Source of the DNA: Allobosea sp. Leaf344
Lineage (GTDB): Bacteria > Pseudomonadota > Alphaproteobacteria > Rhizobiales > Beijerinckiaceae
Length of the DNA: 64,000 nt
Assembly (NCBI RefSeq): GCF_001426225.1
Contig: NZ_LMRT01000014.1
Coordinates: 606,318-670,317, forward strand
Direction of reading: 5' to 3'
Shown here: in pieces, positions 1-64,000 of the stretch
How positions within the stretch are numbered: position 1 is the stretch's first letter
Layout of the letters: every line of letters begins with the position of its first letter
Made by a program: the position numbers and the translations under genes
The notes under the pieces: generated by a model
Databases searched by the model: none
What the model was told of the DNA's origin: nothing
What the model saw: the letters and a program-made list of their open reading frames with translations, nothing else

Positions 1-987
1 GCCAGCGTGATCTTCGCCGGCATGTCCGGCTCGGCCGTGGCCGATGCCGGCGGCGTCGGCACACTCGAAATCAAGGCGATGAAGGATGAGGGCTACGACG
101 CCGAGACGGCGGCTGCGATCACCGCGGCCTCGGCGACGATCGGCCCGATCATCCCGCCCTCGCTGCCGATGGTGATCTACGGCGTCTCCGCCGATGTCTC
201 GATCGGCGGGCTGTTCCTGGCCGGCGTGATCCCGGGTCTGCTGATGGCGGGCGCGCTGATGGCCATGGTCACGGTGGTGGCGCGGCGGCGCGATCTGCCG
301 CGTCATCCCTTCCCCGGGGCGGCGCAGCTCTGGGCCGCCTACAAGGATGCGCATTGGGCGCTGATGACGCCGGTGATCCTGTTCGGCGGCATGATGGCCG
401 GGATCTTCACCCCGACCGAGGCCGCCGCCATCGCCACCGCCTATGCGCTCGTGCTCGGCCTCTTCGTCTATCGCAGCTTCTCGCTGCGGGATCTGCCGGA
501 GCTCGTGGTGCAGACGGTTGAGACCACCGGCGTGGTGCTGGCGCTGGTGATGACGGCCGCGGCGCTCGGCTGGTGCCTGTCCATCTCGCGGATTCCGCAG
601 ACGGTCGGGCCGATCCTGGTCGATCTCGCCGGCAATCCGCTCGCCTTCCTGCTGATCGTCAACCTGCTGCTGCTCTTCATCGGCTGCTTCATGGAAGCGC
701 TGGCGGCGATGCTGATCCTGATCCCGATCCTGACGCCGGCCGCGGCGCAGTTCGGCATCGACCCCGTGCAGTTCGGGCTGATCTTCGTGCTGAACCTGAT
801 GATCGGCACGATCACGCCGCCGGTCGGCGTCGTGCTCTTCGTCACCTCGAAAATCGCCAATATCAGCTTCGAGGCGATGTCGCGGGCGATCATACCCTGG
901 CTGATGCCCCTGCTGGCCGTGCTGGTGGCGGTGACGCTCTGGCCACCGCTGACGACCTGGCTCCCCTCCGTCGTGATGGGCCGCTAG
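1..987 (+). CDS. dctM: TRAP transporter large permease (DctM family), 5' end missing
   Basis: Membrane permease of a tripartite ATP-independent periplasmic transporter, which takes up organic acids with a substrate-binding protein and a small DctQ subunit. The reading frame is open from base 1, so the start codon and roughly the first 100 residues lie outside the window; about 328 of a usual ~425 residues are present. Visible family features are the G-rich segment GMSGSAVADAGGVG, the PIIPPS loop, the FGGMMAGIFTPTEAAA segment and the C-terminal TPPVGVVLF motif between long hydrophobic helices. The binding-protein and DctQ genes would be expected to the left. The substrate cannot be told from the sequence. 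Confidence 0.93.
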   Translation, partial: ASVIFAGMSGSAVADAGGVGTLEIKAMKDEGYDAETAAAITAASATIGPIIPPSLPMVIYGVSADVSIGGLFLAGVIPGLLMAGALMAMVTVVARRRDLPRHPFPGAAQLWAAYKDAHWALMTPVILFGGMMAGIFTPTEAAAIATAYALVLGLFVYRSFSLRDLPELVVQTVETTGVVLALVMTAAALGWCLSISRIPQTVGPILVDLAGNPLAFLLIVNLLLLFIGCFMEALAAMLILIPILTPAAAQFGIDPVQFGLIFVLNLMIGTITPPVGVVLFVTSKIANISFEAMSRAIIPWLMPLLAVLVAVTLWPPLTTWLPSVVMGR

Positions 988-1002
988 CGCCGCGGCCGCG
1001 CT

Positions 1003-2142
1003 TCAGCCGCGCCGCGCCGCCAGCATCCGGTCGACGAAACCGTCGAGCGCGCTCTTGTCGATCCAGCGCAGCACCGCGACGAGCTGCTGCGCGGGGTCGA
1101 TCCAGATCACGTTGACGCCGGCGCCGAGCGCGAAGACCGCGGTCTCGGGCACATGCGGCCGCGCCTGCGGCCCGCGGTTCAGCCACCAGAGATAGCCGTA
1201 ATTCGGCAGGGTCGGGGAGGGCGTCATCATCGCCGTGATCCAGGAGGCCGGGATCAGCTGGCGCCCGCCCCATGCGCCGCCGTTGGCGATCAGCAGGCCG
1301 AGCCGGGCATGGTCGCGCGCGCTGATGAAGATGCCGCCGCCCCAATGGCAACCGCCCGGCACCGACTGCATGCGCTTGCCGTCGATCTCGACGAAGGAGG
1401 TGCTGTAGCCATGCCATTCCCAGCTGTCGGAGGCGCCGATCGGGTCCATGATGCGCTCGCGCAGCACCTCGGGCAGCGGACGGCGGAACAGCCGGAGCAG
1501 GCAATAGGCCAGCAAATTCACCCGCACGTCATTGTATTCGTAGAAGCTGCCGGGCTGCTGCAGGTCCCGCTTCTGGCCCTTGCGGCTGTTGTCCGCGCCG
1601 GGGCCGATCTGGCGGTTATGGTCGACCTGGTCGGATTTGCCGAAGAGCTCGCCCTGCCATTCGCTGGATTGCTGCAGAAGATGGCGCCAGCTGATCTGCG
1701 CGTTGTGGGCGCTCGCGAACCAGGGCCCGTCGATGCTGCGCCCCACCGGCTCGTCGACATCGGCGATCAGCCCGTCGGCGACGGCGAGGCCGGCGAGGAT
1801 GGCGATATAGCTCTTGGCGACCGAGAAGGTCATGTCGACCCGGTCGATCTCGCCCCACTGGCTGACGATGCGCCCGTTTTTCAGGATCAGCCCCGCCGGG
1901 CCGCCGCGCGGCTTCACCGGCCCGGAAATATCGCTCCACGGCCCGCTCTCGTTCCATTCGACGAGCCCGACATAGCGGCCGTCGGGATAATACAGGCTGC
2001 GCGGCCAGCTGCTCTCCTGGGCGATCGCGAAATCCACGGCCTGCTGCAGAGCCTGCGGATCGAAACCGGCCTCGGCCGGCGCGATTTCGGCCCATGCGCC
2101 GGTGCCGGCGGGCGGAAGCTGGGGGTTGTCGGATGGCGACAC
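1003..2142 (-). CDS. serine hydrolase, class C beta-lactamase-like fold
   Basis: Member of the beta-lactamase/transpeptidase-like serine hydrolase family, which contains esterases, D-aminopeptidases and class C beta-lactamases. The SxxK catalytic motif is visible as SVAK, followed about 100 residues later by a YEYND segment that fits the usual Tyr motif. The chosen GTG start at 2142 has a GAGGA ribosome-binding site eight bases upstream; an ATG at 2202 in the same frame would add 20 residues but has a poorly placed site. No clear signal peptide is seen with either start. The gene is divergent from the exported metallo-hydrolase gene at 2381. Calling it an antibiotic-resistance gene would be unsupported. 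Confidence 0.85.
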   Translation of the reverse strand: MSPSDNPQLPPAGTGAWAEIAPAEAGFDPQALQQAVDFAIAQESSWPRSLYYPDGRYVGLVEWNESGPWSDISGPVKPRGGPAGLILKNGRIVSQWGEIDRVDMTFSVAKSYIAILAGLAVADGLIADVDEPVGRSIDGPWFASAHNAQISWRHLLQQSSEWQGELFGKSDQVDHNRQIGPGADNSRKGQKRDLQQPGSFYEYNDVRVNLLAYCLLRLFRRPLPEVLRERIMDPIGASDSWEWHGYSTSFVEIDGKRMQSVPGGCHWGGGIFISARDHARLGLLIANGGAWGGRQLIPASWITAMMTPSPTLPNYGYLWWLNRGPQARPHVPETAVFALGAGVNVIWIDPAQQLVAVLRWIDKSALDGFVDRMLAARRG

Positions 2143-2380
2143 GGGGCTCGTCCTCACGCGATGCGATGCTCTGCCATACAGAACCGCGTGCCGCCCGGCC
2201 ATGGCCCTGGGGCTGGCCCGGCATGCGACAGCTTTCGGTTATGCCGGATAGAGCGAAGCCCTATTGGCAGCGCGCGCTGCCGCTGTGCATCCTCCTCGCG
2301 AGCAACGGCCAGCTGGCCCCGGCGCGCCCTTGCCCAGACTCGGCCGTCGATGCCGCGCTCTGTCTTCAGGAGGACACGCC

Positions 2381-3397
2381 ATGTCTCACGATTTCAGCTC
2401 CCGTGACGATCATTCGCTTCTGCCGCCGACGAGCCGGCGCGGCTTCCTGGCGGCTGCCGCGGGCCTGGCTGCCGGCGCCGCTTTGCCGGCGGCGACCCCG
2501 TCTTTGGCCAAGGCGCCGCTCTCGCGCAGCCAGCCCGGCTATTTCTACCGCTTCATGCTCGGTACGGCCGAGGTGACGGTCGTCTCCGACGGGCCTCTGC
2601 CCCTCGGCGACCCCGGCGACAGCTTCCTCGGCGTTCCCAAGGACACGGTCTACGGCATGCTGGAGAGCAATTTCCTGCCCAAGACCAATGTCGTGCTGGA
2701 GCAGAACATCCCGATCGTGAATTTCGGCGACCGGCTGGTGATGTTCGACACCGGCATGGGGTTCTCCAAGGCCTTCGGCCCCACCACCGGGCGGCTCCTG
2801 AAGAGCATGGAGGAGGCCGGGATGAAGCCCGGCGACATCGACGCCATCGTCTGCAGCCACGCCCATATCGACCATATCGGCGGGATCTGCAGCGCCGACG
2901 GCAAGCCGCTCTTCCCCAATGCCCAGATCTATATCAGCCAGGCCGATTTCGACTTCTGGACCGATGAGAGCAAGATGGGCGGCCCGCTCAAGGCCTTCGT
3001 CGCCCATGCCCGCGCCAATCTGATGCCGGTGCGCGACAAGATCGTGTTTTTCAAGGACCAGCAGGAGTTCCTGCCGGGTGTCCAGGCCATCGCGGCGCCG
3101 GGCCACACCATCGGCCACCACATCTTCCAGGTCGCCTCGGCCGGCAAATCCTTCGCCTTCCTCGGCGATCTCACCCACCACGCCGTGCTGCTGACCGAGA
3201 ACCCGCGGCTCGAATTCGCCTATGACAGCGACCCCAAGCAGGCGGTGCAGTCGCGCGTCAGGCTTTTGACCTCGCTGGCCGAGAACAAGACGCCGGTGAT
3301 GTCCTACCACTTCGCCTGGCCGGGCTTCGGCAATCTCGCCAAGGCCGGGGAGGGCTTCCGCTACTACCCCGCGCCGATGGAGCTGGTGAAGGTCTGA
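2381..3397 (+). CDS. Tat-exported MBL-fold metallo-hydrolase
   Basis: Metallo-beta-lactamase-fold hydrolase of 338 residues. The N-terminus carries a twin-arginine signal (SRRGFLAAAAG followed by a hydrophobic alanine-rich stretch), so the protein is probably exported folded with its metals. The zinc-binding motif HAHIDH is present near residue 170, and later histidines in APGHTIGHH and GDLTHH fit the remaining metal ligands. The ATG at 2381 is preceded by AGGAGG at 2368-2373, which decides the start over longer in-frame options. The family includes quorum-quenching lactonases and other hydrolases; the substrate is not evident. It stands alone, convergent with cueR. Confidence 0.88.
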   Translation: MSHDFSSRDDHSLLPPTSRRGFLAAAAGLAAGAALPAATPSLAKAPLSRSQPGYFYRFMLGTAEVTVVSDGPLPLGDPGDSFLGVPKDTVYGMLESNFLPKTNVVLEQNIPIVNFGDRLVMFDTGMGFSKAFGPTTGRLLKSMEEAGMKPGDIDAIVCSHAHIDHIGGICSADGKPLFPNAQIYISQADFDFWTDESKMGGPLKAFVAHARANLMPVRDKIVFFKDQQEFLPGVQAIAAPGHTIGHHIFQVASAGKSFAFLGDLTHHAVLLTENPRLEFAYDSDPKQAVQSRVRLLTSLAENKTPVMSYHFAWPGFGNLAKAGEGFRYYPAPMELVKV

Positions 3398-3462
3398 CGC
3401 GCCCCCCGGACGCCGCCCGAGAGCCGCTTCACGGCCGGTTTGGCCGCGAAGCGAGCGCGGCG

Positions 3463-3894
3463 TCAGCCGCTCCGCCCCGCGCTCTGCCGGCCCTTCGGCG
3501 GCGTCTCGGTGCCGGCGAGATCGGCCAGGATCGGGCAATCGGGCCTGCCGTCGCCATGGCAGGTCTGGGCGAGATGGCGCAGCGTCCCGGCCATGGCCTG
3601 CAGCTCCGCGATCTTGGCCTCGAGCTCCGCGACATGGTTGAGCGCGAAGCGTTTGACGTCGGCGCTGGCCCGGCTCTTGTCGCGCCAGAGCGCCAGGAGC
3701 TCGCGTGTCTCGTCGATGGAGAAGCCGAGATTGCGGGCGCGCTTGATGAAGCGCAGCGTGTGCACCTCCTCCGGCGCATAGATCCTGTAGCCGGATTCGC
3801 TGCGCAAAGGCGCGCCGATCAGCCCGATGCTCTCGTAGTAGCGGATCATCTTGGCGCTGACGCCGGATGAGTCCGCGGCCTGTCCGATATTCAT
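3463..3894 (-). CDS. cueR: CueR-type copper(I)-responsive MerR regulator
   Basis: MerR-family transcription activator of 143 residues that senses cytoplasmic Cu(I) and untwists long-spacer promoters. The N-terminal winged helix (MNIGQAADSSGVSAKMIRYY) is followed by a dimerisation helix and a metal-binding loop with Cys112 and Cys120 separated by seven residues, plus Ser77. These are the positions that define monovalent-metal selectivity in E. coli CueR. The start codon lies three bases after the stop codon of copA, so it is the second gene of a copA-cueR operon and probably controls its own synthesis through the copA promoter. The short His/Arg-poor tail after residue 125 is variable in the family. 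Confidence 0.95.
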   Translation of the reverse strand: MNIGQAADSSGVSAKMIRYYESIGLIGAPLRSESGYRIYAPEEVHTLRFIKRARNLGFSIDETRELLALWRDKSRASADVKRFALNHVAELEAKIAELQAMAGTLRHLAQTCHGDGRPDCPILADLAGTETPPKGRQSAGRSG

Positions 3895-3897
3895 CGC

Positions 3898-6423
<2,526 letters not shown>

Positions 6424-6446
6424 GGCTCTCCGAGCTGATGCCGACA

Positions 6447-6477
6447 CATATGGTCCTTCCCATCATGGGAAGGTCAA
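6447..6477 (-). promoter_or_regulatory. CueR-dependent copA promoter
   Basis: Read on the - strand there is a -35 element TTGACC (6477-6472), a 19-bp spacer and a -10 element CATATG (6452-6447). The spacer contains the inverted repeat CCTTCCC-N5-GGGAAGG (6455-6473). A 19-bp spacer with this dyad is the established signature of promoters activated by MerR-family CueR, and the half-sites match known copper-promoter sequences closely. It lies directly in front of copA-cueR. Confidence 0.93.
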
Positions 6478-6478
6478 G

Positions 6479-6501
6479 GGCTGCCGGAAGCCGGCTCAGC
6501 C
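6479..6501 (-). terminator. possible weak terminator between cupin gene and copA promoter
   Basis: On the - strand, after the cupin stop codon at 6520, the sequence can fold into a hairpin with a GCCGG/CCGGC upper stem and a GGCT/AGCC lower stem separated by a bulge. Only a very short pyrimidine run follows. It would separate the alaX-sseA-cupin operon from copA-cueR, but the missing U-tract makes it uncertain. Confidence 0.3.
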
Positions 6502-6519
6502 ATCGAGATCCGGGACGCC

Positions 6520-7047
6520 TCAGCCCTGCGGGTGCTTATGCGTCGGATCGACCCAATACACCGTCTCGGGCGGCTCGATCGGATCGACATCGGTGATGTT
6601 GACCACCACCGCCTCATTATCCGAGCGCACCAGAACGCATTCCAGCACCTCGTCGGGATTGGCGTTGATCTCCTGATGCGGGACATAGGGCGGCACATAG
6701 ATGAAATCGCCCGGCCCGGCCTCGGCCACGAATTCCAGGCGCTCGCCCCAGCGCAGCCTGGCCCGGCCGCGCACGACATAGATCACGCTTTCCAGGGCGC
6801 CATGGTGATGCACCCCGGTCTTGGCATTGGGCTGGATCGAGACCGTCCCGGCCCAGATCTTCTGCGCCCCGACCCGGGCATGGTTGATCGCCGCCTGCCG
6901 GAACATGCCCGGCGTCTGCGCCGTATTGGGGTCGAGTCTGTCGCCGGTGATGACGCGCACGCCGTCATGTTTCCAGCGCGGCTCGTGATCATGGCCGTGC
7001 CCGTGCCCGTGGTCGTGCCTGTGATCCTGCGAATGATCGCCGCTCAT
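6520..7047 (-). CDS. cupin-domain protein with histidine-rich N-terminus
   Basis: Small protein of 175 residues with one cupin barrel. The segment GVHHHGALESVIYVVRGRARLRWG carries the typical cupin-1 histidines and glutamate, and PPYVPHQEIN the motif-2 histidine, so a bound metal ion is likely. Before the barrel is a cytoplasmic histidine/aspartate-rich tail (HDHGHGHGHDH near residues 9-20) that could bind nickel, zinc or copper. The start at 7047 lies five bases after the sseA stop codon; the longer in-frame extension overlaps sseA and is unlikely. It is the last gene of an alaX-sseA-cupin operon. The substrate or regulatory role is unknown. Confidence 0.85.
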   Translation of the reverse strand: MSGDHSQDHRHDHGHGHGHDHEPRWKHDGVRVITGDRLDPNTAQTPGMFRQAAINHARVGAQKIWAGTVSIQPNAKTGVHHHGALESVIYVVRGRARLRWGERLEFVAEAGPGDFIYVPPYVPHQEINANPDEVLECVLVRSDNEAVVVNITDVDPIEPPETVYWVDPTHKHPQG

Positions 7048-7052
7048 CGCCC

Positions 7053-7910
7053 TCAGCCCTTCTTCGCCGGCCCGGTGGCCATCGGCCGGTCGCTGGTGCC
7101 CCAATCCGCCCAGGAGCCGTCATAGAGCGCCCGCGCCGGCTTGCCGATGGTCTCGAGCGCGGCCGACAGGATCGCGGCCGAGACGCCCGAACCGCAGCTC
7201 GTGATCAGCGGCTTGTCCAGATCGACGCCCGCCTCCTGGAAGGCGGATCTGATCGCCTCGGGGGATTTCAGCGCGCCGGCCTCCATGATCGCGGGGAAGG
7301 GCAGGTTGAGCGAGCCGGGGATATGGCCGGAGCGGACGCCGGCGCGCGGCTCCGGCGCCTCGCCGCGGAAGCGGTCGGCCGGGCGGGCGTCGACCACCTG
7401 GATCTGCCCACTGGCGATGGCGCGGGTGACGTCGTCGCCATCGACCACGGCCGAATGATCGAGCCTGGCGGTGAAGCTGCGCGCGGCGCGGGCACGCGGC
7501 AGGCCTTCCTCGACCGGGCGCCCCTCCGCCTGCCATTTTGGAAACCCGCCCTCGAGGATCACGACGTCCTTGGCGCCGAAGGTCTTGAAAGTCCAGCGCA
7601 CGCGCGGCGCGGAGAACAGGCCGAGCCCGTCATAGACGACGATGCGCATGCCGTCGCCGATGCCCATCGCGCCGACGGCCGCCGCGAAGGCCTCCGGCCG
7701 CGGCAGCATGTGAGGCAGGGTCGATTGCGGATCCTTCACCGTGTCGATGTCGAAGCGCAGCGCCCCCGGAATCCGCCGCTCGGCATAGTCGGCATGCGGG
7801 TCCTTCTGATGCACGGGCAGGTACCAGGAACCGTCGACCACCACGACATCGGGCGCGTTCAGCCGCTGCGCCAGCCATTCGGTCGTGACGAAGACATCAT
7901 CGTAAGCCAT
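7053..7910 (-). CDS. sseA: 3-mercaptopyruvate sulfurtransferase
   Basis: Two-domain rhodanese of 285 residues that transfers sulfur from 3-mercaptopyruvate or thiosulfate to acceptors such as cyanide or thiols. The C-terminal domain carries the active-site loop CGSGVSA, which is the mercaptopyruvate type rather than the CRKGVT type of thiosulfate:cyanide sulfurtransferases. The N-terminal inactive domain has DGSWYLP and the RIPGALRFDID segment that is typical of SseA. The ATG at 7910 (MAYDDVF) begins the conserved part; the frame is open for 68 more codons upstream but that stretch overlaps alaX. It is the middle gene of an operon with alaX and the His-rich cupin gene. Confidence 0.93.
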   Translation of the reverse strand: MAYDDVFVTTEWLAQRLNAPDVVVVDGSWYLPVHQKDPHADYAERRIPGALRFDIDTVKDPQSTLPHMLPRPEAFAAAVGAMGIGDGMRIVVYDGLGLFSAPRVRWTFKTFGAKDVVILEGGFPKWQAEGRPVEEGLPRARAARSFTARLDHSAVVDGDDVTRAIASGQIQVVDARPADRFRGEAPEPRAGVRSGHIPGSLNLPFPAIMEAGALKSPEAIRSAFQEAGVDLDKPLITSCGSGVSAAILSAALETIGKPARALYDGSWADWGTSDRPMATGPAKKG

Positions 7911-7953
7911 TGATTGAATTCCTCCCTCGGCCGCTCTGCGGCGGCCCGCATGA

Positions 7954-8670
7954 TCAGGCGAGCGCGATCCGGACGCGCCGGTTCTGCTTGCCCTTCTTCT
8001 CGATATCGGTGACCGCGACAAGGCCGATCTCGGCGGTGTTGCGGACATGGGTGCCGCCGCAGGGCTGCAGGTCGATATCGCCGATCGCCACCAGCCTGAC
8101 CCGTCCGGAGCCACGCGGCGGCTTCACCGACATGGTCTTCACCAGCCCCGGATTCGCGTCGAGCTCGGCATCGGTGATCCAGCGCTCGGTCACCTCGGCA
8201 TGGCGGGCGATCAGCGCGTTCAGCGCGTCGCCGATCGCGGCCCTGTCGAGCCCGCCATCGGGAATGTCGAAATCCAGCCGGCCCTCGCCATCGCCGATCG
8301 ATCCGCCGGTGACGGGATAGGGCAGGGTGACGCTGAGCAGATGAAGCGCTGTGTGGATTCGCATCCGCTTCAGCCGCTTGTCCCAGTCCAGCACCAGCTC
8401 GACGGTCTCGCCCGGTTCGGGCAGGTCCTGGCCCTCGGCGGGGACATGCAGCACGCGGCTCTTGTCCTCGGGGTCGTAAATCGCGGTCGCGATCGTGATC
8501 TCGCTTCCGTCGGCCCTGCGCAGCGTGCCGGAATCGCCGGGCTGGCCGCCTCCGGTCGCATAGAACACCGTCCGGTCCAGGATGATCGCGCCGCGCTCGG
8601 TCACCGCCTCGACACGGGCGGCGTTGCGGTCGATATAGGCGTCCTGGCGGAACAGTAATTCGGTCGGCAT
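7954..8670 (-). CDS. alaX: trans-editing alanyl-tRNA deacylase (AlaX type)
   Basis: Stand-alone homologue of the alanyl-tRNA synthetase editing domain, 238 residues, which hydrolyses Ser- or Gly-tRNA(Ala). The zinc-binding HTALH motif (HxxxH) lies near residue 125 and the second half-site CGGTHV near residue 210. The N-terminal half is the beta-barrel part seen in AlaX-II forms, so this is the mid-length class rather than the minimal one. The ATG at 8670 is well placed. The sseA gene follows 43 bases downstream on the same strand, and no strong terminator separates them. Confidence 0.9.
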   Translation of the reverse strand: MPTELLFRQDAYIDRNAARVEAVTERGAIILDRTVFYATGGGQPGDSGTLRRADGSEITIATAIYDPEDKSRVLHVPAEGQDLPEPGETVELVLDWDKRLKRMRIHTALHLLSVTLPYPVTGGSIGDGEGRLDFDIPDGGLDRAAIGDALNALIARHAEVTERWITDAELDANPGLVKTMSVKPPRGSGRVRLVAIGDIDLQPCGGTHVRNTAEIGLVAVTDIEKKGKQNRRVRIALA

Positions 8671-8808
8671 GGCTGGCTCTCTGACACCTCGTTCGCGCCG
8701 GAGATTGCACGCTTCGTCGCGGCTGCGCCACTGCCGGGGCGGCCCATGGCGACGTTTTGACGGCTTGGGCGCGGTCGCATTTGCGATTAGATAATTCTCG
8801 CGCAGAAT

Positions 8809-8838
8809 TGATCCGATTCAGGAGCCCTGCCGTAGAAC
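8809..8838 (+). promoter_or_regulatory. candidate RpoE/ECF11-type promoter before the chrR-like gene
   Basis: TGATCC at 8809-8814 is followed after exactly 18 bases by TAGAAC at 8833-8838. The -35 hexamer is the one used by the RpoE-ChrR (ECF11) singlet-oxygen sigma factor group in Rhodobacter sphaeroides, and the spacer fits. The -10 element is only a partial match. It sits 51 bases upstream of the proposed TTG start of the chrR-like gene. This is inference from motif resemblance; no ECF sigma gene is adjacent. Confidence 0.45.
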
Positions 8839-8888
8839 TGACAAGGCGGGCTGACAGCCAGCCGCGTCGACATTGAGGACAGATCGTC

Positions 8889-9542
8889 TTGATCCTGAAC
8901 CAGGCTGATTCTCCCCAGGCGAAGCCGCTGGACGCCCTGCTCGCGAGCTACGCGGCCGGCGGGCTGAACGCGCCGCTGCATGCGCTCGTAGGCTCCCATC
9001 TCGCGCTGTCCGGGCAGAACCGGGGTTTCGTCGCGGCGCTGGAGGAGCTGGCGAGCCAGTCCATCACCGAGGCCGCGCCGCGTCCGCTGGTGACGCGGGA
9101 CGCGATGCTCGCCCGGATCTTCGGGGCCGAGCCTGTGGTCCGGTCCGTCCTGCCGGAGGATCCGGTGTTTCCGCGGCCGCTGCAGCAGCTCGTCGGACGG
9201 GCGTCGCGGGACGTGCCCTGGCGCTTCAAGCTGCCGGGCATCAAGGAGTACAAGATCGCGGAGACGGATGCCGGCGAGGCCGTGCTGTATTGGGTCAAGG
9301 CGGGGCGCCGCCTGCCCTCGCATACGCATGAAGGCGACGAGGTCACCCTGCTGCTCAAGGGCGGCTTCACCGATCCGCTGGGCCATTACCGCCGCGGCGA
9401 CATCGCCATCGCCGATGCCGAGGTCGATCACACGCCGGTCGCCGACAGGGACGAGGATTGCCTTTGCTTCGCCGTCACCGACGCACCGCTGCAGCTGACC
9501 GGCCCGGTGATGCGGCTGCTGCGCAAAGTCTTCCATCACTGA
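8889..9542 (+). CDS. ChrR-like cupin protein with degenerate anti-sigma zinc site
   Basis: Homologue of ChrR, the anti-sigma factor that releases RpoE on singlet oxygen stress; 217 residues from a TTG codon preceded by GAGGA nine bases upstream. The C-terminal cupin keeps all four expected metal ligands (His145, His147, Glu151, His181) and the conserved CxC in DCLCFAVTDAP. The N-terminal anti-sigma domain keeps the LLASYAAG helix and His37, but the two zinc cysteines of the HxxxCxxC motif are replaced by Ser41 and Asn44, and the first N-terminal histidine is absent. No sigma factor gene is adjacent, although chrR normally follows rpoE. It starts a + strand run into the photolyase gene, 36 bases downstream. 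The role as an anti-sigma factor is therefore doubtful; a redox or metal sensor is an alternative. Confidence 0.85.
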   Translation: MILNQADSPQAKPLDALLASYAAGGLNAPLHALVGSHLALSGQNRGFVAALEELASQSITEAAPRPLVTRDAMLARIFGAEPVVRSVLPEDPVFPRPLQQLVGRASRDVPWRFKLPGIKEYKIAETDAGEAVLYWVKAGRRLPSHTHEGDEVTLLLKGGFTDPLGHYRRGDIAIADAEVDHTPVADRDEDCLCFAVTDAPLQLTGPVMRLLRKVFHH

Positions 9543-9578
9543 TCCCGTCCGGCTGACGGCTGCCGGGAGGTCGCGCTT

Positions 9579-11144
9579 GTGAAGACGCTCGTCCTCGTCC
9601 TCGGCGACCAGCTCAGCCGCGACCTCGCCTCGCTCGACGGGTTCGATCCGGCGCGCGACGTCGTGCTGATGGTCGAGGTCGCCGAGGAGACGACCTATGT
9701 CCGGCACCACCGGCAGAAGATCGCCTTCATCCTCTCCGCCATGCGTCATTTCGCCGAGGCGCTGCGGCTGGAAGGGCTGCAGGTGGATTATGTGCGCCTC
9801 GACGATCCCGGGAACAGCGGCAGCTTCACCGGCGAGCTGAAGCGCGCCGTGCTGCGCCACGCGCCCGACCGGGTGGTGGTGACGGAGCCCGGTGAATGGC
9901 GGGTCAGGCGGATGATGGATGATTGGCCGCAGCAGCTCGGGCTGCCGGTCGTCATCCGCGAGGATGACCGCTTCCTGTGCTCGCGCAGCGATTTCCGCGC
10001 CTGGGCCGATGGCCGCAAGAGCTATCGCATGGAGTTCTTCTACCGCGAGATGCGCCGGCGCACCGGCCTTCTCATGGAGGGCGACGATCCCGCCGGCAGG
10101 CGCTGGAACTTCGACGCCGAGAATCGCAAGCGACTTCCGCCCGGGACGCGCCCGCCCGAGCGCCTGCGCTTCGAGCCGGATGCGGTGACGGACGAGGTCA
10201 TCGCGCTGGTCGCGGCGCGCTTCCAGGATCATTTCGGCGATCTCGACGGCTTCAACTGGGCGGTCACGCGGGAGGATGCGCTGGCGGCGCTGGCCCTGTT
10301 CGTCGAGCGGGCGCTGCCGCGCTTCGGCGATTATCAGGACGCCATGGCGCAGGACGAGCCCTTCCTCTTCCATGCGCTGATATCGCCCTATCTCAATGCC
10401 GGGCTGCTCCTGCCGCGCGAGGTCTGCCTCGCCGCCAAGCGCGCCTGGCGGGCCGGGACCGCGCCGCTCAACGCGGTCGAGGGCTTCATCCGCCAGATCC
10501 TGGGCTGGCGCGAATATGTGCGCGGCATCTATTGGCTGGAGATGCCGGCCTATGCCGAGACCAACCGTCTCGGTGCCGATCGCCCGCTGCCCTGGTTCTA
10601 CTGGTCGGGCGAGACGGCGATGAACTGCCTCGCCTGTGCGATCGACGATACAAGGCGCCACGCCTATGCGCATCACATCCAGCGGCTGATGGTGACCGGC
10701 AATTTCGCGCTGCTGGCGGGGGTGAGGCCGGCCGAGATCGAGGAATGGTACCTCGCCGTCTATGCCGACGCCTATGAATGGGTCGAGTTGCCCAATGTCC
10801 ATGGCATGGTGATGTTCGCCGATGGCGGGCTTTTGGCGTCCAAGCCCTATGCCGCCTCGGGCGCCTATATCGACCGCATGTCGAATTACTGCGAAGCCTG
10901 CGTCTATGATCCCGCGATCAAGACGGGCGAGGGGGCCTGCCCGTTCAACCTGCTCTACTGGCATTTCCTCAGCGAGAACCGGGCCGCGCTCCAGAATAAT
11001 CCCCGCATGGCGATGCCCTATCGCACGCTGGACAGGATGAACGCCGCGCGCCGCGAGACGATCCTGCGCGAGGCCGGCGCCTTTCTCGCGGCGCTGGATT
11101 CGGGGGAGCCGGTCCAGCGGGTCCAGCCCGATCTGTTCGGATGA
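9579..11144 (+). CDS. phrB: FeS-type cryptochrome/(6-4) photolyase (PhrB/CryB family)
   Basis: Light-dependent DNA repair flavoprotein of the bacterial FeS-BCP group, 521 residues. The N-terminus MKTLVLVLGDQLS is the family signature. The four cysteines that hold the [4Fe-4S] cluster fall at residues 350, 438, 441 and 454 (in NCLAC, YCEAC and GACPF), the same numbering as in Agrobacterium PhrB. Related proteins carry FAD and a lumazine antenna; PhrB repairs (6-4) photoproducts. The GTG start at 9579 has GGGAGG eight bases upstream. It follows the chrR-like gene and precedes the SDR gene, probably in one transcript, and a second photolyase of another class lies at 16812-18257. Confidence 0.95.
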   Translation: MKTLVLVLGDQLSRDLASLDGFDPARDVVLMVEVAEETTYVRHHRQKIAFILSAMRHFAEALRLEGLQVDYVRLDDPGNSGSFTGELKRAVLRHAPDRVVVTEPGEWRVRRMMDDWPQQLGLPVVIREDDRFLCSRSDFRAWADGRKSYRMEFFYREMRRRTGLLMEGDDPAGRRWNFDAENRKRLPPGTRPPERLRFEPDAVTDEVIALVAARFQDHFGDLDGFNWAVTREDALAALALFVERALPRFGDYQDAMAQDEPFLFHALISPYLNAGLLLPREVCLAAKRAWRAGTAPLNAVEGFIRQILGWREYVRGIYWLEMPAYAETNRLGADRPLPWFYWSGETAMNCLACAIDDTRRHAYAHHIQRLMVTGNFALLAGVRPAEIEEWYLAVYADAYEWVELPNVHGMVMFADGGLLASKPYAASGAYIDRMSNYCEACVYDPAIKTGEGACPFNLLYWHFLSENRAALQNNPRMAMPYRTLDRMNAARRETILREAGAFLAALDSGEPVQRVQPDLFG

Positions 11145-11212
11145 TGGCCTGACGCTTGCCTCGCCGCGCCGGCCCCGCCGGCGCCCGTTTCGAAACCAGG
11201 AGGATGACCCGC

Positions 11213-12007
11213 ATGGCCCTGCCGAGCATGACGCCGAAGGATGGCGTCGCCTGGATCACCGGCGCGAGCTCCGGCATCGGGGAAGCCGTCGCGCTCGAAC
11301 TCGCCCGTCGCGGCTGGACCGTGGCGATCACGGCGCGCCGCCTGGAGCAGCTCGAGGATCTGGCGCGCCGGGCGGAGGGCCTGCCCGGCCGGCTGGTCGC
11401 CCATGCCGGCGACGTCACCGATTCCGCCTCGATGGAGCATGTGGTCGACACGATCGAGCATGTGCACGGGCCGATCGCGCTGGCCTTCTTCAATGCCGGG
11501 ATCGCACCCTATGTCCGGGCCGGCGCGCTCGATATCGCGGCCTTCGAACAGGCCTTCGCAGTCAATACATTGGGCGTCGCCAGGGGGCTGGCCGCCGTGC
11601 TGGAGCGGATGAAGGCGCGGGGCCGCGGGCAGATCGCGGTGAACGCCTCGACCGCGGGCTATGGCGGCCTGCCCAAGGCTGCGGCCTATGGCGCCTCGAA
11701 AGCCGCCGCGATCCATCTCTGCGAGGCGTTGAAGTTCGATTGCGACAGGCTCGGCATCAAGCTGCAGCTGGTCAATCCGGGCTTCATCGACACGCCGCTG
11801 ACCCGCAAGAACGATTTCCCGATGCCCTTCCTGATGACGATGGAGGAGGCGGCGCGCCGCACGGTCGACGGTTTCGCAGGCGGCGGCTTCGAGATCGTGT
11901 TTCCGCGGCGCCTCGCCTGGATCATCAAGACGGTCAATCTCCTGCCCTATCCCCTGTATTTCTGGCTGGTCGCCAAGGCCACCGGCTGGGACAAGCGCAC
12001 GGATTAG
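11213..12007 (+). CDS. short-chain dehydrogenase/reductase in the photo-oxidative stress cluster
   Basis: SDR-family NAD(P)-dependent oxidoreductase of 264 residues. The cofactor motif TGASSGIGEA lies near residue 15, NAG near 90, and the catalytic serine and YGASK (YxxxK) near 150-165. The C-terminus ends in a hydrophobic stretch (LLPYPLYFWLVAKATG), which suggests contact with the membrane or a lipid substrate. The ATG at 11213 has AGGAGG nine bases upstream, which favours it over the earlier in-frame start at 11204. The stop codon overlaps that of the convergent transporter gene by a few bases. SDR genes of this type belong to the RpoE regulon cluster of Rhodobacter sphaeroides; the substrate is unknown. 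Confidence 0.9.
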   Translation: MALPSMTPKDGVAWITGASSGIGEAVALELARRGWTVAITARRLEQLEDLARRAEGLPGRLVAHAGDVTDSASMEHVVDTIEHVHGPIALAFFNAGIAPYVRAGALDIAAFEQAFAVNTLGVARGLAAVLERMKARGRGQIAVNASTAGYGGLPKAAAYGASKAAAIHLCEALKFDCDRLGIKLQLVNPGFIDTPLTRKNDFPMPFLMTMEEAARRTVDGFAGGGFEIVFPRRLAWIIKTVNLLPYPLYFWLVAKATGWDKRTD

Positions 12008-13332
12008 GCCGGCGCCTGCGTTCCGGCCGCGATCCGCGTCTCGACCGCGCCGAGCGCCGCCCGGTCGAACGGAAAATTCCAGACCAAGGCGATCGCCACG
12101 AGCTTCAGCAGCACCGGCAGCCCGGCATAGAGCAGGCCCAGCATGAGAAGGCCGCTCTCCGTCCTGACGCCGGCCGCCGGGTCGAAGCCGGCCGCGCTGA
12201 GCAGGGGAAAGGCGAGGCCGACCGCGCCGGCGAAGGCGAGCTTGGTCGCCAGCGCCCAGAGCCCGAGATAGAGCCCGGCGCGCTCATTGCCGGTGGCGGC
12301 GGTGTCGATGTCGATCACATCGGCCTGGATCGAGGCGGGCAGCACCACATCGGCGCCGAGCGCCAGCCCGGTCAGGATGCAGATCAGCCCGAAGGCGATG
12401 ACGTCGCCTTCGCCCAGCAGCACGGCGAAGCCGAAGCAGAGCACCGCCAGCAGCATGCCCCAGCTCCAGGCGCGATGCTTCGAGCTGCGTCCGGCGAGCC
12501 AGAGCCAGAACGGCACGCCGAGCACCCCGCACAGGAAATACAGCACCAGAAGCGGCCCGGCCGCATCGCGCTGGCCCAGCCGCTCCGCCACGAAGAACAG
12601 GAAGAGCGTTGCCGGCAGGCCATTGGCGAAGCTGTTGATGAAGAAGGCGGCCAGCAGCCGCCGGAACGGGCGATTGCCGGTCAGCGCGGCCAGCCCCCTG
12701 CGAAAATCCAGCGGCACCCGGCTGCGCTCGCGCGGCTCCGGCGTGGACGCGACGGCGATCCAGGCGAAGAGCGGCAGGCCGAGCCCGATCAGCAGCGCCA
12801 GCGCCAGCAGCCCGTCGCGGCTGCCGCCGCCCTGGAGCTGCACCACCGCCGGGATCAGCAGGGCGAGCAGGGTGCCGATCACCGTGCCGCTCTCGCGGAA
12901 GGCCGCGACGCGGGTGCGGCCGGCATAGGAGCGCGAGAGCTCGGCGCCCCAGGCGCCATAGGGCACCTGCGCCGCGGTCCAGGCCAGGGACAGAAGGCTC
13001 GCCCAGAGCAGCAGATAGCCGGCGCCCGCCTGTTGCGGCGGGGCGAGCACGAACCAGGCGGAGATGGCGACGAGCGGCGCCGACAGCGCCATCCACAGCC
13101 TGCGCCGGCCGAAGCCGGGGCGGAAGCGATCGGCGGCCCAGCCGGCGACGGGGTCGCTCACCGCATCGAGCAGCCGCACGATCAGCAGGACATAGCCGAC
13201 GGTCGCGATCGGCAGGCCGATCTCGCGCGCGTAGAATTCCGGCACCATCACGTAGAAGGGCAGGCTCAGCGCCGCCAGCGGGATCGCCGGCAGCGCATAG
13301 GCGAGCAGGACGGGGCGTGACGGTTCGCTCAC
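12004..13332 (-). CDS. GPH-type MFS transporter
   Basis: Inner-membrane transporter of 442 residues with about twelve predicted helices, of the MFS_2/GPH (melibiose carrier-like) group. The family segment RLLDAVSDPVAGWAADR lies in the first third. The GTG start at 13332 overlaps the stop codon of the upstream cfa-like gene in a GTGA arrangement, which shows translational coupling and rules out the longer in-frame start. It is the last gene of the photolyase operon. A GPH-annotated transporter also sits next to the cyclopropane-synthase-like gene in the Rhodobacter RpoE regulon, so transport of a lipid or lipid precursor is a possible inference; sugar transport is not shown. Confidence 0.88.
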   Translation of the reverse strand: MSEPSRPVLLAYALPAIPLAALSLPFYVMVPEFYAREIGLPIATVGYVLLIVRLLDAVSDPVAGWAADRFRPGFGRRRLWMALSAPLVAISAWFVLAPPQQAGAGYLLLWASLLSLAWTAAQVPYGAWGAELSRSYAGRTRVAAFRESGTVIGTLLALLIPAVVQLQGGGSRDGLLALALLIGLGLPLFAWIAVASTPEPRERSRVPLDFRRGLAALTGNRPFRRLLAAFFINSFANGLPATLFLFFVAERLGQRDAAGPLLVLYFLCGVLGVPFWLWLAGRSSKHRAWSWGMLLAVLCFGFAVLLGEGDVIAFGLICILTGLALGADVVLPASIQADVIDIDTAATGNERAGLYLGLWALATKLAFAGAVGLAFPLLSAAGFDPAAGVRTESGLLMLGLLYAGLPVLLKLVAIALVWNFPFDRAALGAVETRIAAGTQAPA

Positions 13333-14603
13333 GCGGTCTTCGCGAACACCATCTGCCGCACGTCGATATTGCCGGAGCGGAATCCGGCCTCGCAATAGGC
13401 GAGGTAATATTCCCACATCCGCCGGAAGCGCTCGTCGAAGCCCAGCGGCTTGAGCTGCGGCCAGGCCGCCCTGAAGCGGTCTCGCCAGCTCGCCAGCGTC
13501 GTCGCGTAATCCAGGCCGAAGATCAGCTCATGGGCGAGCGGCACGCCGAACCGGTCGCCCAGCTTGCGCATGATCGTCGGCGTCGGCAGCATCCCGCCGG
13601 GGAAGATATAGGCGCGGATGAAATCGAGCTCGCGGCGATAGACCTTGAAGCTCTCGTCGCGGATCGTGATCACCTGGAGACCGGCCGTCCCGCCCGGGCG
13701 CAGCCGGTCGCGCAGCTGCTCGAAATAGACCGGCCAGAAGGCTTCGCCCACTGCCTCGAACATCTCGATCGAGGCGATCCTGTCATAGGTGCCGGTCTCG
13801 TCGCGATAATCCTGCAGCTTGATCGTCACGCGATCCTGCAGCCCGGCATCCCGGATGCGCTGCTGCGCGAAGTCGAACTGTTCCTGGCTGATGGTGAGCC
13901 CGGTGACGCGGCAGCCGATCTCGCGGGCGGCGTATTCGGCGAAGCCGCCCCAGCCGCAGCCGATCTCGAGAACATGGTCCTCGGGACCGATGCCGGTCTG
14001 CTCGGCGAGGGCACGGTATTTGCGCGTCTGCGCCGCGGCGAGATCGCTGTCTCCCGGCGCGAAGATGCCGGAGGAATAGGTCATGGTGCGGTCGAGCCAG
14101 GCGCCGTAGAAACGGTTGCCGAGGTCGTAATGCGCGTGGATGTTCTTGCGGGCCTGCGCCTTGGTGTTGCGGCGGCGGAAATGCTGCAGCATCTGCCAGA
14201 GCCGCACCAGCGGCTTGCCGGGCAGCAGCGTCTGGATCACCGGGTAGTTCGCGGCGAACAGCTCGAGGAAGCGCGCCAGATCCGGCGTGTCCCATTCCCG
14301 GCGCAGATAGGCCTCCGCGAAACCGAGATCGCCGCCGCCGGAGAGGCGCGAGGCGAAGCCGAAATCATGGATGATCAGCTGCGCCTCCGGGCCGGGCTCG
14401 CTGCCCCTGAACAGCAGGCTGCGGCCATCCGGCAGCGTCACGGTCAAGGCACCGAGCCTGATCCGCGCCGCGAGCTTCAGCGCCTGGCGCGTGGCGAAGG
14501 ACAGGCCCTTCGTCACCTCCGCGACGCTGGCGGCGTCGACGAGCAGGGGCTCGGATGGGGTCTGGTCCGGCATGGTGGTCATGGCATTGGACGGCGCATT
14601 CAT
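13329..14603 (-). CDS. cfa: cyclopropane-fatty-acyl-phospholipid synthase family methyltransferase
   Basis: SAM-dependent methyltransferase of 424 residues that acts on double bonds of phospholipid acyl chains at the inner membrane. The N-terminal helical domain is followed by the methyltransferase core with the glycine motif VLEIGCGWGGFA, the HYDLGN segment and YSSGIF. The ATG at 14603 overlaps the DUF1365 stop codon as ATGA, so translation is coupled; the 44-codon extension upstream is rejected. The order FAD-oxidoreductase, DUF1365, Cfa is widely conserved. In Rhodobacter, relatives in the RpoE regulon make furan-containing fatty acids, so the product here could be a cyclopropane or a methylated furan lipid. 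Confidence 0.93.
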   Translation of the reverse strand: MNAPSNAMTTMPDQTPSEPLLVDAASVAEVTKGLSFATRQALKLAARIRLGALTVTLPDGRSLLFRGSEPGPEAQLIIHDFGFASRLSGGGDLGFAEAYLRREWDTPDLARFLELFAANYPVIQTLLPGKPLVRLWQMLQHFRRRNTKAQARKNIHAHYDLGNRFYGAWLDRTMTYSSGIFAPGDSDLAAAQTRKYRALAEQTGIGPEDHVLEIGCGWGGFAEYAAREIGCRVTGLTISQEQFDFAQQRIRDAGLQDRVTIKLQDYRDETGTYDRIASIEMFEAVGEAFWPVYFEQLRDRLRPGGTAGLQVITIRDESFKVYRRELDFIRAYIFPGGMLPTPTIMRKLGDRFGVPLAHELIFGLDYATTLASWRDRFRAAWPQLKPLGFDERFRRMWEYYLAYCEAGFRSGNIDVRQMVFAKTA

Positions 14604-15460
14604 GGGATCCGCACCCCGCTCAGCGGCCGGGCTTCGGCCCAGTCGGCCGCGCTTTGATAACTCGCGGCGACCGGTGGCGGTGCCGGGCGGGCCTGCAGGC
14701 CGATCCCTTTCAGCCAGAGCTTCAGCGCCTCCCAATGGATGCCGGCCACGACCTTCAGGGTCATCAGCGGCATGGCGAGGCAGGCACGGACCAGGCTGGC
14801 CGATGTCAGCGCCCGGCGCGTGCCGGCGAAGCTCGCGGCCAGGATCGGCCCATCGCGATCGGTTTCCAGAATGCGCACCTTCACCGTCTCCCCCGGCGGC
14901 AGCACCCTGAAATGATAGCGCATCGGCATGTCGAGGAAAGGGGAAACGTAGAAGAGCTTGTCGCGCACCTGGCGCAGGCCGGCTTCAGTCAGTTCGCCCG
15001 GCGCGACCGGGGCGACATAGCTGTGCATCTCGCCGAAGGTGTTGCGGACCTCGTAGATCAGCGCCTGCAGCCGCGCCTCGCGATCATAGCAGAAATAGAT
15101 CGAGATCGGATTGAAGACGAAGCCGAGGATCCGGGGATAGCAGAGCAGCAGGATGCGGCCGCCGGAGAGATCGAGTCCGGCCGGGGCGAGCAGGCGCTCG
15201 ACATGGTGGCGCAGCGGCGTCCGCCCATCGCCATGGTCGCTTTCGCGGAAGCTCGCCAGGCTCCAGCCCGGGCCGATCCGGAACAGAGGGCTCGCACGCC
15301 CGGCCTGGGCCAGGCGGTCGAGATCGATGAGCAGGTTGAAGACGCGGTACTGGAACCGGTGCGGCTTCGGCTTCATCCGGGCATGCATCACCTTGCCCGG
15401 CACCAGCGAGACGGCGGCATCGGGCGGTGGGAAGTCTGACGGCGCAGGGATGGCACTCAT
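14600..15460 (-). CDS. DUF1365 family protein
   Basis: Protein of 286 residues of the DUF1365 family, whose biochemical role is not established. Recognisable parts are the N-terminal HARMKPKPHRFQYRVF segment, the central FNPISIYFCYD motif, and the YVSPFLDMPMRYHF segment. Both ends overlap its neighbours by four bases (ATGA), between the flavin oxidoreductase gene and the cfa-like gene. The family is almost always found in this trio, so a role in fatty-acyl modification on phospholipids is inferred from context. The start at 15460 is chosen because of the overlap. Confidence 0.92.
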   Translation of the reverse strand: MSAIPAPSDFPPPDAAVSLVPGKVMHARMKPKPHRFQYRVFNLLIDLDRLAQAGRASPLFRIGPGWSLASFRESDHGDGRTPLRHHVERLLAPAGLDLSGGRILLLCYPRILGFVFNPISIYFCYDREARLQALIYEVRNTFGEMHSYVAPVAPGELTEAGLRQVRDKLFYVSPFLDMPMRYHFRVLPPGETVKVRILETDRDGPILAASFAGTRRALTSASLVRACLAMPLMTLKVVAGIHWEALKLWLKGIGLQARPAPPPVAASYQSAADWAEARPLSGVRIP

Positions 15461-16758
15461 TCCGCGGCCTCGACGAGGGCCGGCATGGCCGCGCGCCACG
15501 GCACCTGGGCGCCCAGCGCCTCGGCCGCGGTCAGCCCTGCCTTCAGCCCATCCTCATGGAAACCATAGCCCGTCCATGCCCCGGTGAACCAGATGCGATT
15601 GCGGCCCTGGATGCCGGGCAGCCGCGCCTGGGCGGCGAGAGCCGCCCGGTCATATTGCGGGTGGCTGTAATTGAAGCGGCCGAAGGTCAGCTCGGGCCGT
15701 GGCGGGGTCGGCGGGTTGAGCGTGACGAAGACGGGCTTGCGCTTGTCGATGCCCTGCAGCGCGTTCATCCAATAGGTCAGGGTCAGCTCGGCCTCGGGAT
15801 CGTCGCTCGCCAGCACGTTCCAGGCCGACCAGGCCGCCTTGCGCCGGGGCATCAGCGCCGGGTCGCGGTGCAGGAAGACGTCGTTGGGGCGGTAGCGGAT
15901 ATCGCCGAGCACCTGCCGCTCCAGCGGCGAGGCATCGTCCAGCAAAGCGAGCGCCTGGTCGGAATGCGTGGCCATGATCACCTGGTCGAAGCGCTCGGCC
16001 CGGCCGGTCGCGTCGCGCACCGTCACGCCGGAGACGTCGCGGCTGATCCCGGTGACCGCGACGCCGGCCCTGATCCGCTCGCGGAAGGGCGCCGTCAGCC
16101 GTTCGACATAGCGGCGGCTGCCGCCGCTCACCGTGCGCCAGCTCGGCCGGTCCCAATGCAGCAGCCGGTGATTGTCGAAGAAGGCGATGAAGCTGGCGGC
16201 GGGAAAGCCGAGAAGCCGGGCAGGGGGCATCGACCAGATCGCCGCCCCCATCGGCGCGAGATAGGAATCGCGGAACACCGGGGAATAGCGGCCGGCCTCG
16301 AGATACTCGCCGATCGTCATGCCGCCGAGCCGGTTCGCCCGATAATCCGCGACCGCGCTCTTGTTGAAGCGGAACATCTCGCGGATCATCCTGTAATGGG
16401 CCAGCGAGACGATGTTGCGGCGGCGTGCGAACAGCCCGTCGAGCATCGCCTCGCCGCGGCCCGCCCATTCGCGCCTGCCGCCCTGGGCAGAGACTGCGAA
16501 GCCCATGTCGGACAGCTGCGTCTGCACGCCGAGATGCGCGAACAGCGCGGTGAGATTGGGGTAGTTCAGCTCGTTATAGACGATGAAGCCGGTATCGACG
16601 GGGATTTTCGTCCCATCATAGTCGATATCGACCGTCGCCGAATGCCCGCCCAGCCGCTGCTCCTTCTCGTAGACGACGATCTCGTGCGCGGATCCCGTGG
16701 CGAGGGCCCAGGCGGCCGAGTTTCCGGCGATGCCGGACCCGATGATAGCAATGCGCAT
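15457..16758 (-). CDS. FAD-dependent amine-oxidase-like oxidoreductase
   Basis: Flavoprotein of 433 residues with an N-terminal dinucleotide-binding motif (IAIIGSGIAGNSAAW) and the GGHSAT and VDTGFIVYNELNYPNL segments typical of the NAD/FAD-binding protein found next to Cfa synthases. Relatives are annotated as cyclopropane fatty acid biosynthesis oxidoreductases and may desaturate or oxidise acyl chains. The ATG at 16758 starts exactly at the Rossmann fold; the frame is open for 134 codons upstream but overlaps the photolyase gene. It lies 53 bases after the photolyase stop codon and is translationally coupled to DUF1365. Confidence 0.92.
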   Translation of the reverse strand: MRIAIIGSGIAGNSAAWALATGSAHEIVVYEKEQRLGGHSATVDIDYDGTKIPVDTGFIVYNELNYPNLTALFAHLGVQTQLSDMGFAVSAQGGRREWAGRGEAMLDGLFARRRNIVSLAHYRMIREMFRFNKSAVADYRANRLGGMTIGEYLEAGRYSPVFRDSYLAPMGAAIWSMPPARLLGFPAASFIAFFDNHRLLHWDRPSWRTVSGGSRRYVERLTAPFRERIRAGVAVTGISRDVSGVTVRDATGRAERFDQVIMATHSDQALALLDDASPLERQVLGDIRYRPNDVFLHRDPALMPRRKAAWSAWNVLASDDPEAELTLTYWMNALQGIDKRKPVFVTLNPPTPPRPELTFGRFNYSHPQYDRAALAAQARLPGIQGRNRIWFTGAWTGYGFHEDGLKAGLTAAEALGAQVPWRAAMPALVEAAE

Positions 16759-16811
16759 GCGGCTGATGGTCCTCAGAAGGCTTGGTCCGTGGCTGGTGTA
16801 CGCTGCGAAAC

Positions 16812-18257
16812 TCAAACTGGTTTCAACGAGGCGAGCGCCGCCAGAGCGCGCTCGCGCCCGGCATCGAGCGCCACCACCGGCTTCGGATAATCCTGCGCCC
16901 CGGCATCCCGGCGCTCCGCCGCCGAAGCGGTCCAGGGCTCGTGGATGACGCCGTCGTCGAGCCCGGCGATCTCCGGCACCCAGCGCCGCACATATCCCCC
17001 CTGCGGATCGAATTTCCGGCCCTGGGTGACGGGGTTGAAGATCCGGTAATAGGGCGAGGCATCGGCACCGGAGCCCGCGACCCATTGCCAGCTCGCGGCG
17101 TTGTTGGCCGGATCGGCATCGACCAGCGTGTCCCAGAACCAGCGCTCGCCCTCGCGCCAATCGATCAGCAGATGCTTGATCAGGAAGGAGGCGACGATCA
17201 TCCGGACGCGGTTATGCATCCAGCCGGTGGTCCAGAGCTCGCGCATCCCGGCATCGACGATCGGGTAGCCCGTCCGGCCGCGCTGCCAGGCCGTCAGGGC
17301 CGGCGGGTCGCTCTGCCAGGGAAAGGCGTCGAAGCGCCGGTTGTAGTTCTGCCGCGCCAGCTCCGGATTGTAGTAGAGCAAATGGTAGGAGAATTCGCGC
17401 CAGCCGATCTCCGACAGGAATTTCTCGGCATCGGAGGCGCCGGCCGAGATCGCGCCGGAATCGCGGGCCGCCTGCGTGGCGTGCCAGATCTGCCGCGGCC
17501 CGATCTCGCCGAAGCGCAGATGCGGCGAGAGGCGCGAGGTCGTCACCGAATCGGGCCGGTTGCGCCCCTCGCCATAGCCGTCGAGCGGCCCGTCCAGAAA
17601 ATCGTGCAGCCGGGTCTTCGCGCCCTCCTCGCCGGGCGTCCATTCCTCGCGCAGACCCCCCGCCCAATCGGGCCTGGTCGGTTCCAGGGCGAGCTCCTCG
17701 AGCGCGAGCGTCTGCCGGCGCAGATCCGGCGGCAAGGCCGGATTCGCCAGCCGCGCCGGCGCCGGGAGGGGGGCGTCGGGCTCACCCCGGGCACGCGCCG
17801 CCCGCCAATAGGGGGTGAAGACCTTCATCGGCTCGCCGATCTTGCTCTTCACCTGCCAGGGCTCGTTGAGCAGAGCCGTATTGCCGGTCTTCACCGTGCA
17901 GCCGGCGGCCGTCAGCTCCGCTTTCAGCGCCGTGTCGAGCGCGATGCTTTCGGCCTCGTAGCGCCGGTTCCAGGTCACCGTGCCGATTCCGCCGGCGCTG
18001 ACCAGCGCCGGAATCAGGGCGGCGGGATCGCCCTTCAGCAGATGCAACGCACCGCCGCGCCGCGCGATCGCCCGCGACAGCGCGCGCAGCGACTGCGCCA
18101 GCCACCAGCGTGACGCCGCCCCGAGCGGCCGCCGCTCCGGCCCGTCATCCAGGATATAGACGAGAATGGCCGGGCCGGCCTCGAGCGCGGCGGTGAGCGC
18201 GGGATTATCGGCCAGCCGCAGATCGTCGCGGAACCAGTGCAGGGCAGGAGCTGTCAT
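16812..18257 (-). CDS. phr: class I deoxyribodipyrimidine photolyase
   Basis: Blue-light DNA repair enzyme of 481 residues that splits cyclobutane pyrimidine dimers using FAD. The N-terminal antenna domain begins LHWFRDDLRLADNPAL, and the C-terminal FAD domain has the conserved GRTGYPIVDAGMREL, WMHNRVRMIVASFL and NNAASWQWVAGSG segments. It is the first gene of a - strand operon that continues with the flavin oxidoreductase, DUF1365, cfa-like and transporter genes. The promoter must lie between 18258 and about 18340, after the tRNA-Asn terminator; I did not find a convincing -35/-10 pair or a TGATCC motif there. It differs in class from the FeS photolyase at 9579-11144. Confidence 0.95.
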   Translation of the reverse strand: MTAPALHWFRDDLRLADNPALTAALEAGPAILVYILDDGPERRPLGAASRWWLAQSLRALSRAIARRGGALHLLKGDPAALIPALVSAGGIGTVTWNRRYEAESIALDTALKAELTAAGCTVKTGNTALLNEPWQVKSKIGEPMKVFTPYWRAARARGEPDAPLPAPARLANPALPPDLRRQTLALEELALEPTRPDWAGGLREEWTPGEEGAKTRLHDFLDGPLDGYGEGRNRPDSVTTSRLSPHLRFGEIGPRQIWHATQAARDSGAISAGASDAEKFLSEIGWREFSYHLLYYNPELARQNYNRRFDAFPWQSDPPALTAWQRGRTGYPIVDAGMRELWTTGWMHNRVRMIVASFLIKHLLIDWREGERWFWDTLVDADPANNAASWQWVAGSGADASPYYRIFNPVTQGRKFDPQGGYVRRWVPEIAGLDDGVIHEPWTASAAERRDAGAQDYPKPVVALDAGRERALAALASLKPV

Positions 18258-18343
18258 CCGGCCTAGCTAGGGCGAAGCGAGGGGGAAGGCCAGCCGTCCC
18301 CGGCCGCGTTGGCCGAATGCCGCGCCCGGCCTGCGCCCATGCG

Positions 18344-18374
18344 AAAAGGGCCCGGGCGATACACGCCCAGGCCC
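18344..18374 (-). terminator. rho-independent terminator after tRNA-Asn
   Basis: On the - strand an 11-bp stem GGGCCTGGGCG / CGCCCGGGCCC (one G-T wobble) closes a TGTAT loop and is followed by TTTTCG. It begins 12 bases after the tRNA-Asn CCA end and separates the tRNA from the photolyase operon on the same strand. Confidence 0.85.
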
Positions 18375-18385
18375 TTCGAAAATGC

Positions 18386-18460
18386 TGGCTCCCGGAGCAG
18401 GATTCGAACCTGCGACCAATCGATTAACAGTCGATTGCTCTACCGCTGAGCTATCCGGGA
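18386..18460 (-). tRNA. tRNA-Asn (GTT)
   Basis: A 75-base cloverleaf on the - strand with acceptor stem TCCCGGA/TCCGGGA, D-loop AGCTCAGCGGTAGAGC, anticodon loop CTGTTAA giving anticodon GTT, and T-arm GGTTCGAATCC. The CCA end is encoded. A good promoter lies just upstream at 18471-18499 and a terminator follows. Confidence 0.98.
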
Positions 18461-18470
18461 TCGGTGGCCG

Positions 18471-18499
18471 CGTATACCCAGCGCGCCTTGATGGCGCAA
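18471..18499 (-). promoter_or_regulatory. promoter of tRNA-Asn
   Basis: On the - strand TTGCGC (18499-18494) is separated by 17 bases from TATACG (18476-18471). Transcription would begin a few bases before the tRNA 5' end at 18460. Both hexamers resemble housekeeping sigma factor elements. Confidence 0.7.
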
Positions 18500-18580
18500 C
18501 CCCTTTCCGGCATTGCCGGGCCAGGAAATTGTGCCGGGCAATATTCTCGACCGATCCCGCGGGTTGCGCGCCGGATTATG

Positions 18581-18609
18581 TTGCAGCCTGCCGCCGCTTG
18601 TGGTTATAC
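18581..18609 (+). promoter_or_regulatory. promoter of tRNA-Cys
   Basis: TTGCAG at 18581-18586, a 17-base spacer and TTATAC at 18604-18609 lie about 40 bases before tRNA-Cys. The elements resemble housekeeping promoters and are divergent from the tRNA-Asn promoter. Confidence 0.68.
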
Positions 18610-18646
18610 GCCCTCCACGGGTTCACGGCAGCGTGAGCCTGCGGAA

Positions 18647-18720
18647 GGCCTCGTGGCGGAGTGGTTACGCAGAGGACTGCAAATCCTTGCACCCCGGTTC
18701 GATTCCGGGCGAGGCCTCCA
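18647..18720 (+). tRNA. tRNA-Cys (GCA)
   Basis: A 74-base cloverleaf with acceptor stem GGCCTCG/CGAGGCC, anticodon loop CTGCAAA giving anticodon GCA, T-arm GGTTCGATTCC and encoded CCA. A short hairpin AGCAC-TTC-GTGCT follows immediately (18721-18733) with a T-run 25 bases later, a poor terminator. Confidence 0.98.
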
Positions 18721-18834
18721 AGCACTTCGTGCTCGACCGATCTCACCGATCTCTCTCGTTTTTCATGCGGTCGCGCCTCCATTTCAGGGATGGGCGCCGG
18801 CCGGCTGCGACGCTCCCCGGCACCCCGCCCGGCC

Positions 18835-19167
18835 TCAGGGCGGGAAATAGGGCGGCACATAGCCCACGCAGCGGGCCTCCCCGCGCTTCGGGTTCAAGAC
18901 CTCGAAGGCCAGCACCGCGCAATTATTGGGAGGGGCGGCCTTCCGCAATCCGGCGATATGCTCCGGCTCCGGGCGCAGCCATCTGAACGTCGTGACACTG
19001 CCGCCGGCATCATAGCGCGTGGTTCTCTGCCAATCCTGGGCGCCGGCATGGCCTGACAGGGCAGGCAGGAGCGCAGCCGCCCATAGACATTGCTTCAGTC
19101 GCGTTCCGGGACGGCGGGTCGCTTTCGCCCCGCCTCGGCTGTCCCATGTTAAAACATTCAGTGTCAT
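18835..19167 (-). CDS. hypothetical secreted protein
   Basis: Small protein not recognised. The frame contains a likely signal peptide (KQCLWAAALLPALSGHAGA) followed by about 65 mature residues with YDAGGSVTTFRWL, two cysteines and a proline-rich end (GYVPPYFPP). The start is uncertain: ATG codons at 19167 and 19176 leave a long n-region before the hydrophobic stretch, and no ATG lies closer. The preceding small gene at 19417-19659 is on the same strand 241 bases upstream and also encodes a signal peptide. Coding is likely but not certain. Confidence 0.5.
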   Translation of the reverse strand: MTLNVLTWDSRGGAKATRRPGTRLKQCLWAAALLPALSGHAGAQDWQRTTRYDAGGSVTTFRWLRPEPEHIAGLRKAAPPNNCAVLAFEVLNPKRGEARCVGYVPPYFPP

Positions 19168-19349
19168 CTCGAGCATCCCAAGGCCTCCGATGAGGCTCGC
19201 GGCGCAATCATCGCGCCAGCTCCGGGGAGCGACGGAGGCATGGGTGGCTGCAGCCGCAGGAGCCGGCCGGCCCGGCGCCGATACGGGCGGGCCTGACATT
19301 TCGTCCCAGTCGCCTATTCTCCCGGCCGAGCGAGGTGGACGGCACCAGG

Positions 19350-19382
19350 CTGGTCTCCGGCTATTTCGAAGCCGGAGACCAG
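19350..19382. repeat. perfect 13-bp inverted repeat hairpin
   Basis: CTGGTCTCCGGCT at 19350-19362 and AGCCGGAGACCAG at 19370-19382 are exact reverse complements around the 7-base loop ATTTCGA. It lies 35 bases after the stop codon of the small secreted protein gene at 19417. No T-run follows on either strand, so it is either a non-canonical terminator or an mRNA end-protecting hairpin. Confidence 0.8.
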
Positions 19383-19416
19383 GTCTAGGAACGATGCGGG
19401 CCCGGTCTGCCGGTGG

Positions 19417-19659
19417 CTAGCGCGGCACGCAGCGTCGCGATCGCGATCTCGCGGCATCCGTGCTGCGGCTGTCGCGGCTCGGCATGCGGCCGCCGGTCAC
19501 CTCCATGACGTGGCCGGCGGGGCAGCGACGGCTCTCGACCAGCACGGTCTGGGGATAGCGGAGGGCGCCCTGCGCGGGCTCTTCCTTCAAAATGGTCTGG
19601 GCAGCTGCGGGAGCGGCGAGCCAGACAGAAGCGGCAATCGCGACAATCAGGGATCTCAT
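19417..19659 (-). CDS. small secreted protein of unknown function
   Basis: Eighty-residue protein with a clear signal peptide (MRSLIVAIAASVWLAAPAAAQ) and a short mature part containing CPAGHVMEVTGG and an arginine/serine-rich C-terminus ending in a second cysteine. The two mature cysteines could form a disulfide. The ATG at 19659 has AGGAG five bases upstream. I do not recognise the family. It stands between the tRNA genes and the YdeI-like gene; a perfect hairpin follows at 19350-19382. Confidence 0.65.
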   Translation of the reverse strand: MRSLIVAIAASVWLAAPAAAQTILKEEPAQGALRYPQTVLVESRRCPAGHVMEVTGGRMPSRDSRSTDAARSRSRRCVPR

Positions 19660-19909
19660 CACCACTCCTGAGAAGACGAGTTTCGCAGACGCGACCGTAT
19701 CTCATCGCGAGCCGGACAGGCTGCGACGCTCGCAAGCATTGCACCGATCGGCCTGAGGAACCACGGTTTTTCGCCTGGCCGGCCGTCAGCGCGCAGTCGC
19801 TCCCGGAGGCCGCAGCGCGGAGGCTGGACAGCTGGCGCCGGAGCCATCACCATCCGCGGGCCGCTCACATGCCGCGATCCCTTTGCGGACGATCCTTTGC
19901 GAGGTTGTC

Positions 19910-20230
19910 GTGACCCCATTCCCCCATGGCACCGTCCATCAGGCCGGCGAGGATCTGCAGGCGGCGGTGCTGGCCGATCCGGCGCTGCTGCAACTCTGGC
20001 AGGGCCTCACCCCGCTCGGCCGCAACGAGTTCATCTGCTGGGTCGATGACGCGAAGCAGGCGGCGACGCGCGAACGTCGGATCCGCAGGACCTGCGAGGA
20101 GGTGCTCGAGGGCAAGACGCGCCCCTGCTGCTGGGCGGGCTGCATCCACCGCACCGACAAGGCGCCGAGCCCCTGGCAGCAGGCGGTTTTGGTCGAGGGT
20201 CGGCGCCGGACCGGGCGGCGGAGCGGCTGA
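19910..20230 (+). CDS. YdeI/OmdA-like small protein
   Basis: Protein of 106 residues resembling the YdeI/OmpD-associated (OmdA) family: LTPLGRNEFICWVDDAKQAATRERRI followed by a short basic helix and CCWAGC matches the family core. The GTG at 19910 with GAGG upstream is preferred to a TTG at 19883. Members have been linked to stress or peptide resistance, but the mechanism is not known. The gene is monocistronic, with 250 bases upstream in which I see no other gene. Confidence 0.72.
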   Translation: MTPFPHGTVHQAGEDLQAAVLADPALLQLWQGLTPLGRNEFICWVDDAKQAATRERRIRRTCEEVLEGKTRPCCWAGCIHRTDKAPSPWQQAVLVEGRRRTGRRSG

Positions 20231-20325
20231 CCGCTCGCCAGCCCGTCGCCTGAAGCGGAACCAACGCGCTCTCTCCCGGTATAGTCGGTAGCGCGCCCCG
20301 GGCGTGCGCCGGACCAGGGGATGAG

Positions 20326-21312
20326 ATGAGCATTCGATACCTATCGGCCGCGATGCTCGCGGCCTGGCTGGCAGCGTTCCTGCCGCAGACCGCGCTGGCG
20401 CTGACGCCCGAGGCGGTCAATGCCGCGACGTTCGCCGATAGCGGCGCCAAGCCCGCCACCGGGCCGGACCCCTTCATCGTCAAGCTCCAGGTGCTGCTCA
20501 GCCGCCGCTCCATCTCGCCGGGGGTGATCGACGGGCTCGACGGCGAGAACGTCCGCAAGGCGGTGGCGCAGTTCCGCCGCCAGGAGCGGCTGGCGCCGGG
20601 TGACGAGATCGACGAGCAGGCCTGGGCGATCCTGGCCGGAGATAAGGTCGACGACGTGATCGGTGCCTATCGCGTGTCGGACAAGGACAGCGCCTATGAA
20701 TTCGCCGACAGCATCCCGCGCGATTACGCGAAACAGGCGGAGATGAAGCGCCTCGCCTATGTCTCGCCGCAGGAGATGCTGGCCGAGCGCTTCCATATGA
20801 GCGAGGGGCTGCTCTCCGCGCTGAACCCCTCGGCCGATTTCGGCAAGACCGGCGAGGCGCTCGCCGTCGTCAATGTCCGGCGCGCGCTCGAGAAGGGCAG
20901 TGCGCGGCGGCTGGAGGCGGTGAAGAGCACCGGCATGCTGGTCGTCTATGGCGAGGGCGACGCGATCATCGCCAGCTACCCCGCCACGATCGGCAGCGAG
21001 GCGACACCGTCTCCCAGCGGCGACCACGAGATCGAGCGCATCGCGCGCAATCCGAACTACACCTATGATCCCGAGAAGAACTTCCAGCAGGGGCGCAATA
21101 CGGAGCGGATGATCCTGCCGCCCGGTCCCAATGGCCCGGTCGGCACGATCTGGATCGCGCTCTCCAAGCCGACCTTCGGCATCCATGGCACGCCGGAGCC
21201 GTCCAAGGTCAGCAAGACCAGCTCGCATGGCTGCGTGCGGCTGACCAATTGGGATGCCGAGGAACTGGCCCAGCTGGTCGCCCCCGGGGTCCCCGTCCGC
21301 TTTGTCGATTGA
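20326..21312 (+). CDS. periplasmic L,D-transpeptidase (YkuD domain)
   Basis: Peptidoglycan enzyme of 328 residues that forms 3-3 cross-links or attaches proteins to the cell wall. An N-terminal signal peptide ends at ALA near residue 25. A peptidoglycan-binding-like region (ISPGVIDGLDGENVRKAVAQFR) lies near residues 60-90, and the C-terminal YkuD domain carries HGTPEPSKVSKTSSHGCVRL, with the catalytic histidine and cysteine. The start is the ATG at 20326. It overlaps the downstream extensin-like gene, so both are probably translated from one message and act together in the periplasm. Confidence 0.94.
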   Translation: MSIRYLSAAMLAAWLAAFLPQTALALTPEAVNAATFADSGAKPATGPDPFIVKLQVLLSRRSISPGVIDGLDGENVRKAVAQFRRQERLAPGDEIDEQAWAILAGDKVDDVIGAYRVSDKDSAYEFADSIPRDYAKQAEMKRLAYVSPQEMLAERFHMSEGLLSALNPSADFGKTGEALAVVNVRRALEKGSARRLEAVKSTGMLVVYGEGDAIIASYPATIGSEATPSPSGDHEIERIARNPNYTYDPEKNFQQGRNTERMILPPGPNGPVGTIWIALSKPTFGIHGTPEPSKVSKTSSHGCVRLTNWDAEELAQLVAPGVPVRFVD

Positions 21313-22201
21313 CCGCTCGCGCCGCTGCCTGCCGCTCCTGCCGGGCCTGATGCTGGCTCTGCTCTGCGGCCTGGCGCCGGACGCGTCGGAGGGGCGTGAG
21401 CGGGCTCGGACCCGTCCGCAGCCGGCGGCGGCGGAAAAGCCGGTCAGCGCACCACTGCCGCCTCGGCGCCCCTCCGCCTTGCGACCTGCGACCGCGCGCC
21501 CGGCCATCGTGCCGCCGGCCCGCGCCGACCAGGCCGTGAAACCCGTGGCGCGTGCCGCCGAGGCCTCGGAGCCGGGGCGCGCCGGCGATGCCACGGGCAG
21601 CCCCGCCGATCCGGCCGGACCCTTCCCGATGGGCTCGCCCTTGCCACCGCCCTCGGCCTGCCTCGCGGATTTCGCCGAAAGTGGCGCCGAGATCCTGCCC
21701 AACCCGGCCGATACCGGCAGTGGCGACTGCGAAGTCGAGGAGCCGGTGACCTTCAAGGCGATCAGGACCGCCGATGGCACGGTCACGCTGGACAATGCCG
21801 TCACCTTGCGCTGCGGCTTCGCGCTGGAGGTCGTGCGCTGGGTCCGGGAGGATCTCGTCGCCATCGCTGCCACGGACGGCCGCAAGCTGTCGAAGCTCGT
21901 CAGCACGGGCGGCCATGCCTGCCGCGGACGCAACCGGGTCGCGGGGGCGAAGCTCAGCGAACACGCCACCGGCAACGCGCTCGATCTCGGCCAGCTGCTG
22001 ATGCAGGATGGCCGCGCCGTCCCGCTCTATGACCGCGAGCCCGCGACCAAAGCGCTGCGCGAGAGCGTCCGCCGGAGCGCCTGCGCCCGCTTCACCACCG
22101 TGCTCGGCCCCGGCGCCGACGCCTCGCATCAGGACCATCTCCATGTCGACCTGCGCCAGCGCGGGGGCGGCTACAAGATGTGCCAATGGACGGTGGAGTA
22201 G
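21302..22201 (+). CDS. extensin-like C-terminal domain protein, possible M15-like peptidoglycan hydrolase
   Basis: Exported protein of about 299 residues: signal peptide (LPLLPGLMLALLCGLAPDA), a proline/alanine-rich linker of about 120 residues, then an extensin-like C-terminal domain. That domain contains SEHATGNALDLG and HQDHLHVDL, which fit the HxxGxxxD and HxH zinc ligands of M15-type peptidases. Several cysteines (ACLADF, GDCEVE, LRCGF, HACRG, ACARF, KMCQW) may form disulfides. The most likely start is a TTG at 21302 overlapping the stop codon of the L,D-transpeptidase gene. Coupling to that gene suggests a role in remodelling cross-links; the hydrolase activity is inferred. Confidence 0.85.
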   Translation: MSIDRSRRCLPLLPGLMLALLCGLAPDASEGRERARTRPQPAAAEKPVSAPLPPRRPSALRPATARPAIVPPARADQAVKPVARAAEASEPGRAGDATGSPADPAGPFPMGSPLPPPSACLADFAESGAEILPNPADTGSGDCEVEEPVTFKAIRTADGTVTLDNAVTLRCGFALEVVRWVREDLVAIAATDGRKLSKLVSTGGHACRGRNRVAGAKLSEHATGNALDLGQLLMQDGRAVPLYDREPATKALRESVRRSACARFTTVLGPGADASHQDHLHVDLRQRGGGYKMCQWTVE

Positions 22202-22337
22202 GGCGCGCGATCGCCTTCGGGGCCTGATCGCGGCAGCATCCAGTCTTGCCTTTTGCCGCCGCCTCCAACAAAAGCTGCTCATGGTCGCGAGGCCGTGCGG
22301 CAACGGTCCGGCGCGCCCTCTGACGGAGAGAGTGCTG

Positions 22338-22976
22338 ATGGACAGTTTCGCTGCGCTGCGCCGCATGATGGTCGATTGCCAGCTGCGCACCTATGACGTC
22401 ACCGACCGTGCCGTCCTGGCCGCCGCCGATACCGTTCCGCGCGAGGCCTTTTTGCCGCCGGACCTGTCGCATCTGGCCTATCTCGACCGTTCCGTCGCGA
22501 TCCCGGGCACCGGCCGCACCTTGATGGCGCCGATGGTGGTGGCGCGGATGATCCAGTTTCTCGAATTGCAGCCGGGCGAGACCGTGCTGGAATATGGTGG
22601 TGGCACCGGCTACGGCGCCGCGCTGATGGCGCTGATGGGGATGGAAGCGACGCTGTACGAGCCCGACGAGGCCGCCCGGGCCCTCGCCGGCCCGGCGCTC
22701 GCAGCCGCCGGCGCCGCCGTGACGATCACCGGCACCGCCCCCGCGCCGCAGCGCTTCGATGCGGTGCTGGTCTCCGGCGCCTGCGAGATTGTGCCCGAGC
22801 CGCTGTTCGGGCTGATCAAGGAAGAGGGCCGGCTGATCGTGGTCGAGGGGGTCGGGCGCGCGGCACGCGTACGTCTTTACCAGAAGACCGGAGCCTCGAT
22901 CGCGGCCCGTACCGTTTTCGACGCGGCCGCGCCAATTCTGTCGGAGTTCAAAAAGGTTCCCGGCTTCGTATTTTAG
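22338..22976 (+). CDS. protein-L-isoaspartate O-methyltransferase family protein
   Basis: Pcm-like SAM methyltransferase of 212 residues. The DCQLRTYDVTD N-terminus and PREAFLPPDL segment, then VLEYGGGTGYGAAL as the SAM-binding motif, match the alphaproteobacterial Pcm-like group that lies upstream of tolC. In these proteins the fold is clear, but repair of isoaspartyl residues has not been established by the sequence. The ATG at 22338 begins the conserved region. The tolC gene follows after 162 bases. Confidence 0.9.
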   Translation: MDSFAALRRMMVDCQLRTYDVTDRAVLAAADTVPREAFLPPDLSHLAYLDRSVAIPGTGRTLMAPMVVARMIQFLELQPGETVLEYGGGTGYGAALMALMGMEATLYEPDEAARALAGPALAAAGAAVTITGTAPAPQRFDAVLVSGACEIVPEPLFGLIKEEGRLIVVEGVGRAARVRLYQKTGASIAARTVFDAAAPILSEFKKVPGFVF

Positions 22977-23138
22977 GTGGCAGGTGTCGCATTTTTGCGG
23001 CAGTGTCCCAAAGAAAAGCCTGCCGCCGGCCATTGCCATTGGCTGCCGCGCCCACTGCCGCTATCAATTGGGGCGAGATTCGAAGCCGAGGCTAGGGCGA
23101 TGCCTGGGCGTGACTGTCGTTCGCGCAAGAGGCGTCCA

Positions 23139-24560
23139 GTGAAGCAGATGAGAAGCGGGAAGACCTCGAAGGGCCTGAGTGGCGGTACCGCGCTGGTTGC
23201 GCTGGTGCTCGCGTTCTCGGCTTCCGGCGCAGGCGCCCAGACCATGGACGCCGCGCTGGCGCGCGCCTATTCCGCCAATCCCACGCTCAACGCCCAGCGC
23301 GCCGCCGTCCGCGTCACCAATGAAAACGTGCCGCAGGCTCTCTCCGGCTATCGTCCGCGCATCACCGCATCCGCCGATATCGGCGCCAGCATCACGGAAG
23401 CGGATACGCCCGCCAACGCCACCGCCTCGGGCCGGCACAGCCGCAACGTGGCGCGGCTGAACCCGCGCGGCGCCGGCATTCAGATCGACCAGAACATTTT
23501 TGACAGCGGCAAGACGCGCAGCTCGGTCAGCCAGGCGGAATCACAGGTGCTCGGCGCCCGCGCCACTCTGCGCAATACCGAGCAGAACGTGCTGCTCGAC
23601 GCGGCCACCTCCTATATGAACGTGCTGCGCGACACGGCGATCCTGACCCTCAACCGCAACAACGTCGAGGTGCTGGAGGAGCAGCTGCGCCAGACGCGGG
23701 ATCGATTTCAGGTCGGGGAGGTGACGCGGACCGACGTCGCCCAGGCCGAGGCGCGCCTGTCGCAGTCGCAATCCCAGGCGATCCTGGCGGAATCGAACCT
23801 GAAAACCTCGATCGCGCGCTTTCGGCAGAATGTCGGCGCCGAGCCCAAGAGCCTCGCTCCCGGCCGGCCTGTCGAGAACCTCCTGCCCAGGAGCTTGCCT
23901 GCCGCGCTGGAAACGGCGCTGACCGGGCATCCCGCGATCCTCGCCTCGCTGCATGGCGTCGATGCGGCCGAGCTGCAGGTCAAGGTCGTCGAGGCCGATC
24001 TCTATCCGGTCATCGGCGTGCGCGGCGCCGTGCAGCAGCGCTATGACAGCACCTCCTTCGGCGACAACCGGACGAGCGCCAGCCTCGTCGGCACGCTGAC
24101 CATCCCGATCTACGAGGGCGGCCAGGTCTATTCCCGCACCCGCCAGGCCAAGGAGACGGCCGGGCAGAGGCGCATCGAGGTCGATACGCAGCGCGACACC
24201 GTGCGCGCCGCGGTGGTCTCCGCCTGGGGCTCGCTCGAAGCCGCCAAGGCGCAGATCGTCGCCGCGCAGGCGCAGGTCCAGGCCGCCGAGACGGCGCTCT
24301 CGGGCGTGCGCGAGGAGGCCAAGGTCGGCCAGCGCACGACGCTCGACGTGCTGAACGCCCAGCAGGAGCTGGTCAGCGCGCGCTCGTCGCTCGTCGCCGC
24401 CCAGCGCGACCGGGTGGTCGCCTCCTATGCCGTGCTATCGGCCACCGGGCGGCTGTCGGCCGAGGTGCTGAAGCTGCGGACCGATATCTATGACGCGCGC
24501 CGCCATTACGATCAGGTCAAGGGCCTGGCCTGGGGCACGCAGACGCCCGACGGGCGCTGA
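23139..24560 (+). CDS. tolC: TolC family outer membrane channel protein
   Basis: Outer-membrane trimeric channel for type I secretion and multidrug efflux, about 473 residues. A signal peptide (ALVALVLAFSASGAGA) is followed by two repeated outer-membrane efflux domains rich in alpha-helical coiled coil; the ARAYSANPTLNAQRA start and the DRFQVGEVTRTDVAQAEARL and REEAKVGQRTTLDVLNAQQEL repeats are diagnostic. The GTG at 23139 is chosen, with AAGAGG upstream; ATG codons at 23100 and 23148 are alternatives. No inner-membrane efflux partner is adjacent. The popZ gene follows after a gap of 195 bases. Confidence 0.94.
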   Translation: MKQMRSGKTSKGLSGGTALVALVLAFSASGAGAQTMDAALARAYSANPTLNAQRAAVRVTNENVPQALSGYRPRITASADIGASITEADTPANATASGRHSRNVARLNPRGAGIQIDQNIFDSGKTRSSVSQAESQVLGARATLRNTEQNVLLDAATSYMNVLRDTAILTLNRNNVEVLEEQLRQTRDRFQVGEVTRTDVAQAEARLSQSQSQAILAESNLKTSIARFRQNVGAEPKSLAPGRPVENLLPRSLPAALETALTGHPAILASLHGVDAAELQVKVVEADLYPVIGVRGAVQQRYDSTSFGDNRTSASLVGTLTIPIYEGGQVYSRTRQAKETAGQRRIEVDTQRDTVRAAVVSAWGSLEAAKAQIVAAQAQVQAAETALSGVREEAKVGQRTTLDVLNAQQELVSARSSLVAAQRDRVVASYAVLSATGRLSAEVLKLRTDIYDARRHYDQVKGLAWGTQTPDGR

Positions 24561-24755
24561 GCGGGCATGGGCGGCCCGCTCCGGCGGTCCGCCATGGACA
24601 GCCCGCTCGCTAGCTGGCGACATTCCGGCAACACAAGCGAATCTCCTGTGGGCCGGCCCCGTCCGCGCCTTGTGCGATTCGGCACGAATGGAATACTCGC
24701 CAATGGCGTATCCGGTGATTCTGAGATGCGCCGTGTCGAGTGATCCGGACCCCAG

Positions 24756-25379
24756 ATGAGCGCGCAGCCGAAGCCAAACGAACCGTCCATGGAGGAGATT
24801 CTCGCCTCCATCAGACGGATCATCTCGGATGACGACAAGCCGGCCGAACCGCCGCCGCCGGCTCCGGACGATGATCTGCGCTCGCTGCTCGCCGGTGCCG
24901 CCTCGCTCCAGCCCGCCAATGAGCCCGCGCCGGTCGAGGACGAGGACGTGCTCGATCTCGGCGCCGAGGCTCAGCCGCTCGCAGCTGTCGAAGCCGAGCC
25001 CGCTCCGCCGGAAATGCAGGATATCGAATTTCTCGAGCCGGAGCTGACGGAGCCTGCCCCGCAACCGGCGCCCGAGCCCGTCGCCGCGGCCTTCATGCCG
25101 CCGCCCCAACCGGAGCCTCAGCGGGATCCGCCGCAAACGCAGCCGCAGGCCTTCGACATGGCGCAGCTGCTCTCGGACCAGACCAGCCACGCCGTGACCA
25201 GCGCCTTCGGCCAGCTCGCCCACACCGTGCTCACCAACAACGCACGGACGCTGGAGGATCTGGTCAAGGACATGCTGAAGCCGATGCTGAAGACCTGGCT
25301 GGACGATAATCTGCCGACGATGGTCGAGCGGCTGGTGCGCGCCGAGATCGAGCGCGTCGCCCGCGGCGGCCGAAGCTAG
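24756..25379 (+). CDS. popZ: polar organizing protein PopZ (DUF2497)
   Basis: Scaffold of 207 residues that forms cell-pole assemblies and anchors the chromosome origin in alphaproteobacteria. The N-terminal helix EPSMEEILASIRRIISDDD is the partner-binding region. The middle about 90 residues are acidic, proline-rich and intrinsically disordered, and the C-terminal helices (EDLVKDMLKPMLKTWLDDNLP then MVERLVRAEIERVARG) give oligomerisation. The order tolC-popZ-valS is typical of the order. The start is the ATG at 24756. Confidence 0.93.
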   Translation: MSAQPKPNEPSMEEILASIRRIISDDDKPAEPPPPAPDDDLRSLLAGAASLQPANEPAPVEDEDVLDLGAEAQPLAAVEAEPAPPEMQDIEFLEPELTEPAPQPAPEPVAAAFMPPPQPEPQRDPPQTQPQAFDMAQLLSDQTSHAVTSAFGQLAHTVLTNNARTLEDLVKDMLKPMLKTWLDDNLPTMVERLVRAEIERVARGGRS

Positions 25380-25431
25380 CGCGCCGCGCGCCTGCCGGTC
25401 AGGCGAGGCGCACGGCGGAAGTCAACAGCCA

Positions 25432-25462
25432 AGCGTCCGGATCGGCCGTGCCGCCGGACGCT
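25432..25462. terminator. bidirectional hairpin between convergent genes
   Basis: AGCGTCCGG at 25432-25440 and CCGGACGCT at 25454-25462 form a perfect 9-bp stem, with a possible inner CGG/CCG extension. It lies between the convergent popZ and the small membrane protein gene and probably ends transcription from both sides, though no clear T-run follows. Confidence 0.5.
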
Positions 25463-25467
25463 CATCC

Positions 25468-25692
25468 TCAGTCGCGGCGCTGGCCGCGGTTCTGCCCGGC
25501 GGCGGTGTTGCCCTCGAAGGCGCCGGCCTCACGCAGCTTCTTGAAGGCGAAACCGGCGATCGCGAGCGCAGCCGTCGGGGCGCCGAGGCGCGAAACCAGC
25601 ATGGCGAGCCCGACCGCGACGGGGCGGGGATAGCGCCCGGAGGCGGCTTCCGTAGCCAGCCAGGCGCCGAGTGCATGGACGATCAAATTCAT
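25468..25692 (-). CDS. small membrane protein, unknown
   Basis: Seventy-four residues with one or two hydrophobic segments (IVHALGAWLATEAA and VAVGLAMLVSRLGAPTAALAIAGFAF) and a glycine/arginine-rich C-terminal tail. Only the frame and composition support it; I do not recognise the family. The start codon at 25692 lies 34 bases after the stop codon of the PPOX-family gene at 25727, so the two may be one transcript. Confidence 0.55.
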   Translation of the reverse strand: MNLIVHALGAWLATEAASGRYPRPVAVGLAMLVSRLGAPTAALAIAGFAFKKLREAGAFEGNTAAGQNRGQRRD

Positions 25693-25726
25693 CGGGACTT
25701 CCCTTTCCTGCTGATGATCAGCCGCT

Positions 25727-26212
25727 TTACAGCGAGACTTTGCGATTGGTTCCGAGATCGGGCTTCCCGCCGGTCACGGCCGCGACCGCCATCTTGACGC
25801 TGGTCACGATCTTGCCGGGGCTGTCCCAGAATTCCGCCATGGAGGGCCGCACGCGCAGCACGCGGATCGACGGATCGTCCTTGCTGTCCCAGAACGCCTT
25901 GGCGGCGGGGGACCAGAGCTCCTCGACCTTGCGGCGGTCGTCCATGACATTGGCGGTGCCGGTCACGGAGACATAGCGATAGCCGCCATTATCCGCGAAG
26001 GTCAGGCAGACATTGTCGTTGATCGCGACCTCGTCGTCTTTGTGGTCGCGGGCATCGGTGAGGAAATAGATCGCATCCTCGTCGCGGCTCGGATGAGCGC
26101 TCATCGGCCGCGCGCGCAATTCATCGCCCGAGCCGTCGTGAGTCACCAGCATGCACAGGCCGATATCCTCGATCAGCGTCCAGACCCGGTCCTGATCAGT
26201 ATGGTGTGTCAT
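25727..26212 (-). CDS. pyridoxamine 5'-phosphate oxidase-like general stress protein
   Basis: Protein of 161 residues of the split-barrel flavin-binding group (general stress protein 26-like). Recognisable are the VWTLIEDIGLCMLVTHDG start, the RARPMSAHP and AIYFLTDARDHKDDEV segments and the NVCLTFADNGGYRYVSVTGTA strand. Such proteins bind FMN or F420-like cofactors or act as stress-linked reductases; the true activity is not clear. The ATG at 26212 is near the valS leader on the opposite strand, with divergent regulation. Confidence 0.85.
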   Translation of the reverse strand: MTHHTDQDRVWTLIEDIGLCMLVTHDGSGDELRARPMSAHPSRDEDAIYFLTDARDHKDDEVAINDNVCLTFADNGGYRYVSVTGTANVMDDRRKVEELWSPAAKAFWDSKDDPSIRVLRVRPSMAEFWDSPGKIVTSVKMAVAAVTGGKPDLGTNRKVSL

Positions 26213-26311
26213 CGTCTATCCTCCGCTTTCGGGGGTTAGAACGAGCGGACGCTGCGCGTGTTCCCTGCGGTTGCACCGGCCGTGCCCGGGGCCGGCGGAC
26301 AGATACGGAGA

Positions 26312-26340
26312 TTGACGGGCGGGTATCGCTTGGGCTCTTA
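26312..26340 (+). promoter_or_regulatory. candidate valS promoter
   Basis: TTGACG at 26312-26317 is followed after 17 bases by CTCTTA at 26335-26340. The -35 is good and the -10 is poor. Transcription starting near 26347 would give a leader of about 70 bases that contains the hairpin at 26371-26398. Confidence 0.45.
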
Positions 26341-26370
26341 AGGCGGCAGACCTTTTGGCCCGTGATGAGT

Positions 26371-26398
26371 GGCCGGGGCGGGCACCCCGGCCCTTTTT
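26371..26398 (+). terminator. terminator-like hairpin in valS leader, possible attenuator
   Basis: GGCCGGGG (26371-26378), loop CGGGCA and CCCCGGCC (26385-26392) form a perfect 8-bp GC stem followed by CTTTTT (26393-26398), the classical shape of an intrinsic terminator. It ends only 17 bases before the valS start and no upstream + strand gene needs it. It may therefore attenuate valS or end a short leader RNA. Confidence 0.65.
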
Positions 26399-26414
26399 GC
26401 GTTCGAGCGAAGCG

Positions 26415-29231
26415 ATGATGGACAAGACATTCGAGCCTGCAGCCGTCGAGGCGCGCATCAGCCTGGCCTGGGAGAAGGCCGAGGCGTTCAAGGCCGGGCG
26501 CGGGGCCGCCGCCGGGGCCGAGCCCTATTGCATCGTCATCCCGCCACCGAACGTCACCGGCTCGCTGCATATGGGCCACGCGCTCAACAACACCCTGCAG
26601 GACGTGCTGTGCCGTTTCGAGCGGATGCGCGGCAAGGACGTGCTCTGGCAGCCCGGGACCGACCATGCCGGCATCGCCACGCAGATGGTGGTGGAGCGCA
26701 AGCTCGCGGCGGAAAACCGCAGCGACCGCCGGACCATGGGCCGCGAAGCCTTTCTGGAGGAGGTCTGGCGCTGGAAGGAGGAATCCGGCGGGACCATCGT
26801 CAACCAGCTGAAGCGGCTCGGCGCCTCCTGTGACTGGTCGCGCGAACGTTTCACCATGGATGAGGGGCTGAGCGCGGCCGTCCTCAAGGTCTTCGTCGCC
26901 CTGCACAAGCAGGGGCTGATCTATCGCGCCAAGCGCCTGGTCAATTGGGACCCGAAATTCCAGACAGCCATCTCCGACCTCGAAGTGCTGCAGGTCGAGG
27001 CGTCGGGCACCTTCAAATGGCAGAGCGGCGGGGAGGAGGCGTTCGACGCCGCCAAGCTCGACAAGGCGCTGAACCGCAATCCCGGCGGGCACCTCTATTA
27101 CTTCAACTATCCCCTGGAAGGCGTCACCTACGACGCCGGCGACCCCTCCACTTTCATCCAGGTGGCGACGACGCGGCCGGAGACCATGCTCGGGGACAGC
27201 GGCGTCGCGGTCCATCCGGAAAATCCGACGCTCGCGCATCTCATCGGCCGCAACGCAGTCCTGCCGCTGGTCGGAAGGCTGATCCCGATCGTGCCGGACG
27301 CCTATGCCGACCCGGAGAAGGGCACCGGCGCGGTCAAGATCACGCCCGCGCATGATTTCAACGATTTCGAGGTCGGCAAGCGCCACAAGCTGGCGATCAT
27401 CAACATGCTCGATGCCGAGGCCCGGATCCTGCTCTCGGACAATGAGGATTTCCTGGAGGGGGCGTCGCCGGAGCCGGAGACGCTCGCTTTGCACGGGCTC
27501 GACCGCTTCGCCGCGCGCCGGGCCGTCGTCGCCTTGATGGCGGCCCGCGGCCATCTCGCGAAGATCGAGCCGCATGCCCATACCGTTCCGCATGGCGACC
27601 GTTCGGACGTCGTGATCGAGCCCTGGCTGACCGACCAATGGTATGTCGACGTGAAGCCGCTGGCGCAGCGCGCCCTGCAGGCGGTCCGTGACGGCCGCAC
27701 CAAATTCACCCCCGAGAGTTGGACGAAGGTCTATTACGACTGGCTCGAGAATATCGAGCCCTGGTGCGTCTCGCGCCAGCTCTGGTGGGGCCACCAGATC
27801 CCGGCCTGGTATGGGCCGGATGGCGAGGTCTTCGTCGCGGAATCGGAGGCGGCGGCCCAGGCATCGGCGCTGTCTCACTATGGCGGGACGGTGCAGCTGA
27901 CGCGTGACGAGGACGTGCTCGACACCTGGTTCTCCTCGGCGCTCTGGCCGTTCTCGACGCTGGGCTGGCCGGAGGAGACGGCCGAGCTGCAGCGCTATTA
28001 CCCCACCGCCACCCTCGTCACCGCCTTCGACATCATCTTCTTCTGGGTCGCCCGGATGATGATGATGGGCCTCAACTTCATGGATGAGGTGCCGTTCAGG
28101 GACGTTTACATCCACGCCATCGTTCGCGACGAGAAGGGCGCGAAGATGTCGAAGTCCAAGGGCAACGTCATCGACCCGCTGACCCTGGTCGACAAATACG
28201 GGGCCGATGCGCTGCGCTTCACGCTGGCGGCCATGGCGGCGCAGGGCCGCGACATCAAGCTCAGCACGGCGCGGGTCGAGGGCTATCGCAATTTCGCGAC
28301 CAAGATCTGGAACGCCGCCCGCTTCGCCGAGATGAATGGCTGCGCCAGGGCGGAGGGCTTCGACCCGGCCGCCGTCGAGCAGCCGCTCAATCGCTGGATC
28401 CTCAGCGAGGCGGCGCGCGCGGCCGAGGAGATCGCCGCCGGCATCCCGAGTTTCCGCTTCAACGATGCCGCGGGCGCCGCCTATCGCTTCGTCTGGAACC
28501 AGTTCTGCGACTGGTATCTGGAGCTCGCCAAGCCCGTCCTGCAGGGGGAGGGCGTCGATCCCGCGGAGAAAGCGGAGACCCAGGCCACGGTCGCCCATCT
28601 GCTCGATTTGATCTGCCAGCTTCTCCATCCGTTCATGCCGTTCCTCACCGAGGAGCTCTGGGCGCAGAAGGCCGGGATCGGGGCGCCGCGCCGGCAGGCG
28701 GCGGATGTCGATCTCGTCTGCCTGACCCGCTGGCCCGATCTCTCCGGGCTGGCCGACGCGGAAGCGGAAGCCGAGATCGGCTTCGTCGTCGATCTCATCT
28801 CCGACATCCGATCGGTCCGCTCCGAGGTGAACGTCCCGGCCGGGACGCAGGCGCCGCTCGTCCTCGTCAACGCATCGGCCGCGACTCGGACGATCATCGA
28901 GACCTGGCGGCCGATGATCGAGCGGCTGGCGCGCATCGCCGGCATCAGCTTCGAGAGCGTGGTGCCCGGGCAATCGGCCCAGATCATCGTGCGCGGCGAG
29001 GTGGCGGCGCTGCCGCTGTCGGGCATCATCGATCTCGAGGTCGAGCGGGCGCGCCTGACCAAGGAGGCCGCCAAGCTCGACCAGGACATCGCGACGGTCG
29101 ACCGCAAGCTCGGCAATCCCGATTTCATGGCGCGCGCGCCCGAAGAGATCGTCGAGGAGAACCGCGAGCGCCGGGCCGCCGCCGAGGCGCGCAAGCTCAA
29201 GGTGGCGGAGGCGCTGGCGCGGCTGGCCTGA
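26415..29231 (+). CDS. valS: valyl-tRNA synthetase
   Basis: Class I aminoacyl-tRNA synthetase of 938 residues charging tRNA-Val. The HIGH-type motif PPNVTGSLHMGHAL lies near residue 45, the KMSKS motif (AKMSKSKGNVIDP) near residue 575, and a C-terminal coiled coil (LEVERARLTKEAAKLDQDI) closes the protein as in other ValRS. Two adjacent ATG codons at 26415 and 26418 are possible starts. The leader carries a terminator-like hairpin. The huge open frame on the opposite strand is a shadow of this gene. Confidence 0.97.
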   Translation: MMDKTFEPAAVEARISLAWEKAEAFKAGRGAAAGAEPYCIVIPPPNVTGSLHMGHALNNTLQDVLCRFERMRGKDVLWQPGTDHAGIATQMVVERKLAAENRSDRRTMGREAFLEEVWRWKEESGGTIVNQLKRLGASCDWSRERFTMDEGLSAAVLKVFVALHKQGLIYRAKRLVNWDPKFQTAISDLEVLQVEASGTFKWQSGGEEAFDAAKLDKALNRNPGGHLYYFNYPLEGVTYDAGDPSTFIQVATTRPETMLGDSGVAVHPENPTLAHLIGRNAVLPLVGRLIPIVPDAYADPEKGTGAVKITPAHDFNDFEVGKRHKLAIINMLDAEARILLSDNEDFLEGASPEPETLALHGLDRFAARRAVVALMAARGHLAKIEPHAHTVPHGDRSDVVIEPWLTDQWYVDVKPLAQRALQAVRDGRTKFTPESWTKVYYDWLENIEPWCVSRQLWWGHQIPAWYGPDGEVFVAESEAAAQASALSHYGGTVQLTRDEDVLDTWFSSALWPFSTLGWPEETAELQRYYPTATLVTAFDIIFFWVARMMMMGLNFMDEVPFRDVYIHAIVRDEKGAKMSKSKGNVIDPLTLVDKYGADALRFTLAAMAAQGRDIKLSTARVEGYRNFATKIWNAARFAEMNGCARAEGFDPAAVEQPLNRWILSEAARAAEEIAAGIPSFRFNDAAGAAYRFVWNQFCDWYLELAKPVLQGEGVDPAEKAETQATVAHLLDLICQLLHPFMPFLTEELWAQKAGIGAPRRQAADVDLVCLTRWPDLSGLADAEAEAEIGFVVDLISDIRSVRSEVNVPAGTQAPLVLVNASAATRTIIETWRPMIERLARIAGISFESVVPGQSAQIIVRGEVAALPLSGIIDLEVERARLTKEAAKLDQDIATVDRKLGNPDFMARAPEEIVEENRERRAAAEARKLKVAEALARLA

Positions 29232-29439
29232 GGCCCCACCGGGCTTCCGCTGCGCCCGTAGCGGAGGGAAGAGTCTCATCCTCGCCACGGCAGCGCCCAG
29301 AAATTGACCTTCCTGTAAGAGAGCTCTGGCATTCTCATCGCGGGACCGCTAGATGCGCGTGAGGCGCAACGCTGCCATGCAGCGCCGCCTCATGCTGCTC
29401 TATCAGTCGCCGAAATCCAGGACGGGTTGACCCTTCGCC

Positions 29440-30021
29440 ATGCTGAAGCGCGCTTATGACGGGCTGGTATCCTACGCATCCCACCCGGCGGCACCCTGGC
29501 TTCTGTTTTTCCTGACCTTCGTCGAGAGCTCGGTCAGCCCGCTTCCGCCCCTGCCGCTGCTGCTGCCGATGTGCATCGCCCGGCCCGACCGCGCCTGGTT
29601 CTATGCCGGCGTCTGCTCTCTCGGCGCCGTTTTGGGCGGCTATCTCGGCTATGCGATCGGCGCGCTGCTCTACGATTCCCTCGGCTCCTGGCTGATCGGC
29701 ATCTACGGGCTGCAGGACAAGGCCGCCGAGCTGATCGCCACCTCGCAGGATTTCTGGTTCTGGGTGCTGGTCACCAAGGGGCTGACGCCGATCCCGTTCA
29801 AGATCGTCACGATCATGTCCGGCTTCCTGCATTTCGACATCTGGAAGTTCACGGTCGGCATGGTCGTCTCGCGCGTCACCTTCTTCGCGATAATCGCCGT
29901 CGCACTGCGCTTCTACGGCGACGACATCCGCATCTTCATCGAGAAGCATCTGCCGATGACGGCGCTGGCGCTGGTCGTGATCATCGTCGGCGGCTTCTTC
30001 GTCCTGCCCGCCGTTCTCTGA
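29440..30021 (+). CDS. YqaA-type VTT-domain membrane protein
   Basis: Inner-membrane protein of 193 residues with about four to five helices, of the VTT (DedA-like) superfamily. The FFLTFVESSVSPLPPLPLLLPM entry helix, GYAIGALLYDS loop and KGLTPIPFKIVTIMSG segment are typical; the TPIPFK stretch is the re-entrant substrate region of the family. Homologues are linked to lipid flipping and membrane homeostasis, but this member is untested. The ATG at 29440 follows a short open frame at 29353-29430. Confidence 0.86.
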   Translation: MLKRAYDGLVSYASHPAAPWLLFFLTFVESSVSPLPPLPLLLPMCIARPDRAWFYAGVCSLGAVLGGYLGYAIGALLYDSLGSWLIGIYGLQDKAAELIATSQDFWFWVLVTKGLTPIPFKIVTIMSGFLHFDIWKFTVGMVVSRVTFFAIIAVALRFYGDDIRIFIEKHLPMTALALVVIIVGGFFVLPAVL

Positions 30022-30151
30022 GCCGGACCGGCGGCGGCTGTGGCGCCGCCGCAACAGCTCCCACGCATTCTGTCCGGCAGGCTGCGAGGAGATGGAACCG
30101 CCCCGATCCCGCCACAAACAGGCCTCAGCTGAAAGAGGCGATAAATGACTG

Positions 30152-30173
30152 AGATCTTGAGGAATTAAGATCT
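30152..30173. promoter_or_regulatory. 7-bp inverted repeat upstream of ilvD
   Basis: AGATCTT at 30152-30158 and AAGATCT at 30167-30173 are perfect reverse complements around the 8-base spacer GAGGAATT. The AT-rich stretch stands out in a GC-rich region 129 bases before ilvD, which fits a dimeric repressor or activator operator. The binding protein is unknown. Confidence 0.4.
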
Positions 30174-30301
30174 GGAACGAGCGGTCCGGAGAGCCCTTGT
30201 GGCGCGCCGGATCGGTGTCGGGGAACGTTGCGTCCGCCTCGCGCCGCGTGGCAGAGCAGCCTCGCGCCGGACCGAGCGCAGGGTGGACAGGGGCAAGAAA
30301 A

Positions 30302-32032
30302 ATGGACGCGCGGGTATTCGATAAGTCCAGGCTGCCGAGCCGGCATGTCAGCGTCGGCCCGGCCCGTGCGCCGCACCGCTCCTATTACTACGCCATGGGC
30401 ATGACCGCCCGGCAGATCGCGCAGCCCTTCGTCGGCGTCGCCTCCTGCTGGAACGAGGCCGCGCCCTGCAACATCGCCCTGATGCGCCAGGCGCAGGCGG
30501 TGAAGAAGGGCGTCGCCTCGGCCAATGGCACGCCCCGGGAATTCTGCACCATCTCGGTCACCGACGGCATCGCCATGGGGCATCAGGGGATGAAATCCTC
30601 GCTCGCCTCGCGCGAATGCATCGCCGATTCCGTCGAGCTCACCATGCGCGGCCATTGCTATGACGCGCTCGTCGGCCTCGCCGGCTGCGACAAATCCCTG
30701 CCCGGCATGATGATGGCGATGGTGCGGCTGAACGTGCCGTCGATCTTCATCTATGGCGGGTCGATCCTGCCCGGCACCTTCAAGGGCAAGCCGGTCACGG
30801 TTCAGGATGTGTTCGAGGCGGTCGGAAAGCATTCGGTCGGCGCGATGTCGGACGAGGATCTGCAGGAGTTGGAGGAGGCGGCCTGCCCGTCCTCGGGCTC
30901 GTGCGGCGCGCAATTTACCGCCAACACCATGGCGACCGTCGCCGAGGCGATCGGCCTGGCGCTGCCCTATAGCTGCGGCGCGCCGGCGCCCTACGACATG
31001 CGCGACACCTTCTGCTACACCGCCGGCGAGATGGTGATGGAGCTGGTCGCGCGCAACATCCGCCCGCGCGACATCGTCACCCGCAAGGCGCTGGAGAACG
31101 CCGCCACCGTCGTCGCGGCCTCCGGGGGCTCGACCAATGCCGCGCTCCACCTGCCGGCGATCGCCCATGAATGCGGCATCGATTTCGATCTCTTCGCCGT
31201 CGCCGAGATCTTCAAGAAGACGCCCTATATCGCCGATCTCAAGCCGGGCGGGAAATACGTCGCCAAGGACATGTTCGAGGTCGGCGGCATCCCGCTGCTG
31301 ATGAAGACCCTGCTCGATCAGGGCTATCTCCATGGCGACTGCATGACGGTCACCGGCCGGACGATCGCGGAGAACCTCGCCGCGGTGAAATGGAACGATC
31401 AGCAGGACGTGGTGCGCGCCGCCGACAAGCCGCTCTCGCCGAATGGCGGCGTGGTCGGGCTGCAGGGCAATCTCGCTCCCGAAGGCGCGATCGTGAAGAT
31501 CGCCGGCATGACAACGGAACAGCTGACCTTCACCGGTCCCGCCCGCTGCTTCGATTGCGAGGAAGACGCCTTCGAGGCCGTCACCAACCGGCGCTACGAG
31601 ATCGGCGACGTCATCGTCATCCGCTATGAGGGGCCCAAGGGCGGCCCCGGCATGCGCGAGATGCTGTCCACCACCGCCGCCCTTTACGGGCAGGGCATGG
31701 GCGACAAGGTCGCGCTGATCACCGATGGCCGCTTTTCCGGCGCCACCCGCGGCTTCTGCGTCGGCCATGTCGGGCCGGAGGCCGCCGTCGGCGGGCCGAT
31801 CGCCCTGCTGCGCGACGGCGACATCATCGAGCTCGACGCCATCACAGGAAAGCTCGCATGCCGCCTTTCTGATGCCGAACTTGCGGAGCGACGTAAGGCC
31901 TGGGAGCCGCGCAAGACCGACTACACCTCCGGCGCGCTCTGGAAATATGCCCAGACCGTCGGCTCAGCCAAGGGCGGGGCTGTGACCCATCCCGGAGGAG
32001 CGGCCGAGATTCAGTGCTATGCGGATATCTGA
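30302..32032 (+). CDS. ilvD: dihydroxy-acid dehydratase
   Basis: Iron-sulfur enzyme of 576 residues that dehydrates 2,3-dihydroxy acids in isoleucine and valine synthesis. The three cluster-ligand regions are visible: CWNEAAPCN near residue 55, GCDKSLPGM near 128 and [16 protein letters not shown] near 200. The C-terminal [10 protein letters not shown] motif with the catalytic serine is present. Its length is that of the shorter IlvD class. Some IlvD/Edd family members dehydrate sugar acids instead, but no such genes are nearby. The ATG at 30302 is chosen; the stop codon overlaps the downstream Sel1 gene by 14 bases. Confidence 0.92.
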
Positions 32033-32969
32033 CACCATTCTTGCAGCCGCTTTCGTGATCCTGGGCAGCCATCAGGCCGCCTGGGCGCAGGCGGCTGGGG
32101 ATGGCCGCCCCGTGCCGCCGCTGCCGATTCCCGGCGTCGCGCTGCCGGAGCCGGATGTCGAGGTCGCCGCCCCCGCGCCCGGCGCACGGGTGATCGCCCC
32201 CGCGCCCCAGGGCCCGGCGGCGCATATGGCGCTTCCGCTCGCGCCCTTCACCAATACCCGCGACGCGATCCGCGCCTGGATGCGCGATTCGACGGCGGGC
32301 AATCACCGCGGCGCCGTGCGCGCGCTGGAATATGCCGCCGCCCAGGGCAACCTCACCGCTCAGTTCAAGCTGGCCAAGATGTATGCCGGCGGGGAGGGCG
32401 TTCCCGCCAGCGATCTCAAGGCCTTCGAGTATTTTTCGAAGATCGCGGACGAGAATGCCGACGTGATCCCCGGCACGGCCGATGGGCGAATCGTCGGCAG
32501 CGCCTTCGTCGCGCTGGGCAGCTATTTCGTCGACGGCATCAAGGGCACCTATGTCCGGCCCAACCCCGAACGCGCCTTCGACATGTTCCATTACGCCGCC
32601 ACCTATTTCGGCGAGCCGGAGGGCCAGTACAATCTCGCCCGGCTCTATCTGAAGGGTGAGGGCGCCGTGCGCGATCCGCGCCAGGCCGCGCGCTGGATGA
32701 AGCTCGCCGCCGAGAAGGGCCATGCGCCGGCCCGCGCCGTCTTCGGCGACATGCTGATCCGGGGCGGCGAGGGGGTTCCGCGCCATCCGGTGATCGGCCT
32801 GATGTGGCTCTCGCTCGCCCGGGAAGGCGCCGATCCCGCCCGCGACGGCTGGATTCTCGAGCGCTACGACGCGGCCTTCGCCGCCGCCAGCCCCGCCGAC
32901 CGCACCGCCGCTCTGGCGCTGGCCGAGCGCCAGAGCGCGACGCTCGGCCGGACCGCCGCGAGCCGCTGA
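32019..32969 (+). CDS. exported Sel1/TPR-repeat protein
   Basis: Periplasmic protein of 316 residues with a signal peptide ([19 protein letters not shown]) and a proline-rich linker, then several Sel1-like repeats such as [35 protein letters not shown] and [19 protein letters not shown]. Repeats of this kind bind partner proteins. It starts inside the 3' end of ilvD, so it may be translationally coupled, which is unusual for these functions. The partner and process are unknown. Confidence 0.9.
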
Positions 32970-33037
32970 CGGGCGGCGGCTGCATCCGGAGGCGAGGCTC
33001 CCGCGTAGCCGGAGAACCCGCCGCCGGAGCCATAACG

Positions 33038-33403
33038 ATGCGCCTCGTTCTCCTGATCCCTCTCCTCATGGCGGCGCTGCCCGCCGCCGCCCAGGCTCCC
33101 GCCTCGGAGGATTACGAGCGATGGGCGCCGCTGACCGATCCCTTTCCCAGCACCGGGGGCGGCGGCATCATGATCCATGATTATGATCCGGTGGTCGCCG
33201 ACGGGCGGTGCAGCACGCGCTTCCGGGCGATCGAGCCGAACGGCACCGTCTATCGCAACAGCATCGTCTTCGAGGCCACCCAGGTCCAGGGCGGCGTGCT
33301 CTGCAGCCAGGGCCGCTGGCGCTCCGAGGACGGCACAGCCGCGGGGACCACGCCCTTCCGGGTGTTCATCAAGGACGGGATCAAGCGCGGCAGCCCCGAT
33401 TGA
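33038..33403 (+). CDS. small exported protein of unknown function
   Basis: Protein of 121 residues with an N-terminal signal peptide (MRLVLLIPLLMAALPAAAQA) and a mature domain with two cysteines in DGRCSTRFRAIEPNGTV and VLCSQGRWR. The pattern suggests a disulfide-stabilised beta fold. I do not recognise the family. The ATG at 33038 is preceded by CCGGAG. It lies between the Sel1 protein and another small secreted protein. Confidence 0.72.
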   Translation: MRLVLLIPLLMAALPAAAQAPASEDYERWAPLTDPFPSTGGGGIMIHDYDPVVADGRCSTRFRAIEPNGTVYRNSIVFEATQVQGGVLCSQGRWRSEDGTAAGTTPFRVFIKDGIKRGSPD

Positions 33404-33484
33404 CCGCGAATGCGGCGCTCGCTCATCCGATCGCAAACGACCGGCGTAGACAGCACCAGACCCATGGTCACGAGGAGCTCAGGG

Positions 33485-33871
33485 ATGCCGACGAGAATTT
33501 TGATGTCTGCCGGCCTGCTGATCGGCCTGGCCGGCGCCGCCCACGCCAACACGCAGCTGCAGGGAGGCGAGATCAAGCAGCTCGTCTCCGGCAAGCGGAT
33601 CTATCTCGCCGCACCGATCGGCGGCGAATTCCCGCTCTTCTACCGGCCGGACGGGCAGGTCGACGGCTCCGGCGAAGCGATCGGCCTCGGCCGCTTCCTG
33701 AAGCCCAAGGATAAGGGGCGCTGGTGGGTGAGGGGCGATTCGCTCTGCCAGAAATGGGAGACCTGGTATGAGGGCCGCACCATGTGCTTCACCCTCACCG
33801 ATCTCGGTGGCAACCGCCTGCGCTGGGTCCAGGACAATGGCGATAGCGGCGTCGCCCGCATCGGCCGCTGA
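33485..33871 (+). CDS. small periplasmic protein of unknown function
   Basis: Protein of 128 residues with a signal peptide (ILMSAGLLIGLAGAAHA) and a compact mature domain: LVSGKRIYLAAP, FYRPDGQ, RWWVRGDSLCQKWETWYEG, MCFTLTDLG. The W-rich central segment with two cysteines resembles small periplasmic domains of unknown function in alphaproteobacteria; I assign no name. The start at 33485 is supported by a GAGGAG box upstream. Confidence 0.72.
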   Translation: MPTRILMSAGLLIGLAGAAHANTQLQGGEIKQLVSGKRIYLAAPIGGEFPLFYRPDGQVDGSGEAIGLGRFLKPKDKGRWWVRGDSLCQKWETWYEGRTMCFTLTDLGGNRLRWVQDNGDSGVARIGR

Positions 33872-34192
33872 CCAGCCTGTGCCGGCAGCGCCACACCCGG
33901 CCGAAATCGGTTCAAAACAAGGCAGCGGTTGACTTTCGCCGCATTTTCGACACCTTGTGCCCGCCCAACAGGGGCGCGGCCTCGGTGTCGGCGGAGCGAT
34001 CCGCCTGCATTAACGGCCGCTTAATCGGATTGCCCGTTAATCGTACGAGGCAGGCAGAAGCCTGTCGCGCGCGAGCAGGCCGATTGTGGTTCGTGGCTGA
34101 AAAGGCGGAATGACGGCATGACGAGAGGCGCAACCTCCCCGGCTCCGGACACGCAGTGCAGCGCGAGCGGAGCGATCGATGGGCCGTCGACC
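33872..34192 (+). other. rlpA upstream region with cell-cycle-type motifs
   Basis: A 321-base stretch without a gene. It holds a TTGACT hexamer at 33929-33934 with no good -10 partner, and an AT-rich patch around 34010-34040 with the CtrA-like site and an extra TTAA half-site at 34037-34040. I see no open frame longer than a few dozen codons that looks coding. Confidence 0.6.
34010..34024 (+). promoter_or_regulatory. CtrA-type binding site TTAA-N7-TTAA upstream of rlpA
   Basis: TTAA at 34010-34013 and TTAA at 34021-34024 are separated by exactly seven bases (CGGCCGC), the consensus for the cell-cycle regulator CtrA of alphaproteobacteria. It lies about 170 bases before the rlpA start codon, with another TTAA at 34037-34040. 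AT-rich patches of this length are rare in the surrounding sequence. Control of a septal gene by CtrA is inference. Confidence 0.55.
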
Positions 34193-35251
34193 ATGACAAC
34201 GCGGATCCTCAGGGTTGGTTGCATCGCGCTGACGGGTCTGTTCCTGGCGAATTGCGCCAATGACCAGGTCGCCCGGCGCAAATCCAAGGAAATCGGCGCC
34301 TTCCCCGAGTCGAAATACGGCCCCGCCAGCCGCCGCGTCATCGCCGAGGGGCAGGAAGTGCCCAAGGGCGGCGGACGCCAGCTGGTCGGGAAGAGCTATT
34401 CCGTCGCCGGCAAGCGCTACACCCCCTATGAGAAGCCGACCGGCTACACCGCGGTTGGCACCGCCTCCTGGTATGGCGAGGCCTTCCATGGCCGCCGCAC
34501 CGCCAATGGCGAGATCTATGACCGCCACGGCATCAGCGCCGCCCATCCCACCATGCCGCTCCCGGCCTATGCCCGCGTCACCAACATGCTGAACGGGCGT
34601 TCGATCATCGTGCGCGTCAACGACCGCGGCCCCTATCATGGCGGCCGGGTCATGGACGTCTCGCAGAAGACCGCCGATGCGCTGGCCTTCCGCCATCTCG
34701 GCACGGCCCGCATCAAGCTCGAATATCTCGGCCAGGCCTCGCTGGCCGGCTCCGACGACAGGCTGCTCCTGGCGACGTTGCGGACCGACGGCCAGCCGGC
34801 CGCGATCCCCGGCACCAGCGCCCGCACCATGGTCGCGAGCAACGCGCCGCCCGCCACCGCGCGGCAGGCCAGCGCCGATCTCGACGAGGATGTGCCGGCT
34901 CCGGTACAGCAGCCCGCTCCCACGGTCCGCGCCTATGCCCCGGCTCCGGTGATCGCCCCGCAGGCCCCGGTCGCCGCGGCCGTGATGTCGACCGCGACGC
35001 CCGGCGGCGTGCCGGTCCGCGCGGCCCTGCCGCCGAGCCGCCCCTTCGATCTCGACACCATCGCCAATGCGGGCTCGCCCGTCCTGCTGCGCAGCGGCCT
35101 GCCGGCGGCACGGCCCGCGGTGCGCGGCAGCGGCAGCGTCGCCAGCCTGTTCGCGGCGCCGGAGCAGCATCCGACCGCCCGCTTCGCGCGCAACCATCCG
35201 CTCTCGGCGAGCGTGGTGCCGCAGGCCTTCCAGCCGCTGTCGCGCAATTGA
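34193..35251 (+). CDS. rlpA: RlpA-family septal lipoprotein, lytic transglycosylase
   Basis: Lipoprotein of 352 residues. The signal (MTTRILRVGCIALTGLFLANC) ends in the lipobox LANC. The double-psi beta-barrel domain is recognised by GTASWYGEAFHGRRTANGE and IVRVNDRGPY; it cuts denuded glycan strands in RlpA of other bacteria. After it, about 190 residues are proline/alanine-rich and disordered. No SPOR domain is obvious at the C-terminus, unlike in E. coli RlpA. The ATG at 34193 is chosen because it begins the lipoprotein signal. A CtrA-type site lies upstream, and the penicillin-binding carboxypeptidase gene follows after 48 bases. Confidence 0.9.
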   Translation: MTTRILRVGCIALTGLFLANCANDQVARRKSKEIGAFPESKYGPASRRVIAEGQEVPKGGGRQLVGKSYSVAGKRYTPYEKPTGYTAVGTASWYGEAFHGRRTANGEIYDRHGISAAHPTMPLPAYARVTNMLNGRSIIVRVNDRGPYHGGRVMDVSQKTADALAFRHLGTARIKLEYLGQASLAGSDDRLLLATLRTDGQPAAIPGTSARTMVASNAPPATARQASADLDEDVPAPVQQPAPTVRAYAPAPVIAPQAPVAAAVMSTATPGGVPVRAALPPSRPFDLDTIANAGSPVLLRSGLPAARPAVRGSGSVASLFAAPEQHPTARFARNHPLSASVVPQAFQPLSRN

Positions 35252-35299
35252 CGTGAAGCGGGCTTGACCGCCCGCCTGGCTCTGCCTCACATCGGGGCC

Positions 35300-36514
35300 A
35301 TGACCGTTCCCGCGCCGTCTCCACGCCCGCTATCTCGGCCGATGCGCCTGCTCGCCGCGCTTCTGGCGGCGTTGGCGCTGGCCCTGCCGCTCGCGGGGAC
35401 CGCGCAGGCCCAGGCGTTCCAGTCGCAGGCGCCCCACGCGATCCTGCTCGACGCTGAAAGCGGGACGGTTCTCTACGAGAAAGCCGCCGACGAGCTGATG
35501 GCGCCCGCCAGCCTCGCAAAAATCGCGACGGCGGTCGTGGCGTTCGAGGAGATCGCGCAGGGGCGGTTGAGCCTCGACAGCGAGATCACCATTTCCGAGA
35601 ACGCCTGGCGCAAGGGCGGTGGCGTCTCCGGCGGCTCGACCATGTTCGCCCAGCTGAACAGCCGGGTGAAGCTCTCCGACATTCTGATGGGGCTGATCGT
35701 CCAGTCCGGCAATGATGCGGCCATCGCGCTGGCCGAGGCGATCGCCGGCGACGAGGCCACTTTCGCGCGGCTGATGACGGAACGGGTGCGGGCGCTCGGC
35801 CTGAGCAAATCCGTCTTCCGGAACGCCACGGGCATGGGCGACCCGCAGCAGCGCGTCACGGCGCGCGAATTGGCGCTGCTGTCGAACCACATCATCAGGA
35901 CCTATCCCGAACTCTACAAAATGTTCGGCCAGCGCGACTTCACCTGGAACAAGATCCGCCAGCAGAACCGCAACCCGCTGCTGACCATGGATATCGGCGC
36001 CGACGGGCTGAAGACCGGCAATATCGACGAATCCGGCTATGGCCTCGTCGGCTCGGCGGTGCAGAACGGGCAGAGACTGATCGTCGTCGTCAACGGGCTG
36101 AAGACTGCACGCGACCGCGCCTCGGAGGCGCGCAAGCTGCTGGAATGGGGGTTCCGCGCCTTCGAGCCGCGCGCCATCTTCCAGCCCGGCGAGGTCGTCG
36201 GCGAGGCCAGCGTCTTCGGCGGGGCCAAGGGACGCGTCGCGCTGAAGGCGAAGAGCGGCATCAGCCTGCTCCTGCCGCGCGGGTCGAGCGACCGGCTGAG
36301 CGCGCGGATCGTCTATCGCGGCCCGCTGATGGCGCCGGTCCAGGAAGGCGCGGAGGTGGCGAAGCTGCAGGTCATGCGCGGCACGCTCAATGCGCTGGAA
36401 GTCCCGCTCTACGCGGCCGAATCCGTCCCGCAGGGCCCGCTGCAGAGCCGGGCGCTCGACGCGCTGCTCGAGGCTTCGACCGGCTGGATCCGCAAAGCCC
36501 TCAAGGGAAGCTGA
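35300..36514 (+). CDS. D-alanyl-D-alanine carboxypeptidase (PBP5/6-type)
   Basis: Periplasmic penicillin-binding protein of 404 residues that trims the terminal D-Ala of peptidoglycan stem peptides. A signal peptide (MRLLAALLAALALALPLAG) is followed by the peptidase S11 domain with SxxK at Ser71-Lys74 (SLAK), the SGN motif and KTG. The C-terminal ~90 residues form the PBP5-type beta domain and end in a likely amphipathic membrane anchor (DALLEASTGWIRKALKGS). The ATG at 35300 is chosen; a shorter form starting at 35342 is possible. It heads the tmk-holB-metG run, with the tmk GTG only 8 bases downstream. Confidence 0.93.
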   Translation: MTVPAPSPRPLSRPMRLLAALLAALALALPLAGTAQAQAFQSQAPHAILLDAESGTVLYEKAADELMAPASLAKIATAVVAFEEIAQGRLSLDSEITISENAWRKGGGVSGGSTMFAQLNSRVKLSDILMGLIVQSGNDAAIALAEAIAGDEATFARLMTERVRALGLSKSVFRNATGMGDPQQRVTARELALLSNHIIRTYPELYKMFGQRDFTWNKIRQQNRNPLLTMDIGADGLKTGNIDESGYGLVGSAVQNGQRLIVVVNGLKTARDRASEARKLLEWGFRAFEPRAIFQPGEVVGEASVFGGAKGRVALKAKSGISLLLPRGSSDRLSARIVYRGPLMAPVQEGAEVAKLQVMRGTLNALEVPLYAAESVPQGPLQSRALDALLEASTGWIRKALKGS

Positions 36515-36522
36515 GCGGTCCC

Positions 36523-37173
36523 GTGCTGCGATCCCGTTTCATCACGCTGGAAGGCGGCGAAGGCGCCGGCAAATCGACGCTGGCGCGCGCCCTGGCCGAG
36601 CGTCTCCGGGCCATGGGCGTTTCCGTGGAGCTGACGCGCGAGCCCGGCGGCTCGGCCCGCGCCGAGGCGATCCGCGAGGCGATCCTCGCGGGAGCGATCA
36701 AGCCGCATGGCGCCTTCGCCGAAGCGCTGATGTTCTCGGCCGCGCGGATTGACCATATCGACACGCTGATCCGCCCGGCGCTGATGCGCGGCAGCTGGGT
36801 GATCTGCGACCGCTTTCTCGATTCGACGCGGGTCTATCAGGGCGCCTCCGGCGGGGTCGATGCGACATTGCTCGCCGAACTCGAAGCGGTGACCGTCGAC
36901 GGCCTCCTGCCCGATCTGACGCTGATCCTGGATCTCGACCCCGAAATCGGCCTGAGGCGTGCCGCGAGCCGCCGCCATCCGGGAGAGGCGAGTGATCGTT
37001 TCGAAAGCGAAACGCTCGACTTCCACCGTCGGCTGCGCGACGCCTATCTCGCCATCGCGGCGCAGGAGCCCGAGCGCTGCCTCGTGCTCGACGCCACGCT
37101 GTCGCCCGATGCGCTGGCGGATGCGGCCTGGCGGGCGATCGGCGAGCGGCTGCTGCAGCCGGCGGAGGTGTGA
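36523..37173 (+). CDS. tmk: thymidylate kinase
   Basis: dTMP kinase of 216 residues that makes dTDP. P-loop GGEGAGKST at residues 10-18, and the DR motif (CDRFLDSTRVYQG) for the nucleotide. The start is the GTG at 36523, right after the carboxypeptidase gene. The stop codon overlaps the next start as TGATG, so holB is translationally coupled. Confidence 0.95.
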   Translation: MLRSRFITLEGGEGAGKSTLARALAERLRAMGVSVELTREPGGSARAEAIREAILAGAIKPHGAFAEALMFSAARIDHIDTLIRPALMRGSWVICDRFLDSTRVYQGASGGVDATLLAELEAVTVDGLLPDLTLILDLDPEIGLRRAASRRHPGEASDRFESETLDFHRRLRDAYLAIAAQEPERCLVLDATLSPDALADAAWRAIGERLLQPAEV

Positions 37174-38243
37174 TGCTGCAGACCAGCGACGAGCCCGACC
37201 GCCTGCCCAGCGCGCCGCATCCGCGCGAGACGCTGGCGCTGATCGGGCACCAGACCCAGGAACAGGCCTTCCTCGACGCCTTGCGCTCGGGGCGGATGCA
37301 TCATGCCTGGCTGCTCGGCGGGCCCGACGGAATCGGCAAGGCGAGCTTCGCCTATCGCGCCGCGCGCTTCATGCTGGCGGCCGGAGAGCCGACCGCGCGG
37401 GCCTCCCGGGCGACGAGCCTCGCCATGCCGGAGGAAGACCCCGCGACGCGGCGGATCATGGCGCAATCGCATCCGGATCTGCATGTGCTGCGCCGTGTGC
37501 CCAAGCCCGACGGCAAGGGCTGGAGCAGCAACATCCCGGTCCCGGCGGTGCGGCGCGTGCTGGATCGTTTCGGCTCCAGCGCGGCGGAGGGCGGCTGGCG
37601 CATCTGCATCGTCGATTCCGTCGAGGATATGGAACGCCCCTCGGCCAACGCCTTCCTGAAGCTGCTGGAGGAGCCGCCGCCGCGCGCGCTCTTCCTGCTC
37701 GTCGCCCATGCGCCCGGCCGGATGCTGCCGACCATCCGCTCCCGCTGCCGCCTGCTCGGCTTCCAGGCGCTGTCGCAGGCGGATGTCGCGGAGGCCGGCC
37801 GCATCGCACTGGAGCGCATGGGCGGGCCCTTCGACGCCTCGGCGCTCGGCCGCGCCGCCGGCCTATCCGACGGCTCGGTGCGCCGGGCGCTGACCTATGT
37901 CGATCCGGAAACGCTGGCCCTGGTCGAGGCCGTGCGCGCCAGGCTCGACGCGCTGCCGGGGCTCGACGTCACGGCGCTGCTGGCGCTGGCCGAGGATGTC
38001 GCGGGCAAGACGGGCGAGGGCGATTTCTGGATCATGATCGACGCCATCCAGAGCTGGATCGGCGACCATCTCCACGCCCATGCCGGCGCCGGCCCGGCGC
38101 GCCTTGCACCGCTTGCGGAGGTATGGGAAAAGCTTGCGCGCGCGGCCCGGGAGGTCGAGACTTACAATCTCGACCGCAGGCCGCTCGTCCTATCGATGTT
38201 TCATGATCTGTCGGATGCGGTTCGCCGGTCGCGCGCAGCGTGA
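37173..38243 (+). CDS. holB: DNA polymerase III subunit delta'
   Basis: Clamp-loader subunit of 356 residues. The Walker-like [20 protein letters not shown] and the sensor regions ([20 protein letters not shown], then RSRCR) are those of AAA+ clamp loaders. The expected zinc-binding cysteines are not apparent, as in many alphaproteobacteria. The ATG at 37173 overlaps the tmk stop; a GTG one codon earlier is an alternative. Operon with tmk and metG. Confidence 0.93.
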
Positions 38244-38263
38244 ATCGAACCAACCGGACAGCC

Positions 38264-39823
38264 ATGGCCACGGCCCCCAAATTCTACCTGACCACCGCGA
38301 TCCATTACACCAATGGGCCGCCGCATATCGGCCACGCCTATGAGATGGTGGCGTCGGACGCGATCGCCCGCTTCAAGCGGCTGGACGGGTACGACGTCTT
38401 CGCCATGACCGGCACGGACGAGCATGGCCAGAAGGTGCAGCGCACCGCGGCGCAGGCGGGGCTCGCGCCAAAGGCCTATGTCGACGGCATCGCCGCCCGC
38501 TTCCAGGAGATGGAGCAGCGGCTGGGCTGCGCCTTCGACCGCTTCATCCGCACCACCGATGCCGACCATCTGCCCTCGACCCAGGAGCTCTGGCGCCGGA
38601 TGGAGGCCAATGGCGACATCTACCTCGCCAAATATTCCGGCTGGTATTCCGTCCGCGACGAGGCCTTCTACGGCGAGGAGGAGACCACGCTCCAGCCCGA
38701 CGGCACGCGCCTCGGCGGCCAAGGCACGCCGGTGGAATGGGTCGAGGAGGAGAGCTATTTCTTCAAGCTGAAATCCTATCAGGACCGCCTGCTCGCGCTG
38801 TATGAGGCGGTGCCGGACTTCATCTCCCCGGAGACGCGCCGCAACGAGATCGTCAGCTTCGTCAAGGGCGGGCTCGAGGACCTCTCGATCAGCCGCACCA
38901 CCTTCGATTGGGGCCTGCCGGTCCCGGGCGACCCGAAGCATGTGATGTATGTCTGGGTCGATGCGCTGAACAATTACGTCACCGGCACCGGCTTTCCCGA
39001 TCCCGAAGATCCGCGCGCGCATTACTGGCCGGCCGACGTCCACATCATCGGCAAGGACATCGTGCGCTTCCATACCGTGTACTGGCCGGCTTTCCTGATG
39101 TCGGCCGGGCTGCCTCTGCCCAAACGCGTCTTCGGCCATGGCTTCCTGCTCAACAAGGGCGCCAAGATGTCGAAATCGGTCGGCAACGTGGTCGACCCCT
39201 TCGCGCTTGCCGAGGCCTATGGCGTCGACCAGCTGCGCTATTTCTTCCTGCGCGAGGTCTCCTTCGGCCAGGACGGCAATTACAGCCATGAGGCGATCGT
39301 CGGGCGCATCAATGCCGATCTCGCCAATGATCTCGGCAACCTCGCGCAGCGCTCGCTGTCGATGATCGCCAAGAATTGCGAGGGCAGGGTGCCGCCCTGC
39401 GCCGCGCTGACGCCCGCCGACGACGCGCTGCTGGCTCTCGCCGACGGTGCGCTCGGCAAGGCGCGGGAGGCGATGCGGGATTTCGCCCTGCACACGCTGC
39501 TCGCGGAGATCTGGAGCGTGGTGGCGGAGGCCAATCGCTACTTCGCCGCCCATGAGCCCTGGCGGCTGAGCAAGAGCGATCCGGCCCGGCGCGACACGGT
39601 GCTCTATGTGACGGCCGAGGTGCTGCGCCAGGTCGCGATCCTGGTGCAGCCGGTGATGCCTGCCTCCATGGCCAAGCTGCTCGATCTGCTCGGCATCGAC
39701 CCCGGTTCTCGCGATTTCTCGGCTCTGGGCCAGGGCGGCCGCCTGGTTTCCGGCACGGCGCTGCCGACGCCCAGCGGCGTCTTCCCGCGCTATGTCGAGC
39801 CCGAGGGCGGCGAGGTCGCGTGA
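38264..39823 (+). CDS. metG: methionyl-tRNA synthetase
   Basis: Class I synthetase of 519 residues charging tRNA-Met. The HIGH motif (PPHIGHAYE) lies at the N-terminus and KMSKS ([12 protein letters not shown]) in the second half. The anticodon-binding domain follows, and the protein ends soon after, so there is no C-terminal tRNA-binding OB domain; the zinc-knuckle cysteines are also lacking. This is the short MetG type. The ATG at 38264 is chosen over a GTG upstream at 38240. The stop codon overlaps the TatD start as TGATG. Confidence 0.96.
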
Positions 39824-40623
39824 TGCTGATCGATACGCATTGTCATCTCGACTTCCCGGATTTCACCGAGGCGCTCGCTGAATTCGTCGCCCGGGCCGAG
39901 GCGGCGGGCGTCGGCCGGATGGTGACGATCTCCACCCGCGTCGCGCGCTTTGCCAGCTACACCGCCATTGCCGAGCGGTTTCCCTCGGTCTGGTGCAGCG
40001 TCGGCACCCATCCCCATGGCGCGCATGAGGAGCTCGACGTGACGGCCGACCAGCTGGTGGCGCTGTCGCGTCATCCGCGCTGCGTCGCCATCGGCGAGGC
40101 CGGGCTCGACTATCACTACGACAAGAGCCCGCGCGCGGCGCAGGCGCAGGGCCTGCGCACCCATATCGCCGCGGCACGGATCACCCAACTGCCCCTCGTG
40201 ATCCATGCCCGCCAGGCCGATGAGGACATGATCGCGATCCTGCGCGAGGAGATGGGGAAGGGCGCCTTCCCCGCCATCCTTCACTGCTTCACCGCGGGGG
40301 AGGCTCTTGCGCTCGCCGGCGTCGAGATGGGGCTCTACGTCTCATTTTCCGGGATCCTGACCTTCAAGACCTCCGAGGAGCTGCGGCGGATCGCCCGGCT
40401 GGTGCCGCGCGAGCGACTGCTGGTCGAGACCGACGCGCCCTATCTCGCCCCCGTGCCCTTCCGCGGCAAGCGCAACGAGCCGGCCTATGTCGTCGAGACG
40501 GCGAGGGTCCTGGGCGAGACGCTCGGGCTGAGCTTTGACGAGATCGCCCGCATCACCACCGAGAATGCGCGGCGCTGCTACTGGAAGATGGACCGCGCCA
40601 CGCCGCTCTCGCAGGTCGCATGA
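39823..40623 (+). CDS. tatD: TatD/YcfH family metal-dependent hydrolase
   Basis: Amidohydrolase-fold DNase-like protein of 266 residues. The metal-binding IDTHCHLDF motif is at the N-terminus, with later VIHAR, ILHCF and ETDAPYL segments holding the other ligands. The YcfH branch has unclear function (exonuclease or D-aminoacyl-tRNA deacylase have been proposed). Start overlaps the metG stop codon. Same operon. Confidence 0.93.
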   Translation: MLIDTHCHLDFPDFTEALAEFVARAEAAGVGRMVTISTRVARFASYTAIAERFPSVWCSVGTHPHGAHEELDVTADQLVALSRHPRCVAIGEAGLDYHYDKSPRAAQAQGLRTHIAAARITQLPLVIHARQADEDMIAILREEMGKGAFPAILHCFTAGEALALAGVEMGLYVSFSGILTFKTSEELRRIARLVPRERLLVETDAPYLAPVPFRGKRNEPAYVVETARVLGETLGLSFDEIARITTENARRCYWKMDRATPLSQVA

Positions 40624-40636
40624 GAGATCGCCCTCG

Positions 40637-41434
40637 ATGCGCCTGACGGTCACGATCCTGGGCTGCGGCTCGTCCGGCGGCGTGCCCCGTCCGGGCGCCG
40701 GCTGGGGCGCCTGCGATCCCGACAATCCGCGCAACCGTCGCCGGCGCTGCTCGATCCTGGTGGAGGCTGGAAGCGGCGGCGCCAGCACCAGCCTGCTGGT
40801 GGACACCTCGCCGGATCTTCGCGAGCAGCTGCTCGATGCGGATGTGCGCCGGCTCGATGCCGTGCTCTACACCCATGACCATGCCGACCATACCCATGGC
40901 ATCGACGACCTCCGGGCGCTGGTGCTGCATATGCGCCGCAAGCTGCCGGTCCATGCCGACAGCCGGACCATGGACTCGCTGCGCAGCCGCTTCGGCTATG
41001 TCTTCGAGACGCCGCCCGGCAGCACCTATCCGCCGATCCTCGACCTCCATCACCTGCGCGTCGGCGACAGGCTGACGATCGAAGGCGAGGGGCCTCCGAT
41101 CGAGGCGCTGCCCTTCACGGTGGAGCATGGGCCGGGCTACGATGCGCTGGGCTTCCGCTTCGGCGCCTTCGCCTATCTGCCGGATGTCAGCCTCCTGCCC
41201 GCCACCGCGCGCGAGGTGCTCACCGGGCTCGACCTGCTGATCCTGGACTGCCTGCGCGACACGCCGCACCCGACGCATTTCCACGTCGCGGAATCGCTGG
41301 CGACGATCGAGGAGCTGGCCCCGCGCCGGGCCATCCTCACCAATCTGCACTCCGATCTCGACTATGACGCGCTCAGCTCGCGCGTCCCCCGGGGCGTCGA
41401 AGTCGCCTATGACGGGATGATCGTCCAAATCTGA
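40637..41434 (+). CDS. MBL-fold hydrolase (PhnP-like)
   Basis: Metallo-hydrolase of 265 residues with GCGSSGGVPRPG near the N-terminus and the zinc motif THDHADHTHG near residue 78, plus HFHVAESLAT and HSDLDYD later. PhnP-type phosphodiesterases share this pattern, including the GxSSGxPxP start. A conserved companion of metG-tatD in this order of bacteria. The substrate is not known here; no phn genes are nearby. The ATG at 40637 lies 13 bases after tatD. Confidence 0.9.
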   Translation: MRLTVTILGCGSSGGVPRPGAGWGACDPDNPRNRRRRCSILVEAGSGGASTSLLVDTSPDLREQLLDADVRRLDAVLYTHDHADHTHGIDDLRALVLHMRRKLPVHADSRTMDSLRSRFGYVFETPPGSTYPPILDLHHLRVGDRLTIEGEGPPIEALPFTVEHGPGYDALGFRFGAFAYLPDVSLLPATAREVLTGLDLLILDCLRDTPHPTHFHVAESLATIEELAPRRAILTNLHSDLDYDALSSRVPRGVEVAYDGMIVQI

Positions 41435-41449
41435 GGCCGGGGCGGGCGC

Positions 41450-42085
41450 TCAATCGGCGTTCTGCCTGTGCCAGCTCTCGATCTGGCCGAGGACCGTCTC
41501 GAGATTGGAGACATCGACATAGCGCCGGCCGAGATCGCGCAGATTGTCCCGGTGCGGCTGCTCCTCGATGTCCCCGACGCAATCCTCCGGAACGATCGTC
41601 CGGTAGCGATAGCTGAAACTGTCGATCGAGCTGGCGCGGATGCAGCCGCTGGTGTTGCAGCCCGTGATGATCACCGTATCGACCCGCTCCTTGGTGAAAT
41701 AGTCGCTCACCCCGGTGTTGAAGAAGATCGACGGGCCCTTCTTGCAAACGACGAGATCGTAATCGGCGTCGTAGATCCGCGGGTCGAGCGCGATGCTGGG
41801 ATGCCCTTCCAGAAAGGTCTCGCGCACGGCGGTGATCTTCCAATAGGGCATTTCCCGCTCGTTCTTATAGGCGGTGTAGCAGCTGGCGACCGGGATGTCG
41901 TAGCGGCGCGCCACATCGAGCAGCTTCGCGGTGTTTTCGACCGCGCGCATCACCAAAGGCGCACCGCCGAGCGGATATTGGGGGTCGGTGAAGCCGGTCT
42001 GGAAATCCACGACGACGATGCCCGGCTTCTTGCCGAAGCCGACCGGAATCTCACCATAGCTGCGATTGGCGTAATCATCCGACAT
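41450..42085 (-). CDS. isochorismatase-family cysteine hydrolase
   Basis: Protein of 211 residues of the isochorismatase/N-carbamoylsarcosine amidohydrolase/maleamate amidase group. The catalytic triad is visible as the aspartate in VVDFQTGF, lysine in VVCKKG and cysteine in GCNTSGCIRASSID (the second cysteine is the nucleophile by family convention). Likely substrates are amides such as N-carbamoylsarcosine or maleamate; no pathway genes sit nearby to decide. It is divergent from a TetR regulator that probably controls it through the inverted repeat at 42138-42160. Confidence 0.87.
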   Translation of the reverse strand: MSDDYANRSYGEIPVGFGKKPGIVVVDFQTGFTDPQYPLGGAPLVMRAVENTAKLLDVARRYDIPVASCYTAYKNEREMPYWKITAVRETFLEGHPSIALDPRIYDADYDLVVCKKGPSIFFNTGVSDYFTKERVDTVIITGCNTSGCIRASSIDSFSYRYRTIVPEDCVGDIEEQPHRDNLRDLGRRYVDVSNLETVLGQIESWHRQNAD

Positions 42086-42137
42086 GGGCTGCTCCTGACG
42101 ATGCTAGGGCTTCAGGATGCGCCAGATATAAAATCAT

Positions 42138-42160
42138 GCAAGCTTGTTTTTTTAGCTCGC
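42138..42160. promoter_or_regulatory. candidate TetR operator between the divergent genes
   Basis: GCAAGCT (42138-42144) and AGCTCGC (42154-42160) form an inverted repeat with one mismatch and a 9-base T-rich spacer, in an AT-rich island of the 112-base divergent region. Size and location fit an operator for the adjacent TetR protein that acts on both genes. Confidence 0.4.
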
Positions 42161-42197
42161 ACTTTTTACTCTGGGCCGAACCAGCGGAGGATCGAGC

Positions 42198-42848
42198 ATG
42201 GAAGAGCCAGGCCTGCGGCGCAAGCAGCTGCGCAGCGTCGCGACGCGCGACAGGCTGATCCGCTCGGCGCTCGACGAGATTTTCGAGGTCGGCTACCACG
42301 CCGCGACGACCCAGGGCATCGCGCTGCGGGCCAGTGTCTCGCGCGGCGCCTTGCTGCATCATTTCCCGAACCGGGCCGACATCGTCATCGCCGCGATGGA
42401 GGCGCTGCTCGATGACGGCACCCGCCAGATCAAGGCCGTCACAAACGAGCTGCAGAGCGGCAGCGCCTCGCTGGCGGATTTCGTCGAGTTTCTCTGGCGG
42501 CTGTTCTCGGGACGGTTCTTCTATCTGTCGCTGGAGATGATCACCGAATCCCGCAACGATCCCGAGCTGCGCCTGCGCATGATCCCGGTGGTGCGCCGCT
42601 TCCACGAAGCGCTGGACGAGATCTGGACGCAGTTCTGTGCCGGCTCGGAGCGGACGCCGCAGCAGGCGCGGCTGATCCTCAATCTCACGGTCTGCCTGAT
42701 GCGCGGCATGGGCGTCCAGACCGTGCTGCGGCCCGAACCCGGCTACTACCGGGAAATGGTCGACGCCTGGAAGGCCTTGCTGCCGCATCTGATCGACGGC
42801 GCGCCGGGCGACATCCTTTTCACCGGCGAGACTTCACCGCAGACGTGA
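42198..42848 (+). CDS. TetR-family transcriptional regulator
   Basis: Repressor of 216 residues with an N-terminal helix-turn-helix (RDRLIRSALDEIFEVGYHAATTQGIALRASVSRGALLHHFPNRADI is the HTH region). The ligand-binding C-terminal part is hydrophobic and variable. It is divergent from the isochorismatase-family hydrolase gene, and local regulation of that gene is the likely role. Effector unknown. Confidence 0.88.
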   Translation: MEEPGLRRKQLRSVATRDRLIRSALDEIFEVGYHAATTQGIALRASVSRGALLHHFPNRADIVIAAMEALLDDGTRQIKAVTNELQSGSASLADFVEFLWRLFSGRFFYLSLEMITESRNDPELRLRMIPVVRRFHEALDEIWTQFCAGSERTPQQARLILNLTVCLMRGMGVQTVLRPEPGYYREMVDAWKALLPHLIDGAPGDILFTGETSPQT

Positions 42849-42946
42849 GCGTCCGTACGCAAGTCACTCGCTGATCGAGGGTTTTCGGCCTGTGCCGCCG
42901 GGCTCGGGGATGGCACCTGCAGCAAACCTGGGATAGGCTTCAGTTC

Positions 42947-42962
42947 CATAATATGTCTTATG
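42947..42962. promoter_or_regulatory. CATAA-N6-TTATG dyad upstream of toxin-antitoxin pair
   Basis: CATAA (42947-42951) and TTATG (42958-42962) are perfect reverse complements around TATGTC. The site lies 134 bases before the antitoxin start in a 247-base region with no other gene. Antitoxins of the Xre/RES type bind such dyads, but distance makes this tentative. A candidate promoter (TTGCGC 43047-43052, 16 bases, TATCTT 43069-43074) lies closer. Confidence 0.3.
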
Positions 42963-43095
42963 CGAATCACTCTTGCCATTGTTCAGGAGCCTGCGCCTGC
43001 TTCCCGCGGTATCTGTCTCGTCGCCGTCCCGCCGGCCGACACAGCCTTGCGCCGCTGCTCAAATGATCTATCTTGCCGCTCAAAGGAGCGACGCC

Positions 43096-43575
43096 ATGAC
43101 TAGTACCGCCACTCCGCGCAAGAAGCTGCACGAGAGCAAGGCCGAAGCCTTCCCCTTCATCGACCTGTACCGCGCTTCCCCGCTAGCGCGCATCGGCGTG
43201 ATCAAGGCGGGCATTCCGGCCCGGGACGTCAAGGAACTGTCCGCGGCCCTGCATTTCGACCAGCAGGTGATGTTCGACGCCCTCAACCTGAAGACCGCCA
43301 CCGTGAACAGGAAGGCCGCCCGCGACGAAATGCTGTCGATCGAGGATGGGGAGCGCGTCGTCGGCCTCGCCAAGCTCGTGGGACAGCTCGAGGCCATGCT
43401 CGAAGATGCCGGACAATCCGAGGGTTTCGACGCCCCCTCCTGGATGTCGCGCTGGTTGCGAGAGCCCCTTCCGGCACTCGGCGGGGGCAAGCCGATCGAC
43501 CTCCTGGACACGATGGAAGGGCAAGCTCTGGTCTCGCGCGCCCTCTCGCAAATCCAGAGCGGGGCCTATGCGTGA
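43096..43575 (+). CDS. Xre/MbcA/ParS-type antitoxin
   Basis: Antitoxin of 159 residues of the DUF2384 group that neutralises RES-domain toxins. The C-terminal segment (LREPLPALGGGKPIDLLDTMEGQALVSRALSQIQSGAY) is the family's toxin-binding domain. The helical N-terminal part is the Xre-like DNA-binding region. The ATG at 43096 has AAGGAG upstream. Its stop codon overlaps the toxin start as GTGA, the usual arrangement. Confidence 0.87.
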   Translation: MTSTATPRKKLHESKAEAFPFIDLYRASPLARIGVIKAGIPARDVKELSAALHFDQQVMFDALNLKTATVNRKAARDEMLSIEDGERVVGLAKLVGQLEAMLEDAGQSEGFDAPSWMSRWLREPLPALGGGKPIDLLDTMEGQALVSRALSQIQSGAYA

Positions 43576-44063
43576 GTCGTTTGCTCTGGCGGATCGCGAC
43601 CGACACCAGGACCTATACCGCCGACGACATGTCGGGAACCGGAGCCAAGATCTCCGGCGGCCGGTGGAACGATCTCGGTGAAAACCTGGTCTATGCGTCG
43701 GAAAGCCGGGCATTGGCCTGCCTCGAGACGATCGTCCATCTGAACGCCGGAGGGCTGCCGTTCAATCGCTATCTCGTCGAGATCGAGGTCCCCGACGAGG
43801 TCTGGCAGGCCGCGCAGATTGCCGATGCATCGGCATTGCCTGTGGGCTGGGACGCGGAACCGGCGGGGTTGGAGAGCATCCGCTACGGCTCCGCCTGGAT
43901 TGCCGGCGCGGGCTCGGCATTGCTGCTGGTGCCCTCGGTCATCGTGCCGGAGGAGCGCAACGCATTGATCAATCCCCTCCACCCCGATGCGTCGCGCATC
44001 AAGGCGCGCAAGCGTCGCAGATGGCTCTATGACCCGCGGCTCGATCGGAGATCGACGCCCTAG
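43572..44063 (+). CDS. RES-domain toxin (NAD+-degrading or ADP-ribosylating)
   Basis: RES-family toxin of 163 residues. The conserved residues fall at Arg31 (GGRWN), Tyr41 (VYAS) and Glu52 (CLETI), matching the active site of MbcT/ParT-like NAD+ phosphorylases or ADP-ribosyltransferases. Translated in a 4-base overlap with the antitoxin gene. The C-terminal basic segment (KARKRRRWLYDPRLDRR) is typical. Confidence 0.87.
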   Translation: MSRLLWRIATDTRTYTADDMSGTGAKISGGRWNDLGENLVYASESRALACLETIVHLNAGGLPFNRYLVEIEVPDEVWQAAQIADASALPVGWDAEPAGLESIRYGSAWIAGAGSALLLVPSVIVPEERNALINPLHPDASRIKARKRRRWLYDPRLDRRSTP

Positions 44064-44117
44064 GACGGCCGGACGCTTCGGCAATTCCGTCAAAGACTTG
44101 TCGCGGGCGGCCAGCCC

Positions 44118-44612
44118 TCAGCCCGAGGCACGCCGATACGCGTAGTAGCGGCCGGCCGGCACCCCTTCCGGCAAGGGCGTGGCGATCAGCAGCGGGTGTT
44201 CCAGCGCCGAACCGCTGACGATCAGCGCATCATCGGCCGCCAGCGCCGCGACATGGCCCGGCAGCCAGGCCAGCGCCACCGCGTCCCGCTCCGGCTGGCC
44301 CGTGGTCGCGTCGACATGCAGCAGCACCGCGCTGCGGCCATGGCGCGCCGCGAACGCCGGCAGCGTCTGCTCCATATCGCCCAGAACCAGCAGCGGCGCC
44401 TCCGGCATCGAGCGCGGATTGGCCTTGGCCTGCCTGTCGAAGGCATGGATCGCCCGTCCCGGCAGGATGTCGCGGAGATGGTCATAGGTCCGGCCATTGC
44501 CCAGGCCGAGTTCCAGCACCGGCCCCTCGCGCCCGGCGATGGCGGCGGCGGCCCAGTTCAGCACGGTGCGCTGGGCTTCGAGACGGCGGATGAAACTGTC
44601 GAGGCGGCTCAT
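44118..44612 (-). CDS. small class I SAM-dependent methyltransferase
   Basis: Protein of 164 residues. The glycine-rich motif GPVLELGLGNGRTYDHLR lies near residue 30 and an acidic DRQAKANP follows; a beta-strand with HVDATTG marks the middle. No substrate motif is clear. The next gene on this strand is far away, so it appears monocistronic. Confidence 0.8.
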   Translation of the reverse strand: MSRLDSFIRRLEAQRTVLNWAAAAIAGREGPVLELGLGNGRTYDHLRDILPGRAIHAFDRQAKANPRSMPEAPLLVLGDMEQTLPAFAARHGRSAVLLHVDATTGQPERDAVALAWLPGHVAALAADDALIVSGSALEHPLLIATPLPEGVPAGRYYAYRRASG

Positions 44613-44784
44613 GCCTGCTGATCCATGCTGGCGAGCCCGCTGTCAATGCGCAGCTTCGGCAGGCGGGCCGGGACAGCGGCCGCGAGGACGCCACGTCCGG
44701 CGATCTCGGCACGCGCGAGCGAGTGACGCGGCGCTTGCGCTCTCTTGCCAAAGCCTGCGCCCGCTGTCCTAATCAGCGGCGAAG

Positions 44785-44799
44785 GCAGATTGAATCTGC
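44785..44799. promoter_or_regulatory. 15-bp perfect palindrome upstream of the Bug-type binding protein
   Basis: GCAGATT-G-AATCTGC at 44785-44799 is a perfect dyad with a single central base, in a 246-base region with no gene. Just before it is CGCTG-N7-CAGCG (44763-44779). The dyad is 59 bases before the start of the substrate-binding protein gene and could be an operator. Confidence 0.4.
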
Positions 44800-44858
44800 G
44801 GCTTCATCTTCAAGGCGGCCATCAAGAGCCTGTTATCATTCACTTTGGGAGGAATTGC

Positions 44859-45842
44859 ATGTCGAGCCTGTCACGTCGTTCATGGCTGCTGGTTGCCGCC
44901 GCAAGCGCTGCCGTTCTGGGAGCCGCCCCGGCCTTGGCGCAAACCTGGCCGGCGCGCAACATCACCTGGATCGTGCCCTTCCCGGCCGGCGGCGGCACCG
45001 ATGCCTTCGCGCGGCCGCTGGCGGCGCAGCTGGAGCAGCAGCTCGGCCAGCGCATCATCCTGGAGAACCGCGCCGGAGCCGGCGGCACGGTCGGTGCCGC
45101 CGCCGCCGCCAAGGCCGCGCCCGACGGCTATACCTTCTTCGTCGGAGCCGCCCACCACACCATCGCGCCGGCGCTCTACCCCCGGCTCGACTATAATATC
45201 GAGAAGGACTTCATCCCCGTCGCAGTCATCGCGCAGCCGCCCCAGGTGATCGTCGCCCATCCCGAGAAGGTGCAGGCGAAGACGCTGAAGGAGCTGATCG
45301 ATTTCGCCACCAAGAACCCGGACAAGCTGAACTACGCCTCCGCCGGCAACGGCACCACCCATCATCTGGCTGGCGAATTGTTCAAGCTGTCGAGCAAATC
45401 CAGCCTGACCCATGTGCCCTATCGCGGCGCCGGCCCGGCCATGCAGGATCTCCTGGCCGGCCAGGTCGACCTGATGTTCGACGGGCTCGGCACCTCGGCG
45501 CCGCAGATCCAGGGCGGCCGCCTGCGCGGCCTCGCGGTGGCGGCGGCGGAGCGGTCGCCGGCCATCCCGGACGTGCCGACGGCGAAGGAGGCCGGGCTCG
45601 AAGGCTATGAGGTCTCGACCTGGTACGCGCTCTGGGCGCCGAAAGGCACCCCCGCCGAGGTGGTGACCAAGATGCGGGCGGAGGTCGCCAAGGCGCTGCA
45701 GTCGCCGATGATCGACGCTGCCTGGCAGAAGAGCGGCTCGCCGATCCCGACGCTCTCCGGCGATGAATTCGGCAAATTCGTCAGCTCCGAGGTCGCGCGC
45801 TGGGGCAAGGTCGTCAGCGAGGCCAAGGTCAAGCTCGACTGA
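44859..45842 (+). CDS. tripartite tricarboxylate transporter substrate-binding protein (Bug family)
   Basis: Periplasmic binding protein of 327 residues. Signal peptide (RRSWLLVAAASAAVLGAAPALA) then ITWIVPFPAGGGTDAFAR, the Bug-family start. Further segments (VPYRGAGPAMQDLLAGQVDLMFD, GLAVAAAERSPAIPDVPT) match. No TctA/TctB membrane genes or regulators lie beside it, so it is an orphan of the kind found in many copies in Bosea- and Burkholderia-like bacteria. The ligand is unknown. GGGAGGAA lies before the ATG at 44859. Confidence 0.92.
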   Translation: MSSLSRRSWLLVAAASAAVLGAAPALAQTWPARNITWIVPFPAGGGTDAFARPLAAQLEQQLGQRIILENRAGAGGTVGAAAAAKAAPDGYTFFVGAAHHTIAPALYPRLDYNIEKDFIPVAVIAQPPQVIVAHPEKVQAKTLKELIDFATKNPDKLNYASAGNGTTHHLAGELFKLSSKSSLTHVPYRGAGPAMQDLLAGQVDLMFDGLGTSAPQIQGGRLRGLAVAAAERSPAIPDVPTAKEAGLEGYEVSTWYALWAPKGTPAEVVTKMRAEVAKALQSPMIDAAWQKSGSPIPTLSGDEFGKFVSSEVARWGKVVSEAKVKLD

Positions 45843-45849
45843 GCCTGCC

Positions 45850-46413
45850 TCACCCCGAGAGGTGATCGTCCCCCTCGCCCGTGCCGTCGATGACGGCGCG
45901 GGCGATCTGCATGGAGAAGCCGGCGCGGGCCATGGCGGCGAGGTGCTTCTGGCGGTTCGCCGTCCTGTCCTTGCCGCTCCAGGGGCCGAGCCGCTTGCGC
46001 TGGGCGGCCCTGCGCGCTGCCGCCAGCTCCTCCTCCGGCGTCGCGGCGCTATGGGCCTCGACGAGTTCGCGTGAGACCCCCTTGGCGCCGAGCTTGGCCG
46101 CCACCGCCCGCGAGGATTGCCCGCGCCGGCGCAGGCTTGCAGCCCTTGCTTCGGCGAAGCGCCGATCGTCGACCAGGCCGGACGAGACGCAGCGCGCGAC
46201 CACCTCGTCGAGCAGCGCGTCGAATTCGCCGGGCTCGCCGCCGTGATGGCGGCAGCTCGCCACCACCTTGCGCCGCAGCACGCTGCGCAGCTGGGCGGCG
46301 GGCGCGGCATAGCGTTCGAGATAATGCAGCGCCGCCCTCTGCAGGTAATCGGCGGTGATCCGCCGCGGCGCCTTGCGCTGGCGCGGCCCCTGTGGCGCCT
46401 CCCCGCCCTCCAC
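45850..46413 (-). CDS. recX: RecX family regulatory protein
   Basis: Modulator of RecA filaments, 187 residues. The three-helix repeats are seen as YLQRAALHYLERYAAPAAQLRSVL, LLDEVVARCVSSGLVDDRRFAEARAASLRRRGQSSRAVAAKL and the C-terminal AMARAGFSMQIARAVI. The start is GTG at 46413 or TTG at 46419; the latter overlaps the ArfB stop codon. No recA gene lies nearby. Convergent with the Bug gene, 7 bases apart. Confidence 0.85.
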   Translation of the reverse strand: MEGGEAPQGPRQRKAPRRITADYLQRAALHYLERYAAPAAQLRSVLRRKVVASCRHHGGEPGEFDALLDEVVARCVSSGLVDDRRFAEARAASLRRRGQSSRAVAAKLGAKGVSRELVEAHSAATPEEELAAARRAAQRKRLGPWSGKDRTANRQKHLAAMARAGFSMQIARAVIDGTGEGDDHLSG

Positions 46414-46415
46414 CG

Positions 46416-46835
46416 TCAATCCTCGGCCGGCCGCGTGCCGCGCAGACCCTTGTCGCGGCTGCGCTTCGCCTTGGATTCCAGCCGCCGCTGCTGCGAGCCA
46501 TAGGTCGGCTTCGTCGGCCGGCGCGGCTTCGGCCGCTCCGCCGCCTCGCGCAGGATGCCGAGCAGCCGTTCCAGCGCATCGGCGCGGTTGCGCTCCTGGT
46601 CCCGGAAGCGCTGCGCGACGATGACGATCACCCCGTCCTTGGTGAGTTTTTGCCCAGCGACCCGCGGCAGTTTCTCGCGGAGATGGTCCGGCAGTGCGGC
46701 GGCGGCGGCGTTGAAGCGCAGCTGCACCGCGGACGAGACCTTGTTGACGTTCTGGCCGCCCGGACCGGAGGCACGCACGAAGACCTCCTCGATCAGGCCC
46801 TCGTCGATGGCGATGGACGGCGTCACTTGAATCAT
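46416..46835 (-). CDS. arfB: alternative ribosome-rescue factor ArfB
   Basis: Class I release-factor-like peptidyl-tRNA hydrolase of 139 residues that rescues stalled ribosomes. The GGQ motif (ASGPGGQNVNKVSSAV) is near residue 27, and the basic C-terminal tail (PRRPTKPTYGSQQRRLESKAKRSRDKG) reaches the empty mRNA channel. It lacks codon-recognition domains. The stop codon overlaps the start region of recX. Confidence 0.94.
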   Translation of the reverse strand: MIQVTPSIAIDEGLIEEVFVRASGPGGQNVNKVSSAVQLRFNAAAAALPDHLREKLPRVAGQKLTKDGVIVIVAQRFRDQERNRADALERLLGILREAAERPKPRRPTKPTYGSQQRRLESKAKRSRDKGLRGTRPAED

Positions 46836-46871
46836 GGGAGGACGCTAGCTCACTTGCCGGAGAAAAGCAGC

Positions 46872-47726
46872 GTGCAGCCATCCCGCGACATCCGCCGCCT
46901 GCTCGAGATCATGGCCGCCCTGCGCACGCCCGGGACCGGCTGTCCCTGGGATCTGGAGCAGGATTTCGCGTCGATCGCACCCTATACGGTGGAGGAGGCC
47001 TATGAGGTGGCCGACGCCATCGCCCGCGGCGACCGGGTCGATCTGCGCGACGAGCTCGGCGATCTGCTGCTGCAGGTGGTGTATCACGCCAGGCTGGCGG
47101 AGGAGGAAGGCGCCTTCGCCTTCGCCGACGTCGTCGAGGGCATCACCGCCAAGATGATCCGCCGCCACCCGCATGTCTTCGGCGCGGCGCGGGATCTGAC
47201 GCCGCTGCAGGTCAAGGCGCTGTGGCACGAGATCAAGGCGCAGGAGAAAGCCGGCAAGGCGCAGGCGCGAGCCCAGGCCGGCCTGCCGCCGAAGGCGGAG
47301 GAGACGGGCGTGCTGGCCGGCGTGCCGACCGCCCTGCCCGCCCTCACCCGCGCCTGGAAGCTGCAGGCCAAGGCGGCGACGGTCGGATTCGACTGGCAGG
47401 ATGCCCGCCTCGTCCTCGACAAGATCAGGGAGGAGACGGCCGAGATCGAGGAGGCGCTGGACTCCAGGGAGATCTCGGCGATCCGCGAGGAAATCGGCGA
47501 TCTGCTCTTCGTCGTCGCCAATCTCGCCCGCCATGTCGGGGCCGATCCGGAGGGCTGCCTGCAGGCCGCCAACCTGAAATTCGAACGTCGCTTCAAGGGC
47601 ATCGAGCAGGCGCTGGAGGCCCAGGGGCGGAGTCCGGCGCAGGCCGGGCTGGAGGAGCTGGAGGCGCTCTGGCAGGCGGTCAAGCGCGCGGAGAAGCGCG
47701 ACCGCGAGACGCCGGCCGCGACCTGA
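46872..47726 (+). CDS. mazG: nucleoside triphosphate pyrophosphohydrolase MazG
   Basis: NTP pyrophosphohydrolase of 284 residues that degrades (d)NTPs including non-canonical ones. Two MazG domains, with the acidic metal-binding motifs VEEAYEVADAI ... DELGDLLLQVVYHARLAEEEG in the first, and EETAEIEEAL ... EEIGDLLFVVANLARH in the second. The GTG at 46872 is the start used, close to the divergent ArfB gene (36 bases). The HflX gene follows convergently. Confidence 0.93.
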   Translation: MQPSRDIRRLLEIMAALRTPGTGCPWDLEQDFASIAPYTVEEAYEVADAIARGDRVDLRDELGDLLLQVVYHARLAEEEGAFAFADVVEGITAKMIRRHPHVFGAARDLTPLQVKALWHEIKAQEKAGKAQARAQAGLPPKAEETGVLAGVPTALPALTRAWKLQAKAATVGFDWQDARLVLDKIREETAEIEEALDSREISAIREEIGDLLFVVANLARHVGADPEGCLQAANLKFERRFKGIEQALEAQGRSPAQAGLEELEALWQAVKRAEKRDRETPAAT

Positions 47727-47750
47727 GCGGCGCCCTGCGGGAGGCTTTCG

Positions 47751-49139
47751 TCACTCCTGCCGGATCGCCTGGGCGAAACGCGCGCCGAACGCCCCTTCCC
47801 GCTCCGGCGGCAAGCGCACCAGCAGGTCGAGCGCACCGTCCTCCGCATCCTCGCGCGCCAGGATCTCGCCATTGGCATGCAGCCACGCCAGGGATTGCCC
47901 GTCGCCGGGATCGAGCCTGAGCCGGTAGACCGGGCGGCTGCGCGCGATCCGGCTCTCGATCGCATCGGTGAGCCGCGCGATGCCGTCGCCGGTCAGCGCC
48001 GAGACGAGCACCGGCCGCGACGCCTCCGGCTTGAGCGCGGCGAGGCCGAGCTGCCGCTCGCGCTCGGGCCCGTCCAGCAGGTCGGATTTGTTCCAGACCT
48101 CGATCACCCGTTGCCCGTCATCGGGATCGATGCCGAGGTCGCGCAGGATCGCCTGGACATCGGCGGCCTGGGCCTGCGTATCCTCATGCGAGACATCGCG
48201 GACATGCAGCAGCACATCGGCTTCGATCGCGTCTTCCAGCGTGGCGCGGAAGGCCGCGACGAGCTGCGTCGGCAGATCGGAGATGAAGCCGACCGTGTCC
48301 GACAGCATGATCCGCGCGCCATGCGGCAGCTTGATCGCGCGCGCCGTCGGGTCGAGCGTGGCGAACAGCATGTCCTGCGCCAGGACCTCGGCCGATGTCA
48401 GGCGGTTGAACAGGGTCGATTTGCCGGCATTGGTGTAGCCGACCAGCGCCACCACCGGATAGGGCACGCGCTTGCGGCTGGCGCGATGCAGCGAGCGCGT
48501 CCGCTTGACGCTGTCGAGGTCGCGCTCGATCTTCGACATGCGCTCCTGGATGATGCGCCGGTCGGCCTCGATCTGCGTCTCGCCGGGACCGCCGAGAAAG
48601 CCGAAGCCGCCGCGCTGGCGCTCCAGATGGGTCCAGGACCGGACCAGCCGGCTCTTCTGGTAGTTGAGATGGGCGAGCTCGACCTGCAGCGCGCCCTCGC
48701 GCGTGCGGGCACGGCGGCCGAAGATTTCGAGGATCAGCCCGGTCCGGTCGATGACCTTGCAGCCGAACGCCTTTTCCAGGTTGCGCTGCTGCACCGGCGA
48801 GAGCGCGCAATCCATCACGACCAGGCCGATCTCCTCGATCCTGATGCGTTCGGCCAGCTCCTCGACCTTGCCCTTGCCGAGATAGGTCGCGGGGCGCAGC
48901 GCCGTGAGCAGGACCTGGATCGGCTCGACCACGGTCAGGTCGATCGCGGCCGCGAGGCCGACCGCCTCGTCCAGCCGCGCGGCGAAGGAGCGCTGATTGG
49001 TGTCGGAGGCGGCGGCTGGGCTGCGGCGCTGGACATAGGGGCCGACGACATAGGCGCGCGTATTGGCGGCGATGTCCCGTTCGATCTCGTCCAGCGGCTT
49101 GGCCGCCGGCGTCTCGCCCCCCCGGCTCTTGCCGGCCAT
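47751..49139 (-). CDS. hflX: ribosome-splitting GTPase HflX
   Basis: GTPase of 462 residues that binds the large ribosomal subunit. N-terminal HflX domain with the [25 protein letters not shown] segment, coiled coil, then the G domain with [29 protein letters not shown] and the NKSD motif. The hfq-hflX order is conserved in proteobacteria; the hflX ATG lies only 5 bases after hfq. Confidence 0.95.
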
Positions 49140-49144
49140 GCGCG

Positions 49145-49393
49145 TCAGGCCTTGTCCTGTTCCTCGGGCTCGAAGAGCTGCACCGGATGGCCCGGCATGA
49201 TCGTCGAGATGGCGTGCTTGTAGACCAGCTGCGAATGCCCGTCGCGGCGCAGCAGCACGCAGAAATTATCGAACCAGGTGACGACGCCCTGCAGCTTGAC
49301 GCCGTTGACGAGGAAGATCGTCAGCGGGATTTTCTGCTTCCGGACGTGGTTGAGGAAGGTATCCTGTAGGTTTTGAGCCCGCTCTGCGGCCAT
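49145..49393 (-). CDS. hfq: RNA chaperone Hfq
   Basis: Sm-like RNA-binding protein of 82 residues. The Sm1 segment [23 protein letters not shown] and Sm2 segment [10 protein letters not shown] are present. Acts with small regulatory RNAs. The C-terminal tail is short, as in other alphaproteobacteria. The ATG at 49393 is chosen; the 210-base gap to ntrX probably holds its own promoter, marked by the palindrome at 49508-49522. Confidence 0.96.
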
Positions 49394-49507
49394 GATGAAC
49401 CCCTGTTGTTGGGACCGCTCGTCGCTTGCGAGCCGCGGTCCAATTCGCCCCGTTGACGCTACCGCTTTGCGGCGCGCGGTCGGAGCACCGACACGCCCTA
49501 TTAGATC

Positions 49508-49522
49508 GTGGTGTCGCACCAC
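49508..49522. promoter_or_regulatory. palindrome in the hfq promoter region
   Basis: GTGGTG-TCG-CACCAC at 49508-49522 is a perfect 6-3-6 dyad. On the - strand it lies between a TTGCTT (49530-49525) and TCTAAT-like element, so a bound protein would block hfq transcription. It is the only strong dyad in the ntrX-hfq gap. Motif role is inference. Confidence 0.4.
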
Positions 49523-49603
49523 AAAGCAAGGCCGTTCCGGGCCGCAGCGCAGCCCGCAACCCCGCGTATTGTGCAGGTGCACATGCGCGCCAGGCTTGGC
49601 GGC

Positions 49604-50971
49604 TCAGCCGACGCCGAGCGATTTCAGTTTGCGGTGCAGCGCCGAGCGCTCCATGCCGATGAACTCGGCGGTGCGCGAGATGTTGCCCGAGAACCGCGCG
49701 ATCTGCGCCATCAGATATTCGCGCTCGAAGATCTCGCGGGCATCGCGCAGGGGCAGGCTCATCAGCCGCTCGCCGCCGGAGCCCGACGGGGTGCTCGGCA
49801 CCATGGCGCCGACCTCGGCCGGCAGCATGTCGATGGTGATCTCCGCATTGGGATCGCCATGGGTGAGGATCATCAGCCTCTCCACATTGTTGCGCAGCTC
49901 GCGAACGTTGCCCGGCCATTCATGCGACTGCAGTACCGCCATGGCGTCCGAGCCGATCCGCCGCTTCGGCAGGCCGGTGGCGACCGAGATCTGGTCCATG
50001 AAGAAATCGATCAGCTCCGGCACGTCCTCGCGCCGCTCCGACAGCGCCGGCACGCGGATCGGGACGACGCTGAGGCGGTGGTAGAGATCCTCGCGGAAAT
50101 GGCCGTCGGCGATCAGCCTGGCGAGGTCGCGGCTGCTCGACGAGATGATCCGGACATCGACATGGACGCGCGTGACGCCGCCGACGCGCTGGAAATTCTG
50201 GTCGACCAGAACGCGCAGGATGCGGTTCTGCGTCTCGCGCGGCATGTCGCCGATCTCGTCGATGTAGAGCGAGCCGCCATGCGCCTCCTCGAGCGCGCCG
50301 ACGCGGCGCGAACGCCCCTCCCCGCCCTCGATGCCGAACAGCTCCTCCTCCATCGTCTCGGGCGTGATGGTGGCGGCGTTGATGACGATGAACGGCGCGG
50401 AAGAACGGCTCGAGGCCTCGTGCAGCGTGCGCGCCGCCAGCTCCTTGCCGCAGCCGGGCTCGCCCGTGATCAGCACACGGGCATTGGTCGGCGCCACCCG
50501 CTCGATGGTCTGGCGCAGCTGGTTGACCGTGGTCGAGCGGCCGACGATCCGGCTGGCCTGGACCGAGCGCGTCTTCAGCTCGCGCACCTCGCGGCGCAGG
50601 CGCGAGGCCTCCAGCGCCCGCTCCGCCACGAGGACGAGCCGGTCCGCCTTGAACGGCTTCTCGATGAAGTCATAGGCGCCGCTCTTGATCGCCGAGACCG
50701 CGGTCTCGATGTTGCCGTGGCCGGAGATCATCACCACGGCGAGATCGGGATGGCTTTCCTTGATCAGCTCCAGCACCTGCAGCCCGTCGAGCCGGCTGCC
50801 CTGCAGCCAGATGTCCAGGAAAACGAGGTTCGGCCGGCGCGCCGCGATGGCGGCGAGCGCCTCGTCGGCGGAGCCCGCCTTGCGCGTGCGGTAGCCTTCG
50901 TCCTCGAGCAGGCCTGCGACCAGTTCGCGGATATCGGCCTCGTCGTCCACGACAAGAATATCGGCGCTCAT
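49604..50971 (-). CDS. ntrX: response regulator NtrX lacking the sigma-54 contact loop
   Basis: Response regulator of 455 residues: receiver domain with phospho-acceptor Asp53, AAA+ domain with GEPGCGKE and DEIGDMP, and a C-terminal Fis-type helix-turn-helix (FSGNISRTAEFIGMERSALHRKLKSLG). The GAFTGA loop that binds sigma-54, seen in NtrC of this window, is replaced by EGGEGRSRRVGALEE. NtrX of this type in other alphaproteobacteria also lacks it and acts with the housekeeping sigma factor or as a repressor. It is the partner of NtrY, whose stop codon overlaps the NtrX start as ATGA. Confidence 0.94.
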   Translation of the reverse strand: MSADILVVDDEADIRELVAGLLEDEGYRTRKAGSADEALAAIAARRPNLVFLDIWLQGSRLDGLQVLELIKESHPDLAVVMISGHGNIETAVSAIKSGAYDFIEKPFKADRLVLVAERALEASRLRREVRELKTRSVQASRIVGRSTTVNQLRQTIERVAPTNARVLITGEPGCGKELAARTLHEASSRSSAPFIVINAATITPETMEEELFGIEGGEGRSRRVGALEEAHGGSLYIDEIGDMPRETQNRILRVLVDQNFQRVGGVTRVHVDVRIISSSSRDLARLIADGHFREDLYHRLSVVPIRVPALSERREDVPELIDFFMDQISVATGLPKRRIGSDAMAVLQSHEWPGNVRELRNNVERLMILTHGDPNAEITIDMLPAEVGAMVPSTPSGSGGERLMSLPLRDAREIFEREYLMAQIARFSGNISRTAEFIGMERSALHRKLKSLGVG

Positions 50972-53358
50972 GCGGTAACCCCATCCTGCTTGTTCGTGCT
51001 GCCCCGGCCGGCGAGGCGCTCATCGCCCGTGCGGGCGTCTGCGGCGCCGTCCGCGGCGTCTTCGGGTCCATCTTCGGGGAACCAGAGGCGGACCCGGGCA
51101 CCGCGGCCGCCCTTGTCGGCATCGGGCCTGTCGAGCAGGTCGATGCCGCCCCCATGATCCTCGAGAATCTTGCCGACGATGGCGAGACCGAGCCCGGTGC
51201 CGCCTTCCCGCGTCGTCATATAGGGCTCCAGCAGCTTCTGCCGTTGGTCGGCCGGCAGGCCTTTGCCATTGTCGATCACGTCGATGACGATCCGGCCATT
51301 GGCGCGGCGCTCGAACACCACGTCGATGCGGCCCTCGCCGCGCTCCTCCATGGGGATCGCCGCGATCGCCTCGGTCGCGTTCTTGATGACGTTGGTCAGC
51401 GCCTGCGACATCAGGCGCCGGTCGAACTGCGCCCGCACCGGCTCCGCCGGCAGGTTCTCGGTGATCGTCAGCTCGGGATTGCCGACCCGCATCAGGAAGA
51501 TGATCTGGCGCACCGTCTCGACGATGTCGTCGCGCTCCAGCGAGGGCTTGGGCATCCGCGCGAAGGAGGAGAACTCGTCGACCATCCGCCGGATATCCTC
51601 GACCTGGCGGACGATGGTCGCGGTACACTGGTCGAAGATCTCCTTGTCGTCGACGATGACGCGGCCGAATTTGCGGCGGATGCGCTCGGCCGAGAGCTGG
51701 ATCGGCGTCAGCGGATTCTTGATCTCATGCGCGATGCGCCGCGCGACATCGGCCCAGGCCGCGGTGCGCTGCGCCGAGACGAGATCGGTGATGTCGTCGA
51801 GCGTTACGACCAGCCCGCCGCCGGAGCCCTCGCCCTCGCGCACCGCCCGGACATTGACCATGCGGTCCTGCCCGTCGCGGGTGATGGCGATCTGGCCCGC
51901 GCTCTGGCGCTGGCGCCCATGCAGCGCCTCCGCCACGAAGACCGCGATCTCCGGCGCGACCTCGCCGATCGGCTCGCCCAAGATGCGGCCGCCCGCCCCC
52001 AGCAGCAGCTCGGCCGAGCGGTTGATGATGGTGATATGCCCGTCGCCATCCAGGCTGAGGACGCCCGACGACACGCCCGAGAGCACCGTCTCGGTGAAGC
52101 GACGCCGCCGGTCGATCACCTCGCTCGCCGTCACCAGCCCGTCGCGCTGGCGGCGCAGCTCCGCGGTCATCTTGTTGAAGGTCTCGCCGAGATGGGCGAG
52201 GTCGCCCTCCGCCCGCCGGATCGGCACCTGGACGTAGAAATTGCCGCTGGAGACCTGGTCGGTCGCGTGGATCATCCGGCGGATCGGCGCCACCAGCCCG
52301 TTCGCGAAGCTCAGGCCGAGCCAGACGGCCGACAGCAGCAGGATCACCGCGATCAGCGCATACATCGAGGCGAAGGCGATCTGCACGCCCTTGCGGCGGG
52401 CGTCGATGGCGAGATATTCGACCGCCGCGCCGCGCGCCACCGCGGGGAAGTCGACCGCCAGCGGGTCGACCTCGCGGGCGATGTGGAGATAGCCGTTCTC
52501 ATAGGCCGGCAGTTTCACCAGCGCCCCGAAGATCCGGCCGGATTCCGGCACGATGCAGATCGGCTCCGGCGCCGATTGCGCGTCGCTGAAGGCGGCTTCG
52601 TCGGGTTTGGGCGCATCCCGCAGCACGTCGATATTGGCGCGCACGATCACCGTGTCCGGCGGGCTCATGATCGCCGCGACCGGTACGCCGAGCGCCGTGG
52701 CGCGCACGGTCATGAAATTCTCGAACCATTTCCGGTCGACGTCGAAGGCCGGCTTGGCGCGCGTCAGATCATCGGCCAGCAGCCGGATCTCGCGGCCGAG
52801 CGATTTGCACTGGCCGGCGGCATAGGCATCGGCGACCTCGACCGATTTGAAGATCGCATCGCGCATCCGGTCGGAGAACCAGGGCTCCAGCCCGCGCTCG
52901 ATCGTCACCGTGGCGATGACGGCGACGAGGATCGCCGGCAGCGTCGCGATGATGCTGAACAGCCCGACGATGCGCACATGCAGCCCCGCCGCGGCCGCCC
53001 CCGCCCGGCGCGCCCGGATCAGCACGGCGGTCTCCAGCGCGACGATGATCAGCAGCAGGAGAATCAGCAGCGCGTTGAGGATGAAGACGCCGACGACGAC
53101 CTCATGCACCGGCGCGATCGGCGTGACGCCCGACAGCACCAGGAAGGTGACCAGCGCCGAAACCAGCGCGAAGGTGACGACCGTGGCGCCGACCCAGCCG
53201 GAAACGCGCCGCGGCGTCTCGTCGCCGCGCGGCATGATCCGGCCATCGGTGGCATTGCTCGTCACGGTCCAGAACCACTCCTCGGGCAACTCCGGGACTC
53301 GGAGCCGCTGCGCGCGCCACTGATGCGCCGCCGCAACGGTGTTGTCAAAATATGACAT
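50968..53358 (-). CDS. ntrY: sensor histidine kinase NtrY
   Basis: Membrane-bound kinase of about 796 residues that responds to nitrogen or redox state. Three or four N-terminal helices, a periplasmic sensing region, a fourth helix (VILLLSAVWLGLSF), HAMP, PAS (SGVLSLDGDGHITIINRSAELLLG), then the kinase core with His544 in [12 protein letters not shown] and the N/G boxes (QALTNVIKNATEAI, DNGKGLP, GTGLGLAIV). The ATG at 53358 is used; an internal ATG at 53235 is possible. Operon with ntrB, ntrC and ntrX. Confidence 0.93.
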   Translation of the reverse strand: MSYFDNTVAAAHQWRAQRLRVPELPEEWFWTVTSNATDGRIMPRGDETPRRVSGWVGATVVTFALVSALVTFLVLSGVTPIAPVHEVVVGVFILNALLILLLLIIVALETAVLIRARRAGAAAAGLHVRIVGLFSIIATLPAILVAVIATVTIERGLEPWFSDRMRDAIFKSVEVADAYAAGQCKSLGREIRLLADDLTRAKPAFDVDRKWFENFMTVRATALGVPVAAIMSPPDTVIVRANIDVLRDAPKPDEAAFSDAQSAPEPICIVPESGRIFGALVKLPAYENGYLHIAREVDPLAVDFPAVARGAAVEYLAIDARRKGVQIAFASMYALIAVILLLSAVWLGLSFANGLVAPIRRMIHATDQVSSGNFYVQVPIRRAEGDLAHLGETFNKMTAELRRQRDGLVTASEVIDRRRRFTETVLSGVSSGVLSLDGDGHITIINRSAELLLGAGGRILGEPIGEVAPEIAVFVAEALHGRQRQSAGQIAITRDGQDRMVNVRAVREGEGSGGGLVVTLDDITDLVSAQRTAAWADVARRIAHEIKNPLTPIQLSAERIRRKFGRVIVDDKEIFDQCTATIVRQVEDIRRMVDEFSSFARMPKPSLERDDIVETVRQIIFLMRVGNPELTITENLPAEPVRAQFDRRLMSQALTNVIKNATEAIAAIPMEERGEGRIDVVFERRANGRIVIDVIDNGKGLPADQRQKLLEPYMTTREGGTGLGLAIVGKILEDHGGGIDLLDRPDADKGGRGARVRLWFPEDGPEDAADGAADARTGDERLAGRGSTNKQDGVTA

Positions 53359-53412
53359 GCCCAAGGCAGCATCCGGCCTCGGCCTCTCCTCCCCTTCGAG
53401 AGGGCGCCCTCC

Positions 53413-54861
53413 TCAGCGCGGCGAGCGGACGACCTGCATGTCGAGCTCGCGGATCTTCTTGCGCAGCGTGTTACGGTTCAGGCCCAGGAGCTCGGCGGCG
53501 CGGATCTGGTTGCCGCGCGTCGCCGCCAGCGCCGCGGCGATCAGCGGCGGCTCGACCTCGCGCAGGATGCGGTGATACAGACCCGGCGGCGGGATGTTGT
53601 CGCCGAAACCGACGAAATACTGCCCGAGATGACGCTCCACCGAGCCCGACAGGGTCTCCGAGCGTTCCGGCGCCGTCGCCCCCGAAAAGCTCGCAGGGGC
53701 CGAGGCCGGCTGCAGTTCCGCCTCGACGATCGGCGCGGTGATCGTCTCCTGCGGGTAGAGCGCGGCGAGGCGGCGCACCAGATTTTCGAGCTCGCGGACA
53801 TTGCCGGGCCAGCGATACCGCCGCATCACGTCCATCGCCTCGGAATCGACCTGCTTGCGCGGCAAGCCCTCCTTCTCGACCAGCTGGAAGAAATGCCGGA
53901 CGAGATCGGGAATATCCTCGACGCGCTCGCGCAGGGGCGGCAGGCGGATCGGCACCACGTTCAGCCGGAAGAACAGATCCTCGCGGAACAGCCCCTGGGC
54001 GATCGAGATGCGCAGGTCCTTGTTGGTCGCCGCGACGATCCGGACATTGGTCTTGATCGGGGTGCGGCCGCCCACCGTGGTGTATTCGCCCTGCTGCAGC
54101 ACGCGCAGCAGCCGCGTCTGGGCCTCCATCGGCATGTCGCCGATCTCGTCCAGGAACAGCGTTCCGCCCTCGGCCTGCTCGAAGCGCCCGGAGGAGCGGG
54201 TCAGTGCCCCGGTGAAAGCGCCCTTCTCATGGCCGAACAATTCGGACTCGATCAGGTCCTTCGGGATCGCCGCCATGTTGATCGCGACGAAGGGCCCGTT
54301 CTTGCGCTTGCCGTAATCATGCAGCGCGCGGGCGACCAGCTCCTTGCCGGTCCCGGATTCGCCGTTGATCATCACCGTCAGGTCGATCGGCATCAGCCGC
54401 GCCAGAGCGCGATAGACGTCCTGCATCGCCTGCGACCGGCCGATCAGCGGGATGTCGTCCGGCTCGCTCGCATTTGCGCGTCCGCCATCGCCGCGCGGGC
54501 GGGACAAGGCGCGGCCGACGATGGCGACGAGCTCCTTCAGGTCGAAGGGCTTCGGCAGATATTCATAGGCACCGCGCTCCGAGGCCTTGATCGCGGTCAT
54601 GAAGGTGTTCTGCGCGCTCATCACGATGATCGGCAGATCGGGCCGGACGCGCTTGATCCGGGGCAGGAGATCGAAGGCATTGCCGTCCGGCATCACCACA
54701 TCGGTGATGATCAGGTCGCCGAGCCCCTGCGCCGCCCAGGTCCACAGCGTCGCCGCCTGGCCCGTGGTGCGCACCTCATATCCCGCCCGGGCCAGGGCCT
54801 GGTTGAGGACGGTCCGGATCGCCGCATCATCATCCGCGACAAGAATGTTTCCGCTCGGCAT
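53413..54861 (-). CDS. ntrC: nitrogen regulator NtrC
   Basis: Sigma-54 activator of 482 residues. The receiver domain has Asp54; the AAA+ domain has GESGTGKE, the complete GAFTGA loop ([13 protein letters not shown]) and LDEIGDMP; a Fis-like DNA-binding domain closes the protein. Activates nitrogen assimilation genes when phosphorylated by NtrB. It lies directly after ntrB on the same strand, 19 bases apart. Confidence 0.96.
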
Positions 54862-54880
54862 TCACTCTGTCCTGTAGGCC

Positions 54881-56020
54881 TCACGCCGCCGCGCCATCAA
54901 CCCGCGGCTGGTGGAGCGGCAGCAGAATTCGAAAGGTCGTCCGGCGCGGGACGGATTCGCATTCGACGATTCCGCCATGGTCGCCGATCACCTTGGCGAC
55001 GAGTGCAAGACCAAGGCCACTGCCCTGCGCCTTTGTGGTGACGAAGGGATCGAAGAGATGCGGCAGCAGATCGGAGGGCACCCCCGCGCCATTGTCGCGG
55101 ATGCCGATCTCGAGCGGCAGGGCGATGCGGCCGGGCGAGCCGGCATGCTGCATCCGGATGCCGGGGCGATAGGCGGTGGTCAGCGTGATCTCGCCGTCGA
55201 TCGCCGCCTCGCCGATCGCCTCCGAGGCGTTCTTCACCAGATTGAGCAGCACCTGCACCAGCTGGTCGCGATTGCCCGCGACCGGCGGCAGGGACGGGTC
55301 ATAGACCTCGTTGAAGCGGATGTGCCGGGCGAAGCCCGATTGTGCCAGCCGCTTCACATGGTCGAGAACGTCATGGACGTTGACGGCGTCGCGCTCGGCC
55401 GGCCGCTCGTCCCCGAACAGCTCGACCCGCTCGACCAGTTTCACGATCCGGTCGGTCTCGTCGCAGATCAGCTGCGTCAGCAGCCGATCGGCATCGGGCA
55501 CCGAAGCCTCGAGCAGCTGCGCCGCGCCGCGAATGCCCGATAGCGGGTTCTTGATCTCATGGGCGAGCATCGCGCCCAGCGCCGTGATCGACCGCGCCGC
55601 CCCGCGATGGGTCAGCTGCCTGTCCATTTTTTCGGCAATTGTCCGTTCTTGCAGCATAAGCACCACAGCATCGCCCTGACTCGGCAGGGGCGAGGCGAAG
55701 ACATCGACGATGCGCTCGCCGGCGAGGCGCGGCGAGCCGAGATCGAGCCGGTATTCCGTGACGCTGGCGCCGCGGCGCTGCACCTCCTCGACCAGCGCCA
55801 GAACCGGCGAGGCGAAGGACAGGATGTCGTCGATCCGCTGGCGCTTCAGCACTACCGCGCTGGACTGGAACAGGTCCTCGGCGGCGGCATTGGCATAGAG
55901 CAGGCTGCGATGCTCGCCGACGACCAGCACCGGCATCGGCAGCACGTTGAGGGCCTGGACCTCCAGCGGATCGAGCAGGTAATCGGCCATGCCCTCGCCT
56001 TCGATGAACGCCATTGCCAT
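54881..56020 (-). CDS. ntrB: nitrogen sensor kinase NtrB
   Basis: Cytosolic kinase/phosphatase of 379 residues controlling NtrC, itself controlled by PII proteins. PAS domain ([22 protein letters not shown]) at the N-terminus, then the phospho-acceptor His154 in [14 protein letters not shown] and the ATPase boxes ([31 protein letters not shown]). The ATG at 56020 lies 16 bases after the dusB stop; the TTG at 56047 overlaps dusB and is unlikely. Confidence 0.95.
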
Positions 56021-56036
56021 ACGCGGTACCTTCGAC

Positions 56037-57080
56037 TCAGGCTGCAACCCGGTTGCAGCGATCGGAAAACAGCGCCTCCAGAGCCGCGATCACCGGCTGC
56101 GGCTGGTCGGCGGTCAGGAGCGTGCGGCGCAATTCGGCGTCGGGCGCCGCGCCGCTCGCCATGGCGTCGTCGGCATAGGCGGCGAGGTGCTTGCGGGCAT
56201 GCCGCACCCCATGCGCCACGCCCATCAGGCTCAGCAGCCCCTCGTAATGCTCGCGCGCCACGGCCAGCTTCTCCGCCAGCGTCAGGGTCTTCGCCTCGCG
56301 CCCGGCGAGTTCGGCCCCGATCGCACCGACCAGCCAGGGCCGGCCGAGCGCCGCCCGCCCGATCATCACGCAATCGGCGCCGGATTGGGCGAGGCAGGCG
56401 CGCGCATCGGCGCCGGTATGGATGTCGCCATTGGCGACCAGCGGGAACGACCCCTGCTCGCGCACCGCGCGGATCGCGGCCCAATCGGCCTGGCCCTTGT
56501 AGAATTGCTGGCGCGTGCGGCCATGGACGGTGATCATGGCGGCGCCGGCATCGACCGCGCGGCGGGCGAGCTCCGGCGCGTTCAGGGAGGCCGCGTCCCA
56601 GCCCAGCCGCATCTTCACCGTCACCGGGATCGACACCGCCTTCACCGCCGCATGGACCAGCGACAGGGCGTGGTCGAGATCGCGCATCAGCGCCGAGCCG
56701 GCCCAGCCGCCCGTCACCTTCTTGGCCGGGCAGCCCATATTGATGTCGACGATCGCCGCGCCATTGGCCTCGGCCAGCCGCGCCGCCTCGCCCAGCCAAT
56801 GCGGATCGCAGCCGGCGAGCTGCACGACATGCGGCGAGATGCCCGCCCCTTCGGCCCGGATCCGCGCCTCTTCGCTGCCGCGCACGAATTCGTCCGAGGC
56901 GACCATTTCTGAGATCACCAGGCCGGCCCCGAACCGCGCCGCGATCCGACGCATGACGATGTCGGTCACCCCCGACATCGGCGCCAGAAACGCCCGGGAG
57001 CCGAAGGACGCAGCCAGGGGCGCCTCGGCGGGCGCTTCTACGGGCGCGGCCTGTCCGCCTGAGTTTGAGGCAATTACCAT
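56037..57080 (-). CDS. dusB: tRNA-dihydrouridine synthase DusB (NifR3 family)
   Basis: FMN enzyme of 347 residues that reduces tRNA uridines. The [10 protein letters not shown] entry strand and the catalytic cysteine segment [11 protein letters not shown] are diagnostic, with the flavin-binding VNGDIHTG and [11 protein letters not shown]. The dusB-ntrBC order is old and common and gave the name nifR3. The ATG at 57080 is preceded at 57081-57120 by an AT-rich promoter-like stretch (TTGCGC, then TAATAA). Confidence 0.94.
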
Positions 57081-57247
57081 GCTGCATATTTATTAGACAT
57101 TGCTGCAGTTGCGCAAGCGATGATTGCGCCATGCGGCATCGCATCATTTTTCCGGGGCCATCTGGCCGGCGGGCGCTCTGGCCCGCCGCTTGGCGAAACG
57201 GCGCTTCGCGCCTATCACAGCGGCATCGCAGGACTTAATCGCTCGTC

Positions 57248-58444
57248 ATGAACCCTGACCCCTCTCCGCCGGCCATCGCCTGCATCATCGTCGCGGCGGG
57301 CCGCGGGCTGCGGGCGGGCGGCGACATCCCCAAGCAATATCGCGAGATCGGCGGGCGCTCCGTCCTGGCCCGGACGCTCTCCGTCTTCCTCGGCGAAGCG
57401 GAGCTGGCGCAGCTCGTCGTCGTGATCGGTGCCGACGACGCCGATCTCTTCGCCCAGGCGATCGCGGATCTGCCGCGGGCGCGGCTCGGCGCGGCGGTGA
57501 TCGGCGGCGAGACGCGCCAGGATTCGGTGCGGGCCGGCTTGCAGGCGCTGGCGGCGCAGGGTTTCGACGGCATCGTGCTGGTCCATGACGCGGCGCGGCC
57601 CTTCGTGACCGGGGAGCTGATCCGACGGGCGATCGCGGCCGTCGCCCATGTCCCGGGCGCCGTTCCTGCCCTGCCCGTCACCGACACGATCAAGCGCACC
57701 GACGGGCAGGGCCGCGTCGTCGAGACGCCCCGCCGCGAGACGCTGATCAGCGTGCAGACGCCGCAGGCCTTCGCCTTCGCCCCCCTGCTCGCGGCGCATG
57801 ACGCAGCCGCCGCCGGCGGCCAGCACGGCTTCACCGACGATGCGGCGCTGCTGGAATGGGCCGGCCATCCCGTCGCGATATTCCCCGGCGATCCGGCCAA
57901 TGTGAAACTGACCCATCCGCAGGATTTCGCCGTGCCGCCAGCCCCTTCCTCGCCGCTCGGCGTCCGTGTCGCGACGGGCTATGACGTCCACGCCTTCGCG
58001 GACGGCGACCACATCTGGCTCGGCGGCGTCCGCATTCCCCATGAGCGCGGCGTGCTCGCCCATTCCGATGGCGATGTCGCGCTCCATGCACTGACGGACG
58101 CCCTGCTCGGGGCGCTGGCGGAGGGCGATATCGGCACGCATTTCCCGCCGAGCGATCCGCGCTGGAAAGGCGCCGCCTCGGACCAGTTTCTGGCTTTCGC
58201 CGCCGAGCGCCTGCGTTTGCGCGGCGGACGGATCGATTTCCTCGATCTCACCATCGTCTGCGAAGCGCCGCGCATCGGCCCGCATCGCGACGCGATCCGG
58301 GCCCGCATCGCCGAGATCGCGGGGATTCGACCCGATCAGGTGGCGATCAAGGCGACGACCTCGGAGGCGATGGGCTTCACCGGCCGGCGCGAGGGGCTCG
58401 CCGCGCTCGCCACCGCGACGTTGCGCCTGCCGGAAACGGAGTGA
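57248..58444 (+). CDS. ispDF: bifunctional IspD/IspF isoprenoid synthesis enzyme
   Basis: Fusion of 398 residues that does two steps of the MEP pathway: MEP cytidylyltransferase (IspD, residues 1-225) and MEcPP synthase (IspF, residues 235-398). IspD motifs: [16 protein letters not shown] and [10 protein letters not shown]. IspF motifs: GYDVHAF (zinc ligands Asp-x-His), [26 protein letters not shown]. The fusion skips the middle step's IspE kinase, encoded elsewhere. Divergent from dusB; the CinA gene follows after 3 bases. Confidence 0.96.
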
Positions 58445-58447
58445 GCC

Positions 58448-58939
58448 ATGTTCGATGACGAGATCAGGGAACTGGCGAGCGCGGTGCTGGCCGCCTGCCG
58501 GGCGCGGCAGCTGACGGTCGCCACCGTCGAATCCTGCACCGGAGGCCTGGTCTGCGGAGCGCTCACCGCCATCGCCGGCTCCTCGGATGTCGTGAATGGC
58601 GGGCTCGTCACCTATTCCAACGCCGCCAAGACGGCGCTCGCCGACGTGGCCGACACGCTCCTCGCCGCGCATGGCGCGGTGAGCGAGCCGGTAGCGAGGG
58701 CGATGGCCGAGGGCGGGCGCCTGCGTCTCGCTTCATCCCTGGCGGTGTCGATCACCGGCGTCGCCGGCCCGGGCGGCGGCAGTGATGCGAAGCCGGTCGG
58801 CCTCGTGCATGTCGCCTGTGCGGGACCGGATACGGTGCGGCATGCGGAGATGCGGTTCGGGCCGCTCTCGCGCGACGAGATCCGCCGCCGCTCGGTCATC
58901 AGGGCACTGGAGATGCTGCTGGCGGCGGCGCAGGACTGA
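58448..58939 (+). CDS. pncC: CinA-family nicotinamide-nucleotide amidohydrolase PncC
   Basis: Deamidase of 163 residues that recycles NMN to NaMN. TVESCTGG and the serine region SSDVVNGGLVTYSN, and GPGGGSDAKPVGLVHVA near residue 115, form the active site. Only the C-terminal CinA domain is present, as usual in proteobacteria. Follows ispDF closely, so cotranscribed. Confidence 0.92.
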   Translation: MFDDEIRELASAVLAACRARQLTVATVESCTGGLVCGALTAIAGSSDVVNGGLVTYSNAAKTALADVADTLLAAHGAVSEPVARAMAEGGRLRLASSLAVSITGVAGPGGGSDAKPVGLVHVACAGPDTVRHAEMRFGPLSRDEIRRRSVIRALEMLLAAAQD

Positions 58940-58973
58940 CGTTCGGCGCGTCCGCAATAGCGCGCCGAGGCGC

Positions 58974-59432
58974 TCAGACCTTCTGCACCCCATAGACCAG
59001 ATCCGCCCGGCGCTCGAAGGCCTCGGCGAATTTGCGGAAGGCCTTGTCGAACATCGCGCCCATCAGCAGGCCGAGCATCCGGCTGGCGAATTCATAGGAG
59101 ATGAAGAAGCCGACCTCGCAGCCGCTGCCATCCGGCCGGAAGGTCCAGCGATTCTCGAGATAGCGGAAGGGCCCGTCGACATATTCGACGAGGATCTTGA
59201 GGTTGTCCGGATCGAGCGTCACCCGGCTGGTGAAGGTCTCGCGCACCGCCTTGTAGCCGACCGACATATCGGCCAGCAGCACCTCCCCGCCGCCCTCCCG
59301 CGGGGTGCGGCGGCGCACCACCAGCCCCTCGCAGAGCGGCAGGAATTCCGGGTATTTCTCGACATCGGCGACCAGAGCGAACATCTGCTCCGGCGAATGC
59401 CGCACCCGCCTGGTGCTGTTGAACATCGGCAT
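58974..59432 (-). CDS. ratA: RatA/COQ10-type START-fold protein
   Basis: Coenzyme-Q-binding or ribosome-associated protein of 152 residues. FNSTRRVRHSPEQMFALVADVEKYPEFLPLCEG begins the SRPBCC fold. The ATG at 59432 is 13 bases after the lipA stop; a longer frame start is unlikely. In bacteria homologues bind ubiquinone (Coq10) or block 70S assembly (RatA); the lipid role fits better next to lipA and lpdA. Confidence 0.9.
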   Translation of the reverse strand: MPMFNSTRRVRHSPEQMFALVADVEKYPEFLPLCEGLVVRRRTPREGGGEVLLADMSVGYKAVRETFTSRVTLDPDNLKILVEYVDGPFRYLENRWTFRPDGSGCEVGFFISYEFASRMLGLLMGAMFDKAFRKFAEAFERRADLVYGVQKV

Positions 59433-59445
59433 GGGCGGCGCCGGC

Positions 59446-60444
59446 TCAGCCGAGTTTCGCCGCGCGCGCGGCGCGGAGCCTGGCGAAGTCCTCGCCCGCA
59501 TGATGGGAGGAGCGGGTCAGCGGCGTCGAGGAGACCATCAGGAAGCCTTTGACATAGGCGATCGCCTCGAAACTCTTGAACTCCTCCGGCGTCACGAAGC
59601 GGATCACCGCATGGTGCTTGCGCGACGGCGCGAGATATTGCCCGATCGTGATGAAGTCGACATCGGCCGAGCGCAGATCATCCATCAGCTGCAGGACCTC
59701 GTTCCGCTCCTCGCCCAGCCCGACCATGATCCCGGATTTGGTGAAGATGCTGGAATCGAGTTCCTTCACCCGCTGCAGCAGCCGCAACGAATGGAAATAG
59801 CGGGCGCCCGGCCGCACCGTCAGATATTTCCCCGGCACGGTCTCCAGATTATGGTTGAACACGTCGGGCCGCGCCGCGACCACCACCTCGAGCGCCCCCG
59901 GCTTGCGCAGGAAATCCGGCGTCAGGATCTCGATCGTCGTGCCGGGCGAGGCCGCGCGGATCGCGCGGATCACCTGGGCGAAATGCTCCGCACCGCCATC
60001 GGCGAGATCGTCGCGATCGACCGAGGTGATGACGACATGCTCGAGCCCGAGCTTGGCGACGGCCTCCGCGACCTTGCGCGGCTCCTCGTGATCAAGCGGC
60101 TCCGGCACGCCGGTCTTCACATTGCAGAAGGCGCAGGCCCGCGTGCAGGTGTCGCCCATGATCATGAAGGTGGCGTGCTTCTTCTCCCAGCACTCGCCGA
60201 TATTCGGGCAGCCGGCCTCCTCGCAGACCGTGACCAGGCTGTTCTGCTTCACGATCTTCTGCGTCTCGGCCCATTTCGGCGAGCCGGGCGCCTTCACCCG
60301 AATCCAGTCCGGCTTGCGCAGGATCGGGTTTTCCGGCCGTTTCTGCTTTTCCGGATGACGCGGCAGAGCGGCCGGGCTCTCGGCCTTGGGATTGCCGATA
60401 TTCGGCCGCGGATCGCGGTTGAGCAGATCGAGAACGAGGGCCAT
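59446..60444 (-). CDS. lipA: lipoyl synthase
   Basis: Radical-SAM enzyme of 332 residues that inserts sulfur into octanoyl groups on E2 and glycine cleavage proteins. Both clusters are visible: auxiliary [12 protein letters not shown] and radical-SAM CTRACAFC. The N-terminal basic segment [14 protein letters not shown] is typical. The ATG at 60444 begins the conserved part. The E2 and E3 genes whose lipoyl groups it serves lie just downstream on the same strand. Confidence 0.97.
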
Positions 60445-60557
60445 TGCAGCGTCCCATGCGTGGCTCGCGCAGCCGGCGCCGCGCACCAGCCCTAGCTAAT
60501 GCGCAAGACGCATGAGGGCAACCGGTCCGGTCGCCGCGCCTGGTCCGCCCGGCGAAG

Positions 60558-60836
60558 TTAGCGCCGCGCGGCGTTCCAGATGGCGATCACCACGACCGCC
60601 CCGGCCACCGCCGCCACCATCGTGCCGACGAAGCCGCGGATGGGGATGTCCAGGAGCTCCGCCACCCGCGCGCCCAGGAAAGAGCCGGCGATGCCGACCA
60701 GGATGTTGGTCAGCAGCCCATGGCTCGACGAGGTGATGCGTTCGGCGATCCAGCCGGCGATGAGGCCGATGAAGATCGTCGCGAAGAACCCATAGCTCGG
60801 CGCGGCCATGGCGGCGTTGATCGTATCCACTGTCAA
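60558..60836 (-). CDS. GlsB/YeaQ/YmgE family membrane protein
   Basis: Ninety-two-residue protein with three helices and glycine-rich loops (GFFATIFIGLIAGWIAERI, NILVGIAGSFLGARVAELL, FVGTMVAAVAGAVVVIAIW). A stress-linked family of unclear function. It lies between lipA and a longer basic-tailed relative at 60903-61295 on the same strand. Confidence 0.85.
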   Translation of the reverse strand: MTVDTINAAMAAPSYGFFATIFIGLIAGWIAERITSSSHGLLTNILVGIAGSFLGARVAELLDIPIRGFVGTMVAAVAGAVVVIAIWNAARR

Positions 60837-60902
60837 TTCCCTCCAGCCCGGATCGGACCCTGTGGAAACGCCGGCTGGCGGAGCCGGTTCCGTTACGAAA
60901 GA

Positions 60903-61295
60903 TCAGGCGATGAAACGGGCCAGCAGCACCACGAGGATGGCACCGATCACCGCCATCGCCGCCTCGTCCAGGATGCGATAGCCGGTGCGCACCCGCCAGC
61001 CGGTGACGCGCACCAGCCCCTGCCCGACCAGCATCCCGAGCAGCCCGACCACGGCGTGGCGCAGCAGCCCGCCCCCGCCCACGATGAGGCTCGCCGCGAA
61101 GCCGGTCGCCGTGCCCAGGGCGATGGTCGGCGCGAGCCTGCGCCAGTCGATCACCGGCGGGCGCTGCGGCGGCAGGATCTCGATCCGGTCGGCCGGGATC
61201 GCATCGGCCTCGCGCGCCGCGGCCTTGCGCGGCGCGCGCTTGCGCGGAGCGGCGCGGCGGGTTTCTGGCTTGTCCGGATCGGGAGGCATCGTCAT
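60903..61295 (-). CDS. basic-tailed membrane protein, distant GlsB-like paralogue
   Basis: Protein of 130 residues. The N-terminal 30 residues are rich in Lys, Arg and Ala (APRKRAPRKAAAREA), then a three-helix membrane part (IALGTATGFAASLIVGGGG, VVGLLGMLVGQGLVRVTG, AAMAVIGAILVVLLARFIA). The helix spacing resembles the GlsB neighbour. The basic tail could bind nucleic acid or lipid head groups. No named family assigned. Confidence 0.75.
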   Translation of the reverse strand: MTMPPDPDKPETRRAAPRKRAPRKAAAREADAIPADRIEILPPQRPPVIDWRRLAPTIALGTATGFAASLIVGGGGLLRHAVVGLLGMLVGQGLVRVTGWRVRTGYRILDEAAMAVIGAILVVLLARFIA

Positions 61296-61346
61296 GCGGC
61301 TGCATATGCCCCCGCAGCGGTCGAACTTCCAGCCCGCTCGCCGGGC

Positions 61347-62786
61347 TCAGGCGTTCAGCGCCTTGCCATAGGCGTCGAGCACGCTTTCCTTCAACATTTC
61401 CGACAGGGTCGGATGCGGGAAGATCGTGTGCATCAGCTCTTCCTCGGTGGTCTCGAGGTTCATCGCCACCACGAATCCCTGGATCAGCTCCGTCACCTCC
61501 GCACCGACCATATGGGCGCCGAGCAGCTTGCCGGTCTTGGCGTCGAAGATCGTCTTGACCATCCCGGAATCCTCGCCCAGCGCCACCGCCTTGCCATTGG
61601 CGACGAAGGGGAACCGGCCGACTTTCAGATCGTAGCCGGCTTCCTTGGCCTTGGCCTCGGTCAGCCCCACGCTGGCGATCTGCGGATGGCAATAGGTGCA
61701 GCCCGGAATCATCAGCTTGTCCATGGGATGCGGATGCAGCCCCTTGATCGCCTCGACGCAGATCACGCCCTCATGCTCGGCCTTGTGGGCGAGCAGCGGC
61801 GGACCGGCGACGTCGCCGATCGCGTAGATGCCTTTCACATTGGTGCGGCACAGCCCGTCGATGGCGATGAAGCCGCGATCGGTCTTCACGCCCACCGCCT
61901 CGAGCCCGATATTCTCGATATTGGCGACGACGCCGACCGCGGAGATCATGCGCTCCGCCGTGATCGTCTGCTTGCCGCCCTTGTCGTCCTCGATATGGGC
62001 GGTGACGGCGTCGGCGCTCTTCTCGACCTTGGTGACCTTCGAGCCGGTCAGGATCCTGATGCCCTGCTTCTCGAAGGCCTTGCGGGCGAAGGCGCCGATC
62101 TCGGCATCCTCGATCGGCACGACCTGCTGCATCACCTCGACGACGGTGACCTCGACGCCCATCGTCCGGTAGAAGGAGGCGAATTCGATGCCGATCGCGC
62201 CGGACCCCATCACCAGCAGGGATTTGGGCATGGTCTTCGGCACCATCGCCTCGAAATAGGTCCAGATCAGCTTGCCGTCGGGCTCGAGCCCGGGCAGCGC
62301 GCGCGGCCGCGCCCCGGTCGCGACGATGATGTGGTCAGCGGTGTAGCTGCCCTCGCCCTTGACGTTCTTGGGCGGCGGGACCTGCGGCTGCACCGGCGGC
62401 TTGCGCGTCGGCACGACGGAAATGGCGCCGGGCTTGGTGATCGTAGCCTCGCCCCAGATCACGTCGACCTTGTTCTTCTTCATCAGGAACTGCACGCCAT
62501 TGTTCATCCGCGCCGCGATCCCGCGCGACCGCTTCACGATCGCCTCGAGATCGGCCTTGAACGAACCCTCCAGCACCAGCCCGTAATCCTTGGCGTGCTG
62601 GCCGTAATGCATGATCTCGGCCGAGCGCAGCAGCGCTTTGGTCGGGATGCAGCCCCAGTTAGAGCAGATGCCGGCGAGATGTTCGCGCTCGACGATCGCG
62701 GTCCTGAAGCCGAGCTGCGCGGCACGGATCGCGGCGACATAGCCGCCGGGGCCGGAGCCGATGATGATGATGTCGTAATCAGCCAT
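61347..62786 (-). CDS. lpdA: dihydrolipoyl dehydrogenase, E3
   Basis: Flavin disulfide reductase of 479 residues that reoxidises lipoamide in the pyruvate dehydrogenase complex. The N-terminal FAD motif GSGPGGYVAAIRAAQLG, redox cysteines in CSNWGC (C-x4-C), a second nucleotide motif GSGAIGIEFASF and the C-terminal His-Glu (HPTLSE) are present. It has no fused lipoyl domain. The 91-base gap separates it from the E2 gene on the same strand. Confidence 0.97.
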   Translation of the reverse strand: MADYDIIIIGSGPGGYVAAIRAAQLGFRTAIVEREHLAGICSNWGCIPTKALLRSAEIMHYGQHAKDYGLVLEGSFKADLEAIVKRSRGIAARMNNGVQFLMKKNKVDVIWGEATITKPGAISVVPTRKPPVQPQVPPPKNVKGEGSYTADHIIVATGARPRALPGLEPDGKLIWTYFEAMVPKTMPKSLLVMGSGAIGIEFASFYRTMGVEVTVVEVMQQVVPIEDAEIGAFARKAFEKQGIRILTGSKVTKVEKSADAVTAHIEDDKGGKQTITAERMISAVGVVANIENIGLEAVGVKTDRGFIAIDGLCRTNVKGIYAIGDVAGPPLLAHKAEHEGVICVEAIKGLHPHPMDKLMIPGCTYCHPQIASVGLTEAKAKEAGYDLKVGRFPFVANGKAVALGEDSGMVKTIFDAKTGKLLGAHMVGAEVTELIQGFVVAMNLETTEEELMHTIFPHPTLSEMLKESVLDAYGKALNA

Positions 62787-62877
62787 GGATCACCTGAACT
62801 CCTCCCCTCCCGCCGCTGGGGAGAGGCTGGGGATGGGGGGCGGGCGACTGCGCGCCCAGCCCCGGATCAGCGTCGCG

Positions 62878-64000
62878 TCAGACCAGCATCGCCATGGGCT
62901 TTTCGATAAAGCCCTTGAACGCCGCCAGCAGCTCGGCACCGAGCGCGCCGTCGACGGCGCGATGGTCGGTCGAGAGCGTCACCGACATCACCGTCGCGAC
63001 CGCCAGCTGGCCGCCCTTCACCACCGCCCGCTGCTCCCCGGCTCCGACCGCCAGGATCGTCGCATGCGGCGGGTTGACCACGGCCGCGAAATCCTTGACC
63101 CCGAACATGCCGAGGTTGGACACGGCGGTGGTGCCGCCCTGATATTCTTCCGGCTTGAGCTTGCGCGCCTTCGCCCGGGCCGCGAGATCCTTCATCTCGT
63201 TGGAGATCTGCGACAGCGTCTTGTGGCAGGCGTCGCGGATGATCGGGGTGATCAGCCCGCCCGGGATCGACACGGCGACGCCGACATCGGCGTGCTTGTG
63301 CTTCAGCATCGTGTTCTCGGTCCAGCTGACATTGGCGTCGGGCACCGCCCGCAGCGCGAGCGCCAGCGCCTTGATCACCATGTCGTTGACCGAGAGCTTG
63401 TAGGCCGGCTTGCCGTCCTTCTCCGGCGCGGCGGCGTTCAGCTCCGCGCGCAGCTTCAGCAGCGCGTCGAGCTCGCAATCCACCGTGACGTAGAAATGCG
63501 GTATGGTCTGCTTCGACTCGGTCAGGCGGCGCGCGATGGTCTTGCGCATGCCGTCATGCGGGATCTCCTCGAAGGAGCCGGCGGGGAAGAGCTTCTTGAC
63601 CATATCGTCGGGCATGCCGGCCGGCATCGCGGCCGCGGCGGGCTTGGCTGCGGCAGCGGCCGGGGCGCCCTGCGCCGAGGCGGCAGGCGCGGCCTTGGCG
63701 CCGCCACCGGCCTTGGCGGCCTCGACGTCCTTCTCGACGATCCGGCCATGCGGACCAGAACCCTTGATGGCGGCGAGGTCGAGCCCGGCCTCCTTCGCCA
63801 GCCGCCTCGCCAGCGGCGACGCGAAGGCGCGCTCACCCGAGGCGGCTGCGGCGGCCGGCTTCGGCGCCTCGGCCCTGGCGGGCTGCGCCTGGGGCGCTTC
63901 GGTCTTCGGAGCGTCCGCCTTGGGGGCCTCGGCCTTGGGCGCCTCGGTCTTGGGTGCCTCGGTCTTGGCAGTAGCGGGCTTGGCCGGCGCGCTGGCCGCG
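62878..64000 (-). CDS. pdhC: pyruvate dehydrogenase E2 (dihydrolipoamide acetyltransferase), 5' part missing
   Basis: C-terminal 373 residues of E2; the N-terminal lipoyl domain is beyond the window edge. From the N-side: a KTEAP-repeat linker, the peripheral-subunit-binding domain (FASPLARRLAKEAGLDLAAI) with GPHGRIVEKDV, another linker, then the catalytic domain starting HDGMRKTIARRL with the active-site motif DHRAVDG. Order pdhC then lpdA is usual in alphaproteobacteria. Confidence 0.97.
   Translation of the reverse strand, partial: AASAPAKPATAKTEAPKTEAPKAEAPKADAPKTEAPQAQPARAEAPKPAAAAASGERAFASPLARRLAKEAGLDLAAIKGSGPHGRIVEKDVEAAKAGGGAKAAPAASAQGAPAAAAAKPAAAAMPAGMPDDMVKKLFPAGSFEEIPHDGMRKTIARRLTESKQTIPHFYVTVDCELDALLKLRAELNAAAPEKDGKPAYKLSVNDMVIKALALALRAVPDANVSWTENTMLKHKHADVGVAVSIPGGLITPIIRDACHKTLSQISNEMKDLAARAKARKLKPEEYQGGTTAVSNLGMFGVKDFAAVVNPPHATILAVGAGEQRAVVKGGQLAVATVMSVTLSTDHRAVDGALGAELLAAFKGFIEKPMAMLV
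63892..63966 (-). repeat. five 15-base linker repeats in pdhC
   Basis: The E2 linker is coded by five successive 15-base units that read K(T/A)(E/D)AP with small variations (KTEAP, KTEAP, KAEAP, KADAP, KTEAP). They keep the reading frame and are likely to vary in copy number between strains. Confidence 0.8.

Follow-up and report, generated by a model that had tools for sequence, protein, structure and literature searches.

The window, by which we mean the whole stretch of 64,000 nucleotides analysed here, encodes a ChrR-type protein in which the zinc site of the anti-sigma domain is lost and the metal site of the cupin domain is intact. Judged from sequence comparison and a predicted structure, this protein is quite probably a zinc-independent anti-sigma factor that acts in trans and is itself a target of the sigma factor that it restrains. 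The binding of ChrR to the sigma, inhibition without zinc, the signal and the use of the promoter are the parts of this reading that we infer.

The ChrR-type protein and its anti-sigma domain

The chrR ORF (Table 1) begins with a TTG codon and encodes a protein of 217 amino acid residues. No in-frame ATG, GTG or TTG is found further upstream of this TTG, and the start codon is a predicted one. The protein belongs to the ChrR family of anti-sigma factors by its match to TIGR02451, which extends over residues 13–215 and scores 141.8 bits against a cut-off of 124.5. A Cupin_7 match scores 43.9 against a cut-off of 27, and R. sphaeroides ChrR (2z2s_B) matches the protein at 2.2e-34. The ChrR equivalog model NF051881 gives 112 bits, below its curated cut-off of 300, so the protein falls outside that model.

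Table 1. Features of the chrR region, with coordinates in the window.
Feature	Coordinates	Strand	Remarks
Putative ECF11/RpoE-type promoter, TGATCC-N16-CGTA, exact	8809..8834	+	ends 54 bp before the TTG start; sequence match
ChrR-type protein	8889..9542	+	helices 11-22, 28-40, 45-61, 70-79; cupin about 96-200
Photolyase-related protein (DPRP, PF04244)	9579..11144	+	next gene downstream of chrR
Short-chain dehydrogenase	11156..12007	+	start uncertain
MFS transporter (MFS_2/GPH type), photo-oxidative stress gene cluster	12004..13416	-	
Cyclopropane/methyl fatty-acid type methyltransferase (CMAS, PF02353)	13329..14735	-	start uncertain
DUF1365 protein, photo-oxidative stress gene cluster	14600..15499	-	
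FAD-dependent amine-oxidase-type protein, same stress cluster	15457..16758	-	start MRIAIIGSG chosen by eye
DNA photolyase	16812..18257	-	tRNA-Asn in upstream region

In helices 2–3 of the protein, the sequence H37-L-A-L-S41-G-Q-N44 replaces Hx3Cx2C, and the ZAS motif is therefore absent. When the two proteins are paired residue by residue, K12 of the window protein stands at H6 of R. sphaeroides ChrR, the first zinc histidine of that protein as numbered in the preliminary description, and H37, S41 and N44 stand at H31, C35 and C38. Thus, both cysteines and the N-terminal histidine are gone, and the middle histidine, His37, is retained. The numbering of zinc ligands H31, C35 and C38 is that of PMC6852236. 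The cupin site is complete, with H145, H147, E151 and H181 plus C191xC193. Two of these residues, E151 and H181, correspond to Glu147 and His177 of R. sphaeroides, cupin ligands that are required for the singlet-oxygen response (PMC6852236). The residues read from the sequence agree with the preliminary description on both counts, that is, the retention of the four cupin ligands and of the CxC at 191–193, and the loss of HxxxCxxC and of the N-terminal histidine, where S41, N44 and K12 are found.

We refer to ChrR proteins of the window's type, whose sigma gene is unlinked, as the split type, and to those with an adjacent sigma gene as the linked type. A total of 123 distinct split-type sequences was gathered; their sources were the family, named genomes and a sample of the whole order. 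Rows identical over residues 31–120 were dropped, which retained 67 of the 80 named and 16 of the 20 order rows, and the fragment G025 was excluded; many of the 80 named loci come from the same genomes as the unnamed loci, so that the counts overlap. None of the 123 relatives has Cys at position 41 or 44, and His37 is retained in every one of them. Asn or Ser occupies position 44 in 116 of them; at position 41, 121 have one of Ser, Lys, Arg, Asn and Thr, and 56 of these have Lys or Arg. A read error at the cysteine codons, for which the preliminary description had allowed, is ruled out, since the loss is common to these 123 relatives.

All four cupin ligands are present in 122 of the 123 relatives, the exception being G037. 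In this genome (L119 6005-6679), three of the four ligands are gone (the residues are A, G, E, Q) and the sigma is retained elsewhere; its ChrR is perhaps a decaying or differently signalled copy. A further ChrR-type match, G213:C4:91305-91913, contains one in-frame TGA; the same genome also carries another ChrR match and, elsewhere, an ECF11-type sigma. The scan of named genomes gave 139 relatives, of which 80 were kept. Those in the Beijerinckiaceae include a Bosea MAG (71% identity), Salinarimonas, Alsobacter and Methylobacterium MAGs; other named relatives are Roseibium, Pannonibacter and Stappia as well as Methylopila, Prosthecomicrobium and Chthonobacter.

The linked-type ChrR rows (n = 18) are mixed in their zinc site: both cysteines are present in 11, one is lost in 1, and neither is present in 6, namely G114, G017, G015, G052, G110 and G041. 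A quick tree of 68 rows was made from the 18 linked rows, 24 of 40, 9 of 67 and 16 of 16 split rows, and R. sphaeroides, with a midpoint root, one support value and the zinc-site columns included. In this tree, the window's type forms one side of a branch with support 98, and at least 3 changes are needed for the zinc state and 1 for the gene arrangement. If the Cys pair of R. sphaeroides is taken as ancestral, it follows from the tree that the pair was lost more than once, also beside an adjacent sigma. The zinc-site loss is probably old, as far as such sequence comparisons indicate.

An alignment-based model of the window protein, made from 36 aligned sequences, has a mean pLDDT of 88.8 and a pTM of 0.81, and the four anti-sigma helices of Table 1 are predicted at pLDDT blocks of 92–98. 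A single-sequence structure prediction was discarded (mean pLDDT 33). The solved fold closest to the model is that of R. sphaeroides ChrR in its complex with SigE (2q1z_D; Z 20.4, rmsd 2.5, 176 residues, 38% identity). This match covers the model from 13 to 198, and the predicted protein would thus contain the four-helix domain of class I/ECF11; most other rows of the fold comparison match the cupin part only.

The sequences of the split type also point to selection on this domain. The dN/dS ratio of the anti-sigma part is 0.07–0.37 in 13 of 14 split pairs, the remaining pair being saturated, and that of the cupin part is 0.02–0.16 in the 14 pairs; several dS values exceed 1, and these dN/dS figures are rough. 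By identity, the cupin part is the better conserved of the two in 14 of 14 split pairs, and by dN/dS it is so in all 13 computable pairs. Residues H37, L74 and I77 are invariant in both alignments. In this anti-sigma class, helix 1 and helix 4 are the sigma-contacting parts (PMC7406223). From the model and the sequences together, the anti-sigma domain of the split type still looks functional.

The unlinked sigma gene and the putative promoter

The search for an ECF11 sigma gene that the preliminary description had proposed found one, and it is unlinked. This single ECF11-type sigma gene of the genome, G000:C7:19902-20465, lies on another contig than chrR, so the sigma and anti-sigma genes are not adjacent, and the best PDB match of its product is R. 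sphaeroides RpoE (6.1e-48). As had been stated earlier, no ECF sigma gene is adjacent to chrR: all 15 genomic TIGR02937 matches (E up to 0.01) are outside the window. The protein had accordingly been called an orphan, a term that holds for its immediate surroundings and fails for the genome, given the ECF11-type sigma on the other contig. The preliminary description had also considered that a canonical rpoE-chrR pair might exist elsewhere. None was found; the genome search at E up to 10 gave one ChrR match in all and no second ChrR, and no ChrR or other anti-sigma was recognised among the 7 ORFs neighbouring the C7 sigma gene. A quinone-oxidoreductase-type gene (L046 8475-9449) begins 5 bases after the stop codon of the C7 sigma gene.

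ChrR and the ECF11-type sigma are retained together across genomes. Among the 119 genomes of the family, ChrR is found in 59 (of the split type in 40), the ECF11-type sigma in 59 and both in 58; the exceptions are G107 (split type, 73% complete), which has ChrR and no sigma, and G031, which has the sigma and no ChrR. Among 297 genomes of the order, all 58 with a split-type ChrR (at least 139 bits) have an ECF11-type sigma, and it is adjacent, that is, less than 200 bp away, in none. The 139-bit cut was set by eye at a gap between 139.8 and 122.4 bits. In nine of the 58 genomes the two genes share a contig and lie 1.0 to 5.3 Mb apart; in 49 they are on different contigs, which by themselves give no gene distance. 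Because the 58 genomes span 14 family codes, the type is common to at least 14 family groups of the order, and the window protein is not the lone oddity for which it had been taken.

All 58 rows above the cut were used; below it stand 39 rows (37 genomes) among the matches listed, of which 27 are adjacent, 9 (7 genomes) are split and 3 have no typed sigma row, the genome table listing a sigma for these 3 as well. As the 9 split rows indicate, unlinked ChrR genes also occur among those with a lower score against the window protein. In G193, a lower-scoring and unlinked ChrR, the Cys pair is absent and the promoter motif is present with a spacing of 17. The sigma match of G322 spans residues 3–124 only. 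Viewed from the sigma genes, no ChrR-like match was found near the ECF11 sigma at any of 58 sigma loci (51 genomes, 7 of them twice), and viewed from chrR, no ECF11 sigma was found at the 80 loci of named relatives within flanks of at most 6 kb, many of them shorter.

In a sigma tree, the split-type sigmas lie on one side of a branch with a support of 85 only. ChrR and sigma distances correlate at 0.66–0.75 (21–24 genomes). After control with a neighbouring gene, which removes shared ancestry only in part, the partial correlations are 0.57, 0.43 and 0.50, with 0 of 1000 permutations as high in each case. Within the window's genus, G000 and G084 have the split pair, G052 and G110 have a linked zinc-free pair, and G011 has neither; the occurrence of split, linked and absent states within one genus suggests whole-system exchange between species.

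The preliminary description of chrR had missed a sequence in front of the gene that matches the ECF11 promoter exactly (Table 1). The sequence TGATCC(N15)GCGTA, which has the same spacing as the window site, precedes R. sphaeroides Pos19, as found experimentally (PMC5036791), and the ChIP-seq consensus in P. syringae is TGATCC-N16-CGTA (PMC5507510). In 34 of the 40 split-type genomes of the family, and in 72 of 80 named relatives, chrR is preceded by the strict motif (spacing 15–17) at a distance of at most 300 bp; the spacing is 16 in 33 of the 34. In the order sample, 19 of 20 chrR genes are preceded by the motif when TGATC[CT] is allowed. Over 473 kb of split-type family loci there are 41 strict matches in all on both strands, against 0 in the backward control. 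In linked-type rows, the motif lies about 640–710 bp upstream of chrR, before the sigma gene, in 13 of 19 (these 19 rows include the fragment G025, placed here provisionally).

The unlinked sigma genes carry no such sequence: an ECF11 promoter was found before 0 of 30 in the family and 0 of 20 in the order sample, that is, 0 of 50. Of the two regulatory genes, chrR only would thus carry an ECF11 promoter, as judged from the motif. Since the motif is present before chrR and absent before 50 sigma genes, the promoter has stayed with the anti-sigma gene. A looser pattern matches the window once, at the chrR site, and when the window was shuffled 100 times, 38 of the shuffled sequences held at least 1 match; a match at an arbitrary place is therefore weak alone, and the weight rests on position and conservation. 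A scan of the window with up to 2 mismatches found 56 sites against 47 expected.

In the genome of 4.35 Mb, the exact motif with spacing 16 occurs only twice, before chrR and before an RpoH-type gene. The second site (L298 / G000:C8:460384-460409) ends 46 bp before C8:460456 (NF005693, 457 bits), the second of two RpoH-type genes in the genome. The rpoHII gene of R. sphaeroides is directly targeted by RpoE and depends on it entirely (PMC6852236). Among 30 split-type genomes, 2 have no rpoHII-type locus, and 2 of the other 28 loci, with too short an upstream stretch, were left uncounted; the strict motif precedes the rpoHII-type gene in 22 of the 26 that remain, and a motif with one mismatch does so in 2 more. 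At three loci examined, the motif was not found before the other RpoH-type gene. The putative rpoHII-type promoter in most of the split-type genomes examined points to a kept RpoE-RpoHII cascade.

The mean number of exact sites per genome, uncorrected for genome size, is 5.5 for the split type (15 genomes), 6.6 for the linked type (11 genomes) and 4.9 where ECF11 is lacking (15 genomes). A large regulon is unsupported by such counting, as the split-type counts are about equal to those without ECF11; since the genome-wide counts are not clearly raised, the direct regulon is probably small. The excess of the looser pattern over the backward control was set aside, the backward control being an unfair background, and a motif at C15:84694 was dropped because it lies inside a long ORF that by eye resembles a methylase.

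Proposed mechanism, alternatives and known systems

We suggest that the cytoplasmic ChrR-type protein would hold the C7 sigma through its four-helix anti-sigma domain, in which polar side chains around His37, the one zinc ligand retained, would take over the structural work of the zinc clamp. The cupin domain, with its intact metal site, may be the sensor of singlet oxygen or lipid peroxides. A change in the cupin, or breakdown of the protein, would free the sigma, which would then transcribe chrR, the photolyase-related and dehydrogenase genes behind it, and the rpoHII-type gene. In linked relatives, the promoter would stand before sigma and anti-sigma together; in the window, it would stand before the anti-sigma gene only. 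It follows from this position that the sigma would no longer raise its own level through an ECF11 promoter, and the visible loop would be one of negative feedback.

The loss of the zinc site bears on this proposal in two ways. In R. sphaeroides, zinc in the anti-sigma domain is required for inhibition (PMC6852236), so that a simple reading predicts loss of function for the window ChrR. On the other hand, the 6 of 18 linked rows that lack both cysteines suggest that a zinc-free ChrR can still serve its sigma, and either zinc or protein–protein contacts can stabilise the same helical bundle (PMC6852236). The simple reading leads to an alternative in which sigma binding has been lost, the cupin has been repurposed as a sensor or enzyme for the lipid and photolyase genes, and the sigma is either unbound or bound by something else. 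Besides the zinc requirement of R. sphaeroides ChrR (PMC6852236), it is favoured by the absence of both zinc cysteines in 123 of 123 relatives and by the lower conservation of the anti-sigma part, seen by identity in 14 of 14 pairs and as a higher dN/dS in 13. We nevertheless hold it to be quite improbable: the dN/dS of the anti-sigma part still lies at 0.07–0.37, H37, L74 and I77 do not vary, the sigma-touching helices 1 and 4 (contacts from PMC7406223) are confidently predicted, the two proteins are retained together in 58 of 58 genomes, and the genes next to the sigma gene include no other recognisable anti-sigma. The preliminary description had offered three options, an anti-sigma factor working without zinc, a free sensor acting on a distant sigma, and a repurposed cupin regulator. 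A combination of the first two is best supported, in view of the one unlinked ECF11 sigma and the co-retention; the third is disfavoured by the confidently predicted helices, by purifying selection and, again, by the co-retention.

It is also conceivable that the domain still binds metal, through His37 and other residues or residues of its partner, in which case the zinc dependence would be altered and not lost. The replacements look constrained, with H37 in 123 of 123, Asn or Ser at position 44 in 116 and a limited set of residues at position 41 in 121. This option is nonetheless unlikely, as no Cys is left, position 41 is occupied in 56 of 123 by Lys or Arg, which are poor ligands, and the window protein has Lys at the position of the first His. 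Equally doubtful is control of the sigma mainly by its own expression or by a quinone-oxidoreductase-type operon partner, with ChrR as a minor brake. None of 50 loci has an ECF11 promoter before the sigma start, from which it follows that sigma expression must come from another promoter, and a quinone-oxidoreductase-type gene stands at 22 of 58 sigma loci. Against this proposal, such a neighbour is present at less than half of the loci, and ChrR is found in all 51 genomes, though these were chosen that way.

The zinc-independent anti-sigma factor acting in trans that we favour is close to the RpoE(SigE)-ChrR system of R. sphaeroides (ECF11 / AS11) in its two-domain protein, predicted fold and cupin ligands, as well as in its sigma group by best match, promoter sequence, rpoHII target and nearby lipid and photolyase genes. 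It differs from that system in that the zinc Cys pair and first His are missing, the sigma is unlinked, and the promoter stands before chrR instead of the sigma gene. Class I anti-sigma factors without a zinc motif are known in E. coli RseA and M. tuberculosis RskA, which resemble the window ChrR in this respect and belong to other ECF groups; both are membrane-bound and have no cupin sensor. The six linked ChrR proteins without the Cys pair likewise have an intact cupin, and differ from the window protein in having the sigma directly upstream and, in 5 of the 6 (not in G017), the promoter before the sigma gene. The P. syringae pair PSPTO_1043/1042 is similar in combining an RpoE-type sigma with ChrR and in its consensus TGATCC-N16-CGTA (PMC5507510); in contrast, its sigma and anti-sigma genes are predicted to be co-transcribed, with the promoter before the sigma gene.

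Within the class, a domain without zinc is nothing new, since the zinc motif is absent in about 44% of its members and in about 28% of the soluble ones (PMC7406223). What is new here is the combination of a zinc-free ChrR type with an unlinked partner and a moved promoter; no report of a zinc-free unlinked ChrR arrangement was found in the open-access literature searched. The large survey of the class looked no further than 10 coding sequences from each ECF gene (PMC7406223), a limit that unlinked partners would escape; for certain other ECF groups, it mentions that anti-sigmas may be orphans or that synteny may be broken. The two genes described here would be a probable sigma/anti-sigma pair whose members, though unlinked, have been kept together in evolution. 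According to a review, it is unknown what exactly the zinc of the anti-sigma domain does in the singlet-oxygen response (PMC6852236); a large natural set of ChrR proteins without the zinc site and with an intact cupin makes the roles of zinc and cupin separable without making mutants.

We give about even chances to a wider, joint reading, in which a one-step ancestral rewiring took place that is now seen across many families of this alphaproteobacterial order: the sigma gene would have left the operon, the promoter would have stayed with chrR, and the zinc clamp would have become a polar network around an invariant His. The result would be purely negative feedback, with zinc having no sensing role and the cupin alone acting as the sensor. 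If this is true, those linked pairs that have also lost the site would imply that zinc is dispensable more generally.

Genes around chrR

The photolyase-related gene next to chrR is probably part of the chrR transcript, to judge from the gene layout. Its position between chrR and the dehydrogenase gene is found in the window only, among 59 family loci; a homologue of the short-chain dehydrogenase lies downstream of chrR at 30 of 40 split-type family loci. The CMAS gene of the window is a candidate for the lipid gene of the core regulon described in PMC6852236, to which it may correspond exactly.

No ECF11 site was recognised before the photolyase/lipid gene block of the window. Exact ECF11 sites do occur before the photolyase gene in the relatives G028, G010 and G098. 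In the window, the place immediately before the photolyase gene, which in some relatives holds the putative ECF11 promoter, is taken by a tRNA-Asn gene (18386-18460, minus strand), and a tRNA-Cys gene follows at 18647-18720 on the plus strand. On the other side of chrR, a MerR-type regulator (3463-3894) stands beside a P-type copper-transporting ATPase (3898-6447), both recognised by eye from their translations; the ATPase has, also by eye, two N-terminal metal-binding repeats.
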